Assembly: GCA_021324855.1 (NCBI GenBank)
Contig: JAJPIG010000015.1
Span: 124,001-188,000 of the forward strand
Direction: 5' to 3'
Length of the DNA: 64,000 nt
Source of the DNA: Pseudomonadota bacterium
GTDB lineage: Bacteria; Desulfobacterota; Binatia; Binatales; Binataceae
In this document: positions 1 to 64,000 of the stretch, one piece after another
How positions within the stretch are numbered: the stretch's first letter is position 1
Layout: every line of letters begins with the position of its first letter
Position numbers and translations under genes: made by a program
Notes under the pieces: generated by a model
Database searches by the model: none
The model's input: only the letters and a program-made list of their open reading frames with translations
Told to the model about the DNA's origin: nothing

Positions 1-554
1 AGGCGCGCGAGCTGCACGCATTCCGCGACGCCCTCTTTGCGCAGCGCGCGCAGGATCGTCCACAGCGCTTGCATCGAGGGCAGTGGCGTTCCATAGATCG
101 GCAGCAGCGAGCGTGCGAAAGCGGCGAAGTGGCGATGCAGCAACGTCCACCCGTCAGCGTCGGCGCGGCTGTGCTGACGGATAAGCGCAAGCGTTTTGGC
201 CGGATCGCGATAGATGCCTAGGAATTTTCCATCGGGAAAAACCGAGCAGACCGGTTTGTCGGAAGACGCGAAAGAAAGCCCATGCCGTTCGAGTCCCGCC
301 TTGAACTCGGCATAGACGGGGGAGCCGACGAACAGGTTCTGGTTCATCGAGTAGAGATCGTGGATAAACCCCGGAACCGTAACCTCGGCACTCGCGGTCG
401 CGCCTCCCACCTGCGCGTTGCGCTCAAGGACGAAAACTTTCCAGCCAGCGCGCGCGAGATAAAGCGCCGTCGTCAGTCCGTTGTGTCCACCGCCGATGAC
501 GATCGCGTCATAATCGCCGGCCGGAGAAGCGCCGGTAACCGCCCCCTCGGTCAT
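1..554 (-). CDS. NAD(P)/FAD-dependent oxidoreductase, phytoene-desaturase-like (N-terminal part, runs off the window)
   Basis: Only the first 184 codons are present; the frame is open to the window edge. The N-terminus carries a Rossmann dinucleotide-binding motif, DAIVIGGGHNG at residues 16-26, an acidic residue (Glu44) ending the second strand of the fold, and the VGGATASAE segment at 49-57 that follows it in phytoene-desaturase/amine-oxidase-type flavoproteins. The family uses FAD for desaturation or amine/alkene oxidation; the substrate cannot be told. The ATG lies 4 nt after the stop of the upstream GST gene, so the two are probably co-transcribed at the end of a minus-strand catabolic cluster. 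Confidence 0.85.
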   Translation of the reverse strand, partial: MTEGAVTGASPAGDYDAIVIGGGHNGLTTALYLARAGWKVFVLERNAQVGGATASAEVTVPGFIHDLYSMNQNLFVGSPVYAEFKAGLERHGLSFASSDKPVCSVFPDGKFLGIYRDPAKTLALIRQHSRADADGWTLLHRHFAAFARSLLPIYGTPLPSMQALWTILRALRKEGVAECVQLAR

Positions 555-558
555 CGCT

Positions 559-1167
559 TCAGGCTTTTGCGCTGGGGCGGGAGGCCACCTCGCCATGCCA
601 TCGCGCGAGATGCTTCTGTTCGGGCTTGATCGCGATTTTAGAGACGCGGCCGAAATCGATCGCGACCATCGCGGTGATGTCCGCGATCGTGAAACGATCG
701 CCGGCGATGAAGCGGCGCGACGCGAGCTCGCTGTCGAGCCATTGCAGACTCTCCTCGGCGTTGAGCCGTTGCGCTTCGGCGTACTCGGGAACCTGCCGGA
801 TGCGACCCTTGAAAAAGTCGTGGCGTTGACGGAATGCGTCGGCTATCGGGATCAGCACCGCGAACTCCATTCGCCGGTTCCACATCTCGACTAGCGCACG
901 ATCCTTCGCATCGATCCCGAACAACCGTGGCTCGGGCTGGATCTCTTCGAAATAACGGCAGATTGCGACGCTTTCCGCGATACATGTGCCGTCATCGAGC
1001 TCGAGCACTGGCACTGCAGCCATCGGATTTTTCCGGCGGAACTCGGCGCTGCGATTCACCGCGTTGACGATATCGACCTCTTCGTACGGCACCTGGATGC
1101 CCTTCTCGGCGAGAAAAATGCGCACACGCCGCGGATTAGGCGCGGTCGAACTGTTGTAGATCTTCAT
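559..1167 (-). CDS. glutathione S-transferase family protein
   Basis: A 202-residue protein of normal GST length. Residues 1-80 form the thioredoxin-like domain with the cis-proline (VPVLEL, Pro53) and the Glu-Ser pair (65-66) that binds the gamma-glutamyl part of glutathione; the rest is the all-helical C-terminal domain, including the FIAGDRFTIADIT segment. It probably conjugates or reduces an electrophilic substrate in the cytoplasm. A GGAG sits 8 nt before the ATG. It lies 21 nt after a second GST gene and 4 nt before the FAD oxidoreductase, which suggests detoxification of intermediates made by the cluster. The substrate is unknown. Confidence 0.9.
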   Translation of the reverse strand: MKIYNSSTAPNPRRVRIFLAEKGIQVPYEEVDIVNAVNRSAEFRRKNPMAAVPVLELDDGTCIAESVAICRYFEEIQPEPRLFGIDAKDRALVEMWNRRMEFAVLIPIADAFRQRHDFFKGRIRQVPEYAEAQRLNAEESLQWLDSELASRRFIAGDRFTIADITAMVAIDFGRVSKIAIKPEQKHLARWHGEVASRPSAKA

Positions 1168-1188
1168 GGTTAGCTCCGTCAGGTCATC

Positions 1189-1881
1189 TTAACGGCGCTC
1201 GAACTGTTTCTTGCCGAACAGAATTTCCCATTCCTCGCCCTTGGGCGGTTCGCGCCGCACCTGGTCTGACATATGCGCCAGGCCGCGCTGCACCGCAGGC
1301 CGGCCCTCGATAGCCTCGTACCAGCGCTTGAGCTGCGGAAAATCGGCGAGGTTCTGACCCTGCGCGCGATGATGTCGGAGCCAGGGATAGGTCGCGATAT
1401 CAACGATCGAGTAGTCGCCGGCGAGATACGGAACCTCGCTCAGCCGCTTGTCGATCACCCCGTATATCCGGCGCGCTTCGTTGGTGTAGCGATCGATCGC
1501 GTACTGGATCTGTTCCGGAGCGTAGCGGCGGAAATGATGCGCCTGGCCGAGCATCGGCCCGACGCTCGCCATCTGGAACATCAGCCACTCGAGCGCGTTG
1601 TAACGGCGCCGCGCATCGGTCGGCATCAGCTTGCCGCTTTTCTCGGCCAGATAAAGCAAAATGGCGCCCGATTCGAAAATCGAGATCGGCTTGCCGTCTG
1701 GGCCGTCACTGTCGATGATCGCGGGCATCTTGTTATTTGGGCTGATCTTGAGAAATTCGGGCTTGAACTGCTCGCCGTGACTGATGTCGATCGGGACAAC
1801 CCGATACGGCAGCCCCATCTCCTCGAGCGCGATGGTGATCTTGTAACCGTTTGGCGTGGGCCAGAAGTAGACATCGATCAT
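1189..1881 (-). CDS. Nu-class-like glutathione transferase / disulfide-bond oxidoreductase (YghU/YfcG-type)
   Basis: A 230-residue GST with the features of the YfcG/YghU (Nu-class) group: the TPNGYK N-terminal glutathione contact at 9-14, NKMPAI with the cis-Pro near 53, and FESGAI at 69-74. Characterised Nu-class enzymes work as glutathione-dependent disulfide reductases rather than classical conjugating enzymes. The C-terminal helical domain (about 90-210) has the expected YLAGDYSIVDIA segment. GGAG stands 6 nt before the ATG. It is followed directly by the other GST gene. Two dissimilar GSTs in tandem next to oxygenase and LLM genes suggest a thiol-dependent step in degradation or detoxification; that role is inferred. 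Confidence 0.88.
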   Translation of the reverse strand: MIDVYFWPTPNGYKITIALEEMGLPYRVVPIDISHGEQFKPEFLKISPNNKMPAIIDSDGPDGKPISIFESGAILLYLAEKSGKLMPTDARRRYNALEWLMFQMASVGPMLGQAHHFRRYAPEQIQYAIDRYTNEARRIYGVIDKRLSEVPYLAGDYSIVDIATYPWLRHHRAQGQNLADFPQLKRWYEAIEGRPAVQRGLAHMSDQVRREPPKGEEWEILFGKKQFERR

Positions 1882-1916
1882 CGGGTTCTCCTTTTTCTCT
1901 GTGAAGTCAGCGGTAG

Positions 1917-2741
1917 CTAGCTGGCAACCCTCGCGAAGAAGGTCTCGACTCGTTTTGCGAACTCGTCCTGATCAGCGTAACGGCCGGCGTCGAAAATGCA
2001 GTAGGTTGCGCCCGCTTCCTCGTCGACGCGCAGGCGATCGCGATCGGCAGCGGGGTCCGCGAGCTTGAAACCGCGGCGCACAACGATCTCAAGCGGACCG
2101 CGTTTGGCCGCGCGTGCTTTTCGATGCAGCGTCTCGACCGCGATTTTGAGCTCGGCGCTCGGCAGCATCGGATGCCATCCGTCGCCGAATTCCACTGCGC
2201 GCTCGATCGCGTTGGGTCCGCTGCCGCCAACCCAGATTGGCGGGCGCGCCGGCCGCGGCAGAAACACGAACGGCGGAAAACTGATCAGCCTGCCCGAGTA
2301 CGGCGCCGCATCAGTTTCAAACAGGTGATGAATCACGCGCAGGGTTTCGGTCGTGAGCGCGCCGCGCTTGCGGATATCGACACCGAGCGCCTCGAACTCG
2401 CCTTTCATCCAGCCGACGCCGGCGCCAAGAATCATGCGTTCGCCGGAAAGCTCTTGGATGGTCGCGATTTGCTTGGCGATCAAAACTGCAGGTCGATAAG
2501 GCAGGACGAGTACCGACACGCCCAGCCGTATACGGTCGGTGACTCCGGCAAGGAAGCCTAGCGTGACGAGCGCATCGAGATAGCGGCCGCCCGAGCCTTC
2601 GGTCTCAGCCGGCGGCACCGCGAGATGGTCGGAGAGAAAGATTCCATCGAAGCCGGCGCGCTCCGCGATTCGAGCGCAGGCCTCGACGGTCGCGCGGCTG
2701 GACTGCGGCCCCATATTGCGGATCGCGACGCCGAATTTCAT
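1917..2741 (-). CDS. LLM-class (F420-type) flavin-dependent oxidoreductase
   Basis: A 274-residue TIM-barrel protein of the bacterial luciferase-like (LLM) superfamily. Typical landmarks are the N-terminal MKFGV strand, FLSDHL at about 35-40, and the GVGWMKGEFEALG loop near 107-119 that lines the F420/FMN pocket in this family. Such enzymes reduce or monooxygenate substrates with F420H2 or FMNH2. The start overlaps the stop of the MetE-like gene by 4 nt (ATGA), so translation is probably coupled. F420 rather than FMN is suggested by family resemblance only; no F420 biosynthesis gene is in the window. Confidence 0.88.
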   Translation of the reverse strand: MKFGVAIRNMGPQSSRATVEACARIAERAGFDGIFLSDHLAVPPAETEGSGGRYLDALVTLGFLAGVTDRIRLGVSVLVLPYRPAVLIAKQIATIQELSGERMILGAGVGWMKGEFEALGVDIRKRGALTTETLRVIHHLFETDAAPYSGRLISFPPFVFLPRPARPPIWVGGSGPNAIERAVEFGDGWHPMLPSAELKIAVETLHRKARAAKRGPLEIVVRRGFKLADPAADRDRLRVDEEAGATYCIFDAGRYADQDEFAKRVETFFARVAS

Positions 2742-3832
2742 TGGGATGCGCGGGCGCCCACCGCGCGTTTGCGGGCGGCAGGTTTCGGTTCACGCGAGCT
2801 TTCGGCGTGAATCGCCAGCAACGACATTACGAATTCCGGGGTACGGCATCGCGCCATCCCGCACTCAGTGGCGATGCCGAAATCGCTCACGTACTTGCGG
2901 GCCGCGGCGACGCGCCGCGCGACGTTTTCTGCGCCGTCAGCATGGACCACACCGAGATAAAGTTCGGTTTCGGGCGAAAGCTTGAGATCCGCGAGCGGAG
3001 CGAAGAACGCATCATCGGTGCGATCGATCGGCACCGGCATATGCACATAGGTGATCGGGCGCGAGATGCTGTGCGCGATGCCATTGGCGAGCGAAACCAT
3101 CTTACCGGCGTCTTGGGGCTGGACGAAATGGGTCGCCTTCCAGTCGCCATAACAGAGATGAATGCCAAGCTCGACATCCGCCGGAATTGCGTCGCCGAGC
3201 CGCTTCATCCGCGAAAGAATCTCGCGTTCGATGTCCGCCTCCGGAAAGGGAGGTTTCCACAACGTCCAGCGACCGTCCCAGATGATCATCTCGTTGCAAA
3301 CATCCCACTGGATGCAAAGGTCGCGATGCGGAATTGCTGCACAGATGGTCTCGACCTCGCGCAGCATCGCCTTCTCGTACGCGCGCTCAATCGCGAACAT
3401 GTCCTTGTCCGAGCACCAGGTGGAGATTACCGCCAGCGGTGTCGGCAGGCACACTTGGAAACGAACTTTGCGAGGAATGTCGCCGCGCCGGCGCGCTGCC
3501 AGAAAATCCTGGTACGACGCCCGCGCTTCGCGCGCGTAGCCGAGTTCTCCGAAACGGACGTCATCCGGTCTGACGCCGTCGCCGAGGCAGAGCGTCGGGC
3601 ATCCGACGGCATCGCGCGTCGGCGCCGGATCATCCATCAGAAAAGGGTTGGCGCGGAGCAGCGGATATTGCCAACTAATCCAGAGGCGGCGTCCGCCCGG
3701 CTCTCCGTCGGGAATCCTGCGCAAGCGACGGCCGAGCAATCTTCCTGCGGTCCGGAACACCTCATCGACGCTGTCCAAACCAATGCTGCCGACGAGATGG
3801 ACCCGCTCCGGCATGGTGCTGGTTTCGTCCAT
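2738..3832 (-). CDS. MetE C-terminal-domain-like zinc protein (cobalamin-independent methionine synthase / UROD superfamily)
   Basis: A 364-residue single TIM barrel resembling only the catalytic C-terminal half of MetE. The probable zinc ligands are visible: HLC (His225, Cys227) in the GIHLCYGD segment and Cys324 in ATECGM, matching the HxC and Cys ligands of MetE. IQWDVCNEM near 175-183 corresponds to the substrate-binding strand. The MetE N-terminal domain is absent. Proteins of this type transfer methyl or alkyl groups to a thiol; epoxyalkane:CoM transferase is a distant relative. Substrate and acceptor are unknown, and a housekeeping methionine synthase role is unlikely given the catabolic neighbours. 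AGGAG precedes the ATG; the stop overlaps the LLM gene. Confidence 0.72.
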   Translation of the reverse strand: MDETSTMPERVHLVGSIGLDSVDEVFRTAGRLLGRRLRRIPDGEPGGRRLWISWQYPLLRANPFLMDDPAPTRDAVGCPTLCLGDGVRPDDVRFGELGYAREARASYQDFLAARRRGDIPRKVRFQVCLPTPLAVISTWCSDKDMFAIERAYEKAMLREVETICAAIPHRDLCIQWDVCNEMIIWDGRWTLWKPPFPEADIEREILSRMKRLGDAIPADVELGIHLCYGDWKATHFVQPQDAGKMVSLANGIAHSISRPITYVHMPVPIDRTDDAFFAPLADLKLSPETELYLGVVHADGAENVARRVAAARKYVSDFGIATECGMARCRTPEFVMSLLAIHAESSREPKPAARKRAVGARASQ

Positions 3833-3926
3833 GGATTACTCTCCTGAAACTGGCGACTATGAATAGCCGAAACCTATCGCTCGTTCTCAATTAACCAGAG
3901 ACGGCGAACCGACCGCAAACCTGCGC

Positions 3927-5471
3927 TCAACGCAGCAAGAAGCTGATGTCAGCGGCGTCGATCAGATCGCCGGTTCGCCAGCCATCGAGGTCGTACTCAT
4001 CCATGCAGCTTCGCGCAAACTGTTTGAGCGCGTCGACCGATCTGTCGGCATTCGCGATCATCAGCGCTTCGGCGCGAATATGCTCGTAGTTACCGGCGTA
4101 GTTGCGTTCGTAGAGTTCATGACGGCCGCCGAACTCCGTGCCGATCGAATCCCACAGCAGCTTCATGATCTTCACGCGTTCGACCGCGCCCTGGCCGGAG
4201 GAGCCGCGCAAGTATTTGTCGAGCATCGCGCGGATTTCGGGATTGCGGAAATCCGAAACGTGCGAATTCAGGTAGATGAGGCCGCTTGAAATGATCTGCT
4301 CTATAATCTCCTTGACGCGGGCGTAAATCACCGGCGACAGCACGCGATAGGCGTTCGCATAGCTCATGTTTGGCAGCACGGTTCCGTTGACCCATGGATC
4401 CGGATTGCGCGCCATCGCGTCGGACAGCGCCCACACCAGATGTCGCAGCGCAAGCATCTCGCCAAGCTGCATCTTGCCGAATGACTTATCTTTGACACCC
4501 GTGACTTCGCTCGCAAGCAGCGTCAGGCCGGTCAGAAAGTCGAGCTTGACGGCGAGGCGCGTGCAGCCGTGGAACGAAAACCGGTTCAGAAATCCGGAAG
4601 TCGCGAAGAAGGCGTTGGCGCGATCGAGATCGCGATAGAGGAAGACATTCTCCCACGGAATCAGCACCTGGTCGAGAATCAGGATCGCGTCGTTCTCATC
4701 GAAACGGCTTGAAAGCGGATAATCGAAAGGACTGCCCATCACCTCCGCTGTCATCTCATATGAAGTGCGGCAGATGAGCTTCAGCCCTCGCGCGTTCATC
4801 GGCAGCATTGCGAGTATCGCCTGCTCCGGCCTGCCGATCTGATAGCAGCCGATGAAGTTGTAATGAGTAAGGGCGGAGTTGGTCGCGACCACCTTCGCCC
4901 CGCTGACAATCAGACCCGCGTCGGTCTCCTTCTCGGCATGTACGTAGACGTCGCTTGCCTCGGTCAGCGGACGCGACTTGTCGACCGGCGGATTGACGAG
5001 CGCGTGGTTCATGTAGAGACATCGCTCCTGCGCGCGTCGATACCAGGCCTGCGCGTTCTCGTGATATGGCTGGTAGAATTGCCAATTCGCGCCGAGCGTG
5101 CCGAGGAAGCTCGCCTTGTAGTCCGGCGAACGACCCATCCATCCCCACGTCAACCGTTGCCATGCGGCGATCGCGTCGCGCGTCCTTACGCATTCATCCG
5201 CATTGCGATCGGCGCGATAGAACCGATGCGTAAAACCGCCGTTGCCGGTATCTGTCGCGACGGTTAACTGTTCACGGCGCGCAGGATCGTGAAGCGCGTC
5301 GTACATCCGCGCCAGCGTCCGCGCGGAGTTGCGAAACGCCGGATGCTGTGTGAGATCGCGCACGCGCTCGCCGTATATATAGACTTCGCGATCATCCGTG
5401 AGGCTTTCGAGGTATTCGGCGCCGGTGAACGGACGCACCGGTCGGGCGATTTCATTGGGTTGGTCCGCCAT
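3927..5471 (-). CDS. 4-hydroxyphenylacetate 3-hydroxylase family oxygenase (HpaB-type)
   Basis: A 514-residue FADH2-dependent monooxygenase of the HpaB/PvcC family, related in fold to acyl-CoA dehydrogenases. The N-terminus ([20 protein letters not shown]) is diagnostic, and the central section contains the [15 protein letters not shown] and [12 protein letters not shown] segments of the FAD/substrate domain. Members hydroxylate phenols or 4-hydroxyphenylacetate, or dehydrate 4-hydroxybutyryl-CoA. The ATG at 5471 overlaps the ADH stop by one base (TGATG), so a longer in-frame start further upstream, inside the ADH gene, was rejected. No flavin reductase (HpaC) lies nearby, so FADH2 must come from elsewhere. 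The actual substrate is unknown. Confidence 0.87.
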
Positions 5472-6583
5472 CAGAGATGCACCCCGTCTTGATTCGGAAC
5501 GATTACGCTCTTCACGGTTTCGAGACGCGCGACCGCTTCGAGCGCCTTCTGTGCTTCGGCGAGCGCGAAGCGATGGGTGACGACCTCGGCCATCGGAAAT
5601 TCGCGATGATGTGCGCGGGCGACCTGGATCGCGCCATAGATATGCTGTGGCTGAGCGAGGGCGTTCCCGATGATTCGGATATTGTTGTTGTTCAGATACC
5701 GCGGTTCGATCGGCACGGTCCCCGGCGCCGACCACAGTCCGATAATGAGATAGCGCCCGTTTTTCGCAACCAGCTTGATGCCCTCAGTGAAGGCCGGCAG
5801 ATGGCCCGCAGCTTCGATCACGACCTCGGCGCCGCGTCCATCGGTGAGGTCGCGCACCTGTTGCACCCGATCCGCTTCGGACTTGCAGGTTTCCAGATCG
5901 ATCGTCGTACTGGCGCCGAGCCGGCGCGCCATCTTAAGCCGCCGCTCCGGAGCGCCGATCACGATTACCTGTCGGGCGCCCGAAAGCCCCGCCATCATAG
6001 TGGCCGCGAGCCCCACCGGACCGCATCCTTGCACGACCACCGACTGATTGAGCTGAATTCCGCCGAGCCGCTCGAGAGCCTGCAACACCGTCGGCATCGC
6101 GCATCCAAAGGCGATCAGCGCCTCGGTTGGCGTATCATCGGGAACGCGATAAAAGGCCATCCCGGGCGGCAGGCTGCAGAACTCGGCATAGCAACTCGAG
6201 GGTGGATCGTTGGCGTTCCGGAACAGCTCCTCGAAGATGTTGTCACAGAGCGAGAAGTCCTTCTCGACAGTGCAGTAGTAACATCGATGGCACTGACGGA
6301 CCGGCTGCCAGTAGACGCGATCGCCGGGTTTGATGGGCGCGCCGGCATAATCGGTCGTGACTCCCTTTCCGAGCTCCTCGACTGTGGCGATTCCTTCATG
6401 GCCGAGTGTGACCGGATAGGGCAGGGGAACCTCGCCGCGCCATAAATGAACGTCGGTGCCGCATACGCCGCTCATCGCGACACGCACCACGGCGGCTCCC
6501 GGTTCCGGCTCCGGAATCGGTCGCTCCCAAACCTCGAGCGGCTGATTCGCGCCGACCAACACCACTCGCTTGCTCGTTCGCAT
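5471..6583 (-). CDS. zinc-dependent medium-chain alcohol dehydrogenase
   Basis: A 370-residue MDR-family dehydrogenase. It has the catalytic zinc site (GVCGTD and GHEG near the N-terminus), a complete structural zinc site (CHRCYYC plus a fourth Cys eight residues on), and a nucleotide-binding motif ([12 protein letters not shown]). It should oxidise an alcohol or reduce an aldehyde with NAD(P). The ATG at 6583 is preceded by GGAG at 8 nt and is preferred to an upstream TTG at 6616. Translationally coupled to the HpaB-type gene by a TGATG junction, so both probably act on the same compound. The gene opens the minus-strand cluster and is divergent from the SDR operon. Confidence 0.9.
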
Positions 6584-6730
6584 CGTCAAAGCTCCATCGA
6601 ATCGAAGGGAAAGCAACGCTCCGTCCCAATATCGCTAATCGCCGAACGAATGCAAAACGGCGCGCATGGCGGCGGACTTGTCTAATCCCCGCGATTCTCG
6701 CGATACTCTCGACCGATTTCGGAGATTTCG

Positions 6731-7495
6731 ATGGCGACGCGACGCAAGAGCGCGCTCGTAACGGGCGCGGCAACAGGCATCGGCCGCAGCGCCGCGCTCG
6801 CGCTGGCGCGGGCCGGCTACGACGTCGCGATCAATTACCATCGTAGCGACGCGGCGGCCCGCGCGGTCGCCGACGAGGTCGCGAAGTTCGGCGCGACGCC
6901 GATCTTATGCCGGGGCGACGTCGCGGATGACTCCCAGGTTCGTTCGATGCTCACGCAAGTCGGAGAGCGGTTCGGCGCGCTCGACGTGTTAATCAACAAC
7001 GCCGGCATGACCAGCACCGTCGATCCGCACGATTTCGAGGCGATGACGGTCGAGGAATGGGACCGGATTTTCGCGGTCAACGTGCGCGGTATCTTTCTGG
7101 TGACGCGCGCGGCGCTTCCACTACTCAGAAAATCGAGCGAACCGTGCATCGTGAACACCGCGAGCATCGTGGGCCTGCGGCCCGGGCCGCAGGCGCTGCC
7201 GTATGCAGCGAGCAAGGCGGCGGCCGTGAATCTGACGAGAACGATGGCGCTGCATCTGGGTCCCGAGATTCGCGTCAACGCAGTCGCGCCGGGATGGATG
7301 GAAGGCGACTGGATGAAGCGGATGCTTAAAGATCGCTACGACGATTTAATGGCGCGGCGCGCAAAGATGACGCCGCTTCGGCGCTGCGTGACCGCCGACG
7401 ACGTAGCCGAAACGATGATGTCGCTGATCACGGCGAACCGGTTTGTCACCGGTGAGGTGATCGTCATCGACGGCGGCTATTCGAGCACCACCTGA
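6731..7495 (+). CDS. short-chain dehydrogenase/reductase (FabG-like)
   Basis: A 254-residue classical SDR: TGAATGIG cofactor motif near 12-19, NNAG, catalytic Ser in NTASIVG, and the YAASK active-site motif, ending with DGGYS. It should interconvert a hydroxyl and keto group with NAD(P)H. GGAG lies 8 nt before the ATG. It is first in a four-gene plus-strand operon, 11 nt before the ligase. A perfect 22-bp palindrome (7173-7194) is embedded in the frame between the catalytic Ser and Tyr motifs, coding LRPGPQA, without disturbing length or motifs. Confidence 0.93.
   Translation: MATRRKSALVTGAATGIGRSAALALARAGYDVAINYHRSDAAARAVADEVAKFGATPILCRGDVADDSQVRSMLTQVGERFGALDVLINNAGMTSTVDPHDFEAMTVEEWDRIFAVNVRGIFLVTRAALPLLRKSSEPCIVNTASIVGLRPGPQALPYAASKAAAVNLTRTMALHLGPEIRVNAVAPGWMEGDWMKRMLKDRYDDLMARRAKMTPLRRCVTADDVAETMMSLITANRFVTGEVIVIDGGYSSTT
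7173..7194. repeat. perfect 22-bp palindrome inside the SDR gene
   Basis: GCCTGCGGCCC is followed immediately by its exact reverse complement GGGCCGCAGGC with no spacer. The centre falls on a codon boundary. It is one of several perfect inverted repeats found inside coding sequence in this window and may be chance, given its size and GC content. Confidence 0.8.
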
Positions 7496-7506
7496 GGGAG
7501 CGCTCG

Positions 7507-9174
7507 ATGCTCGATGGCGTCGTACCATTTCCGCCCGAGTTCGCCCGGCGCTACCGGGAGAGGGGCTACTGGCAGGACAAATCGCTGGCCCAGGAGTTTG
7601 CGCCCGTCTTCGAACAGTTTCGCGATCGCGTCGCGGTCATCGATCGCGATCGGCAGTTCACCTACGGCGAGGTAGACGCTCTCAGTGGCAATCTCGCGCT
7701 CAATTTGCTCGAACTCGGACTGAAGCCGCTCGATCGCGTGGTGCTGCAACTTCCGAACGTTGCCGAGTTCGTGATCCTCTATTTCGCGCTGCAGAAAATC
7801 GGATGCATCCCGATCGCGGCCCTCGCGAGCCATCGATATGCCGAGATCAGCCAGTTTGTCGAGATCGCCGAGGCGGTCGCGTGCGTTTTCCCCGAGCGGC
7901 AGAGCGATTTCATCTTCTCGCCGATGATCAAGCGGGTGCGGGACGCGAATGCCTGCATGCGCTGGCCGATCGTGCTGGGCGCGCCCGGCGCTGGCGAACT
8001 GTCGCTGACCGAACTGATCGAGCGTCCGGCGCATCTCGACCGCGGCGAGCTGGACAAAATTAAAATCGCTCCGACTGATCCCTGCATCTTCCAGCTTTCG
8101 GGCGGGACCACCGGCATTCCGAAGCTGATTCCGCGCACGCACAACGATTACGCCTACAACTCGAGGGCGGCAGCGCAAGTATGCGGCGTGACGCGCGACT
8201 CGGTGCTGCTGCTGGTGCTGCCGATCGCGCACAATCTGCCGCTGGCGTGCCCCGGAATCCAGGGCTTCATGTTCAACGGCGGGAAGATCGTCCTAAGCAC
8301 GAGTACGCGTCCGGCCGATATGTTCGCGCTGGTCGAGAGGCATCGCGTGACGCACATCAAAGTGGTGCCGGCGCTGCTGATTCGGATGATTCACGACCCC
8401 GCCATCGAGCGCTTCGACACCGCGTCAATTCGATACATCCAGAGCGGCGGACAACGGTTGCAACCTGAAACGCGGATGCGTACGCGACGGCTTATCCCGT
8501 CGTGCTTCGTGCAGGAGAACTTCGGGATGTCGGAAGGATTGCTGCTGTTCGCGAAAATCGACGATCCCGAGGATGTGCGGATGGAAACCGTCGGGTTTCC
8601 CGTTTCGCCGGATGACGAAGTGCGGCTCATCGATGATGACGACAACCTCGTGCCGTTTGGCGAAGTCGGCGAGATGTGCGCGCGCGGCCCCTACACCTTG
8701 CGCGGCTACTACAAAGCGCCGGAGTACAATGCGCGGGCTTTCACGAGCGACGGTTTTTATCGCTCGGGCGACCTGATGCGGCGGCATCCATCGGGCGCCT
8801 ACCTGGTCGAGGGACGTAAGAAGGATCTCATCAACCGGGGCGGTGAAAAGATCAGCGCCGAGGAGATCGAGAACCTGATTCTTTCGCATCCCGCGGTGCA
8901 GAACGTCGCCTGCATTGCGATGCCCGATGCGCAGTTGGGTGAACGGATGTGCGCGTGTATCATCCCGCGGCCGGGCGCGGGCGCGCTGACGCTTGCGGAG
9001 TTGGTCGGCTTTCTCGCGGCGCAGGAAATCGCGAAATTCAAGCTGCCCGAGCGCGTTGAATTGATGACTGAATTCCCGCTTTCGACTTTCGGCAAGGTCT
9101 CCAAGAAGGCGCTCGTCGAAATGGTAACCCGGAAGCTCGAAGCGGAGCGCGCGGCGAAATCGGGGGACGGGTAA
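7507..9174 (+). CDS. aryl-acid adenylate / acyl-CoA ligase, EntE/DhbE-like
   Basis: A 555-residue ANL-superfamily enzyme. The P-loop-like motif SGGTTGIPK is at about 198-206, NFGMSEG at about 338, the YRSGDLM hinge region at about 418, and the C-terminal catalytic Lys in STFGKVSKKA near 529. The N-terminus and overall pattern resemble 2,3-dihydroxybenzoate-AMP ligases (EntE/DhbE) more than long-chain acyl-CoA ligases. It should adenylate an aromatic carboxylate. No aryl carrier protein or NRPS gene is nearby, so transfer to CoA as part of degradation is more likely than siderophore synthesis; that is inference. Strong RBS (GGGAGCG) overlapping the end region of the SDR gene. Confidence 0.9.
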   Translation: MLDGVVPFPPEFARRYRERGYWQDKSLAQEFAPVFEQFRDRVAVIDRDRQFTYGEVDALSGNLALNLLELGLKPLDRVVLQLPNVAEFVILYFALQKIGCIPIAALASHRYAEISQFVEIAEAVACVFPERQSDFIFSPMIKRVRDANACMRWPIVLGAPGAGELSLTELIERPAHLDRGELDKIKIAPTDPCIFQLSGGTTGIPKLIPRTHNDYAYNSRAAAQVCGVTRDSVLLLVLPIAHNLPLACPGIQGFMFNGGKIVLSTSTRPADMFALVERHRVTHIKVVPALLIRMIHDPAIERFDTASIRYIQSGGQRLQPETRMRTRRLIPSCFVQENFGMSEGLLLFAKIDDPEDVRMETVGFPVSPDDEVRLIDDDDNLVPFGEVGEMCARGPYTLRGYYKAPEYNARAFTSDGFYRSGDLMRRHPSGAYLVEGRKKDLINRGGEKISAEEIENLILSHPAVQNVACIAMPDAQLGERMCACIIPRPGAGALTLAELVGFLAAQEIAKFKLPERVELMTEFPLSTFGKVSKKALVEMVTRKLEAERAAKSGDG

Positions 9175-9187
9175 GGGGCGGCGCGAG

Positions 9188-10030
9188 ATGCGAATCATCG
9201 ATCTTCATTGTTATCCGAATACCGAGCCATGGATTCGATGCCAGGGACCGTATGTCGAAGCGCTCGCGAAATATTGGAAGCGCAACTGGACCTGGAAGCA
9301 GGAGGATGAAGTCGTCGAGGAATTCACGGCGGCAGGCGTCGAAGCGGTGCTGGTAGCGCTCGACCTCGAGACCACGATCGGCACTCCGCCGTGCAGCAAC
9401 GAGTATGTCAAAGCGATGCAATCGCGGCATCCGGAACGCATCATTCAGGCCTGGGCGGCGGTCGATCCGTTCAAGGGCGAGGTCGCGATCGAGCAGGCGC
9501 GCAAGGCGATTAACGAACTCCACATGCTCGGCTTTCATTTCCATCCGATAATGGGACACTTCGCCGTCAACGATTCGCGGCTGCGTCCGCTGTTCGAGAC
9601 GATCAACGAGTTGCGCGTGCCGGTGATGATCGACGTCGGCACGACCGGGATGGGCGCCGGGATGCCGGGCGGAATGGGCGCACGAATTCGACACGCGCAT
9701 CCGTCGGCGATCGACGAGCTGGCGGCTGATTTTCCCGACCTCACGATCATCGCGGCGCATCCCGGGTGGCCGTGGGTCGACGAGATGACCGCGGTCGCGC
9801 TGCATAAGGGAAATGTGTTCTGGGAGCTGTCGGGATGGGCGCCGAAGTATCTGCCGGAGCAGCTCAAGATCGACATCCGCGGCCGGCTGCAGGACAAAGT
9901 GATGTTCGGCAGCGACTACCCGAGCATCCCGTACCCGAGGCTGTTCAAGGAATGGCGCGAGCTCGGCTATGCGGACGAATTGATGGAAAAGATTTTTCAC
10001 GGCAACGCGGAACGGATCCTCGGGTTGTAG
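9188..10030 (+). CDS. amidohydrolase-2 family TIM-barrel protein (possible decarboxylase or hydrolase)
   Basis: A 280-residue amidohydrolase-2 (PF04909-type) protein, related to gamma-resorcylate and ACMS decarboxylases. The C-terminal metal-site motifs are present: AAHPGWPW near 191-198 and FGSDYPS near 241-247. The usual N-terminal HxH is degenerate: the sequence is IDLHCYPN, with His7 but no second His two residues later, so the metal site may differ from the standard one. Placed 13 nt after the aryl-acid ligase gene and before the crotonase gene, so probably part of the same ring-compound or acyl-CoA pathway. The reaction is not known. Confidence 0.85.
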   Translation: MRIIDLHCYPNTEPWIRCQGPYVEALAKYWKRNWTWKQEDEVVEEFTAAGVEAVLVALDLETTIGTPPCSNEYVKAMQSRHPERIIQAWAAVDPFKGEVAIEQARKAINELHMLGFHFHPIMGHFAVNDSRLRPLFETINELRVPVMIDVGTTGMGAGMPGGMGARIRHAHPSAIDELAADFPDLTIIAAHPGWPWVDEMTAVALHKGNVFWELSGWAPKYLPEQLKIDIRGRLQDKVMFGSDYPSIPYPRLFKEWRELGYADELMEKIFHGNAERILGL

Positions 10031-10067
10031 ACGCTGCGAGTAAAGACTCTCCCGCAAGGAGACGAAG

Positions 10068-10817
10068 ATGAGAAAATTCGAGCAGTATCGCAATGACTAT
10101 AGCTGCGTCAGGATGGAGCGCCGCAACGGCATCCTGCTGCTGACGCTTCACACCAAAGGTGGTCCGTTCAAGTTCGGCGGCGTGCCGCACGAGGAACTGG
10201 GCTACGCCTTCAACGACATCGCGCGCGACGAAGAGAATCAGGCCGTAATCATTACCGGCACCGGAGATTCGTTCTGCGCGGATTTCGATTGGGCGAGTCT
10301 GCCCAAGGTGCAGACCCCCGATACCTGGAACTCGGTCTACAAGGACGGCAAGCATCTGCTGATGAACCTGCTCGATATCGAGGTGCCGGTCATCGCCGCA
10401 GTCAACGGTCCGGCGCTGGTGCATGCCGAACTTGCCGTGCTCTCGGACATCGTGCTCGCCGCCGACCATGCCGAATTCATGGACGCGCCGCACTATCCGA
10501 ACGGCATCGTGCCGGGCGACGGCGTCCACGTACTATGGCTGCAGTTGCTGGGGCTCAATCGCGGCCGGCATTTTCTTCTGACCGGACAGAAACTCACGGC
10601 GCGTGAGGCTCATTCGCTCGGCGTAGTCGCCGAAGTGATGCCGCAGGAAAAGCTGATGCCGCGCGCGTGGGAGCTGGCGGAGCAGATCGTGGCGAAGCCG
10701 CGGCTCGCGAACCGTTACGCGCGGGTTGTATTAACGCAGCATCTGAAGCGCCTGATGCTCGACAATCTCGGCTATGGCCTGGCGCTCGAAGGTTTGGCGA
10801 TCCTGGGCCGCCAATAG
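10068..10817 (+). CDS. enoyl-CoA hydratase/isomerase family protein
   Basis: A 249-residue crotonase. It shows the oxyanion-hole regions ([10 protein letters not shown] near 65-74, and the segment with [16 protein letters not shown] near 107-122) and GIVPGDG. The first catalytic Glu equivalent appears retained in HAELA, but the second Glu position of classical hydratases looks replaced (DAPHYPNG), so the reaction may be isomerisation, hydrolysis or C-C cleavage instead of hydration. AGGAG precedes the ATG. It is the last gene of the SDR-ligase-amidohydrolase operon and converges on the minus-strand SDR gene after only 8 nt. Confidence 0.88.
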
Positions 10818-10825
10818 GAAGGTTC

Positions 10826-11572
10826 TCAGATACCGAGGCCGCCGCTGACGTTGATCACCTGGCCGGTGGTGAATCCCGCCTCCTCGGATGCCAGATAGGC
10901 CGCGGCGGCCGCGATCTCCTCCGGCTTGCCGATTCGCCCCACCGGTGCGCCATGGCTGCCCGGCACGATACCGCGCATCCGTTCCGCGGCCGCCGCAAGC
11001 AAGGGAGTATCGATCGGCCCCGGCGCGATCACGTTGACCGTGATGCCGAACTTTGCGAACTCAAGCGCCAGCGATGCCGCCATACCGTGCGAGGCCCATT
11101 TCGCGGTGCAGATGTGGCCCATGTGCGGGACGCCAATCAGCCCCGAGACTGCGGTGATGAAAATTACCCGGCCCCATTTGCGGGGCACCATCGATCGCAG
11201 CGCCGCCTGCGTCACGCCGAACATTCCCTTCACGTCGACGTTCATGACGTCATCCCATTCCTTTTCCGTGATGTCGAGGAATGGGCCGAAATGGAACAAA
11301 CCTGCGCTGCAGACCAGGATGTCGACGTGGCCCAGCTCCCTGATCGTCCGCTCGACCATCGCCTGCGACTCGGCGAAGTTGGCTACATCGGCACGGATGC
11401 CGACCGCGCGCCGTCCGAGCGCGGTGATTTCCTTTACCACGCCATCAATTTTCTTCTGATCGCGGCCGTTGACGACGACGTCGGCGCCGTCGCGTGCAAA
11501 ACGCATCGCGATCGCGCGGCCGATACCCGAGCTCGAACCGGTGACAAGCGCGACTCTGCCGCTCAGACTCAT
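10826..11572 (-). CDS. short-chain dehydrogenase/reductase
   Basis: A 248-residue classical SDR with TGSSSGIG near 13-20, a VNGRDQKK cofactor segment, and a C-terminal GQVINVSGGLGI typical of FabG-like enzymes. At the catalytic Tyr position the expected YxxxK is replaced: the protein reads ICTAKWASHG, so Tyr is apparently Cys or Thr while Lys is kept, and catalysis may be impaired or altered. The ATG at 11572 is chosen because the protein aligns from MSLSGRVALVTG; the frame extends further upstream without similarity. It lies 13 nt after the VOC gene and probably shares its transcript. Confidence 0.88.
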   Translation of the reverse strand: MSLSGRVALVTGSSSGIGRAIAMRFARDGADVVVNGRDQKKIDGVVKEITALGRRAVGIRADVANFAESQAMVERTIRELGHVDILVCSAGLFHFGPFLDITEKEWDDVMNVDVKGMFGVTQAALRSMVPRKWGRVIFITAVSGLIGVPHMGHICTAKWASHGMAASLALEFAKFGITVNVIAPGPIDTPLLAAAAERMRGIVPGSHGAPVGRIGKPEEIAAAAAYLASEEAGFTTGQVINVSGGLGI

Positions 11573-11585
11573 GGATATGCCCCGG

Positions 11586-12131
11586 TCACTCTCTTTCGGC
11601 GGTGCCGAGGTTGGCCTGCGCCATTGCAGCACGATTCACGTAACCGGTCTTACCGTACTTGACGGCGTACTCTTCGACCTCCGCCATCAACTGTTCCCTT
11701 GGCGTGGCGAGATCGATCTTCTGGCCGAACGGCTGCTTCGCCTTGAACCCGGTGTTCCAGTAAACCTCGCAGCGATTTCCCTCAGGATCGTAGAAATAGA
11801 TGCTGACCGCGTTGCCGTGAGAGACCATCCGGTCGAACCGAACGCCGCGTTCGCGGAAACGATCGTAAAATCCGTAGATGTCATCGAGGCTGTTGCATCG
11901 GAACGAGATTTGCTGCACGACATGCGCGCTGTCGTCGACATTGCGGCCGCGGCAGAGCAGGAATTCGTGATGCTCCTCGTCGGGCCGCGCGCTCATGAAG
12001 ACCAAACCCAGATCGTCGTCTTCGTCCGTGACCTGCAATCCGACGATGTCGCGGAAAAATGCCTTCTCTTTCTCGAGATCATGGACATGCAGACCGACGT
12101 GACCCAATCTCGCGACTGACGGTGTAGCCAT
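11586..12131 (-). CDS. VOC superfamily protein (extradiol dioxygenase / glyoxalase type)
   Basis: A 181-residue vicinal-oxygen-chelate protein. Candidate metal ligands are His11 in LGHVGLHV, His in DEEHHEF near 55, and Glu in CEVYW near 123. That His/His/Glu pattern is what extradiol ring-cleavage dioxygenases and glyoxalases use. The last 45 residues extend past one VOC domain. AGGAGA sits 7 nt before the ATG at 12131, which overrides a longer open frame. First of a two-gene unit with the SDR and divergent from the molybdopterin oxidoreductase. A ring-cleavage role fits the surroundings but is not proven. Confidence 0.86.
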   Translation of the reverse strand: MATPSVARLGHVGLHVHDLEKEKAFFRDIVGLQVTDEDDDLGLVFMSARPDEEHHEFLLCRGRNVDDSAHVVQQISFRCNSLDDIYGFYDRFRERGVRFDRMVSHGNAVSIYFYDPEGNRCEVYWNTGFKAKQPFGQKIDLATPREQLMAEVEEYAVKYGKTGYVNRAAMAQANLGTAERE

Positions 12132-12280
12132 CGCTATTCTCCTTGTCTTCGACCCCGTGCAACTGCGCCTAACATAGCGCGCTCGAACGGCTGATTCCAA
12201 ATCGCAATGGCCGGCGGCCGGCTTCCCCAAGAGGGCCACCGATGGCCTATACTCGTAAAACTTGGCAGCAAGGGAGGGCG

Positions 12281-14410
12281 ATGGTGATGCAGACCGGGAA
12301 TCGAAGAACGATCGTACGCGGTGCATGTCCGCACGATTGCCCTGACACCTGCGCGATGCTGGTTGCGGTCGAGGATGGCCGCGCCGTTGAGGTGCGCGGT
12401 GATCCCGGCCATCCGGTGACGCGGGGTGCGCTCTGCGTCAAAGTCGAGGATTACGTCGATCGTGTCTACAGCCCCGATCGCGTGCTTCATCCGATGCGCC
12501 GCGTTGGCGCGAAAGGCAGCGGTCGCTTCGAGCGCATCACCTGGGATGCGGCGCTCGATGAAATCGCTGCGCGTTTCCGCACGATCATCGCGGAGTACGG
12601 TCCGCAGGCGATCCTGCCGTACAGCTATCTCGGCACAGAGGGCCTGGTAAACGGGCTAAATGTTGGCGACCCTTTCTTCAACAAGCTTGGCGCGACGATC
12701 AGCGAGCGGACGTTCTGTGCTTCGGGCGTGATCACCGGATGGCTGATGACGCTCGGGCCCACCACCGGCGCCGATCCGGAAAGTGTGGCGCAATCGAAGT
12801 ACATCATCATCTGGGCGTGTAACGTAATCAGCACGAACCTGCATCTATGGCCGATGATCGCCGAAGCGCAACGGCGCGGAGCGAAGGTCGTCGTGATCGA
12901 TCCGCTGCGCAATCGCACCGCGGCGCGCGCCGACTGGCACATCCCGATCCGCCCAGGCACCGACGCCGCGCTGGCGTTGGCGCTCATCAGGGTGTTGGTC
13001 AGCGAACAACTTCTCGATCGCGATTACGTCGAGCGCTACACGGTCGGTTTCACGGAACTACGCGAACGCGCCGCCGAATACACACCGGAGCGAGCCGCCG
13101 CGATCACCGGGGTTCCGGCGGCCGACATCGTGAAGCTCGCGCGCGAGTATGCTTCCTCGCAGCCGGCCGTGATTCGTCTCGGGGTTGGAGTCGAACGGCA
13201 TGCCGGCGGCGGCCAGGCCGTGCGCGCGATCTGCTGCCTGCCCGCGCTCGTCGGCGCGTGGCGGCGGCCAGGCGGCGGTCTGGTCGGGATGCCGAACTTT
13301 GCGTTTCCGATCAAATGGGACACAGTCACGCGGCCCGATTTCATCCGGCCCGGCACGCGCCATCTGAATCAGTTCCGGCTGGGGGCGGCGCTTAACGGCG
13401 AGCTCGGCCTCGATCCGCCGATCAGGGCGCTCTTCGTTTACAACTGCAATCCGGTAATCGCGGTGCCGGATCAAGCCAAGGTCCTGGCCGGACTGGCCCG
13501 CGAGGATCTCTTCACGGTCGTGAGCGAACACTTCATGACTGATACCGCTGACTTCGCCGATCTGGTGTTGCCCGCCACCACGCAGCTCGAGCAGTTCGAC
13601 CTGATGTGGTCATGGGGCCATATGCACATAAGCGTAAACAACCCCGCGATCGCGCCGCTGGGCGAAGCGATTTCCAACGCCGAACTGTTTCGCCGGCTCG
13701 CAGCGCGGATGGGTTTCGATGATCCGTGCTTCGCGCGCTCCGACGAACAAATCGCTCGTGAGGCGATCGATTGGTCGTCACCGGCGCTCGAGGGCGTCGA
13801 TCTCGATTATCTGAAGCGGCACGGACATGTGCGATTGAAAGTCGGCGCGCCGGAGAGCTTTGCGCCGCACGCCGAAGGAAACTTTCCGACTCCATCCGGC
13901 AAGGTCGAATTTGTCTCCTCGATGGCTGCTGTGGGCAACTTCGTCATCCCGTTGTTCCGGCAGGGCTCTGCCGATGGGCAGACCTGCGAGCCGGTCGATC
14001 CGATTCCGACGTTTATCCCGCCGCGCGAGGCGCCCGATCGCAATGGGCGTTTTCGGCTCAATCTGCTTTCGCCCAAGTCTCACGCTTTCCTGAATTCTTC
14101 CTGCGGCAACATGGCGCGCCAGCGGAGGATTGCAGGCGAGCCTGCCGTCACGATTAATCCGACCGATGCAGCCGCGCGCGGGATCGTCGAATCGCAGCCC
14201 GTGCGCGTCTTCAACGATCGTGGCGCGTTCGCCGCCACGGCGCGCATCAGTACGGAGGTTCAGCCCGGGGTGATAGTTGCGCCGATGGGTTACTGGCGAA
14301 AGTTCAGCAGCAGCCGATCGACGGTGAGCGCGTCGACCCCGACCGCCTTCGCTGATCTTGGTCACGCGCCGACTTTCTTCGACAACCTCGTTGAAGTGGA
14401 GCCGGCATAA
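12281..14410 (+). CDS. molybdopterin-dependent oxidoreductase (DMSO reductase family, with [4Fe-4S] motif)
   Basis: A 709-residue large subunit of the DMSO-reductase superfamily. The N-terminal iron-sulfur motif CPHDCPDTC plus a fourth Cys in GALCVK is complete, and the C-terminal guanine-dinucleotide-binding domain is present (NLLSPKSHAFLNSS, then a beta-barrel to about residue 700). A Cys in RTFCASG near 150 is the likely molybdenum ligand. The start at 12281 follows GGAGGG at 4-5 nt. No electron-transfer or membrane-anchor subunit gene adjoins it, and no Tat signal is visible, so it may act in the cytoplasm as a single subunit. Substrate unknown. Confidence 0.9.
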   Translation: MVMQTGNRRTIVRGACPHDCPDTCAMLVAVEDGRAVEVRGDPGHPVTRGALCVKVEDYVDRVYSPDRVLHPMRRVGAKGSGRFERITWDAALDEIAARFRTIIAEYGPQAILPYSYLGTEGLVNGLNVGDPFFNKLGATISERTFCASGVITGWLMTLGPTTGADPESVAQSKYIIIWACNVISTNLHLWPMIAEAQRRGAKVVVIDPLRNRTAARADWHIPIRPGTDAALALALIRVLVSEQLLDRDYVERYTVGFTELRERAAEYTPERAAAITGVPAADIVKLAREYASSQPAVIRLGVGVERHAGGGQAVRAICCLPALVGAWRRPGGGLVGMPNFAFPIKWDTVTRPDFIRPGTRHLNQFRLGAALNGELGLDPPIRALFVYNCNPVIAVPDQAKVLAGLAREDLFTVVSEHFMTDTADFADLVLPATTQLEQFDLMWSWGHMHISVNNPAIAPLGEAISNAELFRRLAARMGFDDPCFARSDEQIAREAIDWSSPALEGVDLDYLKRHGHVRLKVGAPESFAPHAEGNFPTPSGKVEFVSSMAAVGNFVIPLFRQGSADGQTCEPVDPIPTFIPPREAPDRNGRFRLNLLSPKSHAFLNSSCGNMARQRRIAGEPAVTINPTDAAARGIVESQPVRVFNDRGAFAATARISTEVQPGVIVAPMGYWRKFSSSRSTVSASTPTAFADLGHAPTFFDNLVEVEPA

Positions 14411-14598
14411 TCGATTCGTTGCTCCGCGGGGCATCCAGTGGCGCCGTTTTCCCCGTTCGGATGCACGCCGAAATGCTCATCTCTCAACTTGCCGACGAAC
14501 GGCTCGGATTCCGCTTGGCGCGCCGACAAAGACCGGAGTATCGTGCATCTCTCAAAACGTCGACGTTTAAAAATCGGACCATCATTCGCGAGGACATC

Positions 14599-14994
14599 AT
14601 GGAAAAGAAAGCCGTTAACCCGTGGAAATGGCAGGATCAGTTCGGCTTCAGCCAGGCGGTCGAGGTCAGGGCCAGCGAGCGCGTGCTTTATTGCGCGGGC
14701 CAGACCTCAAGCGATGCTGAGGGAAAGACCTTGCACGCCGGCGACATGAAGGGCCAGATCAACACCGCGCTGGATAATCTCGAGGCGGTGCTGAAGCAGG
14801 CCGGCATGAGCCTTTCGAACGTGGTGCGGCTCAACTATTACACGCCCAATGTCGACCTGTTGCTGCAGAACTATGACGTGCTGGTCGGACGTCTCGACAA
14901 AGCCGGATGCAGGCCGGCGAGCACGCTGCTGGGCGTCGCCCGGCTCGCGTTCCCGGATCTGCTGATCGAAATCGAAGCGACCGCGGTCGCTTAG
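14599..14994 (+). CDS. RidA family protein
   Basis: A 131-residue YjgF/YER057c/UK114 protein. The C-terminal signature with the conserved Arg and EIE (ARLAFPDLLIEIEATA) is present. RidA proteins hydrolyse reactive enamine/imine intermediates; environmental paralogs often sit in catabolic operons. The ATG at 14599 (MEKKAVNPW) is chosen because the frame upstream has no family similarity. The 188 nt between the molybdopterin gene and this start hold no other gene that I can support. Convergent with the DsbA-like gene. Confidence 0.9.
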   Translation: MEKKAVNPWKWQDQFGFSQAVEVRASERVLYCAGQTSSDAEGKTLHAGDMKGQINTALDNLEAVLKQAGMSLSNVVRLNYYTPNVDLLLQNYDVLVGRLDKAGCRPASTLLGVARLAFPDLLIEIEATAVA

Positions 14995-15015
14995 GGAGCG
15001 CGGCGAGCAAAACGG

Positions 15016-15612
15016 TTACTTAGCGATCGCAAGACGGGCCTCGGTGAGTCGAGTTTCGAGGACCGGGATGCGATCGTGTCCCCAGAACGGCTCGCCCGCG
15101 AAGATAAAGATCGGCACGCCGAAGATGTGATCAGCCTCGGCCTCCTGAGCGGCGCGTTCGAGATCGCGCGGCCCCTCGCCGGCGAGATAAGTGCGATACT
15201 CATCCGCAGACAGGTCGATCGACTCGATTAGCCCGGCGATCGCCCCGGGCTGGTCCAGTTCCAGCTCGCGCCGGAAAAAGAGTTCAAAGGCTTTGCGGCT
15301 GTAGTCGAGCAGGCGTCCGCGCGCGTCGGCGAACAAGCCGCCGATCAGCGCCGGCGTGGTGTCGTAAATTTTTTTCGGGCCGCGAATCACAATTCCGCGC
15401 GGCTGCGCCCATCGGCGCGCATCGAGATATGAATACTTCGCCTTGTACTCGGAGAAGATACTGCGCTGCCCGGGGCCTTTGAGGCGCAGTTGGAAAGGAA
15501 TCCATCGGATCCGGATCCGATACCGCTGCTGCAGCTCGTAGGCGGGATCGAACGCCAGATAGGCGAAAGGACTCTTATAGTCCGAATACATTTTCACTTC
15601 GCGGGTTTCCAT
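15016..15612 (-). CDS. DsbA-family / HCCA-isomerase-like thioredoxin-fold protein
   Basis: A 198-residue DSBA-like protein (PF01323 type). The N-terminal MYSDYKSPFAYLA resembles 2-hydroxychromene-2-carboxylate isomerase and kappa-class GST, which replace the CxxC of DsbA with Ser; here the motif is YKSPFAY and there is no CxxC. The C-terminal IFGVPIFIFAGEPFWGHDRI segment, with its cis-Pro and the closing GHDR, is characteristic. It is probably a cytoplasmic glutathione-dependent isomerase. GGAGG precedes the ATG at 15612. Located 17 nt after the DNA glycosylase gene, same strand. Confidence 0.87.
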   Translation of the reverse strand: METREVKMYSDYKSPFAYLAFDPAYELQQRYRIRIRWIPFQLRLKGPGQRSIFSEYKAKYSYLDARRWAQPRGIVIRGPKKIYDTTPALIGGLFADARGRLLDYSRKAFELFFRRELELDQPGAIAGLIESIDLSADEYRTYLAGEGPRDLERAAQEAEADHIFGVPIFIFAGEPFWGHDRIPVLETRLTEARLAIAK

Positions 15613-15629
15613 TTTCTGCCTCCGTTCAC

Positions 15630-16268
15630 TCAGTCCCACGGCTTGACGGATACGTAACGATTCCCGCGCTCATAAAATCGCCAGGGCTTATCGGCCCATT
15701 TGCCGGCATACGCGACGTTGATCCGCTTGGAACGACCGATGCACCCGGGCGGGTTCGAGTCCTCCAGAAAAAGTTCGTCGCCGCACAGATCGCGGCCGTA
15801 GTCCGCGCCGGTAATCGCGAGCGCCTGGGTCAACTTGCCGGGACCGTTGGTCAGGTTTCGGGCGGTGGCCGGCAATCCGCGCCGACGCGCCATCAGGTCG
15901 AGTCCCCGCACCGGCTCGAGCGCACGAATCAGGACCGCATGCGGCTCGCCCTCGGATGCAACCACCAGATTGATGCACCAGCTAAGTCCGTAGACCAGGT
16001 AAACGTACGCATGACCCGGCGGGCCGAACATCGCCGCTGTGCGCCGCGTCAGTCCGCGCGAACTGTGCGCGGCCAGATCGAGCGGGCCGCGGTAGGCTTC
16101 GGCCTCGACGATCCGCCCCGCGGCTTCGCCTTCGGGAGTTCGATGCACGAGAATCTTGCCGATCGATTCGCGCGCCACGATCAGCACCGGCCGCGAATAG
16201 AAACTGCGCGGAAGCTTGATCGCGGACTCGTTCAGGATTTGCTTCGTGCAGCCCGGATTGCGCGCCAT
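15630..16268 (-). CDS. DNA-3-methyladenine glycosylase (AAG/MPG family)
   Basis: A 212-residue protein matching the alkyladenine glycosylase family: LPRSFYSRP near 19-27, the catalytic Glu in RIVEAEAYRGP, MFGPPGHAYVYLVYG, and NLTNGPGKLTQA. It removes alkylated purines to start base-excision repair. The ATG at 16268 lies inside the last 37 nt of the molybdenum hydroxylase gene, so the two genes overlap out of frame. The open frame continues upstream to 16868, but that part is only a shadow of the hydroxylase gene. Length is normal for the family. Confidence 0.92.
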   Translation of the reverse strand: MARNPGCTKQILNESAIKLPRSFYSRPVLIVARESIGKILVHRTPEGEAAGRIVEAEAYRGPLDLAAHSSRGLTRRTAAMFGPPGHAYVYLVYGLSWCINLVVASEGEPHAVLIRALEPVRGLDLMARRRGLPATARNLTNGPGKLTQALAITGADYGRDLCGDELFLEDSNPPGCIGRSKRINVAYAGKWADKPWRFYERGNRYVSVKPWD

Positions 16269-18562
16269 ACGCGTTCCGCAGTGAGCGGTAGATCGACGTG
16301 CCGCACGCCCAGCGGTCGGAGCGCGTCGACCACAGCGTTTGCGATGCACGGCGTCGAGGCGACCGGCCCGGCCTGCCCGATGCCCTTCAACCCGAGCGGA
16401 TTGACCTTGGTCGGGGTGACAGTGCTTGCCAGCTCGAACCGCGGCAGCATCGAGGCGCGCGGCGCCGCATAGTCCATCAGCGTCGCGCTCAGAAGTTGCC
16501 CGCGGTCGTCGTAGACCACCTCCTCGCATAGCGCCTGACCGATTCCCTGCGCGACTCCGCCATGTATCTGGCCCGCGACCAACAACGGATTGATGACGGC
16601 GCCGCAATCGTCGACTGCGACATATCGCAGGATTTCCACCGAACCGGTTTCGATATCGACCTCGACGACTGCGATATGGGTTCCGAACGGGCAAGTGAGT
16701 CCGGGCGGATCGAAGCTCGCCGTCGCGACCAGTCCCGGCTCGATGCCGGGGAGCGGGTTGCGGAAGCCGTAAGCAGCCTCGATAACACGCGCCAGCGCGA
16801 TGGAACTGGCGGGGGCGTCTTTGAGACAGATCGCACGGTTCGTGAAGACCATCTCGTTTTCGGGCCATCCGGTGATCGCTGCCGCGATGCTCCGCAGCTT
16901 TGCCTTCAGCTTTTCGATCGCCATCAGCAGCGCTGCGCCACCGAGCGAGGTTCCACGGCTGCCGAAGGTGCCGATGCCGTACTGCACTATCGACGTATCG
17001 CCGTGCTCGACTGTGACATCAGCCGGTGTGATGCCGAGCTGGTCGGCGACGAGCTGCGCGAAAGAGGTCTCCTGTCCCTGCCCATGCGGAGAAATGCCGG
17101 TCAGCACCGTCACACTGCAATCGGGCTCGATCCGAACCGTAGCGCTTTCCCATCCGCCCATTCCGGGCGGCATCTTGGATGAGGGCGCAGTGCCGCTCGC
17201 CTCGACATACGACGCGATGCCGATGCCGCGGTAGCGGCCCGCGCGCAACATCTCGGCCTGCCGGCGCCGTTCGCCCGCGTAGTCGAGCATTTCCAGCGCC
17301 CTGTCGAGGGTGGCCGCGTAATTGCCTGAGTCGTAAACCATCCCTCCCGCGTTGCGATATGGGAACGCTGCGGCGGGAACGAAATTGCGCCGTCTGACCT
17401 CCGCTGGATCCATTTCTAGTACTGCCGCGATCTCATCCATCATGCTCTCGATTGCATGGCATGCCTCGGGCTTGCCGGCGCCGCGGTACGCGTCGGTCGT
17501 CATCTTGTTGGTGAAAACCGAGCAGTGCTCGAACGCGAGTGCCCCGACCTGGTAGGCGCCGGTCAGCATCGGCATCGGCTGCATCGCGATTATCGGCGTA
17601 AAGAACTGCAGGTAGGCGCCGACGTCGCTGAAGGCCCGCGCTCGAAGCGCGAGCACTGTTCCGTCGCGCTTCACGGCAGCATCGAGAAACGTGACGATAT
17701 CGCGGCCATGCACGGTAGAAGCGAGGTTCTCGCGTCGATCTTCGATCCATTTAATCGGACGGCCAAGCTTCATCGCGAGCCACGGAATCAACGCCTCCTC
17801 GGCATGCACGTTACCCTTGCATCCGAAGCCGCCACCGACCTCGGGCGCGATAACTTCCATCCGGTTCTCCGGAAAATTAAGCATCGCGGCCAAGTACGAA
17901 CGCAGTAGATGCGGCATTTGCGTGGACGACCAAATCGTCAATTGCTCTGAGCCGCGATTGAATCGGGCGACCACGCCGCGCGGCTCGATCGGCAGCGCCG
18001 CCACGCGCTGATTGACGATCTTCAAGCTGACGATTCGATCCGCGACGCGCATCGCTTCTTCGACGGCCGGCGACGCCAGCATCGTCGTATGGGCTACGTT
18101 GCCGCCCAGTTCTTCGTGGATTATCGGCGCATCGCGGGCGATCGCCTTTTCGGCATCCAGCACCGCGGCGAGCGGCTCGTATTCGACGTCAATCGCGTCG
18201 AGCGCATCACAGGCGCTCGCGGGAGAATCCGCGACGATCACCGCCACGGGCTCGCCGACGAAGCGCACGCGACCGCGGGCGAGCACCGGATGATGCGGTT
18301 TGCGGTCGAGCGGAATCGCGCATGGCACTGTGCCGAGATCGCGAAGATCCTCGCCGATGAACACTCCGTCGACACCCGGTAACATGCGCGCTGCCGAGAC
18401 GTTAATTCTGAGAATCTGTGCGTGAGCGTGCGGGCTTCTCAGGATCGCCGCGTGACGCATACCGGGCATCCGCAGGTCGTCGATATAGGTTGCGGCGCCG
18501 GACAGAAGCCGGGAATCCTCGCGGCGCTTGAGCCGCTCACCGATGAACCGATGTTCCGCCAT
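16232..18562 (-). CDS. xanthine dehydrogenase family molybdopterin-binding subunit (CoxL-like), with Gln at the catalytic Glu position
   Basis: A 776-residue large subunit of the molybdenum hydroxylase family (COG1529). The AYRGAGK loop near 357-363 and the APEVGGGFGCKGN molybdopterin segment are intact. The usual GVGEAG motif near the C-terminus reads GIGQAG, so residue 730 is Gln (codon CAG at 16375-16373) where the family has its general-base Glu. No CoxM (FAD) or CoxS (2Fe-2S) genes adjoin it; murF is upstream and the DNA glycosylase downstream. It may be inactive, changed in reaction, or working with subunits encoded elsewhere. Confidence 0.9.
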   Translation of the reverse strand: MAEHRFIGERLKRREDSRLLSGAATYIDDLRMPGMRHAAILRSPHAHAQILRINVSAARMLPGVDGVFIGEDLRDLGTVPCAIPLDRKPHHPVLARGRVRFVGEPVAVIVADSPASACDALDAIDVEYEPLAAVLDAEKAIARDAPIIHEELGGNVAHTTMLASPAVEEAMRVADRIVSLKIVNQRVAALPIEPRGVVARFNRGSEQLTIWSSTQMPHLLRSYLAAMLNFPENRMEVIAPEVGGGFGCKGNVHAEEALIPWLAMKLGRPIKWIEDRRENLASTVHGRDIVTFLDAAVKRDGTVLALRARAFSDVGAYLQFFTPIIAMQPMPMLTGAYQVGALAFEHCSVFTNKMTTDAYRGAGKPEACHAIESMMDEIAAVLEMDPAEVRRRNFVPAAAFPYRNAGGMVYDSGNYAATLDRALEMLDYAGERRRQAEMLRAGRYRGIGIASYVEASGTAPSSKMPPGMGGWESATVRIEPDCSVTVLTGISPHGQGQETSFAQLVADQLGITPADVTVEHGDTSIVQYGIGTFGSRGTSLGGAALLMAIEKLKAKLRSIAAAITGWPENEMVFTNRAICLKDAPASSIALARVIEAAYGFRNPLPGIEPGLVATASFDPPGLTCPFGTHIAVVEVDIETGSVEILRYVAVDDCGAVINPLLVAGQIHGGVAQGIGQALCEEVVYDDRGQLLSATLMDYAAPRASMLPRFELASTVTPTKVNPLGLKGIGQAGPVASTPCIANAVVDALRPLGVRHVDLPLTAERVWRAIRAARSKS

Positions 18563-18599
18563 TCCGACGGTCCCCTTGTTCGTGAGACAGGAGTATCGC

Positions 18600-20051
18600 T
18601 TACGATTCGGCGGTCTCTTCCAATGCCTCGATCAGCCTCTCCATCTCGATTCCGCGCGAACCCTTGACCAGCAATACGTCGCCACTGCGGACGATGTTCC
18701 GGAGCGAACCGGCGGCCTCGCGGCTATTCTCAAACGAGCGGACATACAACATTGACGTGCCGTTCAACACCGCCTGGCATGCCGCGCCCATCGAGGGTCC
18801 CACCGCGATAAATTCGCTCGGGGATATCTGTGCCGCTTCGCGTACCGCTTCACGATGCATCTGGTCGCTGAGTGCGCCGAGCTCAAGCATATCGCCGAGC
18901 GCGACGATCAGTCTTGCGCCGCGAGCCCGCGCTATCTCGTTGGCCGTCGCAAGCGCGACGCGGACGGACCGCGGATTGGCATTGTAAGTGTCGTCGATCA
19001 CGACCACGTCGCCGACGATCCGCGCGTTAAGGCGTCCCGCTACGGGTGCGACGCTCTCGAGCGCGCTCGCGAGCGTATCGAGCTGCGCGCGCGAGAGAGG
19101 GGTGCGGCAAACGGCGGCAACCGCAGCGACCGCGGCGGCAGCGTTGCTGGCCGCCGCCGGTCCCAGCAGCTTGAGGCGGGCGCGGAGCTTCGCCTCCGCG
19201 CCCGCCTCAACCAGAGCCGGAGCGAGCCGCAAGGTGATCGCGGCTCGCTCCGGCTCCTCCGATGGTTCGCGTGTGAAGCAAACATCTGCGCCCGGGCCGG
19301 CGCCGAAGGTGACCGGGCGCATCCCGGCCGGGATGCGCCCGGTCACCTTCGGCTCATCCGCGGAAGCGACGGCTGTCCGCGCGCCGCTAAACAGCGATGC
19401 CTCCTCGTCGGCAATCTCGTCGATCGTGCCCAGACCCTCGCTATGCTCGATATCGACGTTGAGGACCAGCGCGACGTCCGGCATGAGAATGCCGGCAAGT
19501 CGCGCCACCTCGCCGCGCCGGTTCGTGCCGCATTCAATAACGGCGCTACGATGTTCTTCGGTGAGCGTGAAGAGCGTCATCGGCACGCCGATCAAATTGT
19601 TCAAATTGCCCGGCGTCTTGAGCGTAGGCGGAAATAGTGCGGCAGCAGCCGCGGCGGTAAGTTCCTTGGTTGTGGTCTTGCCGTTGGCGCCGCCGATCGC
19701 AATCACGCGCAGATCGGTTTTCGCACGGATTCTATCAAGATGATGCTTCGCCAATGCGCCCAACGCGGTCAGCGTATCGGGCACCTCGATGCAGGCTAGG
19801 CGCGCGTCGCCGCGGCCCCGCTCGACGATTGCTGCCGCCGCTCCGTGCTCGATTGCGGAGCCGAGATACTGATGGCCGTCGAAGCGCGCGCCGCGTAGCG
19901 CTACGAACAGTGCGCCGCGACGAATTGCCCTTGAGTCCGTGACTACTCCGGTGACGGAAGTATCGGGTAATCCAACGAGCGTGCCGCCGGTCGCAACGGC
20001 AACTTCATCGAGCGTGAAGCTGCACGAATTTGACGGAATCGGCGTCGCCAT
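18600..20051 (-). CDS. murF: UDP-N-acetylmuramoyl-tripeptide--D-alanyl-D-alanine ligase
   Basis: A 483-residue MurF that adds D-Ala-D-Ala to UDP-MurNAc-tripeptide in the cytoplasm. Visible features are TDSRAIRRGALFVAL near 38-52, the ATP-binding GGANGKTTTKE at 120-130, NLNNLIGVP, the NVDIEHSEGLG segment, and DDTYNANPRSV with GDMLELG in the C-terminal domain. AGGTGG lies 5 nt before the ATG at 20051, so the longer frame is rejected. It stands alone, away from the dcw cluster. The central-domain segment, residues 233-334, is packed with inverted repeats (see 19051-19353), yet the protein keeps its motifs and normal length. Confidence 0.95.
   Translation of the reverse strand: MATPIPSNSCSFTLDEVAVATGGTLVGLPDTSVTGVVTDSRAIRRGALFVALRGARFDGHQYLGSAIEHGAAAAIVERGRGDARLACIEVPDTLTALGALAKHHLDRIRAKTDLRVIAIGGANGKTTTKELTAAAAAALFPPTLKTPGNLNNLIGVPMTLFTLTEEHRSAVIECGTNRRGEVARLAGILMPDVALVLNVDIEHSEGLGTIDEIADEEASLFSGARTAVASADEPKVTGRIPAGMRPVTFGAGPGADVCFTREPSEEPERAAITLRLAPALVEAGAEAKLRARLKLLGPAAASNAAAAVAAVAAVCRTPLSRAQLDTLASALESVAPVAGRLNARIVGDVVVIDDTYNANPRSVRVALATANEIARARGARLIVALGDMLELGALSDQMHREAVREAAQISPSEFIAVGPSMGAACQAVLNGTSMLYVRSFENSREAAGSLRNIVRSGDVLLVKGSRGIEMERLIEALEETAES
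19051..19076. repeat. 26-bp near-perfect palindrome inside murF
   Basis: The two 13-nt halves are reverse complements except for one mismatch at the seventh position, with no spacer. It lies about 95 bp from the three perfect inverted repeats in the same gene. Confidence 0.75.
19171..19210. repeat. perfect inverted repeat inside murF, arms 17 bp, loop 6
   Basis: TTGAGGCGGGCGCGGAG at 19171-19187 is matched exactly by its reverse complement at 19194-19210 around the loop CTTCGC. On the murF strand the centre falls on a codon boundary. The coded segment (residues about 281-294) is a poorly conserved part of the protein. Confidence 0.93.
19214..19256. repeat. perfect inverted repeat inside murF, arms 17 bp, loop 9
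   Basis: GAGCCGGAGCGAGCCGC at 19214-19230 and its exact reverse complement at 19240-19256 flank a 9-nt loop. It starts only 3 nt beyond the previous repeat and is unrelated in sequence to it. Confidence 0.93.
19302..19353. repeat. perfect 52-bp palindrome inside murF, no spacer
   Basis: The 26 nt from GCCGAAGGTGACC at 19302 to 19327 are followed directly by their exact reverse complement through 19353. Neither side extends further. It codes residues 233-250 of MurF (PKVTGRIPAGMRPVTFG region) without a frame break. This is the longest perfect palindrome I found in the window. Confidence 0.95.
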
Positions 20052-20162
20052 AATTCCACCTACGGGCACCATGATTACGCCTGTTTGAAGAGCGCTTGAC
20101 AACCGTTCGATGGCATAGAAGTCTCGTTCGACCAGAGCATGAAACGGAGGCCGATTGATTCG

Positions 20163-20651
20163 ATGGCAGACTCTCCCTTGGTCGGCATCGTGATGGGCAG
20201 CAAAAGTGACTGGGAGCAGATGGGTGCGGCGGCCGAAGTCCTGACCGAATTTAAAGTTCCACATGAAGTCAGGATTCTCTCTGCGCATCGCACGCCTGAA
20301 GCGACTCATGAATGGGCCGGGACTGCGCAGTCGCGCGGGATTCAGGTGATAATTGCTGGAGCCGGCGGCGCCGCACATCTGGCCGGCGTGGTCGCGTCGA
20401 AGACCGTGCTGCCGGTGATCGGCGTGCCGATCCAGACTGCGGCGCTGGGCGGGATCGATTCGCTGCTGTCGACGGTCCAGATGCCGCGCGGCGTGCCGGT
20501 CGCTTCGATGGCGATCGGCAAGGCGGGAGCGGCGAACGCCGCGTTGTTCGCAATCGAAATCATGGCGCTTGGCCGGCCTGAGCTTGCAACTAGACTCGGC
20601 GAATGGCGGGCAGCACGAGCGCAGGAGCTATTGCAACAGAAAATTCCGTGA
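20163..20651 (+). CDS. purE: N5-carboxyaminoimidazole ribonucleotide mutase (class I PurE)
   Basis: A 162-residue PurE that converts N5-CAIR to CAIR in purine synthesis. Family motifs are complete: GSKSDWEQM near 11-19, SAHRTPE near 43-49, [10 protein letters not shown] near 70-79, and PVIGVP. The start at 20163 (MADSPLVG) fits the family; an upstream ATG at 20139 adds eight residues with no similarity. The gene is divergent from murF with 111 nt between. The purK partner is not in the window. Its stop overlaps the next gene by 4 nt (GTGA). Confidence 0.95.
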
Positions 20652-21304
20652 ATCTCATCCAATACTTCAAGACCTGTGCGGCGTCGATCGCGATCCTGAT
20701 TGCGACGGCTGCCGCGGTCGGCGCCGCGCAGCTCAAGACCCTCGGCCGACTGTCGATTCCGCGCGGTACGCCGGTTATCGCCATCTGTACAGATTCCGTA
20801 ATGCAAACCGTACTCACCCAGGATCTTAACGTCGGGGGACGCGCCGGAAATGCTCCCGGCTTGCCCGTCACCATCACCGTAACGATGCATCAGCAGGTGA
20901 TGCAGCCGGGTGTCTCGGCGCAGGATGTCGCGCCGGGCGATCCCGTGGCCTCGAACCTGCTCGAGGATCTCGGCGTCGCGCCGATGCCGCTTGGCGATAC
21001 CGGCGACCAACCGGGCGATCCCTACGAGGCGGTGGCGCGGCTCGAGGCGACGCGTCCCGAAGATCCGATGACCCAGGCATTGCGACAGGAGCAGGCGCAA
21101 GTAAATGCGATGACGCAGCCGGGCAGTCAGCTCTTCGGCCGGGATGAGGCGGCCAAACAGTACCCGACGGCGATTGTGGCGCGCGTTACCTCGAGCGGGC
21201 ACGACGGATCAATGACCGTCGCGGCGCTGGTCGCCCCTGGAGAAAGCGTGCGCGATGCGAAAGAGTTGGTTGCGGAGGAGATCGCGAACTCGATCCTGCA
21301 TTGA
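20648..21304 (+). CDS. hypothetical exported protein
   Basis: An unrecognised 218-residue protein. The first 25 residues form a signal-peptide-like segment: a short polar start, then a hydrophobic stretch ([16 protein letters not shown]). The remainder is soluble, acidic and proline-rich in the middle (residues about 80-150), with no cysteine cluster and no catalytic motif that I can name. A GTG start at 20648 is preferred because it gives a 4-nt GTGA overlap with purE; an ATG at 20603 inside purE is the alternative. Probably co-transcribed with purE by chance of location. Convergent with the RodZ-like gene. Confidence 0.7.
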
Positions 21305-21327
21305 GCTCAGCGTCCCGCCGCCCTCGG

Positions 21328-21993
21328 TTACTGAGCTTCGGTTGCCGGCACGCTCCTGTGATCGCCGGGTAATTGCTGCGGGAGCGGCGCTCGGCCGCTC
21401 AATGAGCCACCGGCGGAGCCTGTGTTTATTTGCGGTTTTGCAGGAGCGACGAGCGCTGGTCTGCTCGATTTCTCGTCAGGCGCGTCGGATGACGGTTCCG
21501 TCGTCGCTGCCGAATCGGCCCCGAAGAGCGGCCGCCTGCGGCTTCGGAAATAGAAACCGGCGATTAGGATTGCGACCACCACCACCGCCGCGACCCAAAT
21601 CCAGGAATGCTTCCGACCGCGGCGGCGTTCGACGATCGGTTCCGAAATCCTGACCACGTTGCTTTCGGCGCGCTGCACCTCGCGCACGAAGCGAATCGCG
21701 ATCTCTTCAGCATCGAGCCCGAGGAACTGCGCGTAACGCCGGATGAAAGGCAACACGTAGATCTGATCGGCGATCGCGGCGTAATTGTTGCTCTCGATCA
21801 TCGCGATGTAATGCGCCGGGATGCGCGTCTCCTTGACTGCGGCATCGCGGGTCAGGCCGCGGCGCTCGCGCGTCGCCGCGAGGAAGGCGCCGAGAGAGTG
21901 TTCTGCGGATTTCCCGCCGGCCGCGCTCGCCGATGGATCGGCCGGACTCTCTGCGCCCGGAACGTGAGGAGAATTTTCGCCTGCTTCGCTCAT
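21328..21993 (-). CDS. RodZ-like helix-turn-helix membrane protein
   Basis: A 221-residue protein with a helix-turn-helix domain at about 32-105 (LGAFLAATRERRGLTRDAA, then IYVLPFIRRYAQFLGLD), a basic juxtamembrane stretch (ERRRGRKH), one transmembrane helix at about 130-150, and a short disordered periplasmic tail rich in Pro/Ser/Ala. This order is that of RodZ, which links MreB filaments to the membrane, though the periplasmic beta domain is missing. It overlaps the preceding TPR lipoprotein gene by 4 nt. A role in cell shape is inferred from architecture only. Confidence 0.8.
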   Translation of the reverse strand: MSEAGENSPHVPGAESPADPSASAAGGKSAEHSLGAFLAATRERRGLTRDAAVKETRIPAHYIAMIESNNYAAIADQIYVLPFIRRYAQFLGLDAEEIAIRFVREVQRAESNVVRISEPIVERRRGRKHSWIWVAAVVVVAILIAGFYFRSRRRPLFGADSAATTEPSSDAPDEKSSRPALVAPAKPQINTGSAGGSLSGRAPLPQQLPGDHRSVPATEAQ

Positions 21994-22454
21994 CGATTTG
22001 TCGCGCCGCCCTTCATCGTCCTCCGCTCCTCCGCGAGCTGCGTCCGCGCGGTTTCGACATACGCCGCCGGGGCACGGCCGGCAAGCACTCCCGCCCGCTC
22101 CCCGTCCACAATTGCATCCTTCCAGTTATGCTCGGAAAAAGCGACGAGGCCCGAGTAATCCCAGGCGGCCGAATAATTCGGATCGTTAGCGAGTGCCTGC
22201 TGGAGGTCGGCGTGCGCCGGGGCTAGCTGGTGTGCGTAATAGAATCGCGCGGCGCGATTGGTGTAAATCGCGGCGGCAAGCCTCTTAAGTTCGGGGTTGT
22301 CCTGATGCGAGAGTAGCGCGAGCCGGACCTCATCAACGGCATCGTTGAGGCGATTTTCCTGCAGCGCCGAGCGCGCCAGCGTTTCATGCGTCGGAGCGCA
22401 TCCGACAAGCAAGGCTGCGAGCGCGGCGCTCAAGAGCGATCTTCGAAACGCCAC
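21990..22454 (-). CDS. TPR-containing lipoprotein
   Basis: A 154-residue lipoprotein. The signal peptide ends in a lipobox, LLVGC, with the acylated Cys near residue 19. The mature part is made of TPR-like helix pairs: ALQENRLNDAVDEVRLALL, AHADLQQALANDPNYSAAW, and FSEHNWKDAI. TPR proteins act as scaffolds, and this one would be anchored to the periplasmic side of a membrane. It lies 18 nt after the ArnT-like gene and is joined by an ATGA overlap to the RodZ-like gene, so the three are probably one transcript. Its partner is unknown. Confidence 0.82.
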   Translation of the reverse strand: MAFRRSLLSAALAALLVGCAPTHETLARSALQENRLNDAVDEVRLALLSHQDNPELKRLAAAIYTNRAARFYYAHQLAPAHADLQQALANDPNYSAAWDYSGLVAFSEHNWKDAIVDGERAGVLAGRAPAAYVETARTQLAEERRTMKGGATNR

Positions 22455-22472
22455 AAAATCACCGCTGCCAAC

Positions 22473-24197
22473 TTATTTGCCGTGTCGCTGCAAACCAAGC
22501 TCGGCTCCTTCCATCCAATCCGGAGGCTCTCCATGGCAATCGAACCGGGTAGGCGGCGCGATACCTGGGCGGTTCGAAACGGCCGCTTTCTTGCCCTCGC
22601 ATCCGAGGAACGAGACGCTTCCAAGGCGAGCTGACACTTCGGGTAAATCGCGAAAGTTAACAATCGCGACCACACAAGTTGACTTCCAAACGTTTTCAAG
22701 TCCGGCGAGGTTGGGAATAAAGCTCGCGGACGCATCGCTCCCGTAGCTGAACGGCGCAAGCTCGCCCCGGAAGTCGACCAGCTTTTCCCGATGACCGGTG
22801 TAAAAGGGCAGCGATTGCACGAAATGACGGTACGAAACCAGGATGCACCCCGAGCGGAGCGCGGGCGCGATCGCGCGGGCGAGCCGGCGATAGCTGTAGA
22901 GCGCGGCGCTATCGCGTCGCAGCTTCGTCCCGATGGCGCACGAGACCAGCACGCCGGCCACGATAACCGCAATCGCGATCCGCCGGCTTCGCCGCGCGAT
23001 AACCATCGGACCGATCCCGAGGATCGTCAGGCCGGCGACGATTATCGCACCATCAATGATCATTGCGGGTTCCAGTCGATGAACGAATGTCGCGAGCGCC
23101 GTCGCGAGGCCAATTGCGATAACAAAGTTGAGCGCTGCGAACCAGCCGATGAATCGCTGCGATCGCCCCTTACTCAAAAAATTCGCCATTCCGAGGCCCG
23201 CGAGGATCGCGATCGGCGGCAGACCCGGCAGGATGTATGACCCGAGCTTCGAGCGCGGAATTGAGAAGAAGATCAAAACGACGAAGAACCACAGGAGGAG
23301 GAACGCCAGCGGATCGCGAGCGCGAGTGATCGCAGATTGCCGCTCGCGCCAAAGATCGGCCGCGCCCGAAATCGCGAAATAGAGCCACGGCCACGTGCCC
23401 GCGGCCGCAACCACGATCAGGAAATACGGACCCCACCCGTGCTCGGAGCTTTCGAGATAGCGCGCGACGTGCTCATGCAGGAAGAAAAAGTTAAGAAAGC
23501 CGGGATTGCGTGCGGCGGCGAGCGCGAACCACGGGACGACGATCACGGCGTAGATGGCCACCGACGCGAGCCATGGAAATCGCGGGATTTCGCGCGCGCG
23601 CCGTTCGATGAGCATAAAGCCAAGCGCAATCGCGCCCGCCAGCGCTACTGCGACCGGCCCCTTCGCGAGTGTGCCGAGCGCCAGCATGATTGCGGCTGCG
23701 ATCAACAAATGCCGGCTTGTCCGCGAGCGCAAGTCGGCCGCTTCAACGGCAAAGTAGAACAGGCCGAGCGCGGCGGTCATGAAGAACGCCAGCGCCGGAT
23801 CGAGCGTCGCGAAGCGCGCAAAGCCGAAGAACAACGGACTTAATGCCAGGGCTGTTGCAGCAAGGAGCCCGGCCGTCGCTCCGAACATCGCGTCACCGAT
23901 TATTTCCGTCGTCACGACCTGGCCGATGCTGAACATCGCCGCCGGAAGTCGCACGGCGAACTCATTTGCGCCGAAAATCCGGATCGATCCTGCCGTCAGC
24001 CAGTAGACGAGCGGCGGTTTCTCGAAGTAGCGTACCCAGTCATCACGCGGGGTGACGTAATCGCGGCTGACGACCATCTCGCGCGCGATTTCGGCATAGC
24101 GTCCCTCGTCGGGCTCCAGGAGCGCCGGACCACCGAGCGCAGGAAGATAGAGAATGGCCGCGAGGATCGCGCACAGCGCGGCGCGCGCCATTCGCAT
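22473..24197 (-). CDS. ArnT-like glycosyltransferase, family 39/83 (undecaprenyl-phosphate sugar:lipid transferase)
   Basis: A 574-residue polytopic membrane protein. The N-terminal periplasmic loop holds the acidic catalytic motif EPDEGRYAEIARE, followed by YFEKPPLVYWL, both as in ArnT. About a dozen hydrophobic segments follow, with a soluble C-terminal domain. ArnT moves 4-amino-4-deoxy-L-arabinose from undecaprenyl phosphate to lipid A. The start is uncertain: ATG at 24197 is used, with GTG at 24275 as an alternative. It is divergent from arnC, arnA and arnD homologues only about 140 bp away, which supports the ArnT reading over a protein mannosyltransferase. Confidence 0.83.
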   Translation of the reverse strand: MRMARAALCAILAAILYLPALGGPALLEPDEGRYAEIAREMVVSRDYVTPRDDWVRYFEKPPLVYWLTAGSIRIFGANEFAVRLPAAMFSIGQVVTTEIIGDAMFGATAGLLAATALALSPLFFGFARFATLDPALAFFMTAALGLFYFAVEAADLRSRTSRHLLIAAAIMLALGTLAKGPVAVALAGAIALGFMLIERRAREIPRFPWLASVAIYAVIVVPWFALAAARNPGFLNFFFLHEHVARYLESSEHGWGPYFLIVVAAAGTWPWLYFAISGAADLWRERQSAITRARDPLAFLLLWFFVVLIFFSIPRSKLGSYILPGLPPIAILAGLGMANFLSKGRSQRFIGWFAALNFVIAIGLATALATFVHRLEPAMIIDGAIIVAGLTILGIGPMVIARRSRRIAIAVIVAGVLVSCAIGTKLRRDSAALYSYRRLARAIAPALRSGCILVSYRHFVQSLPFYTGHREKLVDFRGELAPFSYGSDASASFIPNLAGLENVWKSTCVVAIVNFRDLPEVSARLGSVSFLGCEGKKAAVSNRPGIAPPTRFDCHGEPPDWMEGAELGLQRHGK

Positions 24198-24335
24198 CGA
24201 GTCAGGCTTGGCTACGGGCCCGATGACCTGCGGTGAAAGCGAGGCTGACAACCCAAGCAAAATAAACGTTCGCACAATGCGCCGAAAGTAGGTCCGGAAG
24301 TCCCGTCGTTACCGCCTTTAACTCGGAATGCGTGT

Positions 24336-25397
24336 TTGTCAGAATGCAGTGGAATTCGGAACGAAACGGCATTCGCCGTCCGACGAACCTTGAGCCTGCC
24401 GGAAAAAATATCGCCAATCCGCGCCGCCGGTGCGGCGTCGGAATTGGTGTCGATCGTCATTCCGGTCTACAACGAGGCAGCCAATCTCGCAGCCTTGTGG
24501 CGGCGCCTGCAACCGGTGCTTGATCGATGCGGCCGCGCGTGCGAGGTCGTGTTTGTCGATGACGGTTCTGCCGACGATTCGCTCGCGATTCTGCGCGATC
24601 TTGCGGCTCACGACGACCGCGTCCGCGTGGTCGAGTTGGCGCGCAATTTCGGACAGCACGCCGCTATTCTCGCCGGCTTTCGCAACTCGCGCGGCGAAAT
24701 TGTGATCACGCTCGATGCCGATTTGCAGAACCCGCCCGAGGAGATTCCGCGCCTTCTGGCCGCGATCGATGAAGGCAACGATGTCGTCGGTGGATGGCGC
24801 GAGGAGCGTCACGACCGGACGTTCCGCAAGTTCGCCTCACGGATGCATAACCATCTGACGTCGGCGATCGTCGGCGTGCCGATGCATGATTACGGTTGCA
24901 TGCTGCGCGCCTACCGGCGCCATATCGTTGATACCGTCGTCGCATGCGACGAGAAGGCAGCCTTCGTGCCGGCGCTCGCCAATTCGTTCACCAAACGCGT
25001 CGCCGAAATTCCGGTCGGCCACGAGGAGCGCGCGAGCGGACGATCGCACTACAATCTACTCGGCCTCGCTAAGCTGAGCCTGAATCTGATCACCGGTTTT
25101 TCGATGCTGCCGATACAGCTTGTCGGCCTGTTCGGCATCGTCGTGTTCGTTCTCGATTTCGCGCTCGTGATGCTGTTGCTGGCCCATCGTCTGATTTACG
25201 GACCGCAGCAGGAAGGCGCGATGTGGGTAATGTTTGCGGCGGTGTTCGCGCTGTTCGGCGCGCTGTTCCTGGCGATCGCGCTGGTCGCGGAATACGTCGG
25301 GCGCATCTACCAGGAAGTCAGGCGGCGGCCGAACTACATCGTGCGCGCCGTGCACGATGCCGAATCTGCGCATCGCCAACCCTCGCTCCGCCAGTGA
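24336..25397 (+). CDS. arnC: ArnC-like undecaprenyl-phosphate glycosyltransferase
   Basis: A family 2 glycosyltransferase of 353 residues (if the TTG at 24336 is used). The GT-A part has VSIVIPVYNEAANL, FVDDGSADDS and the DADLQNPPEE motif; two C-terminal transmembrane helices (about 255-320) are typical of ArnC/GtrB. ArnC places 4-deoxy-4-formamido-L-arabinose on undecaprenyl phosphate at the inner membrane. The start is unsure: a later TTG at 24390 would give a length closer to the family. The stop overlaps the next gene by 4 nt, and formyltransferase, dehydrogenase and deformylase genes follow in order. Confidence 0.85.
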   Translation: MSECSGIRNETAFAVRRTLSLPEKISPIRAAGAASELVSIVIPVYNEAANLAALWRRLQPVLDRCGRACEVVFVDDGSADDSLAILRDLAAHDDRVRVVELARNFGQHAAILAGFRNSRGEIVITLDADLQNPPEEIPRLLAAIDEGNDVVGGWREERHDRTFRKFASRMHNHLTSAIVGVPMHDYGCMLRAYRRHIVDTVVACDEKAAFVPALANSFTKRVAEIPVGHEERASGRSHYNLLGLAKLSLNLITGFSMLPIQLVGLFGIVVFVLDFALVMLLLAHRLIYGPQQEGAMWVMFAAVFALFGALFLAIALVAEYVGRIYQEVRRRPNYIVRAVHDAESAHRQPSLRQ

Positions 25398-26365
25398 CCG
25401 TTACCGAGATTTTACCGGGCGAGCGGGCCACGATCGCGTCGGCGCCGTGCGTCCTTTTCGCGTACCATCAGATGGGCCACGATTGTATGGCGGCGCTGCT
25501 CGCGATGCGCGCGCCGATCGCCGCGCTGTTCACCCATGAGGATAATCCGGGCGAAGAGATTTGGTGGGATTCATGTGAAGCGCTGGCGCGCGCCAATTCG
25601 ATTCCCGTCTACACTCCCGAAAAGCTCGACCGCGAATGGATCGATCGAATCACGGCGCTGAATCCGGCGGTTATCTATTCATTCTACTATCGCCGTCTGA
25701 TTCCCGAGACGATTCTCCAACTCGCGGCGCGGGGCGCCTACAATCTGCACGGCTCGCTGCTGCCGAAATATCGCGGGCGGGCTCCGGTCAACTGGATGAT
25801 AGCGAATGGCGAGCGCGAGGCCGGCGTCACGCTGCATCACATGGTTGCGCGCGCCGATGCCGGCGACATCGTGGGGCAGCGCGCGACCGCGATCGACGAT
25901 GACGATACTGCGCTGACGCTCTATCGCAAGCTGGTTCCGCTCGGCGTCGAGCTGATTCGCGAGTTTCATCCGCTGATCGTCGCCGGCAGCGCTCCGCGCC
26001 GTCCGCAGGACCTGTCGCTCGGCAGCTATTACGGGCGCCGCAAACCCGAGGACGGACGCATCGACTGGCGATGGCCGGCGCGGCGAATCGTCAACCTGGT
26101 GCGCGCCGTGACCCATCCGTACCCGGGCGCGTTCTGCTTTATTGCCGGGCTCAAGCTGTTAATCTGGCAGGCCGTAATCGGCGCTGAGGGGGGCGTGTGC
26201 GGCGCGCCGGGCGAGGTGCTGCGTGTCGGAGACCACGGCGTCGAAGTCGCGGCCGGCGAGGGTATCGTAATTCTCAAGCGCGTCCAGCTTGAGGGCAAAA
26301 ATGAATTGCCGGCGAGCGCCGCGATCGTGCCCGATGCGGGGGGCGCGCCGCTAAAACTCGAATGA
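25394..26365 (+). CDS. ArnA N-terminal-type formyltransferase (stand-alone)
   Basis: A 323-residue protein with the 10-formyl-THF transferase fold. The catalytic Asn and His are in YNLHGSLLPKYRGRAPVNW and the catalytic Asp in DAGDIVGQ. In E. coli ArnA this domain, which formylates UDP-Ara4N, is fused to a decarboxylase; here it is separate, and the decarboxylase-type gene follows after 10 nt. A GTG start at 25394 in a GTGA overlap with arnC fits both spacing and alignment. The C-terminal beta domain is present to the end. The amino-sugar substrate would need an ArnB-type transaminase, which is not in the window. Confidence 0.87.
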   Translation: MTVTEILPGERATIASAPCVLFAYHQMGHDCMAALLAMRAPIAALFTHEDNPGEEIWWDSCEALARANSIPVYTPEKLDREWIDRITALNPAVIYSFYYRRLIPETILQLAARGAYNLHGSLLPKYRGRAPVNWMIANGEREAGVTLHHMVARADAGDIVGQRATAIDDDDTALTLYRKLVPLGVELIREFHPLIVAGSAPRRPQDLSLGSYYGRRKPEDGRIDWRWPARRIVNLVRAVTHPYPGAFCFIAGLKLLIWQAVIGAEGGVCGAPGEVLRVGDHGVEVAAGEGIVILKRVQLEGKNELPASAAIVPDAGGAPLKLE

Positions 26366-26375
26366 TGGAGATGGC

Positions 26376-27341
26376 ATGCGAATATTAATTACCGGCGGGG
26401 CCGGCTTTCTTGGCTCCCATCTGTCGGATGCGTTCATTGCACGCGGCGATGAGGTATTTGTGCTCGACACCGGATCGATCGCCAAAGTGCGCCATCTGCT
26501 GGGGCACACGCGCTTCCACTACGTGCACGACACGATCTTCAACCTCGAATTGCTCGACAGTCTGATCGCGAAGACCGACTTGATCTATCACCTCGCGGCG
26601 GTGGTCGGCGTCGAGCATTACGTCGCCGATCCGTACGAGACGCTGAACGTCAACGTCAACGGCACGCAGAACGTGCTGAAGGCCGCCTACAAATACAACA
26701 AGCGCGTGGTCTTCAGCTCGACTTCGGAGGTCTATGGCCGCAATCCCAAGGTGCCGTGGCGCGAAGACGACGATCGCGTCCTCGGCGCAACCACGATCGA
26801 TCGATGGTGCTACTCCACTTCCAAGGCGGTCGGCGAGCACTTTTGCTTTGCCTACCACAAGCTCGGACTGCCCGTCACGGTGGTGCGCTACTTTAACGTC
26901 TACGGTCCGCGGCTCGACAAGGTCGATGTCGGCCGCCTCTTCACCATCTTCATGGGGCAACTGCTGCGCGGCGCGGACCTGACGGTGGTTGGCGACGGCT
27001 CGCAGACGCGCTGCTTCACGTACATCACGGACGCGATCGAAGCGACGCTGCAGGCGGGATTGAATCCCGCGGCCGACGGCCACGCGATCAACATCGGCAC
27101 AGATCGCGAGACTACGGTACTGGAATTCGCCAAGCTGATGATCGAGCTGTTCGGTCCGACCAAGTCAAAGATCAGGTTCGTCAGCCAGGAAGAGATCTAC
27201 GGCTCGAGTTACGAGGACATTCCGCGCCGCGTCCCCGACAACACCAAGATGCGCACGCTGCTCGGCGTCACCCCGAAAATCGACCTGCGCGACGGAACCA
27301 AGCTGGCAATGGACTGGTTCCGCGAACAGGCGCAGCCGTAA
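26376..27341 (+). CDS. NAD-dependent sugar-nucleotide epimerase/dehydratase, ArnA C-terminal-domain-like decarboxylase
   Basis: A 321-residue extended SDR with GGAGFLGSH near 7-15, the Tyr/Lys pair in WCYSTSKAVGE, and FNVYGPR. Residues tied to oxidative decarboxylation of UDP-glucuronate in ArnA and UDP-xylose synthase seem present: STSE before VYG (the Ser/Glu pair) and an Arg in IPRRVPD near 288-289. In this position it should supply UDP-4-keto-pentose. A UDP-xylose synthase or a GalE-like epimerase are the alternatives. GGAG stands 7 nt before the ATG. Confidence 0.83.
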   Translation: MRILITGGAGFLGSHLSDAFIARGDEVFVLDTGSIAKVRHLLGHTRFHYVHDTIFNLELLDSLIAKTDLIYHLAAVVGVEHYVADPYETLNVNVNGTQNVLKAAYKYNKRVVFSSTSEVYGRNPKVPWREDDDRVLGATTIDRWCYSTSKAVGEHFCFAYHKLGLPVTVVRYFNVYGPRLDKVDVGRLFTIFMGQLLRGADLTVVGDGSQTRCFTYITDAIEATLQAGLNPAADGHAINIGTDRETTVLEFAKLMIELFGPTKSKIRFVSQEEIYGSSYEDIPRRVPDNTKMRTLLGVTPKIDLRDGTKLAMDWFREQAQP

Positions 27342-27376
27342 CCTCGTCGGCATCAACGAAGATAACTGCGGGCGCG

Positions 27377-28282
27377 ATGGAGATAGCGCTCAAGGTCGAT
27401 GTCGACACGCGTCGCGGGCTCGAGGAGGGCGTTCCCCGAATCGCGCGCTTACTCGAGAGCGAAGGCATCACCGCGAGTTTTTACATCGCGATGGGTCCCG
27501 ACAATTCAGGGCGTGCGATCGTCCGCCTGATCAAAAATCCAGGCTTTGCACGCAAAATGATACGCACCCGCGCCGTTACGATGTACGGGGTGCGCACGAT
27601 GCTCTCGGGGACCCTGCTGCCGTCGCGGCCGATCGCGCTCGCGGTGCCGCAGGTTTTGCGGGTGCTCAGCCATTCAGGTTTCGAAGTCGGCGTACATGGC
27701 TACGATCACGTACGATGGCAGGACGAGATCGACGCGCTTGGCGAGGCCGCTATTCGCGCCGAGCTCGACGATGCGTTCGAGGCCTTCCGCGCGATCCTGC
27801 GCGAGCCGGCGAAGGCTTTCGCGGCCCCCGGATGGCGCACCAATGCGACCGCGATGCGGCTGCTCGATCGAATGGGCCTGAGTTACCGGAGCGACACACG
27901 CGGCACAACGCCCTATCGATGTGTGGTCGGCGCAGAGACGCTTGCCACACCCGAGATTCCGACCACGCTGCCCACGCTCGATGAGGTGATCAACCGGCCG
28001 GGGCTCGGCGATACGGCGTCGATCGTGCGCTTTTATATGGCTCGGATGCGCGATGATGCGCTCAACGTCCATACGGTGCACGCCGAAACCGAGGGGATGG
28101 GACAGCTCGAAATTCTCGCCGCGTTGATTCGCGCGCTCAAGGAGCGTGGCGCCGTTTTTGTGCGGATTGCAGAGGTCGTGGCGCGGCTCGACCGCGAAAC
28201 GCTGCCACGATGCCCGGTGATTCGAGCCACGCTCGACGGGCGCGCCGGCTGGATTTCCGCGCAGGGTCCACCAGCCGACTGA
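27377..28282 (+). CDS. arnD: ArnD-like 4-deoxy-4-formamido-L-arabinose-phosphoundecaprenol deformylase
   Basis: A 301-residue NodB-type polysaccharide deacetylase that follows ArnD closely along its whole length: LKVDVDTRRGLEEGVPR at the start (metal Asp), MGPDNSGR, EVGVHGYDH (metal His), AAPGWR, YRSDTRG, TLPTLDEV and VHTVHAETEG. ArnD removes the formyl group from undecaprenyl-phosphate-linked Ara4FN in the periplasm-facing pathway. There is no clear signal peptide, as in known ArnD. It completes the arnC-arnA(N)-arnA(C)-arnD order. The match is much stronger than for a generic deacetylase. Confidence 0.92.
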   Translation: MEIALKVDVDTRRGLEEGVPRIARLLESEGITASFYIAMGPDNSGRAIVRLIKNPGFARKMIRTRAVTMYGVRTMLSGTLLPSRPIALAVPQVLRVLSHSGFEVGVHGYDHVRWQDEIDALGEAAIRAELDDAFEAFRAILREPAKAFAAPGWRTNATAMRLLDRMGLSYRSDTRGTTPYRCVVGAETLATPEIPTTLPTLDEVINRPGLGDTASIVRFYMARMRDDALNVHTVHAETEGMGQLEILAALIRALKERGAVFVRIAEVVARLDRETLPRCPVIRATLDGRAGWISAQGPPAD

Positions 28283-28323
28283 TGCACCACGCCATGCTAG
28301 CCTGAAGCCGGCAGGTCGCCATC

Positions 28324-29517
28324 ATGACGGCGGAGGAGTTCTTGATCGATGACCCGCGCGAGCTTGGCGTTGTTCTCGCAAAGCTCGACGCGCTGCTCGA
28401 TCGCGCGAGCCGCGATGTTCGCGAAGGTCTCCTGCCGGCCGCGCAGCTCGCGATCGCGCGCCACGGCCGCATCGCCGCAATGCGCACGTGGGGGGTTGCG
28501 ACGCAGGGCGGAGAGGAGAAGCCGGCGACCAACACGACGCTGTTTCCGGTCTTCTCGTGCACGAAGGCGATCGTCGCCGCCGCCATTTGGATTTTAATCG
28601 GCGAGGGCAGGCTCGATCCCGCGGAGCGCGTTGCGGGAATCGTCGCGGAGTTCGGCGCCAACGGCAAGGCCACAATCACCGTCGAGCAGCTAATGCTTCA
28701 CACGTGTGGATTTCCGCGCGCGCCAATGCCGCCGCATGAATGGCCCGAGCGTTCGAAACGGCTCGCGCGCTTCGCTTCGTGGCGGCTCGATTGGCCGCCA
28801 GGCAGCCGCTTCGTTTACCATCCGACGGCTAGTTTCTGGGCGCTCGCGGAGATTATCGAGCGCCGCTCCGGCGAGGATTTCAGAAATTTCATCCGTCATC
28901 GAATCGCGCAGCCGCTGAACCTGTCCGATCTCAACGTCGGTCTCAATCGCGATCAGCACGTGCGTGTCGCCGACCTCGCCCTCGTCGGTGAGCCACCGCC
29001 GGCGGAGGAACTCAGGAGGCTGGGCCTGCCGGTTGACAACCAGCCGTCGACAACCGAGCAGGCGCTGCTCGGCATCAATGAGCCGGCGGTTCGCGAAGTC
29101 GGAATTCCGGGCGGCGGCGGCCTGATGACTGCGGGCGACCTCGCGATGTTCTATCAAGCGCTGCTCGGCCATCTCGACGGATCGTGCGATTCCGGCATCT
29201 GGCGGCGCGATGCGCTCGGCGAGGCTTTGCGCGTGCGTTCTGACGCGCTTACCGATCCGATGCTCGGGATTCGCGTGAATCGCGCGTTGGGCGTTGTGGT
29301 TGCCGGCGATGACGGACGCGCAGTCTTTCGCGGCTTCGGCCGCGCCAATTCATCGCGTAGTTTCGGCCATGGCGGCGCAGGCGGTCAGATCGGATGGGCG
29401 GATCCGGTGAGCGGAATTTCGTTCGCGTACTGCACCAACGGCATCGATCGAAACTTCATCCGCCACTGGCAGCGCGGCGTGGAACTGTCCAGCTTCGCCG
29501 CTGAATGCGCGAGCTGA
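28324..29517 (+). CDS. serine hydrolase (class C beta-lactamase / esterase family)
   Basis: A 397-residue protein of the beta-lactamase-related family (PF00144). The nucleophile motif is SCTKA near 78-82 and the C-terminal triad element is HGGAGG near 345. The middle Tyr motif is probably the YHPTAS segment. No signal peptide is visible, so a cytoplasmic esterase or amidase is more likely than a penicillinase. It follows arnD by 41 nt and may be transcribed with it, but nothing links it to the Arn pathway. Convergent with purA after 10 nt. Confidence 0.87.
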   Translation: MTAEEFLIDDPRELGVVLAKLDALLDRASRDVREGLLPAAQLAIARHGRIAAMRTWGVATQGGEEKPATNTTLFPVFSCTKAIVAAAIWILIGEGRLDPAERVAGIVAEFGANGKATITVEQLMLHTCGFPRAPMPPHEWPERSKRLARFASWRLDWPPGSRFVYHPTASFWALAEIIERRSGEDFRNFIRHRIAQPLNLSDLNVGLNRDQHVRVADLALVGEPPPAEELRRLGLPVDNQPSTTEQALLGINEPAVREVGIPGGGGLMTAGDLAMFYQALLGHLDGSCDSGIWRRDALGEALRVRSDALTDPMLGIRVNRALGVVVAGDDGRAVFRGFGRANSSRSFGHGGAGGQIGWADPVSGISFAYCTNGIDRNFIRHWQRGVELSSFAAECAS

Positions 29518-29527
29518 CCGCCGTATT

Positions 29528-30823
29528 TCAGCTCAGAAATGGATTCTCCAGCACGATAATCGCCTCGCGCCCGGCGCCCACGCCGACCATCGAGAGTTTG
29601 GTTCCGCCAAGTTCAACGATTCGATCGAGATAGCGCCGAGCATTCTCGGGCAGATCGGCAAGCGAGCGCGCTCCGCTGATATCCTGATCCCAGCCGGGAA
29701 GCTCTTCGTACAGCGGACGAACTTTTTCGAGCGCCGCGCGTCCAGGCGGCATCTCGTCGTAACGGCGCCCGCCGGCCTGGTAGGCGTAGCAGATACGCAG
29801 CGGGTTCACGCCGGTGAGCACGTCGAGCTTGGTGAGCGCGAGCCCCCACATCCCGTTGAGCCGCGCGGCGTAGCGCGCCAACACCGCATCGTACCATCCG
29901 ATTCGCCGCGGACGTCCGGTGGCGCTGCCGAACTCGTCGCCTTCTTCGCGCAGACGATCACCGAGCGCACTCTTGATTTCGGTCGGGAACGGACCGCCGC
30001 CGACCCGCGTCGCGTAAGCCTTCGCGACGCCGAGCACCGCATCGAGCTTTCCGGGCGGCAGCCCGCCACCCGAGAAGACCGCGCTGGCGACGCAGTTCGA
30101 TGACGTGACGAACGGGTAGGTGCCGTGATCGATGTCGAGCATCGTGCCGTGCGCGCCCTCGAAAAGCACCCGACGGCCTGCAGCAACTGCTTCAGCGACG
30201 AACCCGGCGGTGTCGGCGATGTACGATGTGAGCCGCCGGCGCATCGGTCCGATCTGCGCCATCAAACTCTTGGCGTTGACCGGCTTGGCCTTGAGGACGT
30301 TCTTCAGGTAGAGATTTTTTTCCTTCAGGTTGTATTCGAGCCGCGTGCGAAACGCCGCGGGCTTCGCAAGATCAGCGAAGCGCAACCCCGAACGCGCCAT
30401 CTTGTCCTCGTATGCGGGACCGATTCCGAAGCCGGTCGTACCGACCTTGCGCGCACCGAGCCGCGCCTCGCGTGCGCGATCGATCAAACGATGGTACGGC
30501 ATCACGAGATGGGCATCGCAGCTAATCTTCAGGCGGTCGGGCGTCAATGGATGCGAGTGCGCCTTCAGCCGTTCGAGCTCCTCGATCAACGCGAACGGGT
30601 CTATCACCATTCCATTGCCAATCACGCAGATTTTGCCGGGATGCAGCGCGCCCGCGGGAACCATCCGCAGGATGAACTTCTCGCCATCGACAACCAGCGT
30701 ATGGGCAGCGTTGTTGCCGCCTTGGAAGCGCACGACAAGGTCGGCGTCCGTGGCGAGCAGGTCGACGATCTTCCCCTTGCCTTCGTCACCCCACTGGGTG
30801 CCGATCACTGCTACAGTTTGCAT
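29528..30823 (-). CDS. purA: adenylosuccinate synthetase
   Basis: A 431-residue PurA of standard length. It carries the GTP-binding GTQWGDEGKGK near 7-17, FQGGNNAAHT, VGTTGFGIGPAYEDK, and the conserved VGVGAGR near the C-terminus. It joins IMP and aspartate in AMP synthesis. It lies 85 nt downstream of serA on the same strand and could share its transcript, though that gap may hold its own promoter. Confidence 0.97.
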   Translation of the reverse strand: MQTVAVIGTQWGDEGKGKIVDLLATDADLVVRFQGGNNAAHTLVVDGEKFILRMVPAGALHPGKICVIGNGMVIDPFALIEELERLKAHSHPLTPDRLKISCDAHLVMPYHRLIDRAREARLGARKVGTTGFGIGPAYEDKMARSGLRFADLAKPAAFRTRLEYNLKEKNLYLKNVLKAKPVNAKSLMAQIGPMRRRLTSYIADTAGFVAEAVAAGRRVLFEGAHGTMLDIDHGTYPFVTSSNCVASAVFSGGGLPPGKLDAVLGVAKAYATRVGGGPFPTEIKSALGDRLREEGDEFGSATGRPRRIGWYDAVLARYAARLNGMWGLALTKLDVLTGVNPLRICYAYQAGGRRYDEMPPGRAALEKVRPLYEELPGWDQDISGARSLADLPENARRYLDRIVELGGTKLSMVGVGAGREAIIVLENPFLS

Positions 30824-30908
30824 GGCTGGTCGATTTTGATTTCCGGGCGCGGCGCAGAACCAAGCATCTGAGCGGCGCGCACCTAAAACTCTCCCCCGAG
30901 TGATTGAT

Positions 30909-32504
30909 TCAGAACTTGATGAATTCCGCGGAGGTTATTGCCGGGATGGTCTTCAGCCGCTCCAGAACTTCGCTGGAAACCGGTTCATCGACCTCGACCA
31001 GGCTGAGCGCCAGTCCGCCTACGCGGTCCCGTCCGAGCTCCAACCCCGCAATGTTGATGTTCGATTGTCCGAGCATCGTGCCAATCGCGCCGACGACGCC
31101 GGGCACGTCGCGATTATGCAGCATCAGGAAGTAGCCCTCGGGGACTGCCTCGACCCGATAGCCATCGATCCGGATGAGCCGCAGAGCGCGATTTCCGAAC
31201 ACCGCGCCAGTCACTTCGTGGCGACCCGCCGGAGTCGTCACGGCGACCGTGAGGGTGTCGATGTAATCCGCCGTTTCGCGCGATCGCATCTCGGTCACCT
31301 TGATGCCGCGTTCGCGTGCGATATACGGCGCGTTAACGTAATTGAGCGGCTGGTCGAGAAAGCGGCTCAACAGGCCCTTGAGCACCGCAGCGCTTACCTG
31401 TTCAGCCTTGAGGCTGGCCGCCTCACCACCGAGCGCGACCGTCACTTGCTTGGGGGCCTCGTCGATGATCTGGCCGAGGAACTCGCCGAGCTTCCGACCG
31501 AGTTCCAGATGCGGGCCGAGCGTCTCGAGTTCCTGCGGCGAGAGCGCGGGGATGTTGACCGCGTGCTGAATTGTGCCATCGACAAGGAAATTGATTACCT
31601 GCTGCGCGATGTCGACCGCGACCTGCACCTGCGCCTCGTCGGTCGCTGCGCCGAGATGCGGCGTCCCGATCACGTTGTCGAGTTTGAGGAGCGGATGGTC
31701 GGGTGGGGGCGGTTCCTGAACGAAGACATCGAGCGCAGCGCCGGCGACCGTACCCGCCGCAATCGCATCTGCGAGCGCCTGCTCGTCGACGATCCCGCCC
31801 CGCGCGCAGTTGATGATCCGCACGCCCTTTTTCATCATCGCAAACGCGGCGCGGCCCACGATGCCGCGCGTGTCGTCGGTCAGCGGTGTATGGACCGTGA
31901 TGAAGTCCGCGCGCTGGAAAAGTTCGTCGAGCGTGACCAGGTCCACTCCGAGCCGCGCGGCGGCCTCGGCGGTTAGGATCGGATCAAAGCCGATGACCTT
32001 CATCTTGAGCCCGAGCGCGCGGTCCGCGACGATCCGTCCGATGTTGCCAAGACCGATTATGCCGAGAGTCTTGTTGCTCACCTCGGTGCCGGTAAACTTC
32101 CCGCGCTCCCATTTCCCCGCCTTGAGTGAAGCATTGGCGGCGGGGATATGCCGCGTCAGCGCCATCATCATCGCGATCGCATGCTCGGCAGTGGTGACGC
32201 TGTTGCCGAGCGGACTGTTCATCACGACGATTCCGCGCCGCGTCGCCGCATCGAGATCGACGTTGTCGACGCCCACGCCCGCGCGCCCGACGACCTTCAG
32301 CGATTTGGCGGCCTCGACAATCTCGCGCGTGACCTTGGTGCCGCTGCGGATGATAAGCGCGTCGTAGCCGCCGATTATCCGCGTGAGCTCGGCAGGCTTG
32401 ATTCCCGCTTTGACATCGAGCTCGATGCGATCGCAGCGACGAAGAATCTCAATTCCCTGCTCCGCAAGCGAATCGCTGACGAGGACCCTGAATTTTGCGG
32501 CCAT
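30909..32504 (-). CDS. serA: D-3-phosphoglycerate dehydrogenase (with intervening and ACT domains)
   Basis: A 531-residue type-I-like SerA that oxidises 3-phosphoglycerate to start serine synthesis. The NAD-binding GLGNIGR near 146-152, the catalytic His in TPHLGAAT, and Arg in NCARGG are present. Residues about 320-450 form the ASB (allosteric substrate-binding) domain and 455-531 an ACT domain (VPGVVGAIGTMLGQSNINI), so serine feedback control is likely. It starts 3 nt after the aminotransferase gene and shares its leader. Confidence 0.97.
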   Translation of the reverse strand: MAAKFRVLVSDSLAEQGIEILRRCDRIELDVKAGIKPAELTRIIGGYDALIIRSGTKVTREIVEAAKSLKVVGRAGVGVDNVDLDAATRRGIVVMNSPLGNSVTTAEHAIAMMMALTRHIPAANASLKAGKWERGKFTGTEVSNKTLGIIGLGNIGRIVADRALGLKMKVIGFDPILTAEAAARLGVDLVTLDELFQRADFITVHTPLTDDTRGIVGRAAFAMMKKGVRIINCARGGIVDEQALADAIAAGTVAGAALDVFVQEPPPPDHPLLKLDNVIGTPHLGAATDEAQVQVAVDIAQQVINFLVDGTIQHAVNIPALSPQELETLGPHLELGRKLGEFLGQIIDEAPKQVTVALGGEAASLKAEQVSAAVLKGLLSRFLDQPLNYVNAPYIARERGIKVTEMRSRETADYIDTLTVAVTTPAGRHEVTGAVFGNRALRLIRIDGYRVEAVPEGYFLMLHNRDVPGVVGAIGTMLGQSNINIAGLELGRDRVGGLALSLVEVDEPVSSEVLERLKTIPAITSAEFIKF

Positions 32505-32507
32505 TGG

Positions 32508-33662
32508 CTACGCGCCCCGCTCGATCCGGCGTTGCACAGCGACCAGACCCGCGCCCGATTCAAAATCACGATAACCGGCCTCGCGTAACGCCATCTCGAG
32601 CGCGCTCACGGCGACCAGCATGTCGAACGGACTCACGTAGCCCATATGGCCGATACGCACCAGCTTGCCCTTCATTTGGTCCTGTCCGCCCTGCACCGAG
32701 ACGCCGAGCGCGTCGCGCATGTGGCGTACGACTCTGCCGCCGTCGAGTCCGGCAGGCGTGAGGATTCCAGTCACGCCCGGAGCGGGGTTGTCGGGTGCGA
32801 TCAATTTCAGTCCGAGCGCCGGCGCCGCCGCCCGCGCCGCCTCCGCCATCAACTGATGGCGCGCGAAGACCTGCGGCAGTCCTTCGGCGTGGATCATCCC
32901 CAATGACTTGTTCAGCCCGAACACGAGCGACACCGCCGGCGTCCACGCCGTTGTATGATCGTCGCGCTGGAGTCTGAGCTCGCGGAGCAGATCGAAGTAG
33001 AACCGCGGCGTTTTCACTTCTTTGGCGCGCGCGAGCGCTCGGTCCGACAGCGCGACCATCGCGAGTCCCGGCGGCAGCATCAGCGCCTTCTGACTGCCGG
33101 TAACGAGCGCATCGATGCCCCAGTCGTCCATCTTCTGCTCGAAGACGCCGACCGAAGTGATACCGTCGACCACCAGCATCACATCGCGCCCGCGCGTGAG
33201 CTCGGCGATCTGCGGCACCGGATGCACCGCGCAGGTCGAAGTCTCGCTGGCCTGAAGGAAGACCGCGCGCGCGTCGGGATTCGCATGCAACGCATCTTCG
33301 ATTTGCTCGGGACGAACCGCGCGGCCCCATTCGACCTTAATCTGATGGCCTATCATGCCATGCGCGCTCAGAATGCGGCCCCATCGCTCGCCGAACTTGC
33401 CGCCGTCGACGAAGATCGCGTGCTCGCCCGGGCGGAGCAGGTTCGTGACCGCGGCTTCCATCGCGCCGCTGCCGCTCGCGGCGAGCAGGATGACCTCCTG
33501 CCGCGTGCCCATCAGCGGCTGCATCCGCTTGCGGGCCTGGTCGAGCGCCGCGCTGAACTCGGGTGTGCGATGGTGGATGATCGGACGCGCCATTTCGAGC
33601 AGAACTTCGGGTGGAACCGGCGCAGGCCCGGGGGTGAAAAGATATTTTTTGATTGGTGGCAC
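32508..33662 (-). CDS. class V aminotransferase, probable phosphoserine aminotransferase or serine:pyruvate/alanine:glyoxylate type
   Basis: A 384-residue PLP enzyme of the alanine-glyoxylate/serine-pyruvate aminotransferase group. Landmarks are LFTPGPAPVPPEVL, the GSGAMEAAV loop near 80, DGITSVG with the PLP-contacting Asp, and the PLP Lys in TGSQKALMLPPG near 194. Directly upstream of serA, enzymes of this group often replace SerC and transaminate 3-phosphohydroxypyruvate; that role is inferred from context. The start is GTG at 33662, just after an in-frame stop, with no clear RBS. A 200-nt leader with a terminator-like hairpin precedes it. Confidence 0.9.
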   Translation of the reverse strand: MPPIKKYLFTPGPAPVPPEVLLEMARPIIHHRTPEFSAALDQARKRMQPLMGTRQEVILLAASGSGAMEAAVTNLLRPGEHAIFVDGGKFGERWGRILSAHGMIGHQIKVEWGRAVRPEQIEDALHANPDARAVFLQASETSTCAVHPVPQIAELTRGRDVMLVVDGITSVGVFEQKMDDWGIDALVTGSQKALMLPPGLAMVALSDRALARAKEVKTPRFYFDLLRELRLQRDDHTTAWTPAVSLVFGLNKSLGMIHAEGLPQVFARHQLMAEAARAAAPALGLKLIAPDNPAPGVTGILTPAGLDGGRVVRHMRDALGVSVQGGQDQMKGKLVRIGHMGYVSPFDMLVAVSALEMALREAGYRDFESGAGLVAVQRRIERGA

Positions 33663-33868
33663 GGCTTAATTGGGCATCAGCATCCGGCGCTGAATTTCCA
33701 AAAAAAAGCCTGGTGCTCCTGGTATGGGGAGCGCCAGACCCCAAGATTTCCAGCCCCGGCAAGCTGCTGCGTATTTTTTGATTACCGACGCCGCGAACCA
33801 CTGTCAAGGCGGGTGTTCGAGAACCCCGATTTGCGCATTGAAAAGCCGATGCGCCAGTTGTTAAACCG
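33663..33868 (-). promoter_or_regulatory. leader region of the aminotransferase-serA operon (possible attenuator)
   Basis: The 206 nt between the divergent GalT-like gene and the GTG of the aminotransferase contain a -35-like TTGACA at 33807-33802 and, 17 nt on, a weak -10-like TAATCA at 33784-33779. The predicted RNA would start near 33772 and run through a hairpin with a U-run (33737-33700) before the start codon. A GGGG/CCCC pairing just upstream of and overlapping the hairpin's left arm could compete with it. I see no leader peptide rich in Ser codons. Rfam's serC leader motif is a comparison worth making, but I cannot confirm a match. Confidence 0.45.
33700..33737 (-). terminator. terminator-like hairpin with 8-U run in the serine operon leader
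   Basis: On the minus strand CTGGCGCTCC (33737-33728) pairs with GGAGCACCAG (33719-33710), nine of ten pairs with one C/A mismatch and an 8-nt loop, then GGC and eight T (33707-33700). It lies 38 nt upstream of the aminotransferase GTG and has no same-strand gene upstream to terminate, which is why an attenuator role is suspected. Confidence 0.6.
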
Positions 33869-34906
33869 ATGATCGGCTCGTCCATGGGACTTGATTACGA
33901 AATTCGCGACGGCGCGCTGGTCTGGATCAGAAATCCTCATACCGGCGCGATTTCGTACGTCGTCGATGTGCGCGGCAAGAGCTTCGCGTTCGCGCTCGGA
34001 GAACGTCACATGCCGCGCAGCGCGCCCCCGCTCACGCCTGAAGCGATTCATCACGCGACACGCGACTGCCCGTTCTGTCCCGGCAACGAAAGCGCCACCA
34101 CGCGCGAGTTGATCCGCCTGACTCATGACGATATTCCCGGATGGAACGGCCGGATATCAAGCGCGTCATGGCTGATTCGCGTCGTGAACAACCTGTTCCC
34201 GCGCATCCCGGACCAGCTCACTGGCGGCCGTAACGAGTCGTACATCGTGATCGAGGATCCGCGGCATTTCATCGATTCTCCCCGCACGCCCAACGATCTG
34301 ATGTACACCGGCGCGCTCGGCGAGGAGCATTTCTTTCGGCTGCTCGCCTGCGACGCGCGCGTGGTCGAACGGGCTTTCAGCAACCGCGCTGTGCGCTCGG
34401 TCGTGGTGCGCAAGAACCAGGGCCGCGAGTCGGGCGCATCGCAGCCGCATCTGCATCAGCAGATCATCGGCTCGCCGACACCGCTGCCGGCGCTCGATGC
34501 CGAGGCGCGCACCGAGCGCGAATATCCCGATTTCTGGCACGAGTTCATCGAGCTGGTCGACCAGCTCGGGCTGACGCTCGAGCGCGACGGCCCGGCGGTC
34601 AGCTTCCAGACCCCAATCGGCGCGTTTCCGCGAAGTTACGACGTCGTGATGCCGGAGGCGCGCAAGCTGCTTCACGAGCTGACGACAACCGAGATGCGAT
34701 CGTTCGCTCGCCTGCTGTTCAGAATCCTTCACATGCTCGGCCCTCTGCCGCTCGATTACGAAATTCACCAAGGCGAGGGCGTGCCGATTCATGCCCACAT
34801 CAATGTGCGGCTCTATCCTTATTCAAATGTCGCCGGAACGCTGAACTTACCGAACACGATTTTCGAAAACGCCGCTGCGATTCGTCGTGCGCTTGAACGC
34901 GCCTGA
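33869..34906 (+). CDS. galactose-1-phosphate uridylyltransferase-like HIT-superfamily protein
   Basis: A 345-residue GalT-family protein. CPFCPGNE near 71-78 gives the two zinc Cys residues, and SQPHLHQQIIG near 191-201 carries the HxHxQ nucleotidyl-transfer motif with the nucleophilic His; the C-terminal HIT-like half ends with HAHINVRLYPYSN. GalT transfers UMP between hexose-1-phosphates, but relatives such as ADP-sugar phosphorylases use other nucleotides. No other Leloir gene is adjacent. Start is ATG at 33869 or 33884; neither has a clear RBS. Convergent with the crotonase gene after one base. Confidence 0.85.
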   Translation: MIGSSMGLDYEIRDGALVWIRNPHTGAISYVVDVRGKSFAFALGERHMPRSAPPLTPEAIHHATRDCPFCPGNESATTRELIRLTHDDIPGWNGRISSASWLIRVVNNLFPRIPDQLTGGRNESYIVIEDPRHFIDSPRTPNDLMYTGALGEEHFFRLLACDARVVERAFSNRAVRSVVVRKNQGRESGASQPHLHQQIIGSPTPLPALDAEARTEREYPDFWHEFIELVDQLGLTLERDGPAVSFQTPIGAFPRSYDVVMPEARKLLHELTTTEMRSFARLLFRILHMLGPLPLDYEIHQGEGVPIHAHINVRLYPYSNVAGTLNLPNTIFENAAAIRRALERA

Positions 34907-34907
34907 G

Positions 34908-35678
34908 CTACTCACCGCGCCAGACCGGCTTGCGCTTTTCGACGAAGGCGCGCGCGCCTTCCTTGAAATCCCGGCTGTTGCGCACCTTGGCCGAGAACGC
35001 TTCGATGTCCTCGCGCTCGGCATCAAACGCGTCGCGCATGCATCGCCGCACGATCATCTTGAGCGACCGCATCGAGAGCGGCGCATTTGCGACCAGCTTC
35101 TCGGCCATCTCCTCGGCCGCCGGGTCAAGTTCCTCGTTCGCGACTACGCGATGCACCAGGCCCATCCGCAGCGCCTCGCGCGCGTCGATCAGGTCGGCGG
35201 TGAGCAGAATGTAGTTGGTGTTGGGCGCGCCCACCGTCTCGACCAACTTGCGCGCAAAATCGAACGGGACCGTGAGTCCGATCCTACCAAGTGTCATGCC
35301 CATGCGAGCGTCGTCGGAGGCGATGCGCAAGTCGCAATGAATCGCCAGTTGCAATCCGCCGGCGATCGCCGCGCCGCGCACCGCCGCGATGGTCGGAATC
35401 GGAAGCTGCTCGATGCGTCGGTAAAGACTTTCGAGCGGCGAGGGATCGTTGCCGCTTTCCATCCCGGCGGCTTCCGCGAGATCGATCCCCGAGCAGAAGC
35501 TTCGGCCCTCGCCGCGAATCAGCAGCACACGAACGTCGCGATCCCGTTCGAGCGCCGTGATGCCGCGTTCGAGCGCCTCGATCATCGGGGCGTTCAGCGA
35601 GTTGCGCTTCTCGGGCCGGTTGAGCGTGAAAATGGCGTAGTTGGCGCGGCGCGTGATCCGGACGAGTTCATCGGCCAT
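34908..35678 (-). CDS. enoyl-CoA hydratase/isomerase family protein
   Basis: A 256-residue crotonase. Oxyanion-hole motifs are GRSFCSGIDLAEA near 57-69 and VRGAAIAGGLQLAIHCDLRIA near 99-119. The first catalytic Glu position of hydratases is Gln here (GGLQLAIHCD), and the second also lacks Glu (GMTLGRIGL), so true hydration is doubtful; isomerase or thioesterase-like activity is possible. It follows leuS on the minus strand with a 24-nt gap. The reaction is unknown. Confidence 0.87.
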   Translation of the reverse strand: MADELVRITRRANYAIFTLNRPEKRNSLNAPMIEALERGITALERDRDVRVLLIRGEGRSFCSGIDLAEAAGMESGNDPSPLESLYRRIEQLPIPTIAAVRGAAIAGGLQLAIHCDLRIASDDARMGMTLGRIGLTVPFDFARKLVETVGAPNTNYILLTADLIDAREALRMGLVHRVVANEELDPAAEEMAEKLVANAPLSMRSLKMIVRRCMRDAFDAEREDIEAFSAKVRNSRDFKEGARAFVEKRKPVWRGE

Positions 35679-35702
35679 AGCGGTTCCTCCGTGTAGCGCT
35701 GA

Positions 35703-38162
35703 TCAGGCGACGATGCTGAGCAGTTTGTCGGGTACGTAGATGATCTTGCGCGGTGGCTTGCCATCGAGATGGCGCACGACAGCCGGGCTCTTGAGGGCCA
35801 TCCCGCGGACCTCGTCCTCGGCCGTGCCCGCACCGACGTGGAGCCGGTCGCGCACCTTGCCGTTGATCTGGACGACGATAGTAACCAACTCGTCGCGCGC
35901 GAGTTCAGGATCGTATTTCGGCCACGATTCGAGATGGACCGAGCGATCGTGGCCGAGCGCGCGCCACAGCTCCTCGCCAATATGCGGCGCCATCGGCGCC
36001 AGCATCACGACGTAGCTCTCGATCGCGAATCGGCCCAGCACCGCGGGTTCAAGCCGCGCCGCGTAATTCAACAGATCCATCAGAGCGGCGAGAGCGGTAT
36101 TGAAGCGTTGGCGGTCAAGATGATCAGTGACGGTGCGAATCGTCTTATGGACGCGCCGGAGCGTCTCGGCGTCGGGCGAGCCTTGCGGGCATCCGGCCTG
36201 CACGTAACGCCGCACCATCGCCCAGACGCGCGTCAGGTAGCGCGCGGTGCCGGTCACGCCGTCCTCATTCCAATTGGTGGGCTCCTCGAACGGTCCCATG
36301 AAGAGCTCCCAGAGCCGGAGCGCGTCGGCGCCGTACTTCTCGACCATCGCATCGGGCGTGACCACGTTGCCGCGGCTCTTGGACATCTTTTGCCCGTCGG
36401 CCGCCCAGACCATTCCCTGATTGCGCAGCACCATGAACGGCTCTTTGAAACCGATGAGGCCCGCGTCGAACATCACTTTGGTCCACATCCGCGCGTATAG
36501 CAGATGCATCACCGCGTGCTCCGCGCCGCCGATATACAGATCGACGGGCAGCCAGTAATCGACCGCCGCGCGCTCGAACGGCGCGCGATCATAGTGCGGC
36601 GAGGCGAAGCGCAGGAAGTACCACGACGAACATGCGAACCCATCGAGCGTGTCGGTCTCGCGCTCGGCTGGTCCGCCGCATTTCGGACAGGCGGTGTTGA
36701 CGAATTCAGGGACGTTCGCGAGCGGCGAGCGTCCGGTTCCGGACGGCTGATAATCCTTCATGTCGGGCAGCAGGACCGGCAGTTGCTCGTCGGGGACCGG
36801 CACGATGCCGCAGTCACCCTTGCAGTAGACGATCGGAATCGGCGCGCCCCAGTAGCGTTGGCGCGAGATGAGCCAGTCACGCATCCGATAGGTCACTGTC
36901 GAGCGGCCGATATTGTGCTCGTCGACCCAGCGCGCGACCGCTTGGATCGCATCGGCGGTCTTGAGGCCGTTGAGAAAGCCGGAGTTCACCGTGATGCCGT
37001 GCTCGGTGAAGGCGCGACCCGGATCGGGCGCGCTGCCATCGAGCGGCGCGGTGACGCGCGGAATTTCCAGTCCATACTTGGTCGCGAATTCGAAGTCGCG
37101 CTGATCTTCGCCGGGAGCGGCCATGATCGCGCCCGTACCGTAGCCCATCAGGACGTAATCGGCGATCCAGATTGGAATGTCCTTGCCGGTAAATGGATTG
37201 CGCGCGAACGCGCCAGTGAACACTCCAGTCTTTTCCTTCACCGTGGACAGCCGCTCGATCTCGCTCTGGCGGCGCGCCTGTGCGACGTACTCGTTGATCG
37301 CCGCGCGCTGCTCCGCGGTCGTGATTTCCGGGACCAGCGGATGCTCCGGCGCGAGCACCATGAACGAGACGCCGAAGACAGTATCGGGCCGGGTGGTGAA
37401 GAAGCGGACAGTCTTCCCCGGATGACCGACGACATCGAAGGCGATCTCCGCGCCCTCCGAGCGTCCGATCCAGTTGCGCTGCATCAGTTTGATCGGCTCG
37501 GGCCAGTCCACGATGGCAAGGTCATCGAGCAGGCGATCGGCGTAGGCAGTGATTTTGAAATACCACTGCTCGAGATCTTTTTTCGTTACCAGGGTTTCCG
37601 GATGACGCCAGCAGCATCCGTTGACCACCTGCTCGTTGGCGAGGATCGTGCGGCATTCGTCGCACCACCATTGCGAGCCGACTGCGCGGTAGGCGAGTCC
37701 GCGCCGGTACATCAGCAAAAAGAACCACTGCGTCCAGCGATAATAAGCGGGATCGGAAGAATTGATCTCGCGCGTCCAATCATAAGCGCATCCGGTTAAC
37801 TTCAACTGACGCTTGAAGTTTGCCGCGTACTGCGGAACGGTCTGTTTCGGATGAAGCCCCTTGAGCAGCGCTTCGTTCTCGGCAGGCAAGCCGAAGGCGT
37901 CCCAGCCCATCGCATGGAGTACGTTGTAGCCGTTCATCCGCTTGAAGCGGCCGACGACATCGGACGGGACGTAATTATGCAGGTGGCCGACCGAAAGGCC
38001 GTTCCCCGACGGATAAGGGAACATCTCGAGCAGGTAGAACTTGGCGCGGCTGCGATCGTCGCCGGTCAGGTAAAGGCCGGAGCGCTCCCATTCGGCCTGC
38101 CAGTAAGGTTCGATTTTTTTCGGATCGTAACGTTCGTCCATCGGGGTTCGTGAAACGGCCAT
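35703..38162 (-). CDS. leuS: leucyl-tRNA synthetase
   Basis: An 819-residue class I aminoacyl-tRNA synthetase. The HIGH-type motif is VGHLHNY near 55-60, the editing CP1 insert spans about 220-410, and KMSKSRGN is near 592. YYRWTQWFFLLMYRRGLAYR and the CGGPAERETDTLDGFACSSWY segments are typical LeuRS. It charges tRNA-Leu in the cytoplasm. ATG at 38162 is used; an ATG seven codons later (MDERYDP) is equally plausible. Length is slightly shorter than E. coli LeuRS, within family range. Confidence 0.97.
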   Translation of the reverse strand: MAVSRTPMDERYDPKKIEPYWQAEWERSGLYLTGDDRSRAKFYLLEMFPYPSGNGLSVGHLHNYVPSDVVGRFKRMNGYNVLHAMGWDAFGLPAENEALLKGLHPKQTVPQYAANFKRQLKLTGCAYDWTREINSSDPAYYRWTQWFFLLMYRRGLAYRAVGSQWWCDECRTILANEQVVNGCCWRHPETLVTKKDLEQWYFKITAYADRLLDDLAIVDWPEPIKLMQRNWIGRSEGAEIAFDVVGHPGKTVRFFTTRPDTVFGVSFMVLAPEHPLVPEITTAEQRAAINEYVAQARRQSEIERLSTVKEKTGVFTGAFARNPFTGKDIPIWIADYVLMGYGTGAIMAAPGEDQRDFEFATKYGLEIPRVTAPLDGSAPDPGRAFTEHGITVNSGFLNGLKTADAIQAVARWVDEHNIGRSTVTYRMRDWLISRQRYWGAPIPIVYCKGDCGIVPVPDEQLPVLLPDMKDYQPSGTGRSPLANVPEFVNTACPKCGGPAERETDTLDGFACSSWYFLRFASPHYDRAPFERAAVDYWLPVDLYIGGAEHAVMHLLYARMWTKVMFDAGLIGFKEPFMVLRNQGMVWAADGQKMSKSRGNVVTPDAMVEKYGADALRLWELFMGPFEEPTNWNEDGVTGTARYLTRVWAMVRRYVQAGCPQGSPDAETLRRVHKTIRTVTDHLDRQRFNTALAALMDLLNYAARLEPAVLGRFAIESYVVMLAPMAPHIGEELWRALGHDRSVHLESWPKYDPELARDELVTIVVQINGKVRDRLHVGAGTAEDEVRGMALKSPAVVRHLDGKPPRKIIYVPDKLLSIVA

Positions 38163-38198
38163 CCTCGATGCAATCTAGCGCGCCGGCAAGCCCGGGCG

Positions 38199-38858
38199 CT
38201 ACTTCTTGCGCGCGATCGTCAGGCCGTCAGCGAACGGCAGCATCACGGCTTCAACGCGCCGGTCTTTGGCGATGAGATCATTGAACTCGCGGACCCCGAT
38301 CGTCTCGGGATCCTGATCGGCGCGATCGAAGATGCGTCCGCCCCAGAGCACGTTATCGATCACGATCAGGCCGTTGGGGCGCGTGTGCTTCAGCGCCTCT
38401 TCGTAGTAGGCGCAGTAATCATCCTTGTTCGCATCGATGAACGAGAAATCAAACGTCGTCGAGGCGGGCAATGCTTTGAGCGTCTCGAGTGCCGGACCGA
38501 GCTTGAGCGTGATCTTGTGCGCGACGCCGGCCGCTTCCCAATGCCGCTTCGCGATCGAGGTCCACTTTTCGCTGACGTCGCAGCACAGCAGATGGCCGTC
38601 GGCGGGCAGGGCGCGCGCGATCACCAGCGAGCTGTACCCTGTAAACGTGCCGACTTCCAGGGCCGATTTGGCGCCAATCGCTGCCACAAGCAATCCGAGC
38701 AGGGTCGCCTGCTCGGGCGCTGTCTGCAGGCACGGAAGCCATCCGCCGAGTTTTGCATTCTCATCCTCGATCTGCGTGCGGATCGGATCCTGGTTGTGCC
38801 CATGTTCGAGCACGTAACGATAGGTCGCCTCGGTCATTTCGATCGATTTCAGCGGCAT
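38199..38858 (-). CDS. SAM-dependent O-methyltransferase (caffeoyl-CoA OMT family)
   Basis: A 219-residue class I methyltransferase. The SAM motif is ALEVGTFTGYSSLVIA near 66-81, followed by CCDVSEKW, SFIDANKDDY with the metal-binding Asp, and NVLWGGR. Bacterial members methylate catechol-type hydroxyls in a divalent-metal-dependent way. It could protect or modify aromatic intermediates, but the neighbouring genes (leuS, Mut7-C protein) give no pathway. The 160 nt upstream are more AT-rich near 38960-39000 and contain no gene that I can see. Confidence 0.92.
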   Translation of the reverse strand: MPLKSIEMTEATYRYVLEHGHNQDPIRTQIEDENAKLGGWLPCLQTAPEQATLLGLLVAAIGAKSALEVGTFTGYSSLVIARALPADGHLLCCDVSEKWTSIAKRHWEAAGVAHKITLKLGPALETLKALPASTTFDFSFIDANKDDYCAYYEEALKHTRPNGLIVIDNVLWGGRIFDRADQDPETIGVREFNDLIAKDRRVEAVMLPFADGLTIARKK

Positions 38859-39018
38859 CGGGATGGCCCTCGCTGTTCAAATAGGTTCATCTGGCCTGCG
38901 CTCCTGCAGATAATTTAAACCTTTCCTCCCATCGTAACCCGTGCGACTGAACGCGGGGGAAGGTTCTGATGGGCGCTGTTATTGAAAATATTTACAGTAC
39001 ATCACACTAAGTCTGGCT

Positions 39019-39495
39019 TCATCGGCGCATCAGTCGATCGATCTCCCGCCGCGCACGCGCCGGATGCGTCGCTTCCCAATAGACGCGCCCGCAGCGATCG
39101 CATTGCGCGAAGTTCTCCTGCGTCGCATAGACGAACGACGGGACGCGCGCGCTTACCGTTTCGCGTGCCACCCGGCCAAGCGGGACATTGCATCGCGAGC
39201 ATCGCGTGAACGCGTGGCGATAAACGTTGAACGGGAAGCGGGTGAGTACGGCGCGAAGCTGGGCGCGGAAGTCATCGGGTTCGAGATAGAGCACGTCCGA
39301 TGCGGTGCGCAGGCGCTTGTCACGCGTGAGCATCACACGGTGCTCGACGCGCGCCCGCCGGAGCATCGCGGCACCGTCGAGCCGTTCGTCACAGATTACG
39401 TCCGCGCCGAGCAATCTTAGCCATCGCGCGAGCCGCGCGAGCATCCGGTCGGCCGCGAACCGCGGAATCTCATCCGTCGCCGGAAGCGTTTCCAT
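39019..39495 (-). CDS. Mut7-C RNase-domain protein with zinc ribbon
   Basis: A 158-residue Mut7-C family protein: RFAADRMLARLARWLRLLGAD at the start with the conserved Asp, LTRDKRL near 58-64, then a C-terminal zinc ribbon of two pairs, CSRC near 97 and CDRC near 135. The PIN-like N-terminal domain resembles nucleases of the Mut7 exonuclease group. No partner is evident. The strand and 59-nt gap leave it as a single gene, divergent from the alpha/beta hydrolase. Confidence 0.92.
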   Translation of the reverse strand: METLPATDEIPRFAADRMLARLARWLRLLGADVICDERLDGAAMLRRARVEHRVMLTRDKRLRTASDVLYLEPDDFRAQLRAVLTRFPFNVYRHAFTRCSRCNVPLGRVARETVSARVPSFVYATQENFAQCDRCGRVYWEATHPARARREIDRLMRR

Positions 39496-39554
39496 TTCCG
39501 AGTCATCAGGGAGTATAGCAGGGATTCGGAAATTCTGATTGCCGGGAGTCTCCG

Positions 39555-40193
39555 ATGACCGAAGAGGCCGTTTCGTTCAAGGCCGGCGCGCTGACGCTTG
39601 AAGGGCGTCTCGCGCAGCCCGCGTCGAAAGCGCCTGCGCGCGGCGCAGTCGTATGCCATCCACATCCACTTTACGGCGGCTCGATGGACAACAACGTCGT
39701 TGAGGCGATTCTCGACGCGCTCTGGAGGCTGGATTTTGCGACGCTGCGTTTCAATTTCCGCGGCGTCGGACGCAGCGAGGGCGAGCATGGCGGCGGCATC
39801 GCGGAAATCGAGGATGTCGCCGCGGCCGCCCGCTTCCTGAGCGCGCAAGCAGGCGTGCAAGCGGATGCTCTCGCACTGGCGGGTTATTCCTTTGGAGCGC
39901 GCGTCGCGCTTGCGGCTGCGCCCACGATTGCGGAGGTCGCCACGGTCATCGCGGTCGCGCTGCCGGTTTCGATGATGGAGCCGCCGGCGATCGAAGGCTG
40001 GAGCAAGCGGCTGGTTATGATCGCGGGCGATCGCGATTCATTCTGCCGTGTGCGGGACCTCGAAGCGTTCCACGCGCGCGCCGGAAGTAATTCGTCGCTC
40101 GCGCTGATCGGCGGGGCGGATCATTTTTTCGGCGGCTTCGAGCGCGAACTCGCGGATCGAATCGTCGAGATAATGAAAGGACGGACCGCTTAG
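39555..40193 (+). CDS. alpha/beta hydrolase (COG2945-like)
   Basis: A 212-residue compact alpha/beta hydrolase. CHPHPLYGGSMDNNVV near 32-47 is the family's oxyanion region, GYSFGARV near 114-121 holds the nucleophilic Ser, and GADHFFGG near 193-200 holds the catalytic His. The substrate is not known; relatives are cytoplasmic esterases. It lies between two minus-strand genes and its stop overlaps the convergent aminopeptidase stop by 4 nt. Confidence 0.9.
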   Translation: MTEEAVSFKAGALTLEGRLAQPASKAPARGAVVCHPHPLYGGSMDNNVVEAILDALWRLDFATLRFNFRGVGRSEGEHGGGIAEIEDVAAAARFLSAQAGVQADALALAGYSFGARVALAAAPTIAEVATVIAVALPVSMMEPPAIEGWSKRLVMIAGDRDSFCRVRDLEAFHARAGSNSSLALIGGADHFFGGFERELADRIVEIMKGRTA

Positions 40194-41260
40194 TGCGGGA
40201 CGGGGTGAGTTGCCTGCCAGATGGCGTAGAACGGATCACCCGGGTTGCTCTTCGCCAAATCAATGATGGCCTGAATCGTGGCGCGAGTGTCGCGGTGATG
40301 TTCGCGTTCAAGCGCCGCAAACTCCGCAAACTGGTGAAAATAGATCAGATAATTGATCAGTACCGCGTTGTTTAGCGGCTCATGATCGAGGTCGAAGCGT
40401 TCCAGTCCCGAGAGGCGGGGCTTGAGCGCTGCGTAATTCGCCTTGATCTGTTCAAACAGAGGCCCTCGCCGCTTGACGATCTCCTCGTGAGGCAGGCCGC
40501 TTTGGTAAAGACGCAGCAACTGCGCCTGCGCCTGCAACAGGAACGATGCGAACTCGAGGTCGCTTTGAAGCACGCCACGCGCCGCCTGCGTTGCGGAAGC
40601 ATCGGGGCCGGCGGTCGCAGCGAAGAAGTCGATCGCGCCGCGGCTTCCGACCCAGGTCGCCGCGCTTTCGTCGAACATCACGTCGCTGGCTAGAAAGAAG
40701 GTCCGATGGAACAGCTCGTGAATAATCACACCGGCGAGTTCGACGCGGCTTAAATTGAGCAGGTTCGAGAGCAGCGGATCGTTGAAGAAGCCCAGCGTCG
40801 AGAAGGCGACGGCGGGGCGCACAAAGGTATCGTAACCGGCGTCTTCGAGGCTCTTCGCCTCGGCCTCAGCGTCGTGCTTGTCGAAATAGCCGCGGTAGGG
40901 GACGCGCCCGACGATCGGGAACCACCAGGTAAGGGGCGTCAGCGAATCGCGCGGCGCTGCCATCACAACCCATACGATCGCGTGGCTGTCGACCTGGCTG
41001 ACGGCGCGGTACGCGCCGCCGACTTTAAGCCCGAGTTGGTCCTGCGCGAATTTTCGTACTTCCAGAACGGTCTCGAGCTTGGCGCGTGTATCGGCGGGCA
41101 GGTCACCGCGCGCCAGCACCTCGTCAATCGGCTTGCGGTTCCACAAAAGCCGCATCTCCGCCCACGCGCCTCGCGCGATGTAGCCAAGCTCGCATCCCTG
41201 AAGCGCGATCGCGAGCGTGACAACTGCAAGCATCGCGAACACGGCGCGCGCGGCTCGCAT
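40190..41260 (-). CDS. putative aminopeptidase lipoprotein (PF10023 type)
   Basis: A 356-residue zinc metallopeptidase-like protein. The signal peptide ends with ALQGC, a lipobox, so it is probably lipid-anchored. The metal motif HELFH sits near 186-190, with a downstream Glu in FDESAATWVG as a possible third ligand. The GYDTFVRPAVAFSTLGFFNDPLLSN segment is typical of this family. ATG at 41260 gives the proper signal peptide; an upstream start at 41314 would add 18 residues before it. Function in the periplasm or outer membrane is not established. Confidence 0.88.
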   Translation of the reverse strand: MRAARAVFAMLAVVTLAIALQGCELGYIARGAWAEMRLLWNRKPIDEVLARGDLPADTRAKLETVLEVRKFAQDQLGLKVGGAYRAVSQVDSHAIVWVVMAAPRDSLTPLTWWFPIVGRVPYRGYFDKHDAEAEAKSLEDAGYDTFVRPAVAFSTLGFFNDPLLSNLLNLSRVELAGVIIHELFHRTFFLASDVMFDESAATWVGSRGAIDFFAATAGPDASATQAARGVLQSDLEFASFLLQAQAQLLRLYQSGLPHEEIVKRRGPLFEQIKANYAALKPRLSGLERFDLDHEPLNNAVLINYLIYFHQFAEFAALEREHHRDTRATIQAIIDLAKSNPGDPFYAIWQATHPVPH

Positions 41261-41325
41261 ACAGCCTCTCGATCCGGCGGCGGATCGGTTCCGGCCGCAA
41301 CGCCCGGTTAGCATCGGGATCGCCT

Positions 41326-43146
41326 TTATTCAGCCGTATCGGGCGCGCCGTACTGAAGCTCGAACAGCCGATAGTAGAGGCCGCGGCGCGCGAGCAACTC
41401 CTGATGAGTGCCGCTCTCGCGCAGGCTGCCGTTGCTCATCACGAGGATGCGGTCGGCGCTTTGGATGGTCGACAAGCGATGGGCGATGATCAGCGCGGTC
41501 CGCCCCGTCAGCAATTGCTCGAGTGCGAGCTGCACCAGATGCTCGGTTTCGCTGTCAACGCTTGAGGTCGCCTCGTCCATCACCAGGATGCGCGGGTCGT
41601 AGGCAAGCGCCCGCGCGAACGACATGAGCTGCCGTTGCCCGGCGGAGAAATTGGCGCCGCGTTCGTGGACCTCTTCGCGCAGCCCGGCCGGCATCTGCTC
41701 GACGAAGCGCAGCGCCTGCGCGCGCGCCAACGCCGTACGCACGGCGGAATCGTCGAGATCAACCCGGCCGAGCCGAATGTTCTCGAGGATGTCGCCGGCG
41801 AAGAGGAAGACATCCTGCTGGACCAGGCCGATCGCGCGTCGGAGTTCGGTCAGGTCCCATTCGCGAACATCGACGCCATCGACCAGGATGCGCCCGGCCT
41901 TCACGTCGTAAAAGCGCGTAAGCAGCTTGATTATCGTGGTTTTGCCCGAGCCGGTGGCGCCGACGATCGCGACCTTCTGTCCCGGCTCAACCGTCAAGCT
42001 CACGTCCTTCAGCACCGGCTCGCCCGGACGGTAGGCGAAATCGACGTGTTCGAAGACGATCGAGCCGCGCCGATCAGTGATGCGCGCGGGCGCTGCCGGG
42101 CGGCTAAGCGGCTTTTCTTCCAGCAACGCTTCAATCCGTTCCATCGCGACTAGCGAGGATTGCAGCACGGTATATTTCTGCGACATTTCGCGCAGCGGGT
42201 TGAAAAATTTCTGCGCGTACTCCATGAACGCGACCAGCGTCCCGAGTCCGATCAGGCTGCGAATCACTTCGCCCCCGCCGACCCACAGGATGATCGCGAT
42301 AGTGATCGAGCTCAACGCCTCCACCGACGAGAACAGCCCGGCCTCGTAGATGTTGGCGAGCATCAGCGATTCCCGCGCGCGCAGGTTGAGTTGGTCGAAC
42401 TCGCGGCAGCTCTCGCGCTCGCGTGTGAAAAGCTGAATCACTCCCATCCCGGCCAGCGCCTCGGCCAGGTAGGCATTGAGCGCGGCGAGCCGTTCGCGGA
42501 TGTCGCGGTAGACGACGCGCGCCCGCACGCGGAAAAAATTCACCATCAAAAGCAGCGGCGGGATGGCGCACAGCGCCCACAGCGCCAGCCGTGCGTTGAA
42601 AGTGAGCATGATCACAACGATCGCGACCAGCGTGATGGCGTCGTTGAAGATCGTCAGGGAGCCGGCGTTGACCATTTCGCTGATCGCATCGATGTCGGTC
42701 GTCATCCGGCTTACGAGCCGCCCGACCGGCGTGCGATCAAAAAACGCCATTGGCAACCGTTCAACGTGGTTGAAGAGTGCGGTGCGCAAGTCCGACATGC
42801 TGTACTGCGCGACCATCATGGTCAGGTAGAACTGACCGTAGAAGGTTGCAAACTCGCCCAGCAGCATCATCACGTAAAGCGCGCCCATCGCCAGCAGGCC
42901 GTGTGTTCCCGCCGCGCGGAGCAAAGGATGCAGCCATGCGGGTGCCGGCCGATGGCGCGGATCGAGGAACAGATCGATCGTGAGCTTGACGAGATAAGGC
43001 TGGCTCAACGCGAACAGCGTGTTGAGCGGCATCAGGACGACGGCAATCCAGAACGGCAGGCGGTAGGGGCGGACGAAACTCCACACCCGCTTAAGCAGCG
43101 TGAGCTCATGCACGCGCGCGAGCTTTTCTTCGCGGCCTACTTCCAT
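41326..43146 (-). CDS. ABC exporter subunit with canonical nucleotide site (MsbA/TmrB-like)
   Basis: A 606-residue half-transporter: six transmembrane helices to about 330, then an ATPase domain with Walker A GATGSGKTT at 396-404, the signature FSAGQ at 500-504 (non-standard compared with LSGGQ), and Walker B VMDEATSSVD with catalytic Glu525. It pairs with the gene just upstream (5-nt gap). In heterodimeric exporters the subunit with the normal Glu contributes a degenerate signature to the non-hydrolysing site, which fits this pair. Substrate (lipid or drug) is unknown. Confidence 0.93.
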   Translation of the reverse strand: MEVGREEKLARVHELTLLKRVWSFVRPYRLPFWIAVVLMPLNTLFALSQPYLVKLTIDLFLDPRHRPAPAWLHPLLRAAGTHGLLAMGALYVMMLLGEFATFYGQFYLTMMVAQYSMSDLRTALFNHVERLPMAFFDRTPVGRLVSRMTTDIDAISEMVNAGSLTIFNDAITLVAIVVIMLTFNARLALWALCAIPPLLLMVNFFRVRARVVYRDIRERLAALNAYLAEALAGMGVIQLFTRERESCREFDQLNLRARESLMLANIYEAGLFSSVEALSSITIAIILWVGGGEVIRSLIGLGTLVAFMEYAQKFFNPLREMSQKYTVLQSSLVAMERIEALLEEKPLSRPAAPARITDRRGSIVFEHVDFAYRPGEPVLKDVSLTVEPGQKVAIVGATGSGKTTIIKLLTRFYDVKAGRILVDGVDVREWDLTELRRAIGLVQQDVFLFAGDILENIRLGRVDLDDSAVRTALARAQALRFVEQMPAGLREEVHERGANFSAGQRQLMSFARALAYDPRILVMDEATSSVDSETEHLVQLALEQLLTGRTALIIAHRLSTIQSADRILVMSNGSLRESGTHQELLARRGLYYRLFELQYGAPDTAE

Positions 43147-43151
43147 GGCAT

Positions 43152-44909
43152 TCAGTACTGCGTCAGTTCCTCTTCGAGCAGTTGGCGATGGAATAGACCG
43201 GCGTAGATTCCTCGGCGCGCCATCAGCTCCTCGTGCGTGCCGCGCTCGGCGATCGTCCCCTGATCGAGCACGATGATCTCGTCTGCATCGCGCACCGTGG
43301 AGGCGCGATGCGAGACCACGATCGTCGTGCGGCCGCGCACGCTCTGACCGAGGCTTTCGAGCACGGCGCGCTCGGTTTCCGTGTCGACCGATGAGAGCGC
43401 GTCATCGAGCACGACAATCGACGGATTGTACGCGAGCAGCCGCGCAATCGTGACGCGCTGCTTCTGGCCGCCCGAGAGCGACATCCCACGCTCGCCGACA
43501 ACGGTCTCGAGCCCGCGCGGCATCATCGCGATGTCGCTGTCGAGTCCCGCCACGTGCGCCGCTTCTATGATCTCATCGCGGCTGGCGTCAGTGCGGCCGA
43601 AGGCGATATTGCGCGCCAGCGTATCGGAAAACAGCAGCGGTTCCTGCGGCACCACCCCGACTGTCCGACGCAGCCCGCCGAGCGGTAGTTCGCGGATGTC
43701 GCGGCCGTCGATCGTGACGCGGCCGGTGGTTGGCTCGATCATCCGGGTAAGCAGCTTGACCATCGTGGATTTACCGGCGCCGGTGCGCCCGACGATCGCG
43801 AGCTTCTCCCCTGGCCGGACGGTCACGTTGATTCCACGCAATGCGTAGGCGGGCGCCGCGCCGTTGGATGAGCCGTTGCGATTTGCGAAATAACTGAACG
43901 ACACATCCTCCCATCTGACCTCGCCGGCGACCTCAAGCCGGAGCGGGCCGTCCTCTTCGATCATCGTGGTCGACGTGGTCTCGAAGATTTCAGCGAGCCG
44001 CTTCATTGCCGCCTTGCCGCGCTGATAGAGCGAGATCGTCCAACCCAGCGAGGTGGTTGGCCAGGCGAGCGCGACCAGGTAGCTCATAAACGCCACCAAG
44101 TCGCCGATCGAGATGCGATGCGCCATCACCAGTGCGCCGCCATAGATCAGGACGATCATCGTGGACGCCGCCGCAGCGCCGCGAATCAATGGCAGCAGCA
44201 CGCCGCGAATCCGCGCCAGCGCGAGTCCCTGCTCGTTGTAGCTGTCGTTCAAGGCGCGGAACTGTGCGGCCTGATGTTGTTCGAGCGTATAGGCCTTGAC
44301 GATATGGATGCCGGAGAGGCTTTCCTGAATTTTCGCGCCGATCGCACCGATCCCTTCCTGCACCCGCAGACTGCGTTCCATGATCGAGCGCGACAGGTGA
44401 TACATCACGAAAAACAGCACCAGGTAAGGCGCGATCGAGGCGAGCGTCAGCCGCGGACTCAGCGACAACATCACCGAGAGCGACAGCACCCACATCAGCG
44501 GCGTGGTGGTGAAACTCAGCACGCCCATCCCGATCATCATCCGCACGGCGGTCAAATCGTTCACCAGCCGTGACATCAGATCGCCGGTCTTGAGCCGCTC
44601 GTAGAACTCCGGACCCAGCTTGACGAGATGGGCAAAGAGATCATTGCGCAGGTTGTATTCGATATCGCGTCCGCAATTGAAGATTACGAAGCGCGAAAAC
44701 CATCGCGCGACGCCGCCCAGCACCGCGGCTCCGCAGATCAGCTTCACCATGAATGCGAGCCGCAGGTAGTCATGCGCCTGGATAGCGTTGATCGCGTCGC
44801 GCACCAGGTACGGTATCGTCATGCCGAGCGCGGCCGTCGCAAGCGTGCAAAAGATGCCAAAGGCGTAGCGATGCCAGAACCGGCCGATGTAGCTAAGCAG
44901 GCGTCTCAT
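43152..44909 (-). CDS. ABC exporter subunit with degenerate Walker B (heterodimer partner)
   Basis: A 585-residue half-transporter of the same architecture: membrane domain to about 310, Walker A GRTGAGKST at 374-382, canonical signature LSGGQ at 478-482, and Walker B VLDDALSSVD, in which residue 503 is Asp where catalytic Glu is expected. That change marks the degenerate site of asymmetric exporters such as TM287/288, TmrAB and BmrCD. Together with the FSAGQ signature of the other subunit it makes a coherent heterodimer. First gene of the pair. Confidence 0.93.
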   Translation of the reverse strand: MRRLLSYIGRFWHRYAFGIFCTLATAALGMTIPYLVRDAINAIQAHDYLRLAFMVKLICGAAVLGGVARWFSRFVIFNCGRDIEYNLRNDLFAHLVKLGPEFYERLKTGDLMSRLVNDLTAVRMMIGMGVLSFTTTPLMWVLSLSVMLSLSPRLTLASIAPYLVLFFVMYHLSRSIMERSLRVQEGIGAIGAKIQESLSGIHIVKAYTLEQHQAAQFRALNDSYNEQGLALARIRGVLLPLIRGAAAASTMIVLIYGGALVMAHRISIGDLVAFMSYLVALAWPTTSLGWTISLYQRGKAAMKRLAEIFETTSTTMIEEDGPLRLEVAGEVRWEDVSFSYFANRNGSSNGAAPAYALRGINVTVRPGEKLAIVGRTGAGKSTMVKLLTRMIEPTTGRVTIDGRDIRELPLGGLRRTVGVVPQEPLLFSDTLARNIAFGRTDASRDEIIEAAHVAGLDSDIAMMPRGLETVVGERGMSLSGGQKQRVTIARLLAYNPSIVVLDDALSSVDTETERAVLESLGQSVRGRTTIVVSHRASTVRDADEIIVLDQGTIAERGTHEELMARRGIYAGLFHRQLLEEELTQY

Positions 44910-44981
44910 CTCGCGCGGTCTAGGTTAGCAGTTATGAACCGTGACGAAAGCAAATTCACCGCCGTCGGAACCGCGATGATT

Positions 44982-45743
44982 TTACAACGGTCGCCGGCTC
45001 TTGAGCCGCCGTTCGTAAAGCTTTGCGTACTTCAAAAAGACGTAAAAGGCCGCGGTCATTGCCGCATAGAGTCCGCGTCCGCCGTCGCGAAATCCGCCAC
45101 GCAGCACGTAAAAATTGAAGAACCGCCACGCCGGATTCCCGAACATCTTGAACGGCGTCATGATGCCGGGCTCGCTCTCGGCGGCGGCTCGCGTGCTGAA
45201 ACGGTTCATCGTGGCGACGTGATCGGCGACGTCGCGATAGCTGAAATGCAGAATCGGCGCGCGTAGCCGGCCGAGCTTTCCGGCGACGACCACTTTGTCA
45301 TGCGGATCGCGCCCACCGATATGTGCGCGCTCTCGCCGGAACAATCGCACCGGACGGTCGGGATAGATCGGACGCATGTAGTAGTACCCCAGATGGTAGA
45401 GCACGCGGCGAATCGTGTAGCCGTCGGCCGCGGAAGGCGAACTGACGACCTTTTCGATCTCGCGTCCAAGCTCGTATGTCGCCTGCTCATCGGCGTCCAT
45501 CAGAATCACCCACTCGCGGGTCGCGTGATCGAGCGCGAACTGCTTCTGATCGACGTAGTTCGTGAACTTGCGCTGAATAACCTGAGCGCCGTGTGCGCGC
45601 GCGATCTCAACCGTACGGTCGCTCGAGAACGAATCGACCACGATCAATTCATCGCAGAACCAGGCGCTGCGCAGGCATTGGCCGATGAGCTCTTCTTCGT
45701 TGAGCGTGACCGTGATCAGCGAAATGCCGGGCTTGTCGGCCAT
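44982..45743 (-). CDS. family 2 glycosyltransferase (WaaE/KdtX-like, LPS core type)
   Basis: A 253-residue GT2 enzyme: ISLITVTLNEEELI at the start, DSFSSDRTVEIA, and VILMDADEQ near 80-88, which is the nucleotide-sugar/metal motif. The YVDQKQFALDHA segment is typical of the WaaE/KdtX group that adds sugars to lipopolysaccharide core. A hydrophobic stretch near 230 may sit at the membrane. The ATG at 45743 overlaps the exonuclease stop by one base (TGATG) and is preferred to the GTG one codon before. Adjacent ABC exporter genes could supply the lipid substrate, but that is only suggestive. Confidence 0.87.
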   Translation of the reverse strand: MADKPGISLITVTLNEEELIGQCLRSAWFCDELIVVDSFSSDRTVEIARAHGAQVIQRKFTNYVDQKQFALDHATREWVILMDADEQATYELGREIEKVVSSPSAADGYTIRRVLYHLGYYYMRPIYPDRPVRLFRRERAHIGGRDPHDKVVVAGKLGRLRAPILHFSYRDVADHVATMNRFSTRAAAESEPGIMTPFKMFGNPAWRFFNFYVLRGGFRDGGRGLYAAMTAAFYVFLKYAKLYERRLKSRRPL

Positions 45744-46450
45744 CACGCAAGCTCGTTCATGAAGCGCGCTGCCGCCTCGCGCGCAGCTTCATACGCGGTC
45801 GGGCCGAGCCTGCCGCGCATCAGTTCGACGCGCAACAACAGGAAGCAGGTCTGGATCACATCAAATCGGCAGTAGCGATGAATCTCGTCCATCCGACCCG
45901 CTTCGTAAAGCTCCTGAATCCGCGCGCCATCGATCGCCCCCTTGCCCGGCATCCCGATCATCTTGAGCAGGAGATCGAGTCCGCCGCGCAAGCGCACCGC
46001 GCCATAGTTGCTGATGAACTCGTATAAATCGAGATGGCGATCCGAGTAGCGATAGCGGACGGAACCCGGTTCAACAAAGTAATTCGGCGCTGCTATCTCG
46101 TAGCGCAGAGCGGCAAGCTCGAGCACCGGCAGATCGAAATGCCGCCCGTTGAACGTCACCAGACAGCCCTTGAAGCGGTCGACGCGCGCCCAGAACTCGC
46201 GCACGAGATTTTCTTCCGAGTAATCGGCAAGCGCGAGGCTCTCGACCGAGCGCAGGATGTAATTTTCATCGAGATCGCCGACCGCGATCGAAATTGGAAC
46301 ATGGATCGAAATCGGCGCGAAATCGCTGCGCGATTCCTCGCGGAACCGGCGATACGCCTCTTCGTCATCGATGACCTCGTTCGGATAGAAAGCGCGGTTG
46401 AGCAGCGACTTGTCGATCCGTGTTTCGATGTCGAAGACGGCGAACGCCAT
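45743..46450 (-). CDS. predicted 3'-5' exonuclease, PolB-type (PF10108)
   Basis: A 235-residue DnaQ-like nuclease of the DNA_pol_B_exo2 family. Metal-site residues are in AVFDIETRID (Asp, Glu), TFNGRHFDLPVLE (Asp), and YCRFDVIQT near 205-213 (Asp). The family is usually a stand-alone predicted 3'-5' exonuclease of unknown role. ATG at 46450 preferred to a GTG one codon upstream. Coupled to the downstream glycosyltransferase by TGATG, and 31 nt after mrp; the shared operon is of mixed function. Confidence 0.9.
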   Translation of the reverse strand: MAFAVFDIETRIDKSLLNRAFYPNEVIDDEEAYRRFREESRSDFAPISIHVPISIAVGDLDENYILRSVESLALADYSEENLVREFWARVDRFKGCLVTFNGRHFDLPVLELAALRYEIAAPNYFVEPGSVRYRYSDRHLDLYEFISNYGAVRLRGGLDLLLKMIGMPGKGAIDGARIQELYEAGRMDEIHRYCRFDVIQTCFLLLRVELMRGRLGPTAYEAAREAAARFMNELA

Positions 46451-46481
46451 CACGCTCCGGCCCGATTCGTGCGCTTGGTCC

Positions 46482-47519
46482 TCATACTTTCATTGCGGCG
46501 AGCGCCTGAGCTGCGATTTCGCGCATCCGAATGCTCATCGAATTCTCGGGGTCGATGGCGACTAATGGTCGAGCGTGATCGCCGCCTTCGCGCAACTCTC
46601 GCACGATCGGCAACTCGCCGAGAAACGGAACACCAAGCTCGCCGGCGAGCCGCGCGCCGCCGCCGTGGGCGAAGATCTCGTGACGCGCGCCGCATTTGCG
46701 GCACAGATGATAACTCAGGTTCTCGACGACTCCGAGCACCGGCACGCCGACTTCGCGGAACATCGCGATGCCGCGCCGGACGTCAAGCAGCGCGATTTCC
46801 TGAGGCGTGGTAACGATGATTCCGCCATCAAGCGCGACCCGCTGTGTGATCGTCAACTGTGCATCGCCGGTGCCGGGCGGCAGATCGAGCACCAGGCAAT
46901 CGAGGTCGCCCCATTCGACGTTGAACAGAAACTCGCTCTCGAGCTTGGTAACCATCGGACCGCGCCAGATGATCGCGGTTTCCTCATCGACGAACAGCGC
47001 CATCGAGACGTACCGGATTCCGAAGCGCTCCAACGGCACGATGCGCCGCGCTTCGGTGATGCGCACCCGCTCGTCCGCGCCGACCATCATTGCGACGCTC
47101 GGCCCGTAGACATCGGCATCCATCAGTCCGACTTTTCTGCCGAGTGATGCGATCGCAAGCGCGAGGTTGACCGCGACCGTCGATTTGCCGACGCCGCCCT
47201 TGCCACTGGCGACCGCGAGTACGCGCTTGACGCCCGGGATCGGCTGGCGCGGCAAGGCCGCGGCGCTGCGCGGCGTCGGCGCGCGTTCCACGTTAACTTC
47301 GACGGCGGGCACGCCTTCGATCGCGGAGACGCTCCGTTTCACCTCTTCGACGATGCGCTCGATCACCTCGGGCTTCGTAGTTGGCGCCGATAGCATCACG
47401 GTGACGCCGCGCTGGGCGACTTCGATGTCCTTGACCATCCCGAACGAGACAATATCGCGTGAAAGTCCGGGGTACCTGATTTTCCGGAGCTCGGTGAGAA
47501 TTTCGTTGGGCGTCGGCAT
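46482..47519 (-). CDS. mrp: Mrp/NBP35-family iron-sulfur cluster carrier ATPase (ApbC-like)
   Basis: A 345-residue protein with an N-terminal DUF59/MIP18-like domain (about 1-85) and a deviant-Walker A P-loop NTPase (ASGKGGVGKSTVAVNL near 109-124). The CxxC that binds the bridging [4Fe-4S] cluster is in LCRKCGARHEIF near 272-283. The DLPPGTGDAQLTITQ segment is diagnostic. It carries and inserts Fe-S clusters in the cytoplasm, needed by the molybdenum and radical enzymes of such organisms. Divergent from the DUF4838 gene. Confidence 0.95.
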   Translation of the reverse strand: MPTPNEILTELRKIRYPGLSRDIVSFGMVKDIEVAQRGVTVMLSAPTTKPEVIERIVEEVKRSVSAIEGVPAVEVNVERAPTPRSAAALPRQPIPGVKRVLAVASGKGGVGKSTVAVNLALAIASLGRKVGLMDADVYGPSVAMMVGADERVRITEARRIVPLERFGIRYVSMALFVDEETAIIWRGPMVTKLESEFLFNVEWGDLDCLVLDLPPGTGDAQLTITQRVALDGGIIVTTPQEIALLDVRRGIAMFREVGVPVLGVVENLSYHLCRKCGARHEIFAHGGGARLAGELGVPFLGELPIVRELREGGDHARPLVAIDPENSMSIRMREIAAQALAAMKV

Positions 47520-47624
47520 GCTGAGAGTGAAACGGGGGACTGCGCTTTTGGTCCAAAAATTCTAAAGTCGACCTGATGTTATCATCCGGCGGAGGACCCA
47601 CAAACCGGCGTGCGGAGGGACGCG

Positions 47625-49481
47625 ATGTCATCGGCTGACGATGTGGCCGGGGGCAAAGCGGACCGCATCGCGGTCCGCTTTGCCCCCGGCGATCGCGCCG
47701 CGCCGTTCGCGGCGCGCGGGCTCGCGACCCGGCTCGCCGCGATGCTGGGCGAGCCGGTCGCCGCACTCCCTGCGGCCGAACTCGACGGCCCTCGCCTTGT
47801 CCTTGAGTTCGGCCGCCCCGGAGCGGAGGTCGCCGGCGGGGGCCGCGACATCGTCGCGGCCCCCGCCGGCGACGGCTACCGCATCGAGCGCGACGCATGC
47901 TCGATTGTAATTACCGGTGGCAGCGGACGCGGTCTGCTCCACGCCGTCGGCGACCTGTTCGAACAGCTCGGCGCGAGCTTCGCTCCCTGGCGCGATCCCG
48001 AATTTCCGGCGCATCTCGATCGCGCGAGGCTTGAGCGCGTCGCATCGCGCACGGTCGCTCCGGCATTTGAACGCCGTGCGTTCGCCTCCGACCTGCTGAC
48101 CTGGCATTACGAGGATGCGGGTCGCCGCGCGGAGCATCTTGTGCACGATCGCCTGTTCGTACCGTGGATGACTGCGCGCGGCATGAACGCCTTCCTGTTC
48201 ATTCGGCACCTGCAGGACATGCGCGTCCGGGTCGATGAACTTGTGCCGATGCTCGAGCGTTTTCAGGTGAATGCGGAGTACGGCGGCCATATCGTGCCGC
48301 AACTGATGCCGCGCGCGTTGTTCGATTCGCACCCGGAATATTTCGCCGCCGGCGCCGATGGCACACGCATTACACTCGGGAACTTTTGCGTATCGAACGA
48401 AGACGCGCTCGCGCTCGTGCATGAGAACGCGCTCGCTTTCGCACGCGATTACCCCGAGAACCGGATGGCCCATGTATGGGGCGCAGATTTGAGGGATGGC
48501 GGATGGTGCCAATGCGCCGCGTGCGAAGCGCTTTCGCCGCAGCTCCAATACATGAAGGTCGTCGACACGGTCGCGCGATCGCTCGCCGAGTCGGGCATCG
48601 AGGTTCCGGTTGCTTACCTTGCCTATCACGATACGCTCGCGCCCGATCCTTCGCTCAAGCCGCGCGAGAATGTCTGGTTCGAATGGGCGCCGCGCGAGCG
48701 ATGCTACGCGCATGCGATCGACGACGCCGAATGCGCCGTGAATCGCGAATATTATCCGTGGCTCGAACGCTACCTCGAGATTTTCGACGGCCGCGGGATG
48801 ATCTTCGAATATTACGCGGATGCGATCCTGTTCGGCGGCCTGAGCTTCGCCACGCCCGGCGTGATCGTGCGCGATCTGCAAGCCTACCATGGCATCGGAA
48901 TCCGCTCGGTCTCATGCCTGACCTTCGGCGCCTTCAGCGTCTTTGGTTATCCGCTGAACCTTGAGACTTTCGCGCGCGCCACACGCTCGCTCGATTATGA
49001 TCCCGAACACGCCGCCGTCGAGATCGCCCGCACGCGCCATCCGCGATGCGCCGCCGAAATAACCAACGCGTACCGCGCGATCGAGCGCGCCTCCACGCTC
49101 GCACTTCGCTACGGCGACGTGCTGCGCCCATTCAATTCGGATGCGCAGCCGGCCGCGCTGCGCCTTGCTCATCGATCATTTGCGGAGGCAATAGATGCCG
49201 CTGACCATGTGCCGGGAACCGACGCGATGCCTAGGCTTGCGGCGGAGCGCGACCTGTGGCGGCTCAGCCGCGATGCGCTCGTCGGACTCGCCGATTACGT
49301 TGCCGCGCGCGACGAGCGCGGCGATGCGCGCCGCGCGGCAGGCGAGGCCGCGATCCGCAAAATCGAGTCGGCGCTGATGCAGATGCATCCGATCGCCGCC
49401 GAATTCAAGGGTACCTGGGGCCAGTACGATTTCGAGCACCTGGTGCCGCGATGGCTCGACAGGCTCCGTCGGCAACTCTGA
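47625..49481 (+). CDS. DUF4838-domain protein (GH20-like, probable polysaccharide-related)
   Basis: A 618-residue protein. Residues about 1-125 resemble the N-terminal beta domain seen before hexosaminidase-type barrels; the following barrel has WCQCAAC at 294-300, a hallmark of DUF4838, plus GHIVPQLMPRALFDSHPEYF. No signal peptide is evident. The family is related to glycoside hydrolases, but activity is unproven. GGAGG at 7 nt before the ATG at 47625 fixes the start. Residues 8-83 are coded by a chain of inverted repeats (47646-47873), two of which are exact 15-codon palindromes. Divergent from mrp, convergent with the CmcJ-like gene. Confidence 0.83.
   Translation: MSSADDVAGGKADRIAVRFAPGDRAAPFAARGLATRLAAMLGEPVAALPAAELDGPRLVLEFGRPGAEVAGGGRDIVAAPAGDGYRIERDACSIVITGGSGRGLLHAVGDLFEQLGASFAPWRDPEFPAHLDRARLERVASRTVAPAFERRAFASDLLTWHYEDAGRRAEHLVHDRLFVPWMTARGMNAFLFIRHLQDMRVRVDELVPMLERFQVNAEYGGHIVPQLMPRALFDSHPEYFAAGADGTRITLGNFCVSNEDALALVHENALAFARDYPENRMAHVWGADLRDGGWCQCAACEALSPQLQYMKVVDTVARSLAESGIEVPVAYLAYHDTLAPDPSLKPRENVWFEWAPRERCYAHAIDDAECAVNREYYPWLERYLEIFDGRGMIFEYYADAILFGGLSFATPGVIVRDLQAYHGIGIRSVSCLTFGAFSVFGYPLNLETFARATRSLDYDPEHAAVEIARTRHPRCAAEITNAYRAIERASTLALRYGDVLRPFNSDAQPAALRLAHRSFAEAIDAADHVPGTDAMPRLAAERDLWRLSRDALVGLADYVAARDERGDARRAAGEAAIRKIESALMQMHPIAAEFKGTWGQYDFEHLVPRWLDRLRRQL
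47646..47690. repeat. perfect 21-3-21 inverted repeat in the DUF4838 gene, exactly 15 codons
   Basis: The 21 nt beginning GCCGGGGGCAAAGCGG at 47646-47666 and their exact reverse complement at 47670-47690 flank the loop ATC. The element starts on a codon boundary and ends on one, so it is 15 whole codons with the Ile codon ATC at the centre, and every codon pairs with a codon. Neither arm extends further. Confidence 0.96.
47694..47716. repeat. inverted repeat 9-5-9 in the DUF4838 gene
   Basis: CGCGCCGCG and its exact reverse complement CGCGGCGCG flank CCGTT, 3 nt after the first long palindrome. Small and GC-only, so weak by itself; listed because it continues the chain. Confidence 0.6.
47729..47757. 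repeat. inverted repeat 10-9-10 in the DUF4838 gene
   Basis: CCGGCTCGCC at 47729-47738 and GGCGAGCCGG at 47748-47757 are exact reverse complements with a 9-nt loop. Confidence 0.65.
47772..47816. repeat. inverted repeat 12-21-12 in the DUF4838 gene, spanning 15 codons
   Basis: GCGGCCGAACTC at 47772-47783 and its exact reverse complement GAGTTCGGCCGC at 47805-47816 flank 21 nt. Like the two long repeats the unit is 45 nt and starts on a codon boundary; its interior is only partly complementary, as if an older copy had decayed. Confidence 0.8.
47829..47873. repeat. perfect 21-3-21 inverted repeat in the DUF4838 gene, exactly 15 codons
   Basis: The 21 nt beginning GTCGCCGGCGGGGGCC at 47829-47849 and their exact reverse complement at 47853-47873 flank the loop ATC. 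Same size, codon phase and central Ile codon as the element at 47646-47690, but the arm sequence is different, so this is not a copy of it. Confidence 0.96.
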
Positions 49482-49492
49482 GGGCGTCGCGC

Positions 49493-50320
49493 CTAATCCG
49501 CCCAGAAAACCAGCGCGCGACTCTCGATACTCTCGCGCGGGATACGATCCGGCGGCGTGGTCGGATCGTCGAAGGCGCCGTGCGCGGTGAAGCGGGCGCG
49601 CCCGTCGTCTTTCGAGTCGTAGCACTTGAGCACGATCGCTTCGTTGCGTTCTAGGTTCGGGAAATAGAACCATCGATGGTTTGGGTTGTAGAGAAACGCC
49701 CAGGTCTCGCCGGTCCAGTCGGGATAGACCAAATCGCTGACGACGACGTCCTGCGGCGCAATCGTGCTGGCGTCGCAAACCGCAAGCGGCGTGTCCTGCA
49801 GCGGCCCGCGAATCGGACGCCATACATTGAACTCGGCGAAGCGATGCTTCAGCAGCTCATCCGCTTCATCGGGCAGATGGGTCCGCACGCGGCGCGGCGC
49901 GGACATGAAGGTGTAATCGTTATGCACGAAGCGGATCGGTTTGCCGGCGCGCTGCTGATCCGCGAGAACCGGATTGCGTACGACGTGATCGAACACCGCG
50001 ACGCGCGACGCGCCGGTGACCGACTTGAGCAGCTTTTCAAGCTCGGGATAGTAGATGGCGCGCACTTCGTCGGGATCATAGAAATCGCGAACCGCGGTTT
50101 CGTGACGCGTGAGGATGAAGCCCTGGCGATCGAGCGACAAATCCGCGGCGATCTCGCGCCCGTTATGAATCATCACCTTGTACGCGGCGTAGGTTCCCGA
50201 GCGTTTCGGCACGCCGGGCGGCGGCTCGTAAGCGTAATTGACGGGCCGCGGCACCGCGCTCGCGAGATAGTTCAGCGATGCTTCGACGTAGCTGGTGGAT
50301 TTGGCCTGGATCGTCTCCAT
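49493..50320 (-). CDS. CmcJ/NvfI-family oxidoreductase-like protein
   Basis: A 275-residue protein resembling the CmcJ/NvfI family, in which members act with non-heme iron/2-oxoglutarate-type chemistry or have unknown roles. A candidate metal site is HNDYT near 137-141, and the family segment FAEFNVWRPIRGPLQDTPLAVCDA is clear near 161-184. C-terminal NPNHRWFYFPNLERNEAIVLKCYDS carries a further His and the conserved FPxLxxxEAxxxKxYDS pattern. No signal peptide. The substrate is unknown. It lies downstream of the secreted beta-propeller gene but 122 nt away. Confidence 0.8.
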   Translation of the reverse strand: METIQAKSTSYVEASLNYLASAVPRPVNYAYEPPPGVPKRSGTYAAYKVMIHNGREIAADLSLDRQGFILTRHETAVRDFYDPDEVRAIYYPELEKLLKSVTGASRVAVFDHVVRNPVLADQQRAGKPIRFVHNDYTFMSAPRRVRTHLPDEADELLKHRFAEFNVWRPIRGPLQDTPLAVCDASTIAPQDVVVSDLVYPDWTGETWAFLYNPNHRWFYFPNLERNEAIVLKCYDSKDDGRARFTAHGAFDDPTTPPDRIPRESIESRALVFWAD

Positions 50321-50442
50321 CGTCTTGGAGCCCTCCGTATAGGCGCTCGGAATCTACGATGGATCTAGCAGAGGCGCGACGGCATGCGCTATCGAGGCAT
50401 GCCGCCCGCATATCGGGTCGGCAGTAAGACCGGATGCGATAT

Positions 50443-52323
50443 CTAGGGAAGGCATGTGTTTTGCCCTTTGGCAAGGCAGGCCTGAGCCGGCGTGAGAACC
50501 GGATTCGCCAGTCCGATAAACTGGGAAATGGTATCGAGCGCGTTGTTCGCCACCCACACGTTACCCGAGGCATCGAGCGCCAGCGCGAATTGCCCGTGGA
50601 TCTCAGAGAAGGGCGCGAAGCTGAGGCCGGTGGTATAGTTGCTCGCGGCGGTCAACTCGCTCAGATTGTTGCCGGCGTTGTTCGCGACCCACAAATTATC
50701 CGCGGAGTCAAAATCGAGGGCGAGCGGCTCATTGAGCGCGGCGCCGGCGGGCGAGAACACGGCGCCGGTCGTGTAGCCCGGGGCGATGAGTTTGCTGACG
50801 CTCGCGCCGGTTTTATTGACGACCCAAACGTTGTCACTGGAATCGAGGGCGATCGCCACGGGGTTGGCGAGCGACGCGCCGACGGGTGCGAAGTTGAATC
50901 CGGTTCCGTAATTGCTCGCCGCGGTCAGCTCGCTGACGCTGTTGTTGTTAAAATTGGCGGCCCAGACGTTACCCTGCGGGTCGACGATGATCGATGCGGG
51001 CCCCGCCAGTGCCGCACCTGGGGGCGCGAAGTTGAAACCGGTCGCATAGCTACTGGATGCGGTCAGTTCGCTCACGCTGGCGGTGTTGAGATTCCCCGCG
51101 AATGCATTGCCGCCTGCGTCCAACGCAATTGCCAATGGACCGTTAAACGCGGCAGCCGCTGGAGCAAAATTGAGTCCGGTCGAATAGTTACTCGAAGCGG
51201 TTAATTCGCTAATGCTATTTCCTGAGTAGTTGCTGGTCCACACGTTATCGTCCACGTCGAGCGCGATACCGCTGGGAAACGAAAACACCGCGCCTGACGG
51301 CCCGAAAACGGAACCCGTTGTATAACCAGTTGTGGCGTTGAGCACACTCACCGAATTGCCCTGCGAATTCGCAGTCCACACGTTCCCGGCAGTGTCAACC
51401 GCCAACTCGTACGGTCCGCTATATTCCGTGTCGGCCGGATCGTATTCAATGGCCAACGCCCACGCACTGGGCGAAGCACTCAATAACGGTGTGAACGGAG
51501 GGTTGTCCGGTATCAAGTTGTACAAGCTCGTGACGTTGTTGCCGGGATTCCGCGCCATATCGACGGCCGCCTCAAGCGTCGTGGTCGGTGCGGAGCCAGC
51601 GTGCGGCGTGGCGGCAGTGAACAGGCCTTGGCATTCGCTGGACGTAGGTCCGCTCGAATCCACGCACGTCGCCAGGATATCGGCGAGCGTATAGAGCGCA
51701 TCGGACGTTGGAGCGACGCCCAGCGGGAGTAAAGCAGGCGTCAGTCCGGTGGCCACGTCGACCAGAGTCGACGCAGTAACTACTGCAGCGGCATTATTCA
51801 GTCCGGTCTGATTGGACGCGGAGGTCCCGATGATTTGTCCGGTGGCATCGGTAAACTGATTGAGCGCCCACACGGTCGCGGCGGTAGTTACCTCGTTGAT
51901 AACTGCCGAGCGCTTGTAAGTTCCGCACGGACCGATCGCAACGCTAAGCGCGATAGCGGCATTGGCGGCGCGTTGTCCCGCGGGAGTACCGCCGGTTGCG
52001 ATGAGATAAAGCTGCTGGCTGGTTTGGCATTCAAACTTCGAAAACTTGAATTTGCCATTCCCGTCCGACTTGACCGACGCCAGTTGCGAGCTGCCAGACC
52101 CGTAGCCGCTGGTTCCCGCCTGATACAGGGTAATTCGCGCGCCGGCGATTGGGCTGCCCGCCGAACCGCCAAAAACGGCGCCGCTCAGCACCGGCTTGGG
52201 GCTTGGGGCCGGAGAAGACGAACTACTGCTACCGCATCCCGCGGTTGTAAGCGCAGCCGTCGCAACGATGGCCAACAAAAATCCACGGACGGCAGAGTAT
52301 TCCTCCGAGCGATTGCCTTTCAC
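50443..52323 (-). CDS. lipoprotein with carboxypeptidase-like repeat and seven-bladed NHL/Vgb beta-propeller
   Basis: A 626-residue exported protein. The signal peptide ends in the lipobox TTAGC, followed by a low-complexity Ser/Pro linker. Then comes a CarboxypepD-like beta domain (VLSGAVFGGSAGSPIAGARI) and, from about residue 310, roughly seven repeats of 43-45 residues built on the pattern GxxxFAPxGAxxxxPxxIALDxxGNVWVANxxxNSVSELT, the streptogramin lyase (Vgb)/NHL propeller type. No catalytic site is evident; binding is more likely. GGGAGGA lies about 8 nt before the GTG at 52323. It follows the G8 gene by 91 nt and probably shares its transcript. Confidence 0.85.
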   Translation of the reverse strand: MKGNRSEEYSAVRGFLLAIVATAALTTAGCGSSSSSSPAPSPKPVLSGAVFGGSAGSPIAGARITLYQAGTSGYGSGSSQLASVKSDGNGKFKFSKFECQTSQQLYLIATGGTPAGQRAANAAIALSVAIGPCGTYKRSAVINEVTTAATVWALNQFTDATGQIIGTSASNQTGLNNAAAVVTASTLVDVATGLTPALLPLGVAPTSDALYTLADILATCVDSSGPTSSECQGLFTAATPHAGSAPTTTLEAAVDMARNPGNNVTSLYNLIPDNPPFTPLLSASPSAWALAIEYDPADTEYSGPYELAVDTAGNVWTANSQGNSVSVLNATTGYTTGSVFGPSGAVFSFPSGIALDVDDNVWTSNYSGNSISELTASSNYSTGLNFAPAAAAFNGPLAIALDAGGNAFAGNLNTASVSELTASSSYATGFNFAPPGAALAGPASIIVDPQGNVWAANFNNNSVSELTAASNYGTGFNFAPVGASLANPVAIALDSSDNVWVVNKTGASVSKLIAPGYTTGAVFSPAGAALNEPLALDFDSADNLWVANNAGNNLSELTAASNYTTGLSFAPFSEIHGQFALALDASGNVWVANNALDTISQFIGLANPVLTPAQACLAKGQNTCLP

Positions 52324-52414
52324 CGGCCCTTCCTCCCGCATTCTTCCGTGCAACGCAGTCGCGTATTGGTTTTCTCGATGAGCAATTCATTGCGATGCAA
52401 TCATGCGCCGTCCA

Positions 52415-55400
52415 TCAATACTCTCCGATCTCGCTCGCCTTGGGCGTCGGCGTCGCAGTGGGCGCTGCGCATTGGAGCGGAGGCTGCGAAGTATAGTTAC
52501 AGTCCGTGCCGGAGATGCTGCTGCTTTCGAGATTAAACCCGATATTCCAGTTGAACGAGGTCGAGGGGCCGACGTTCGCAAATCCGAATACCGAGGGCAC
52601 GGGCCGCGCGTTCTGGTCATCGGCCACGAAATACTTGGCGTCCGGAAAGGTGATCTGAAACGAGGGACAGCCCTTCGCCGGGCAATCGATATCCTTGACC
52701 GACCAACTGCATATGGTCTGGCCCGCCGGATTCGTTTGAGTGCACAAATTATAATACGGGCTCGACGGATTGCACTGACATTGGCTGCCGCTCCAGGTAC
52801 ACATCGTCGCGGGTTTGCATAATTTCATCCCGAGCGGTACCGGCGGCTTATTATTCCCAGTATCCTTGGTCAGGTCGAAGTCGTCGGCCATCGAGGTCAT
52901 GTCGGTGCTGAGCGTCAGAATGCCGCTCTCACAACTATCCGCGTTGTAAGTAGCGCTCCATCCGACCGGCAGGTCTCCCACGTTCTTTTTCTGGTTGCCC
53001 GAACCCGACGGTTTTGCCAGCGCGAACTTGTAGTTGGCAGTTGTGATGTCGACATAGCCGAATTTGACGTTGGTCGAGGCAAAAGTAGGATTGTTCGGGC
53101 AGCCGGGAAGGTCTTTTCCGACGAACAATTGGTAGGTCTGCTTGGTATTCTGGTTGGCGTACAGGAAATAAAGGTCGTATTTCTGGTTGGCCGTGAAAAC
53201 GTTGAAGCTTTTGGCCCCGGCGCTCTCCTGCTTCTGCCTGGAAAGGGTCGTATCGATGTAATAAATGCCGTTGTTCACAGTCAGTCCGCTGCGCTGGAAA
53301 GTGCCCTGACCCATCATCCGCTTGACCTGATCGAGACCTTCCTTTTCGGTGGATAGTATCAATTGGCGATAGAGCGGGACTCCGGTGCATCCTTGAACTG
53401 GGGAACCACGCGGCGATTCGGAGCAAGGACGGCCCCAGCTTTGTTTGTCATCCTTGTCGAGACACGCCTGGAACGGCTTTTCCTGCTTCGGGTTCAGCCC
53501 GCACTCGGGATAGAGGGCCGTCGTTATATATTGATAGGGACTGGTCTTGGCAGTGTTCGGCGGACACTTCGCGTCGCCTTTGGGATTGAGGGCGAGATCC
53601 GACGCGCACTCCGGAGTCTCGCTAGGCGCGTCAAAGAAAGCCTCCTTATTGACCGAAATCGTTTCCGTCTTCGGGGGCGTCGGCGCCAAAACCGGACTGG
53701 TCAAGCCTGTCAAAGTGCCGTCATCATCATTGAGCACGGTCTCGCGATCGATATCAGTGAAAGGGTTGAACATGTTGTCTTGATATCGACAGTATTCCTG
53801 GCGTGCCGCCTTGACGTCGGTATCAAAATCCAGGAGGCCTGATTTGAACAGCGGCTCGGTGACGAAGTGGCGGATACCGACGCCGTTGAAGTACAGATTG
53901 GTCGAATGGAACGCAGGCGAATAATAGAAGCCGTTGGACTGTTTCCACCCAATTGCAGCATTGGGCAGATAGCAGCGGTCATTCACTTGATCGGCCCGGG
54001 CGGCGAAGTTACCGCTGCCCATGACGCCGCTGGCTGCGCACGGATTGCAGTCAGTTGCACCTTCCGGGCAGGCGTTAGGCTTGCAGCCCCCCAGTGCGGT
54101 TCCCTTCACAGTGCCATCGCTGGTCAGATAGGTAGGTTGGATATTCAGGTACGCATTCGAGTCCTGGTAGGCGGGGCCGTCGTAAACGCTGAACAGCCGC
54201 TGAAAGTTGGTAAAGGTCTCGAGTTGCATGCTGATGCCGTCGTCCTTGCTCAGGCAATACGAATTATTGAGTCCGCCTGAAAATGGATCGCCGGCACAAC
54301 TCAAGCCTTTCGAGCTGCCGTCCGTGAACGGATTGAACGGTCCTGCGTTGGAGGCATACGGATTGTTCGGCAAATCGCTCTGCGAGTTCTTCCATTGCGT
54401 GCTGCCGATGAACGCGCTCTTACGGGCGAGCGCCCAGAATCCGTCAGGCACCGAGGTCTTGCTGTAATCGCCGCTGGTCACGAAGTTAAGTGCGGCGGCC
54501 TGCGGGTCGGTGATCACGCTGTCGATGACCAGCGACCAGAACGGCCGCATCCAGATCGCAGAGAAATTCTTCTGCGCCCAGTTGAAAGAGCTGGTGTAAC
54601 GGTCGAGAACCGTGACGTCGCAGTTTTGTGCGCTTCCCTGCGCGCAAAGGTTGACTCCTCCAGTGGCTGAGCAATCGGCGTTGGGCAAGCCCGAGTCAGC
54701 GGCAGGACACCGGGTTGCCAGCCGTCCACCGCCGCCAACGATTGGCCAGTAGGTATCGGTGGCTCTTACCTGCGGAAAGTTGGCTTGCGCGTGATCCGAA
54801 GGGAGCATCGTCAGCACATCGGCCTTGGCGTCCTTAGTGACAAGATTGACGCCGTTGCAGGCGGCGGTGAGGCCGACTTCCTGGAAGGAGTTCATCGCGC
54901 TGACGCAAGTATTGCCGACAAACGTTTGCAAGGGCGTGGTGCCCGCGCGTTCATCATAACCAGCCGTCGGAACGTCCTGATTGGGAATCACCGAGCGTTG
55001 TTCGCTCGCATAGCCAAACCACTTTTCCAGCCGCGAGGGGCCGCTGATCGCGCCCGGTACGAACCAATAACAGGCGCCGCAGGCGCCCGCGCCGGCGGCG
55101 AAATTGTACTGGAAGTCATTCCAGCCGTTCATGATCCAGAAGACAGCCGGATGGTTCGAATCCGAGTAGAAGGGGAAATTGTCAGGCGGCCTGCAGCTTG
55201 GGTTGTTGAGAGATCCGTCTTTGCAGTTGGGATCCTTGGTGGTCAGAATGCCCGGGACCAGGCGCGGGTTCTGCGCATTGGCGACGGCCGCGCGCGCGAA
55301 CACTCCCAGATTCGAATATAGCTTGTTTCCGGTTTCGGTCCCGTCTTCGAGATAGTATCCGTGGCCGATCGACTTGTAACCGACGTTGCGCGCCAGCAGG

Positions 55401-56764
55401 ATGCCCTGGGTCGCGTGAATGACAAACCAGCGCGTCATCGAATCCCAGGCCGAGCTGTCCGTCACAAAAGTCGACTCCGGAACCTGGCGAGCCATGTGGA
55501 AATGCACCGGATAGTGCACTTTCTCGCCGCCCTGGCCGAGCTGGTAAAACTGGACCCCCTGCACCTGGTAGGTCTGAAAGCCTTGCCGAACGAGTGTGTG
55601 CCCGCCGAAGTAGTATCCAGGATTCTTGCTTCCGGGCTCGGGAGGCGCCGGGAACGCGGTGGTCGGTGTATCGCCCTGAGAAACGACCTGGATGCTGCGC
55701 GTCAGCAATCCAACCGCAGCACGAGTGTCAGCCTGTGTGATGTTGAGGCCGAGACGCGAGATGCCGGAGTAACTTGCGTTCGTGAGGTCGATGGTCTTTC
55801 CGTTATGCGGCCACTGGACACCGGTAATCGCGGTGTTGGCGTTGGTAAAGTTTATCGTTGTGGTATTGCCGCTTACCGTCGGCGCGCCATTGATGATCAG
55901 CTCCTCGGAATGGCCGGGCAGATAGTCCGTCGTGGTGACGACGATGTGGTCGCCGGCTTGCCAGTCGACGGCACGGTCCAGGCTCAGGGTGGTTGCGGTC
56001 GGCTTCAATGAGCCGACAAGGCGCGCCCAACTGGTGCCTGAGCAGGAAGCACTGCTTGGGTTGCAGGGAGTCGTCGGACTTCCATAGAGGGCGCCTTTTT
56101 TGCCGAAAAGCTGCAAAGTCCCGCCATAGGACACGGCGAGCACCTTGTGCCCGAAGTAAGCGGCCGCGGTTCCATCCGCCGGATCGAGTGTCTGGTACGG
56201 ATAGAAGCAGTCGTTCACGCCGTTAGCCAGGGTCATCGCCGTGCATTTGGTGGGATTCATCATGGGCGTGTTTGATCCCCAGATGAGGTCCGGAACTCCG
56301 CACTGAGTGCCGGACTTGCAAAGCGCCCCCGAATCCGTCGCCGCACCCCACAGATGAATCGTGACACGCCCGCAGGTCTTTACGCCGCCGTTGGTGGTGC
56401 ATTGGGTGCCGATGGGCGCGCTGATTGAGCCGGCGATCAGGCTGCCGCCGTTCTCGACGATGATGTTCTCGGCGTAGAAGTCGATGCCCGCAGGATCATC
56501 GGCGAAGGTCAGACTTCCGCAGCTGCTCGGATTCGATCCGCAGGTGGTTGGATCAGTGGCGTAGATGTTGACGTTGTGAAAGGTGTACGTGCCGGCCGGA
56601 ACGGTGCAGGGCCCCGTCACGGCCAGATCGGTAGTGGCGTCGCCGGACGGGATATTGCCGCTCGTGCAAGTGGTCGTCGAGCAGAATGCGCGCCCAGCGA
56701 CCAGCATCCCGGCGAGCATCGAAATCGCCACCACGGTTGAAAATCGTACAAATGTGCGGTTCAC
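52415..56764 (-). CDS. giant secreted G8-domain protein, CEMIP/TMEM2/fibrocystin-L-like
   Basis: A 1449-residue protein with a signal peptide (residues 1 to about 28). A G8-like domain covers about 40-120 (IIVENGGSLIAGS), then VDWQAGDHIVVTTTDYLPGH near 267-285 and LTRSIQVVS near 354-362. A parallel beta-helix-like core has YPVHFHM at 418-424, and GHGYYLEDGTETGN at 467-480. This order matches animal CEMIP/TMEM2 hyaluronidase-type proteins and fibrocystin-L. The remaining 900 residues are Cys-rich and not recognised. No transmembrane anchor is visible. GTG start with GGGAGG upstream. Polysaccharide binding or cleavage is inferred. Confidence 0.82.
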   Translation of the reverse strand: MNRTFVRFSTVVAISMLAGMLVAGRAFCSTTTCTSGNIPSGDATTDLAVTGPCTVPAGTYTFHNVNIYATDPTTCGSNPSSCGSLTFADDPAGIDFYAENIIVENGGSLIAGSISAPIGTQCTTNGGVKTCGRVTIHLWGAATDSGALCKSGTQCGVPDLIWGSNTPMMNPTKCTAMTLANGVNDCFYPYQTLDPADGTAAAYFGHKVLAVSYGGTLQLFGKKGALYGSPTTPCNPSSASCSGTSWARLVGSLKPTATTLSLDRAVDWQAGDHIVVTTTDYLPGHSEELIINGAPTVSGNTTTINFTNANTAITGVQWPHNGKTIDLTNASYSGISRLGLNITQADTRAAVGLLTRSIQVVSQGDTPTTAFPAPPEPGSKNPGYYFGGHTLVRQGFQTYQVQGVQFYQLGQGGEKVHYPVHFHMARQVPESTFVTDSSAWDSMTRWFVIHATQGILLARNVGYKSIGHGYYLEDGTETGNKLYSNLGVFARAAVANAQNPRLVPGILTTKDPNCKDGSLNNPSCRPPDNFPFYSDSNHPAVFWIMNGWNDFQYNFAAGAGACGACYWFVPGAISGPSRLEKWFGYASEQRSVIPNQDVPTAGYDERAGTTPLQTFVGNTCVSAMNSFQEVGLTAACNGVNLVTKDAKADVLTMLPSDHAQANFPQVRATDTYWPIVGGGGRLATRCPAADSGLPNADCSATGGVNLCAQGSAQNCDVTVLDRYTSSFNWAQKNFSAIWMRPFWSLVIDSVITDPQAAALNFVTSGDYSKTSVPDGFWALARKSAFIGSTQWKNSQSDLPNNPYASNAGPFNPFTDGSSKGLSCAGDPFSGGLNNSYCLSKDDGISMQLETFTNFQRLFSVYDGPAYQDSNAYLNIQPTYLTSDGTVKGTALGGCKPNACPEGATDCNPCAASGVMGSGNFAARADQVNDRCYLPNAAIGWKQSNGFYYSPAFHSTNLYFNGVGIRHFVTEPLFKSGLLDFDTDVKAARQEYCRYQDNMFNPFTDIDRETVLNDDDGTLTGLTSPVLAPTPPKTETISVNKEAFFDAPSETPECASDLALNPKGDAKCPPNTAKTSPYQYITTALYPECGLNPKQEKPFQACLDKDDKQSWGRPCSESPRGSPVQGCTGVPLYRQLILSTEKEGLDQVKRMMGQGTFQRSGLTVNNGIYYIDTTLSRQKQESAGAKSFNVFTANQKYDLYFLYANQNTKQTYQLFVGKDLPGCPNNPTFASTNVKFGYVDITTANYKFALAKPSGSGNQKKNVGDLPVGWSATYNADSCESGILTLSTDMTSMADDFDLTKDTGNNKPPVPLGMKLCKPATMCTWSGSQCQCNPSSPYYNLCTQTNPAGQTICSWSVKDIDCPAKGCPSFQITFPDAKYFVADDQNARPVPSVFGFANVGPSTSFNWNIGFNLESSSISGTDCNYTSQPPLQCAAPTATPTPKASEIGEY

Positions 56765-57307
56765 CTCTGATTCCCTCCCGTGAGCTTAACGCGGCCTTCG
56801 GGCAATCGGCCGGCGATGCGCGTTACTGGCGTTTAAAATCTTGTTGCTGGGCGCGACCGGATCGGCGTGTTGCGAGAGTGAATGTAGTCGGGTGCTAATC
56901 TCTCGATGCGACCGCTCCGGCCCTCGACGATGACCACGACGGTTACCATCTTGAGCGCCCGATGAACGACCGTGAGATGCCGCTACCAAAGGTTCACAGG
57001 GTCTGAGCTTTCAACCCAGGAAAGATTGTTGCCTGGCATTCCGCTCTCGTGAAAAGCTGGCCGAGCTCCTCTTTCTAATTACCGAACACGCCCCCTCGAA
57101 CGGAGCTCAATCCGGCAGTGGACAGTACCCGATCCTTTAGTTGCTAGCAAACTGTTAATCAACAATAAAACCTGAAAAGAATGCCTTCGCGGCGCTTGAA
57201 ATAAAAAATGACTGTTTATCAACCGATATAACCAATTGTTTTTGCAGCGAACTGTGAGCGTGCGCTCTGTCCTGTCCGATCTCAGGGCCACACGCTACGA
57301 TAACGCA
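56765..57307. other. 543-bp intergenic region between divergent genes
   Basis: No coding frame that I can support. The right half (about 57140-57245) is distinctly AT-rich against its surroundings and probably holds the promoters of the CoA-transferase gene, with the G8 promoter on the left. A 10-bp perfect palindrome TTGCTAGCAA at 57141-57150 could be an operator, but nothing else supports it. Confidence 0.6.
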
Positions 57308-58495
57308 ATGGAATTGCAGCCGCTGGATGGAATTCGCGTCATCGATCTCGGCCAGATCTATGCTGCGCCGTACTGCACAATGCAGCTCGCCGCGATGGGC
57401 GCTGAGGTTATCAAGATCGAGCCGCCCGGAATCGGCGAGGGTTTGCGCTTCGCCGCGGCTGATCCGGGCAAGACCAATTATGCCTTCCTCATGCTCAACG
57501 CGAACAAGAAATCAGTAACGCTCAACCTCAAGGAGGGGCGCGGACGCGCTATCCTGATGAAGCTGCTCGAGCGCGCCGACGTGATGGTCGAGAACTACGC
57601 GGGCGGCGTGATGGAATCGATGAGCCTTGATTACGAACATCTTCGCGAGCGCTTTCCGCGCCTCATCTATGCATCGGCGAAAGGCTACGATGCCGCCAGC
57701 CGGTTCGCGAGACTCGGCGCGATGGACACCAGCATTCAGGCGATGTGCGGGCAGATCAGCGCTACCGGCTATCCGGATCGCGAAGGCGTTAAGACGCCCG
57801 CCACGCTGATCGATATGGGCACCGGCAGTCATCTGACGAGCGCGGTCCTCGCTGCGCTGCTTGCGCGGGCGCGGAGCGGACGCGGCACGCGCGTCGAGGT
57901 CGCGATGTTCGATGTCGCAGTGGCCGGAATGACAACGGTCTTTTCTTCGGCGCTGCAGGACAAGAGAATTCGCCGCACCGCGAATCAGCATCCGGGCGTC
58001 TGTCCCTCGAATGTCTATCCCGCCGCCGACGGAGCGGTGCTGATCTTCTGCCTCTCCGAGAAGCATTGGCGGACGCTCGCTTCGATGATCGGACGCGGCG
58101 AGCTTGCGGACGATGCACGCTTCAAAAATCATTCAGCACGCCTCAAGATCGCGGACGAGATCGACGCCCTCGTTGCCGGGTGGACGTGCACGCACAGCCG
58201 CGAGGAACTGGTGCGAGCGCTAATCGATCATGGCATCCCGGGCGCGCCGGTCCGCACCGTCGAAGAGGTAATCGCGGATCCGGAACTGAGCGAGTGCGGA
58301 ATTTTAATCGGAAGCGAGCATCGGGATTACGGCCCGATCAAAGTGCTCGACCTGCCATATCGCCTCAGCGCTAATCGATCTCTGAATCGGCCTGTGCGGC
58401 CGCCGCATCTTGGGGAACATACCGAAGCAGTGCTCACGGAAATTGGAATCGACCAAACGGAACTGGAGCGCCTGCGAGACGCGGGAATCATCTAA
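57308..58495 (+). CDS. CaiB/BaiF-family CoA-transferase
   Basis: A 395-residue class III CoA-transferase. LDGIRVIDLGQIYAAPYC opens the protein, VIKIEPP follows, and the catalytic Asp is in GAMDTSIQAMCG near 140-151. Members move CoA between carboxylic acids such as carnitine, formate/oxalate or aromatic acids. The ATG at 57308 (MELQPLDG) is chosen on similarity; the frame upstream is noncoding. No acyl-CoA partner genes adjoin it, so the substrate is unknown. Convergent with a small membrane protein gene after 12 nt. Confidence 0.92.
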   Translation: MELQPLDGIRVIDLGQIYAAPYCTMQLAAMGAEVIKIEPPGIGEGLRFAAADPGKTNYAFLMLNANKKSVTLNLKEGRGRAILMKLLERADVMVENYAGGVMESMSLDYEHLRERFPRLIYASAKGYDAASRFARLGAMDTSIQAMCGQISATGYPDREGVKTPATLIDMGTGSHLTSAVLAALLARARSGRGTRVEVAMFDVAVAGMTTVFSSALQDKRIRRTANQHPGVCPSNVYPAADGAVLIFCLSEKHWRTLASMIGRGELADDARFKNHSARLKIADEIDALVAGWTCTHSREELVRALIDHGIPGAPVRTVEEVIADPELSECGILIGSEHRDYGPIKVLDLPYRLSANRSLNRPVRPPHLGEHTEAVLTEIGIDQTELERLRDAGII

Positions 58496-58507
58496 ACCCG
58501 GCGACGC

Positions 58508-58747
58508 CTACGATCGAGCCTGGCGGATACGTTGCCGACGCGGACGGCCCGGCGGGAAGGCGCTTGCCCGGCGCGTGCGTGCCTTGAAGTTCATCCGATC
58601 GAGCAGCGCGAAGAAGCCGTTGCGCACGGTCTCCATGACCCAAAGCAGAGCGAGACCGACAGCAATCGAGATGCCTTGAAACATCTCATTCACGAACTGC
58701 AATTTACGCATCGGATCAGGTGTGAAGTCAGTTTCTTGGTCCGGCAT
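58508..58747 (-). CDS. small predicted single-pass membrane protein
   Basis: A 79-residue frame starting at 58747 with GGGGAG at 8-10 nt upstream. It has one hydrophobic segment (about residues 27-42) between an acidic N-terminus and a strongly basic tail (RTRRAS, RPRRQRIRQ), so the tail should face the cytoplasm. Not recognised. Start spacing, composition and position between convergent and divergent neighbours make it a plausible gene, but it could be a chance frame. Confidence 0.45.
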   Translation of the reverse strand: MPDQETDFTPDPMRKLQFVNEMFQGISIAVGLALLWVMETVRNGFFALLDRMNFKARTRRASAFPPGRPRRQRIRQARS

Positions 58748-58906
58748 CCATCATCTCCCCGGGTCTGATGAGACTAGAGACCAGAAATCCGAAGCGCAAG
58801 GCATAGGGTGAGCATTGCAAAAGCGCTGAGATAAGTGTGATTCGTTTTTTATTCGCCTAAATCAATCAGAACAATCGCGCTTCGTCCTCTTTTCACTTGA
58901 CTGAAG

Positions 58907-58941
58907 TGGTAGAGAGTGGGACATTGTGGGAGATTAAGGTG
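58907..58941 (+). promoter_or_regulatory. MraZ operator: four TGGGN-type boxes at 10-bp spacing
   Basis: Boxes are at 58907 (TGGTA), 58917 (TGGGA), 58927 (TGGGA) and 58937 (AGGTG), each 10 bp apart, so on one face of the helix. Two match the TGGGN consensus of MraZ fully, the outer two loosely. A -35-like TTGACT at 58897 with a weak -10-like GACATT 17 nt on overlaps the boxes, which would explain autorepression. The last box merges with the mraZ RBS. Confidence 0.8.
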
Positions 58942-58946
58942 GTGCA

Positions 58947-59405
58947 GTGCTCTTTAGCGGCAGCTTCGACCATGCCATCGATGAGAAAGGCAGGGTCAGT
59001 ATTCCCGCCCGCTTTCGGGATGCGTTGCTTCGCGAGCAATGCGAAAGCCTCATGATCACGAACAGCTTCAGCAACGGCGATAAACCTTGCCTCCAACTCT
59101 ATACCCCGAGCGAATGGGATCGCCAGGTCATCGCGCCGGCCCAGCAGAAGCCGCAGTTCGATCCCGCGTTCGAAGAGTATCTGCTGTTTTTCATCGGCAT
59201 GGCTCATGAAGTTCCGCTCGATCGCCAGGGCCGCATCCTTATCCCGCCCAAACTCCGTGAGCACGCTCGTCTCGAGCGCGATGTGACGTTCACCGCGCGC
59301 GGCGCCTATTTTCAACTCTGGGACAAGGCGATCTTCGAGCAGGTCCTCGCCGCCGCGGCAGACAAGTTCAAGGACCCGGAGTTCAGACGGAAACTTAACC
59401 TGTAA
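58947..59405 (+). CDS. mraZ: transcriptional regulator MraZ
   Basis: A 152-residue MraZ with two AbrB-like repeats: FDHAIDEKGRVSIPARFR near 7-24 and VPLDRQGRILIPPKLREHA near 89-107, each with the DxKGR/DxQGR-IP motif. It represses the dcw cluster by binding repeats in its own promoter; such repeats are visible just upstream. The start is GTG at 58947, with AAGGTGG as the RBS. First gene of the mraZ-rsmH-ftsL-ftsI-murE operon. Confidence 0.97.
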   Translation: MLFSGSFDHAIDEKGRVSIPARFRDALLREQCESLMITNSFSNGDKPCLQLYTPSEWDRQVIAPAQQKPQFDPAFEEYLLFFIGMAHEVPLDRQGRILIPPKLREHARLERDVTFTARGAYFQLWDKAIFEQVLAAAADKFKDPEFRRKLNL

Positions 59406-59413
59406 AAGCATCG

Positions 59414-60328
59414 ATGGGCAGCGCGGCGCACAAGATGACCGGATGGCTTCACGAGCCGGTGATGCGGGACGAAGTCGGCGAACTGATGCTCGCCAATCGG
59501 CCCGCGATCGTCATCGATGCGACGGTCGGCGCCGGCGGCCATGCAGAACTGCTGCTCGAACGCTCGGCATGCGAGCATCTGATCGGTCTCGATCGCGACA
59601 CTCGCGCGCTCGCGGCCGCTTCCGAGCGTCTCGCGCGCTTTGGGGATCGCGTGATTCTTCGCCATGCCGATTTCGCCGCGCTCGATTCCGTCCTTGATGC
59701 ACTCGGTGTCGCTAACGTCGACGCGATTCTCGCCGATCTCGGGATGTCGAGTCTCGCGCTCGATGATCCTGAGCGCGGCTTAAGCTTCCAGTCCGACGGT
59801 CCGCTCGACATGCGGATGGATCGCGATCAGGCGACGACTGCGCGCGCCCTGGTCAACGAAGAGGGCGAAGCGGAACTCGCCCAGCTCATTCGCGATTACG
59901 GTGAAGAGCGACATGCGCGCCGTATCGCCCGGATGATCGTCGCCGCGCGCCGCTCGCGTCCGATCGAGACCACGTTGCAGCTTCGCTCGATTATCGAGCG
60001 CGCGCTCGGTCCGCGCCGAATCGCCGGCGTCCATCCCGCAACCCGCACCTTCCAGGCCCTCAGGATCGCGGTAAATCACGAGATCGAAAGCCTCGCGACC
60101 TTGCTCGCGCGTGGGCCGGCGCGCCTCGCGCTGCGCGGCCGGATGGTGATGCTCGCCTATCACTCACTCGAAGATCGTCCCGTCAAGGAGACCTTCCGCG
60201 AGCTCGCGCGCGGCGGCGAGTTCATTGCGATCACGGGCAAACCGATGCGCCCCGCGACGGCCGAAGTAGCGCGCAATCCGCGCGCGCGCAGCGCGCGCCT
60301 CAGATGTATCGAACGGGGCGCGCGATGA
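59414..60328 (+). CDS. rsmH: 16S rRNA (cytosine(1402)-N(4))-methyltransferase
   Basis: A 304-residue RsmH (MraW). HEPVMRDEV near 13-21, the SAM site DATVGAGGHAELLLE near 35-49, LGMSSLALDDPERGLSF, and HPATRTFQALRI near 211-222 are all present. It methylates C1402 in the ribosomal decoding centre. It starts 9 nt after mraZ and its stop overlaps ftsL by 4 nt. Length is normal. Confidence 0.97.
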   Translation: MGSAAHKMTGWLHEPVMRDEVGELMLANRPAIVIDATVGAGGHAELLLERSACEHLIGLDRDTRALAAASERLARFGDRVILRHADFAALDSVLDALGVANVDAILADLGMSSLALDDPERGLSFQSDGPLDMRMDRDQATTARALVNEEGEAELAQLIRDYGEERHARRIARMIVAARRSRPIETTLQLRSIIERALGPRRIAGVHPATRTFQALRIAVNHEIESLATLLARGPARLALRGRMVMLAYHSLEDRPVKETFRELARGGEFIAITGKPMRPATAEVARNPRARSARLRCIERGAR

Positions 60329-60612
60329 AACGCCGTCCCTCACCAACGCGTCCGCCCAGCCGGCTTATCCCGGCAATCCTCTGTATCGCGATTGCCGCGC
60401 TCGGTTTCACGATCGTGATGGTGCGGCTGGAAGTGACGCAGGAAGGCTATCGGCTTTCGGAGCTGCGCGCCGAAATCGCGCATCTACAGGAGAGGAATCG
60501 TCAACTTCGATTGGAAACCGCGCAGCTCACCTCTCATGAACGGCTGCGCGCGCTCGCCCCGCGTTATCATCTGGCGCCGCCCGCGCCCGGGCAGGTCGTG
60601 ATGGCGCCATGA
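60325..60612 (+). CDS. ftsL: cell division protein FtsL
   Basis: A 95-residue bitopic protein: a short basic cytoplasmic N-terminus, one transmembrane helix at about 15-33, and a periplasmic coiled coil (LSELRAEIAHLQERNRQLRL) ending in a Pro-rich tail. It helps assemble the FtsQLB complex and activate septal wall synthesis. The start at 60325 (ATGA overlap with rsmH) is chosen; an ATG at 60304 is seven codons upstream. Sequence conservation in FtsL is low, so position in the cluster carries weight. Confidence 0.9.
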   Translation: MKRRPSPTRPPSRLIPAILCIAIAALGFTIVMVRLEVTQEGYRLSELRAEIAHLQERNRQLRLETAQLTSHERLRALAPRYHLAPPAPGQVVMAP

Positions 60613-62672
60613 ACATTGCCTATCAGAAGCGCCGTATGCGCATCGGGATGTTGACGCTGCTGCTGGCGGCGCTGTTTTTGATCGCGATCGCGCGCCTGAT
60701 AATTTTGGTTGCCTTCGACGGACCGCGGCTCACCTCGATGGCAGCGAGCGAGCATAGCGGCGAAGTGCAGTTGGCCGCGGTGCGCGGTCCGATAATCGAT
60801 CGCAACGGCGAGCCGCTTGCGCTGTCCGTTGAGACCAGCTCCGTTTATGCGCGCCCGCATGAACTGATCGCGTCGAGCACGCCCGACGAGCGCGCCCATC
60901 TGGCCGCCGCGCTCGGAATTACTCCTGCTGAGCTCGACCGACGCCTGCATCATGCGGCGCCCTTCGTCTGGCTCGCCCGCCATCTGCCGCTCGAGCAGGC
61001 GCAGCAGGCCGAGGCCGTCGGTCTCGACGGCGTTGGCGATTTGACGGAATACAAACGCTTCTACCCGGAGAGCAACCTGGCCGCGTCGGTGGTGGGGAAG
61101 GCGGGGTTGGATGGTCAGGGGCTCTCCGGGGTAGAGCTCGCGTATGATCGGCTGATTCGCGGCGAGCCGGTGAAACTCCGCGTCTACCATGACGCGCTGG
61201 GCCACCCGATTCTCGACAGCCCGCTCTCGCTCAAGAACTCCGAGCCCGGCGCACGCGTTGAACTCACGATCGACGGTGGCATCCAGTCGCTCGCCGAAAG
61301 CCGCCTTGCCGAAGAGGTCGCCGAAAGCGGCGCACGCGCGGGCAGCGCCATCGTGCTCGATCCGTGGAGCGGCGAAGTGCTGGCAATGGCCAACGTCAAC
61401 GCCCACGGAGACAGTGCGAACGATCGATTGCATAACGCCGCCATCCAGGATGCCTTCGAGCCGGGCTCCACGATGAAGGGGTTGCTCGCCTCGATCGCGC
61501 TCCAGGACGGCGTTGTCGACATCAACCGGCGCATCTGGTGCGAGGACGGCCGCTTTCATTTCGGCCGTTTCACGATTCATGACGACAGCCCGCACGGATG
61601 GCTCGCGCTGCCCGACATTATAGAAGTGTCGTCAAATATCGGTGCGGCCAAGATTGCGCTCTCGCTCGGCACGGACCGTTACTACCAGGGACTCCGCGCC
61701 TTCTCGATAGGCGAGCGCACAGGAATCGATCTGCCGGGCGAAGCTTTCGGGCTGCTGCGCAAGGAATCGACCTGGCGTCAGATCGATCTTGCCAATCACG
61801 GCTTCGGCCAGGGAATCGCGATCACGCCGATCCAGCTTGCGGTCGCCTATGCAGCCATCGCCAACGGCGGGATGATCGTGCGACCCTACGTCGTCAAGGC
61901 GATCTACAGTCCCGACGGCGCGCCGATCCTGGTGCATACGCCGCAGATGATGCGCCGGGCGTTGACGCCGGCGATCGCTCATCAAATGAATCTACTGTTG
62001 CGCAACGTTGTTAATGGCGCTGAAGGCACCGCGCGGCGCGCCAAAGTCGACGGCTTTATCGTCGCCGGCAAGACCGGCACCGCCCAGATGGTGAACCCTG
62101 CCACCGGCGCCTATTTCCAGAATCGGCTGGTTGCGTCATTCGTCGGCTTCCTGCCCGCCGATGACCCGCGCCTCGTGATCCTGGTCGTGCTTTATGATGT
62201 CGGTCACGGACATTTCGGCGGTCTGGTCGCAGCCCCCGTCTTCAGCGCGATCGCAAGCGGCGCGGTCCGTGAACTCGGTATCGCTGCGCCGCGCCCGGCG
62301 GGCTACGAGAGCGCGAGCATCATTCCGATCGATGTCCTGAAGCATGCCGAATCGATGGTCGCTCGGGATGCCGTGGCTGCCGAAATCGCCGACGATGCCG
62401 CGGTCCCGGCCGGGTCGAATTCATCGACGCTGCCGGATTTTGCCGGATTGAGCCTGCGTGAGGCGCTCGCGCTGGCGCATCAACGTGCGCTGAACCTCGA
62501 CGTCAAGGGTTCCGGATGGGTGGTGGCGCAGGATCCTCCGCCGGGTGCGCCGGCCGGTCCGGATACCGTGAAGCTGACGCTCGCCGATGATCCCGGCGCC
62601 GCGACCCCGAGCCATCCGTCGAGCAAGTCTTCGGCGAAGCGCGTCCGTCACGCGCGACGGGGGACGCGTTGA
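60609..62672 (+). CDS. ftsI: peptidoglycan D,D-transpeptidase FtsI (PBP3) with PASTA domain
   Basis: A 687-residue class B penicillin-binding protein with one N-terminal membrane helix (about 11-37), a dimerisation domain (VRGPIIDRNGEPLALS), and a transpeptidase domain with STMK near 286-289, SSN near 341-343 and KTG near 487-489. A C-terminal PASTA domain covers about 605-660 (TLPDFAGLSLREAL). It crosslinks septal peptidoglycan. It overlaps ftsL by ATGA and murE by TTGA. Confidence 0.97.
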   Translation: MNIAYQKRRMRIGMLTLLLAALFLIAIARLIILVAFDGPRLTSMAASEHSGEVQLAAVRGPIIDRNGEPLALSVETSSVYARPHELIASSTPDERAHLAAALGITPAELDRRLHHAAPFVWLARHLPLEQAQQAEAVGLDGVGDLTEYKRFYPESNLAASVVGKAGLDGQGLSGVELAYDRLIRGEPVKLRVYHDALGHPILDSPLSLKNSEPGARVELTIDGGIQSLAESRLAEEVAESGARAGSAIVLDPWSGEVLAMANVNAHGDSANDRLHNAAIQDAFEPGSTMKGLLASIALQDGVVDINRRIWCEDGRFHFGRFTIHDDSPHGWLALPDIIEVSSNIGAAKIALSLGTDRYYQGLRAFSIGERTGIDLPGEAFGLLRKESTWRQIDLANHGFGQGIAITPIQLAVAYAAIANGGMIVRPYVVKAIYSPDGAPILVHTPQMMRRALTPAIAHQMNLLLRNVVNGAEGTARRAKVDGFIVAGKTGTAQMVNPATGAYFQNRLVASFVGFLPADDPRLVILVVLYDVGHGHFGGLVAAPVFSAIASGAVRELGIAAPRPAGYESASIIPIDVLKHAESMVARDAVAAEIADDAAVPAGSNSSTLPDFAGLSLREALALAHQRALNLDVKGSGWVVAQDPPPGAPAGPDTVKLTLADDPGAATPSHPSSKSSAKRVRHARRGTR

Positions 62673-64000
62673 AACTTGCCGACCTGATCGCCGGGACCGA
62701 GGTTGCGCGGCTCACAGGCGATACCACGATCGAGATCGCGGGCCTTGCCTACGATTCGCGGCGCATCGAGCCCGGTTATCTTTTCTTTGCGACGGCGCGG
62801 GACCCGGAACAAAACCGCGCGAATATCGAAGCGGCATTGAACCGTGGGGCGCGTGCGGTGGTGGTGCGCGGATGGGATGGTGCGGCGGCGCGCCCCGCGG
62901 TGACCTGGATCGAATGCGAACGGCCGCGGCTTCTGATGGCCGCGGCCGCTTCGCGCTTCTATCATGCGCCGAGCGAGCGGTTGGATCTGATCGGCATCAC
63001 CGGAACCAGCGGCAAAACCACGACCGCTTATCTCCTTGCGTCGATCTTCGAAAATGCCGGCGCCCCGGCCGGAATCGTCGGCACGATCGGAATCTTTGCC
63101 GGCTCGCGGAGGTTGCAGAGCGGGCTCACCACGCCTGAATCGATCGATTTCGAAGCGGCGTTGGCTGAGATGGAGCGCTCGGGCGTGCGCCGCGTCGCCG
63201 CCGAAATCTCTTCGATCGGGCTCGAAGAGGGCCGCGTGGAGGCGCTCAATTTCAAAGGCTGCCTCTTCACCAACCTCGGCCGCGATCATCTCGATTATCA
63301 CGGCACGCGCGAGAACTACTTCCGCGCCAAGCTGCGCCTGTTCACCGACTTGCTGCCGCGGAGCCGCCACAGCGAGCCGGTCGCCGTCGCCCGCGGCGAT
63401 GATCATTTCGGCGCGCAGGTGCTCGGCGCGGTGCAGGGCCGCAAGGTCAGCTTCGGCCTGCGCTCGGACTTGGATGTCCATCCGACCAGCTACGCGATCG
63501 GATTCGACGGAATTCGCGCATCGATTTCGGCGCTCGATCGCAAAATCGAAATTCACTCGCCGCTGCTCGGCGAGATCAACCTGCTCAACATCCTTGGGGC
63601 TTCGGCGATGTCGGTGGCCCTGGGCATCGAAACGGATGCGGTGGTGGAAGGTGTGCGGCGATGCCCAGGCGCCCCCGGCCGACTCGAACTCGTGCCGGGG
63701 CCTCAGGGCGTCATGGTGCTGGTCGATTACGCGCACAAACCGGACGCGCTCGAGGCGGTGCTGAACGCGCTGCGCGCGCTCGGGCCGGAGCGACTGGTGT
63801 GCGTCTTCGGATGCGGCGGCGATCGCGATCAGGGCAAACGTCCGCTGATGGGCGAGATCGCGGGGCGGCTCGCCGATCTCGCGATCCTCACCTCGGACAA
63901 TCCGCGTACCGAAGACCCGCTTAAGATCATCGCCGCGGTCGAAGCCGGGCTGCGCGAAACCGGCCTGCCGCGTATCGAGCGCGATGACGTCGATCGACGC
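62669..64000 (+). CDS. murE: UDP-N-acetylmuramoyl-L-alanyl-D-glutamate--2,6-diaminopimelate ligase (3' end off the window)
   Basis: The frame is open from a TTG at 62669, which overlaps the ftsI stop (TTGA), to the window edge: 444 codons. Visible are DSRRIEPGYLFFA near 29-41, the ATP-binding GITGTSGKTTT near 109-119, and TSDNPRTEDP near 408-417. DNPR is the signature of meso-diaminopimelate-adding MurE, so the wall is probably meso-DAP type. A 10-8-10 inverted repeat lies in frame at 62921-62948. The C-terminal 40-60 residues are missing only because the window ends. Confidence 0.94.
   Translation, partial: MKLADLIAGTEVARLTGDTTIEIAGLAYDSRRIEPGYLFFATARDPEQNRANIEAALNRGARAVVVRGWDGAAARPAVTWIECERPRLLMAAAASRFYHAPSERLDLIGITGTSGKTTTAYLLASIFENAGAPAGIVGTIGIFAGSRRLQSGLTTPESIDFEAALAEMERSGVRRVAAEISSIGLEEGRVEALNFKGCLFTNLGRDHLDYHGTRENYFRAKLRLFTDLLPRSRHSEPVAVARGDDHFGAQVLGAVQGRKVSFGLRSDLDVHPTSYAIGFDGIRASISALDRKIEIHSPLLGEINLLNILGASAMSVALGIETDAVVEGVRRCPGAPGRLELVPGPQGVMVLVDYAHKPDALEAVLNALRALGPERLVCVFGCGGDRDQGKRPLMGEIAGRLADLAILTSDNPRTEDPLKIIAAVEAGLRETGLPRIERDDVDRR
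62921..62948. repeat. inverted repeat 10-8-10 inside murE
   Basis: CGGCCGCGGC at 62921-62930 and its exact reverse complement GCCGCGGCCG at 62939-62948 flank an 8-nt loop. All-GC arms make chance more likely than for the murF and DUF4838 repeats. Confidence 0.6.

What the first reader, a model, noticed from the sequence alone, without database searches (positions are those of the whole stretch)
47646..47873. Two exact 15-codon palindromes with the same ATC loop, within a chain of hairpins, inside the DUF4838 gene
Both 21-3-21 elements (47646-47690 and 47829-47873) are perfect, start on a codon boundary, are 45 nt long, and have the Ile codon ATC as loop, yet their arms are unrelated. A third 45-nt, codon-phased unit (47772-47816) keeps only its outer 12 bp, and two shorter repeats fill the gaps. 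Shared architecture without shared sequence argues against transposon copies and for a process that writes palindromes into the frame (template switching or hairpin-templated repair), or for selection on an RNA or DNA structure. Even at a pairing chance of 0.3 per base, 21 perfect pairs should not occur once in this window, let alone twice in one gene.
Basis: seen in the sequence. Interest (0 to 1): 0.82.

Follow-up and report, generated by a model that had tools for sequence, protein, structure and literature searches.

The report
Clustered perfect palindromes inside bacterial genes
A soil bacterium carries perfect DNA palindromes, sometimes several in one working protein gene; they look like scars of DNA copying that folds back on itself, a known kind of mutation seen here in unusually long and clustered form.

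Summary
The two 21-3-21 palindromes are exactly as described and beyond chance. They are not unique: murF in the same window carries three more. A 21% sample of this genome holds 17 hairpins with perfect arms of at least 15 nt; 16 triplet-shuffled copies held one in total. They cluster (7 pairs within 150 bp, 0.07 expected). Eleven of 17 are clearly inside genes, 3 uncertain, 3 upstream of any likely start codon. Sequences are unrelated; codon phases and loops vary, so codon phasing and the shared ATC loop are coincidence. Most orthologues read lack them. In murF the sister species has quasi-palindromes at the same places (19/26, 13/17, 9/17 pairs). Two species of another genus share a palindrome with a compensatory, amino-acid-changing pair swap, and one has perfect arms where the other has mismatches. 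Best explanation: fold-back template switching that creates and perfects palindromes, filtered by protein tolerance. The host is a Binataceae bacterium; the palindrome nuclease SbcCD was not detected in it or most family members searched, a possible permissive factor. Known kind of mutation, unusual in length and clustering.

The parts
47610..49481 (+). Host gene 1: DUF4838-family protein (start GTG 47610 or ATG 47625), open frame intact
   Evidence: 34 of 57 genomes searched have a match
47646..47690 (.). Perfect palindrome 21-3-21, loop ATC (residues 8-22 from ATG 47625)
   Evidence: 5' arm 5/21 and 3' arm 12/21 identical to sister species G001, so the 3' arm is the likelier template
47694..47716 (.). 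Short hairpin 9-5-9 in the chain
   Evidence: fold
47724..47761 (.). Imperfect hairpin (6+8 pairs, bulge) in the chain
   Evidence: (10-9-10 core)
47772..47816 (.). Partial palindrome, 12 perfect outer pairs, 21-nt centre
47829..47873 (.). Perfect palindrome 21-3-21, loop ATC (residues 69-83), in an indel-rich stretch of the protein alignment
18600..20051 (-). Host gene 2: murF (UDP-N-acetylmuramoyl-tripeptide--D-alanyl-D-alanine ligase), frame intact; exact start not settled
19171..19210 (.). Perfect palindrome 17-6-17 in murF; 9/17 pairs in G001
19214..19256 (.). Perfect palindrome 17-9-17 in murF; 13/17 pairs in G001
19302..19353 (.). Perfect palindrome 26-0-26 in murF; 19/26 pairs in G001, no indel

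Best explanation
These are palindromes made by local template switching (quasi-palindrome correction), several of them inside coding sequence. While copying a stretch able to fold back, the nascent strand snaps back on itself through a tight turn, is extended for about 15-26 nt using its own just-made sequence as template, then returns to the proper template. One arm so becomes the reverse complement of the other: this perfects an existing quasi-palindrome (murF) or writes a largely new arm (DUF4838, where the 5' arm looks like a copy of the more conserved 3' arm). Inside genes only events that keep the frame and fall in tolerant parts of the protein survive. Shown: excess over shuffles, clustering, unrelated sequences, quasi-palindromes in the sister species' murF, and better-paired arms with one compensatory pair between two other sister species. 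Inferred: the enzymology, the direction of copying, and why several hairpins of one gene are affected (a single-stranded stretch folding into a chain of hairpins). Lack of SbcCD is a possible permissive condition, not shown to be causal.
For: 17 hairpins with arms >=15 in 793 kb against one in 16 shuffled copies; without the window, which was chosen for its palindromes, 12 in 729 kb. Seven pairs within 150 bp against a mean of 0.068 and a maximum of 3 in 20,000 random placements. G001 murF pairs 19/26, 13/17 and 9/17 at the three sites; 29 orthologues average 0.42, 0.42, 0.37 against slid controls of 0.26, 0.29, 0.26. G029/G019 murF (81% nt identity): a shared 23-bp palindrome (21/23 pairs in G019) with one pair A-T in G029 and G-C in G019, changing His/Arg and Val/Ala; 15/15, 12/12 and 13/13 pairs in G029 against 12/15, 9/12 and 10/13 in G019. 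DUF4838: 3' arms closer to G001 than 5' arms (12/21 v 5/21; 10/21 v 4 of 12 aligned). Stems >=17 bp in open frames: 12 with 0, 3 with 1, 1 with 2 mismatches. No word longer than 12 nt shared between hairpins, orthologous G019/G029 apart. The mechanism is described for E. coli (PMC7202029, passages), yeast coding genes (PMC8604942, abstract and discussion) and RNA genes (PMC8794818, abstract).
Against: No palindrome was caught in a close (>95%) before-and-after pair; G001 is 67-68% identical in DNA, and the direction of change between G029 and G019 is not polarised, so decay in G019 is possible. For DUF4838 palindrome 1 G001 shows no quasi-palindrome (4/21), and orthologues barely exceed the slid control (0.31 v 0.28). 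In murF both arms differ from G001, so a single one-way copy is not demonstrated. Pairing in orthologues can exceed the slid control partly through common descent. Clustering by gene is not predicted by plain template switching. G001 lacks detectable SbcCD too, yet shows no such hairpin in the two genes or in 40 kb sampled. Long perfect hairpins also occur in other phyla: 5 with arms >=17 in 237 kb of 17 DUF4838 loci outside the family, three of them in one contig.
Confidence: 0.78

Rival explanations
1. Selection for an RNA or DNA hairpin (mRNA stability, pausing, protein binding) built the palindromes.
For: The DUF4838 and murF stretches are the only regions of the window below z -4 in a folding scan. 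Bacterial mRNAs are reported to be more structured than shuffles (PMC4060949, passages). Stems with one or a few wobble pairs also exceed the single shuffle.
Against: Perfect hairpins (arm >=13) are present in only 6 of 30 murF loci and 4 of 30 DUF4838 loci, at differing places with unrelated sequence; strictly Watson-Crick stems are the largest class when wobble pairs are allowed; no Rfam match in 47000-48500.
Confidence: 0.08
2. Palindromic mobile elements inserted in frame, like Rickettsia palindromic elements (RPE).
For: DUF4838 of G013 and G005 carries extra residues in the palindromic stretches.
Against: No word over 12 nt shared among 31 hairpins except orthologous G019/G029; the murF 26-0-26, 17-9-17 and 17-6-17 sites align to G001 without indels; the 301-bp query finds no second full copy in its genome.
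Confidence: 0.02
3. Assembly or amplification artefact (foldback chimeras).
For: Most relatives with record titles are metagenome-assembled genomes; raw reads could not be seen.
Against: Each of the 17 hairpins is 30-57 nt, shorter than an ordinary read; frames of murF and DUF4838 are intact; two separate species assemblies (G019, G029) share a palindrome at the same place.
Confidence: 0.04
4. Chance in GC-rich, low-complexity linkers under strong codon bias.
For: The 17 hairpins average 77% GC and some lie in low-complexity linkers.
Against: Triplet shuffling within 90-nt or 300-nt blocks, which keeps local composition, gives one hairpin with arms >=15 in 16 copies of 793 kb against 17 observed.
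Confidence: 0.02

Closest known systems
Coding palindromes in mitochondrial genes of Nematomorpha (PMC6649704; abstract, discussion and passages seen)
   Same: Perfect inverted repeats inside working protein genes, gained and lost between species, nearly all long ones without mismatches; template switching proposed as one cause.
   Different: Those are mitochondrial, up to 284 bp, in conserved protein regions, and above 65 bp only in phases 1 and 2. These are bacterial, 30-57 nt, clustered, where comparable mostly in variable or linker parts of the proteins, and phase 3 occurs (8 of 28).
Quasi-palindrome-associated template-switch mutation in E. coli (PMC7202029, passages)
   Same: Nascent strand used as template turns a quasi-palindrome into a more perfect inverted repeat.
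   Different: There a reporter and mutation hotspots; here the accumulated natural product in a genome, up to three or four per gene.
Template switching in S. cerevisiae coding genes (PMC8604942, abstract and discussion)
   Same: Arm homogenisation of inverted repeats changing amino acids in wild-type genes.
   Different: Yeast; most events gave a single amino-acid change, not clusters of long palindromes.
[quoted passage not shown]
   Same: Same proposed cause, template switching in bacterial genes.
   Different: Much shorter repeats; no clustering described in the passages seen.
Rickettsia palindromic elements (as described in PMC6649704; further details recalled)
   Same: Palindromes inside bacterial protein genes.
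   Different: RPEs are a repeated family said to lose arm identity over time; these share no sequence.

Membership tests
Quasi-palindrome template-switch product | Arms more perfect than in a relative that holds a quasi-palindrome at the same place | tested here: met
   murF: G001 19/26, 13/17, 9/17; G019 12/15, 9/12, 10/13 against perfect in G029. Not met for DUF4838 palindrome 1 (G001 4/21).
Quasi-palindrome template-switch product | One arm changed as a block into the reverse complement of the other, in a close before/after pair | tested here: inconclusive
   DUF4838 3' arms are closer to G001 than 5' arms; in murF both arms differ; no palindrome-bearing pair above 81% identity was compared.
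Quasi-palindrome template-switch product | Arms evolve in concert | tested here: met
   One compensatory pair (A-T/G-C, both amino-acid changing) between G029 and G019; it is a single pair.
Nematomorpha-type coding palindromes | Perfect inverted repeats within intact protein-coding genes, with more perfect than imperfect stems | tested here: met
   Stems >=17 bp in open frames >=200 codons: 12 perfect, 4 imperfect; of the 12, 8 are clearly past a start codon, 2 uncertain (L080), 2 probably upstream (L077, L078).
Nematomorpha-type coding palindromes | Repeats over 65 bp only in phases 1 and 2 | not testable with these tools
   none of the 17 here is that long; 8 of 28 are phase 3
Rickettsia palindromic element type mobile palindrome | Repeated, related sequence at many sites | tested here: not met

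The most novel reading that the evidence does not exclude
Some Binataceae lineages without the palindrome nuclease SbcCD have a strong fold-back copying mutator that rewrites runs of 100-250 nt at a time into chains of adjacent perfect hairpins and then keeps the arms identical, so that protein linkers and surface loops are partly made from the reverse complement of neighbouring codons.
Probability: 0.28. Interest if true: 0.72.

Novelty: new variant of a known kind. Interest (0 to 1): 0.5.

Why it matters
Template switching is hard to see in nature because it usually leaves only a few clustered substitutions. Here a bacterial lineage keeps long perfect products inside genes, among them murF of cell-wall synthesis, several per gene, with quasi-palindromes at the same places in a sister species. 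That gives natural material for asking how fold-back copying shapes proteins, whether absence of SbcCD lets palindromes persist, and whether such multi-base changes are misread as positive selection.

Tried and rejected
Tried and led nowhere: Rfam scan of 47000-48500 (no match); loss of ExoVII or MutS as cause (xseA over cut-off in 38 of 38, mutS in 37 of 38 genomes searched); a plain 'no SbcCD means palindromes' rule (G001 and most family members searched also lack it). The wobble-pair test (loops >=3, one shuffle) was only mildly informative, since stems with wobbles also exceed the shuffle. One search translated the wrong strand for many loci and was redone. Considered and rejected: mobile palindromes, chance in GC-rich linkers, conserved RNA element. 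The ATC loop seemed a possible signature (it also occurs in a G005 hairpin), but the other loops differ and ATC is an Ile codon at the turn.

Literature searched for earlier reports: (library of open PubMed Central papers only). No report of long clustered coding palindromes in a bacterial chromosome was seen in those listings. PMC4060949 (passages) says that coding palindromes are over-represented in some bacterial genera and suppressed in others, and cites Ladoukakis and Eyre-Walker for an excess of 6-9 bp inverted repeats in coding sequence with template switching as a cause.

Full report
Observation. The sequence at 47646-47690 and 47829-47873 holds two perfect 21-3-21 inverted repeats with loop ATC, in frame with a gene of 618 or 623 codons on the + strand. 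Pfam finds DUF4838 at residues 205-404 (E 1.8e-15); the palindromes lie before it, in the first ~83 residues. A 12-21-12 unit (47772-47816) and two shorter hairpins (47694-47716, 47724-47761) lie between them. The 260-nt stretch folds as single-stranded DNA at -127 kcal/mol, z -10.5, 0 of 200 shuffles as good; the 138-nt gap between the perfect palindromes alone has z -4.0, 0 of 100 triplet shuffles as good. It is not general: of the gaps tested in other clusters, those in murF, the ArnT-like and UDG-like frames, one of two in G005 and one of two in G029 do not fold clearly better than shuffles.

Not one gene. A scan of the window for perfect arms >=11 nt and loop <=30 finds nine hairpins; all six with arms >=12 lie in two genes, three in the DUF4838 gene and three in murF (17-6-17 at 19171, 17-9-17 at 19214, 26-0-26 at 19302). 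A folding scan (638 windows of 201 nt at 100-nt steps, 16 triplet shuffles each) shows only these two regions below z -4.

Genome level. The window is part of a 3,745,790-base assembly in 38 contigs. I took 729,091 further bases in 40 stretches; with the window, 793,091 bases, 21% of the genome. It holds 31, 26, 17 and 13 hairpins with perfect arms >=12, 13, 15 and 17 nt and loop <=20; without the window, 12 and 8 for >=15 and >=17. Eight triplet shuffles in 90-nt blocks gave 0-5, 0-2 and 0 for >=12, >=13 and >=15; eight in 300-nt blocks gave 1-5, 0-2 and one hairpin in total. Seven pairs of the 17 lie within 150 bp of each other; random placement gives 0.068 on average and at most 3 in 20,000 trials.

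Where they lie. Eleven of the 17 sit, two or three together, in five frames: murF (3), DUF4838 (2), a uracil-DNA-glycosylase-superfamily protein (2, before the UDG domain), a PmbA/TldD-like metallopeptidase (2, before its central domain) and an ArnT-like PMT glycosyltransferase (2) (Pfam; murF). One each lies in the linker between the E3-binding and catalytic domains of a 2-oxoacid dehydrogenase acyltransferase and in a protein without Pfam match. Start codons matter: 11 hairpins (murF 3, DUF4838 2, UDG-like 2, TldD-like 2, acyltransferase 1, the unmatched protein 1) are past a possible start of a long frame; the two of the ArnT-like frame are uncertain (only GTG or TTG starts nearby) and one (L066) is in a doubtful frame; L078 and L209 precede every ATG, GTG or TTG of their frames, and L077 overlaps a lone TTG and precedes the first ATG. 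L077 also resembles a second hairpin 3 kb away and may be a dispersed repeat. Of stems >=17 bp inside stop-to-stop frames of at least 200 codons, 12 are perfect, 3 have one and 1 has two mismatches; outside such frames there are 3, all with one mismatch. Of the 12, 8 are clearly past a start codon.

Comparison. Ten 50-kb stretches of two soil alphaproteobacterial replicons of GC 0.615-0.693 (500 kb) hold 11, 2 and 0 hairpins with arms >=13, 15 and 17. Stretches of 18 class-level relatives (400 kb) hold 7, 4 and 2, both of the longest in one genome. Stretches of 30 other family genomes (1,131,702 bases) hold 31, 13 and 8, but 8 of the 13 are in murF or DUF4838 genes that the chosen stretches contained, leaving 5 elsewhere. 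Twenty-seven named loci of the family type (470,650 bases, largely the same genomes) hold 7 with arms >=14, three of them the G005 DUF4838 ones. Against a simple story, 17 DUF4838 loci of other lineages (237,454 bases) hold 9 with arms >=14 and 5 with arms >=17, three of these five in one Chloroflexaceae contig, two of them outside open frames. So this genome is enriched over its family and over the two replicons, on modest samples; long hairpins as such are not confined to it.

Orthologues. DUF4838 matches were found in 34 of 57 genomes and murF in 57 of 57; 30 loci of each were read. Perfect hairpins with arms >=13 and loop <=30 occur in 4 of 30 DUF4838 loci (G000, G005, G013, G025) and 6 of 30 murF loci (G000, G013, G017, G019, G025, G029), at differing places. 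The sister species G001 has none in either locus. The murF palindromes are colinear with G001 without indels. At the three sites G001 pairs 19/26, 13/17 and 9/17, and 29 orthologues average 0.42, 0.42 and 0.37 against slid controls of 0.26, 0.29 and 0.26; part of this excess may reflect common descent. For DUF4838 palindrome 1 G001 pairs 4/21, and 24 orthologues average 0.31 against 0.28; the 3' arm is closer to G001 than the 5' arm (12/21 against 5/21), and likewise for palindrome 2 (10/21 against 4 of 12 aligned). So murF looks like perfected quasi-palindromes, DUF4838 like an arm written largely anew from its neighbour. Most palindromes of G013, G025 and G005 show little or no excess pairing in orthologues, or too few orthologues align to tell; G017's 14-16-14 shows 0.46 against 0.33.

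Sister pair. G029 and G019 murF (1173 of 1440 nt identical) share a palindrome at the same place: 23-1-23 in G029, 21 of 23 pairs kept in G019. One pair is A-T in G029 and G-C in G019, changing His/Arg on one side and Val/Ala on the other. Three further perfect hairpins of G029 (15-19-15, 12-13-12, 13-1-13) are quasi-palindromes in G019 with 12/15, 9/12 and 10/13 pairs. Arm-to-arm copying predicts this; the direction of each change is not polarised, and hairpins were picked for being perfect in G029.

No sequence family. Among 31 hairpins of this genome and its relatives, shared words are 10-12 nt; the sole longer match (14 nt) is the orthologous G019/G029 pair. Twenty-eight hairpins of arms >=14 read in their frames fall in phase 2 (15), phase 3 (8) and phase 1 (5); that count includes L078 and the two of L080, whose coding status is negative or uncertain. 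Loops of the 17 hairpins are 0,0,0,1,2,2,2,2,2,3,3,3,3,6,9,9,13.

Host and repair genes. Contigs with the nearest homologues carry titles such as Deltaproteobacteria bacterium, Proteobacteria bacterium, Candidatus Binataceae bacterium and Candidatus Binatus soli; a contig of the last has the length of G015:C3, and G015 is of the same family as the window's genome, so the host is a member of Binataceae (phylum name Binatota recalled). SbcD scores above its cut-off in 6 of 38 genomes and in 1 of the 24 family members searched (G004); G000 has only weak partial hits. Long SbcC matches occur in the same six genomes and, starting at a contig end and with one stop, in G007; no genome reaches the SbcC cut-off, which only one of 14 control genomes reaches, so length was the guide. 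XseA is over cut-off in 38 of 38, MutS in 37 of 38. Lack of SbcCD may let palindromes survive; since G001 also lacks it, it cannot be sufficient.

Mechanism. Fold-back copying of the nascent strand turns quasi-palindromes into more perfect palindromes in E. coli (PMC7202029, passages), changes yeast coding genes (PMC8604942, abstract and discussion) and is argued to create and maintain RNA stems (PMC8794818, abstract). The closest natural case is the coding palindromes of Nematomorpha mitochondria (PMC6649704; abstract, discussion and passages), also perfect, dynamic and of unestablished mechanism. I infer template switching here. The clustering suggests that a single-stranded stretch folds into several hairpins and is rewritten in one episode, but that step is not shown.

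Limits. No reads, no close strain pair, partial genome sampling, draft assemblies, few control genomes, gene starts not established experimentally. 

Noticed in passing
L077:2639-2679 and 5928-5984 (G000, contig C14): Two hairpins 3 kb apart share the word AGCAGCGGCCCGGA and similar surroundings: probably a dispersed palindromic repeat, unlike the coding palindromes.
   Followed up: no
24 family genomes: SbcCD appears to be missing from most of the family searched (only G004 has SbcD over cut-off), yet present in members of families f4, f5 and f8 of the class.
   Followed up: partly
L193:1036-1653 (Chloroflexaceae contig): Five perfect hairpins with arms of 15-24 nt within 620 bp, four of them outside open frames of 120 codons or more.
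   Followed up: no
L143:10092-10191 (G055): A 42-16-42 perfect inverted repeat, perhaps a mobile or dispersed repeat.
   Followed up: no
G003: No MutS match over the family cut-off in an assembly rated 96% complete, while the 37 other genomes searched have one.
   Followed up: no
G000:C9:384904-384938: A 35-base stretch 92% identical to window 47688-47723, the 9-bp hairpin between the palindromes; perhaps only GC-rich similarity.
   Followed up: no
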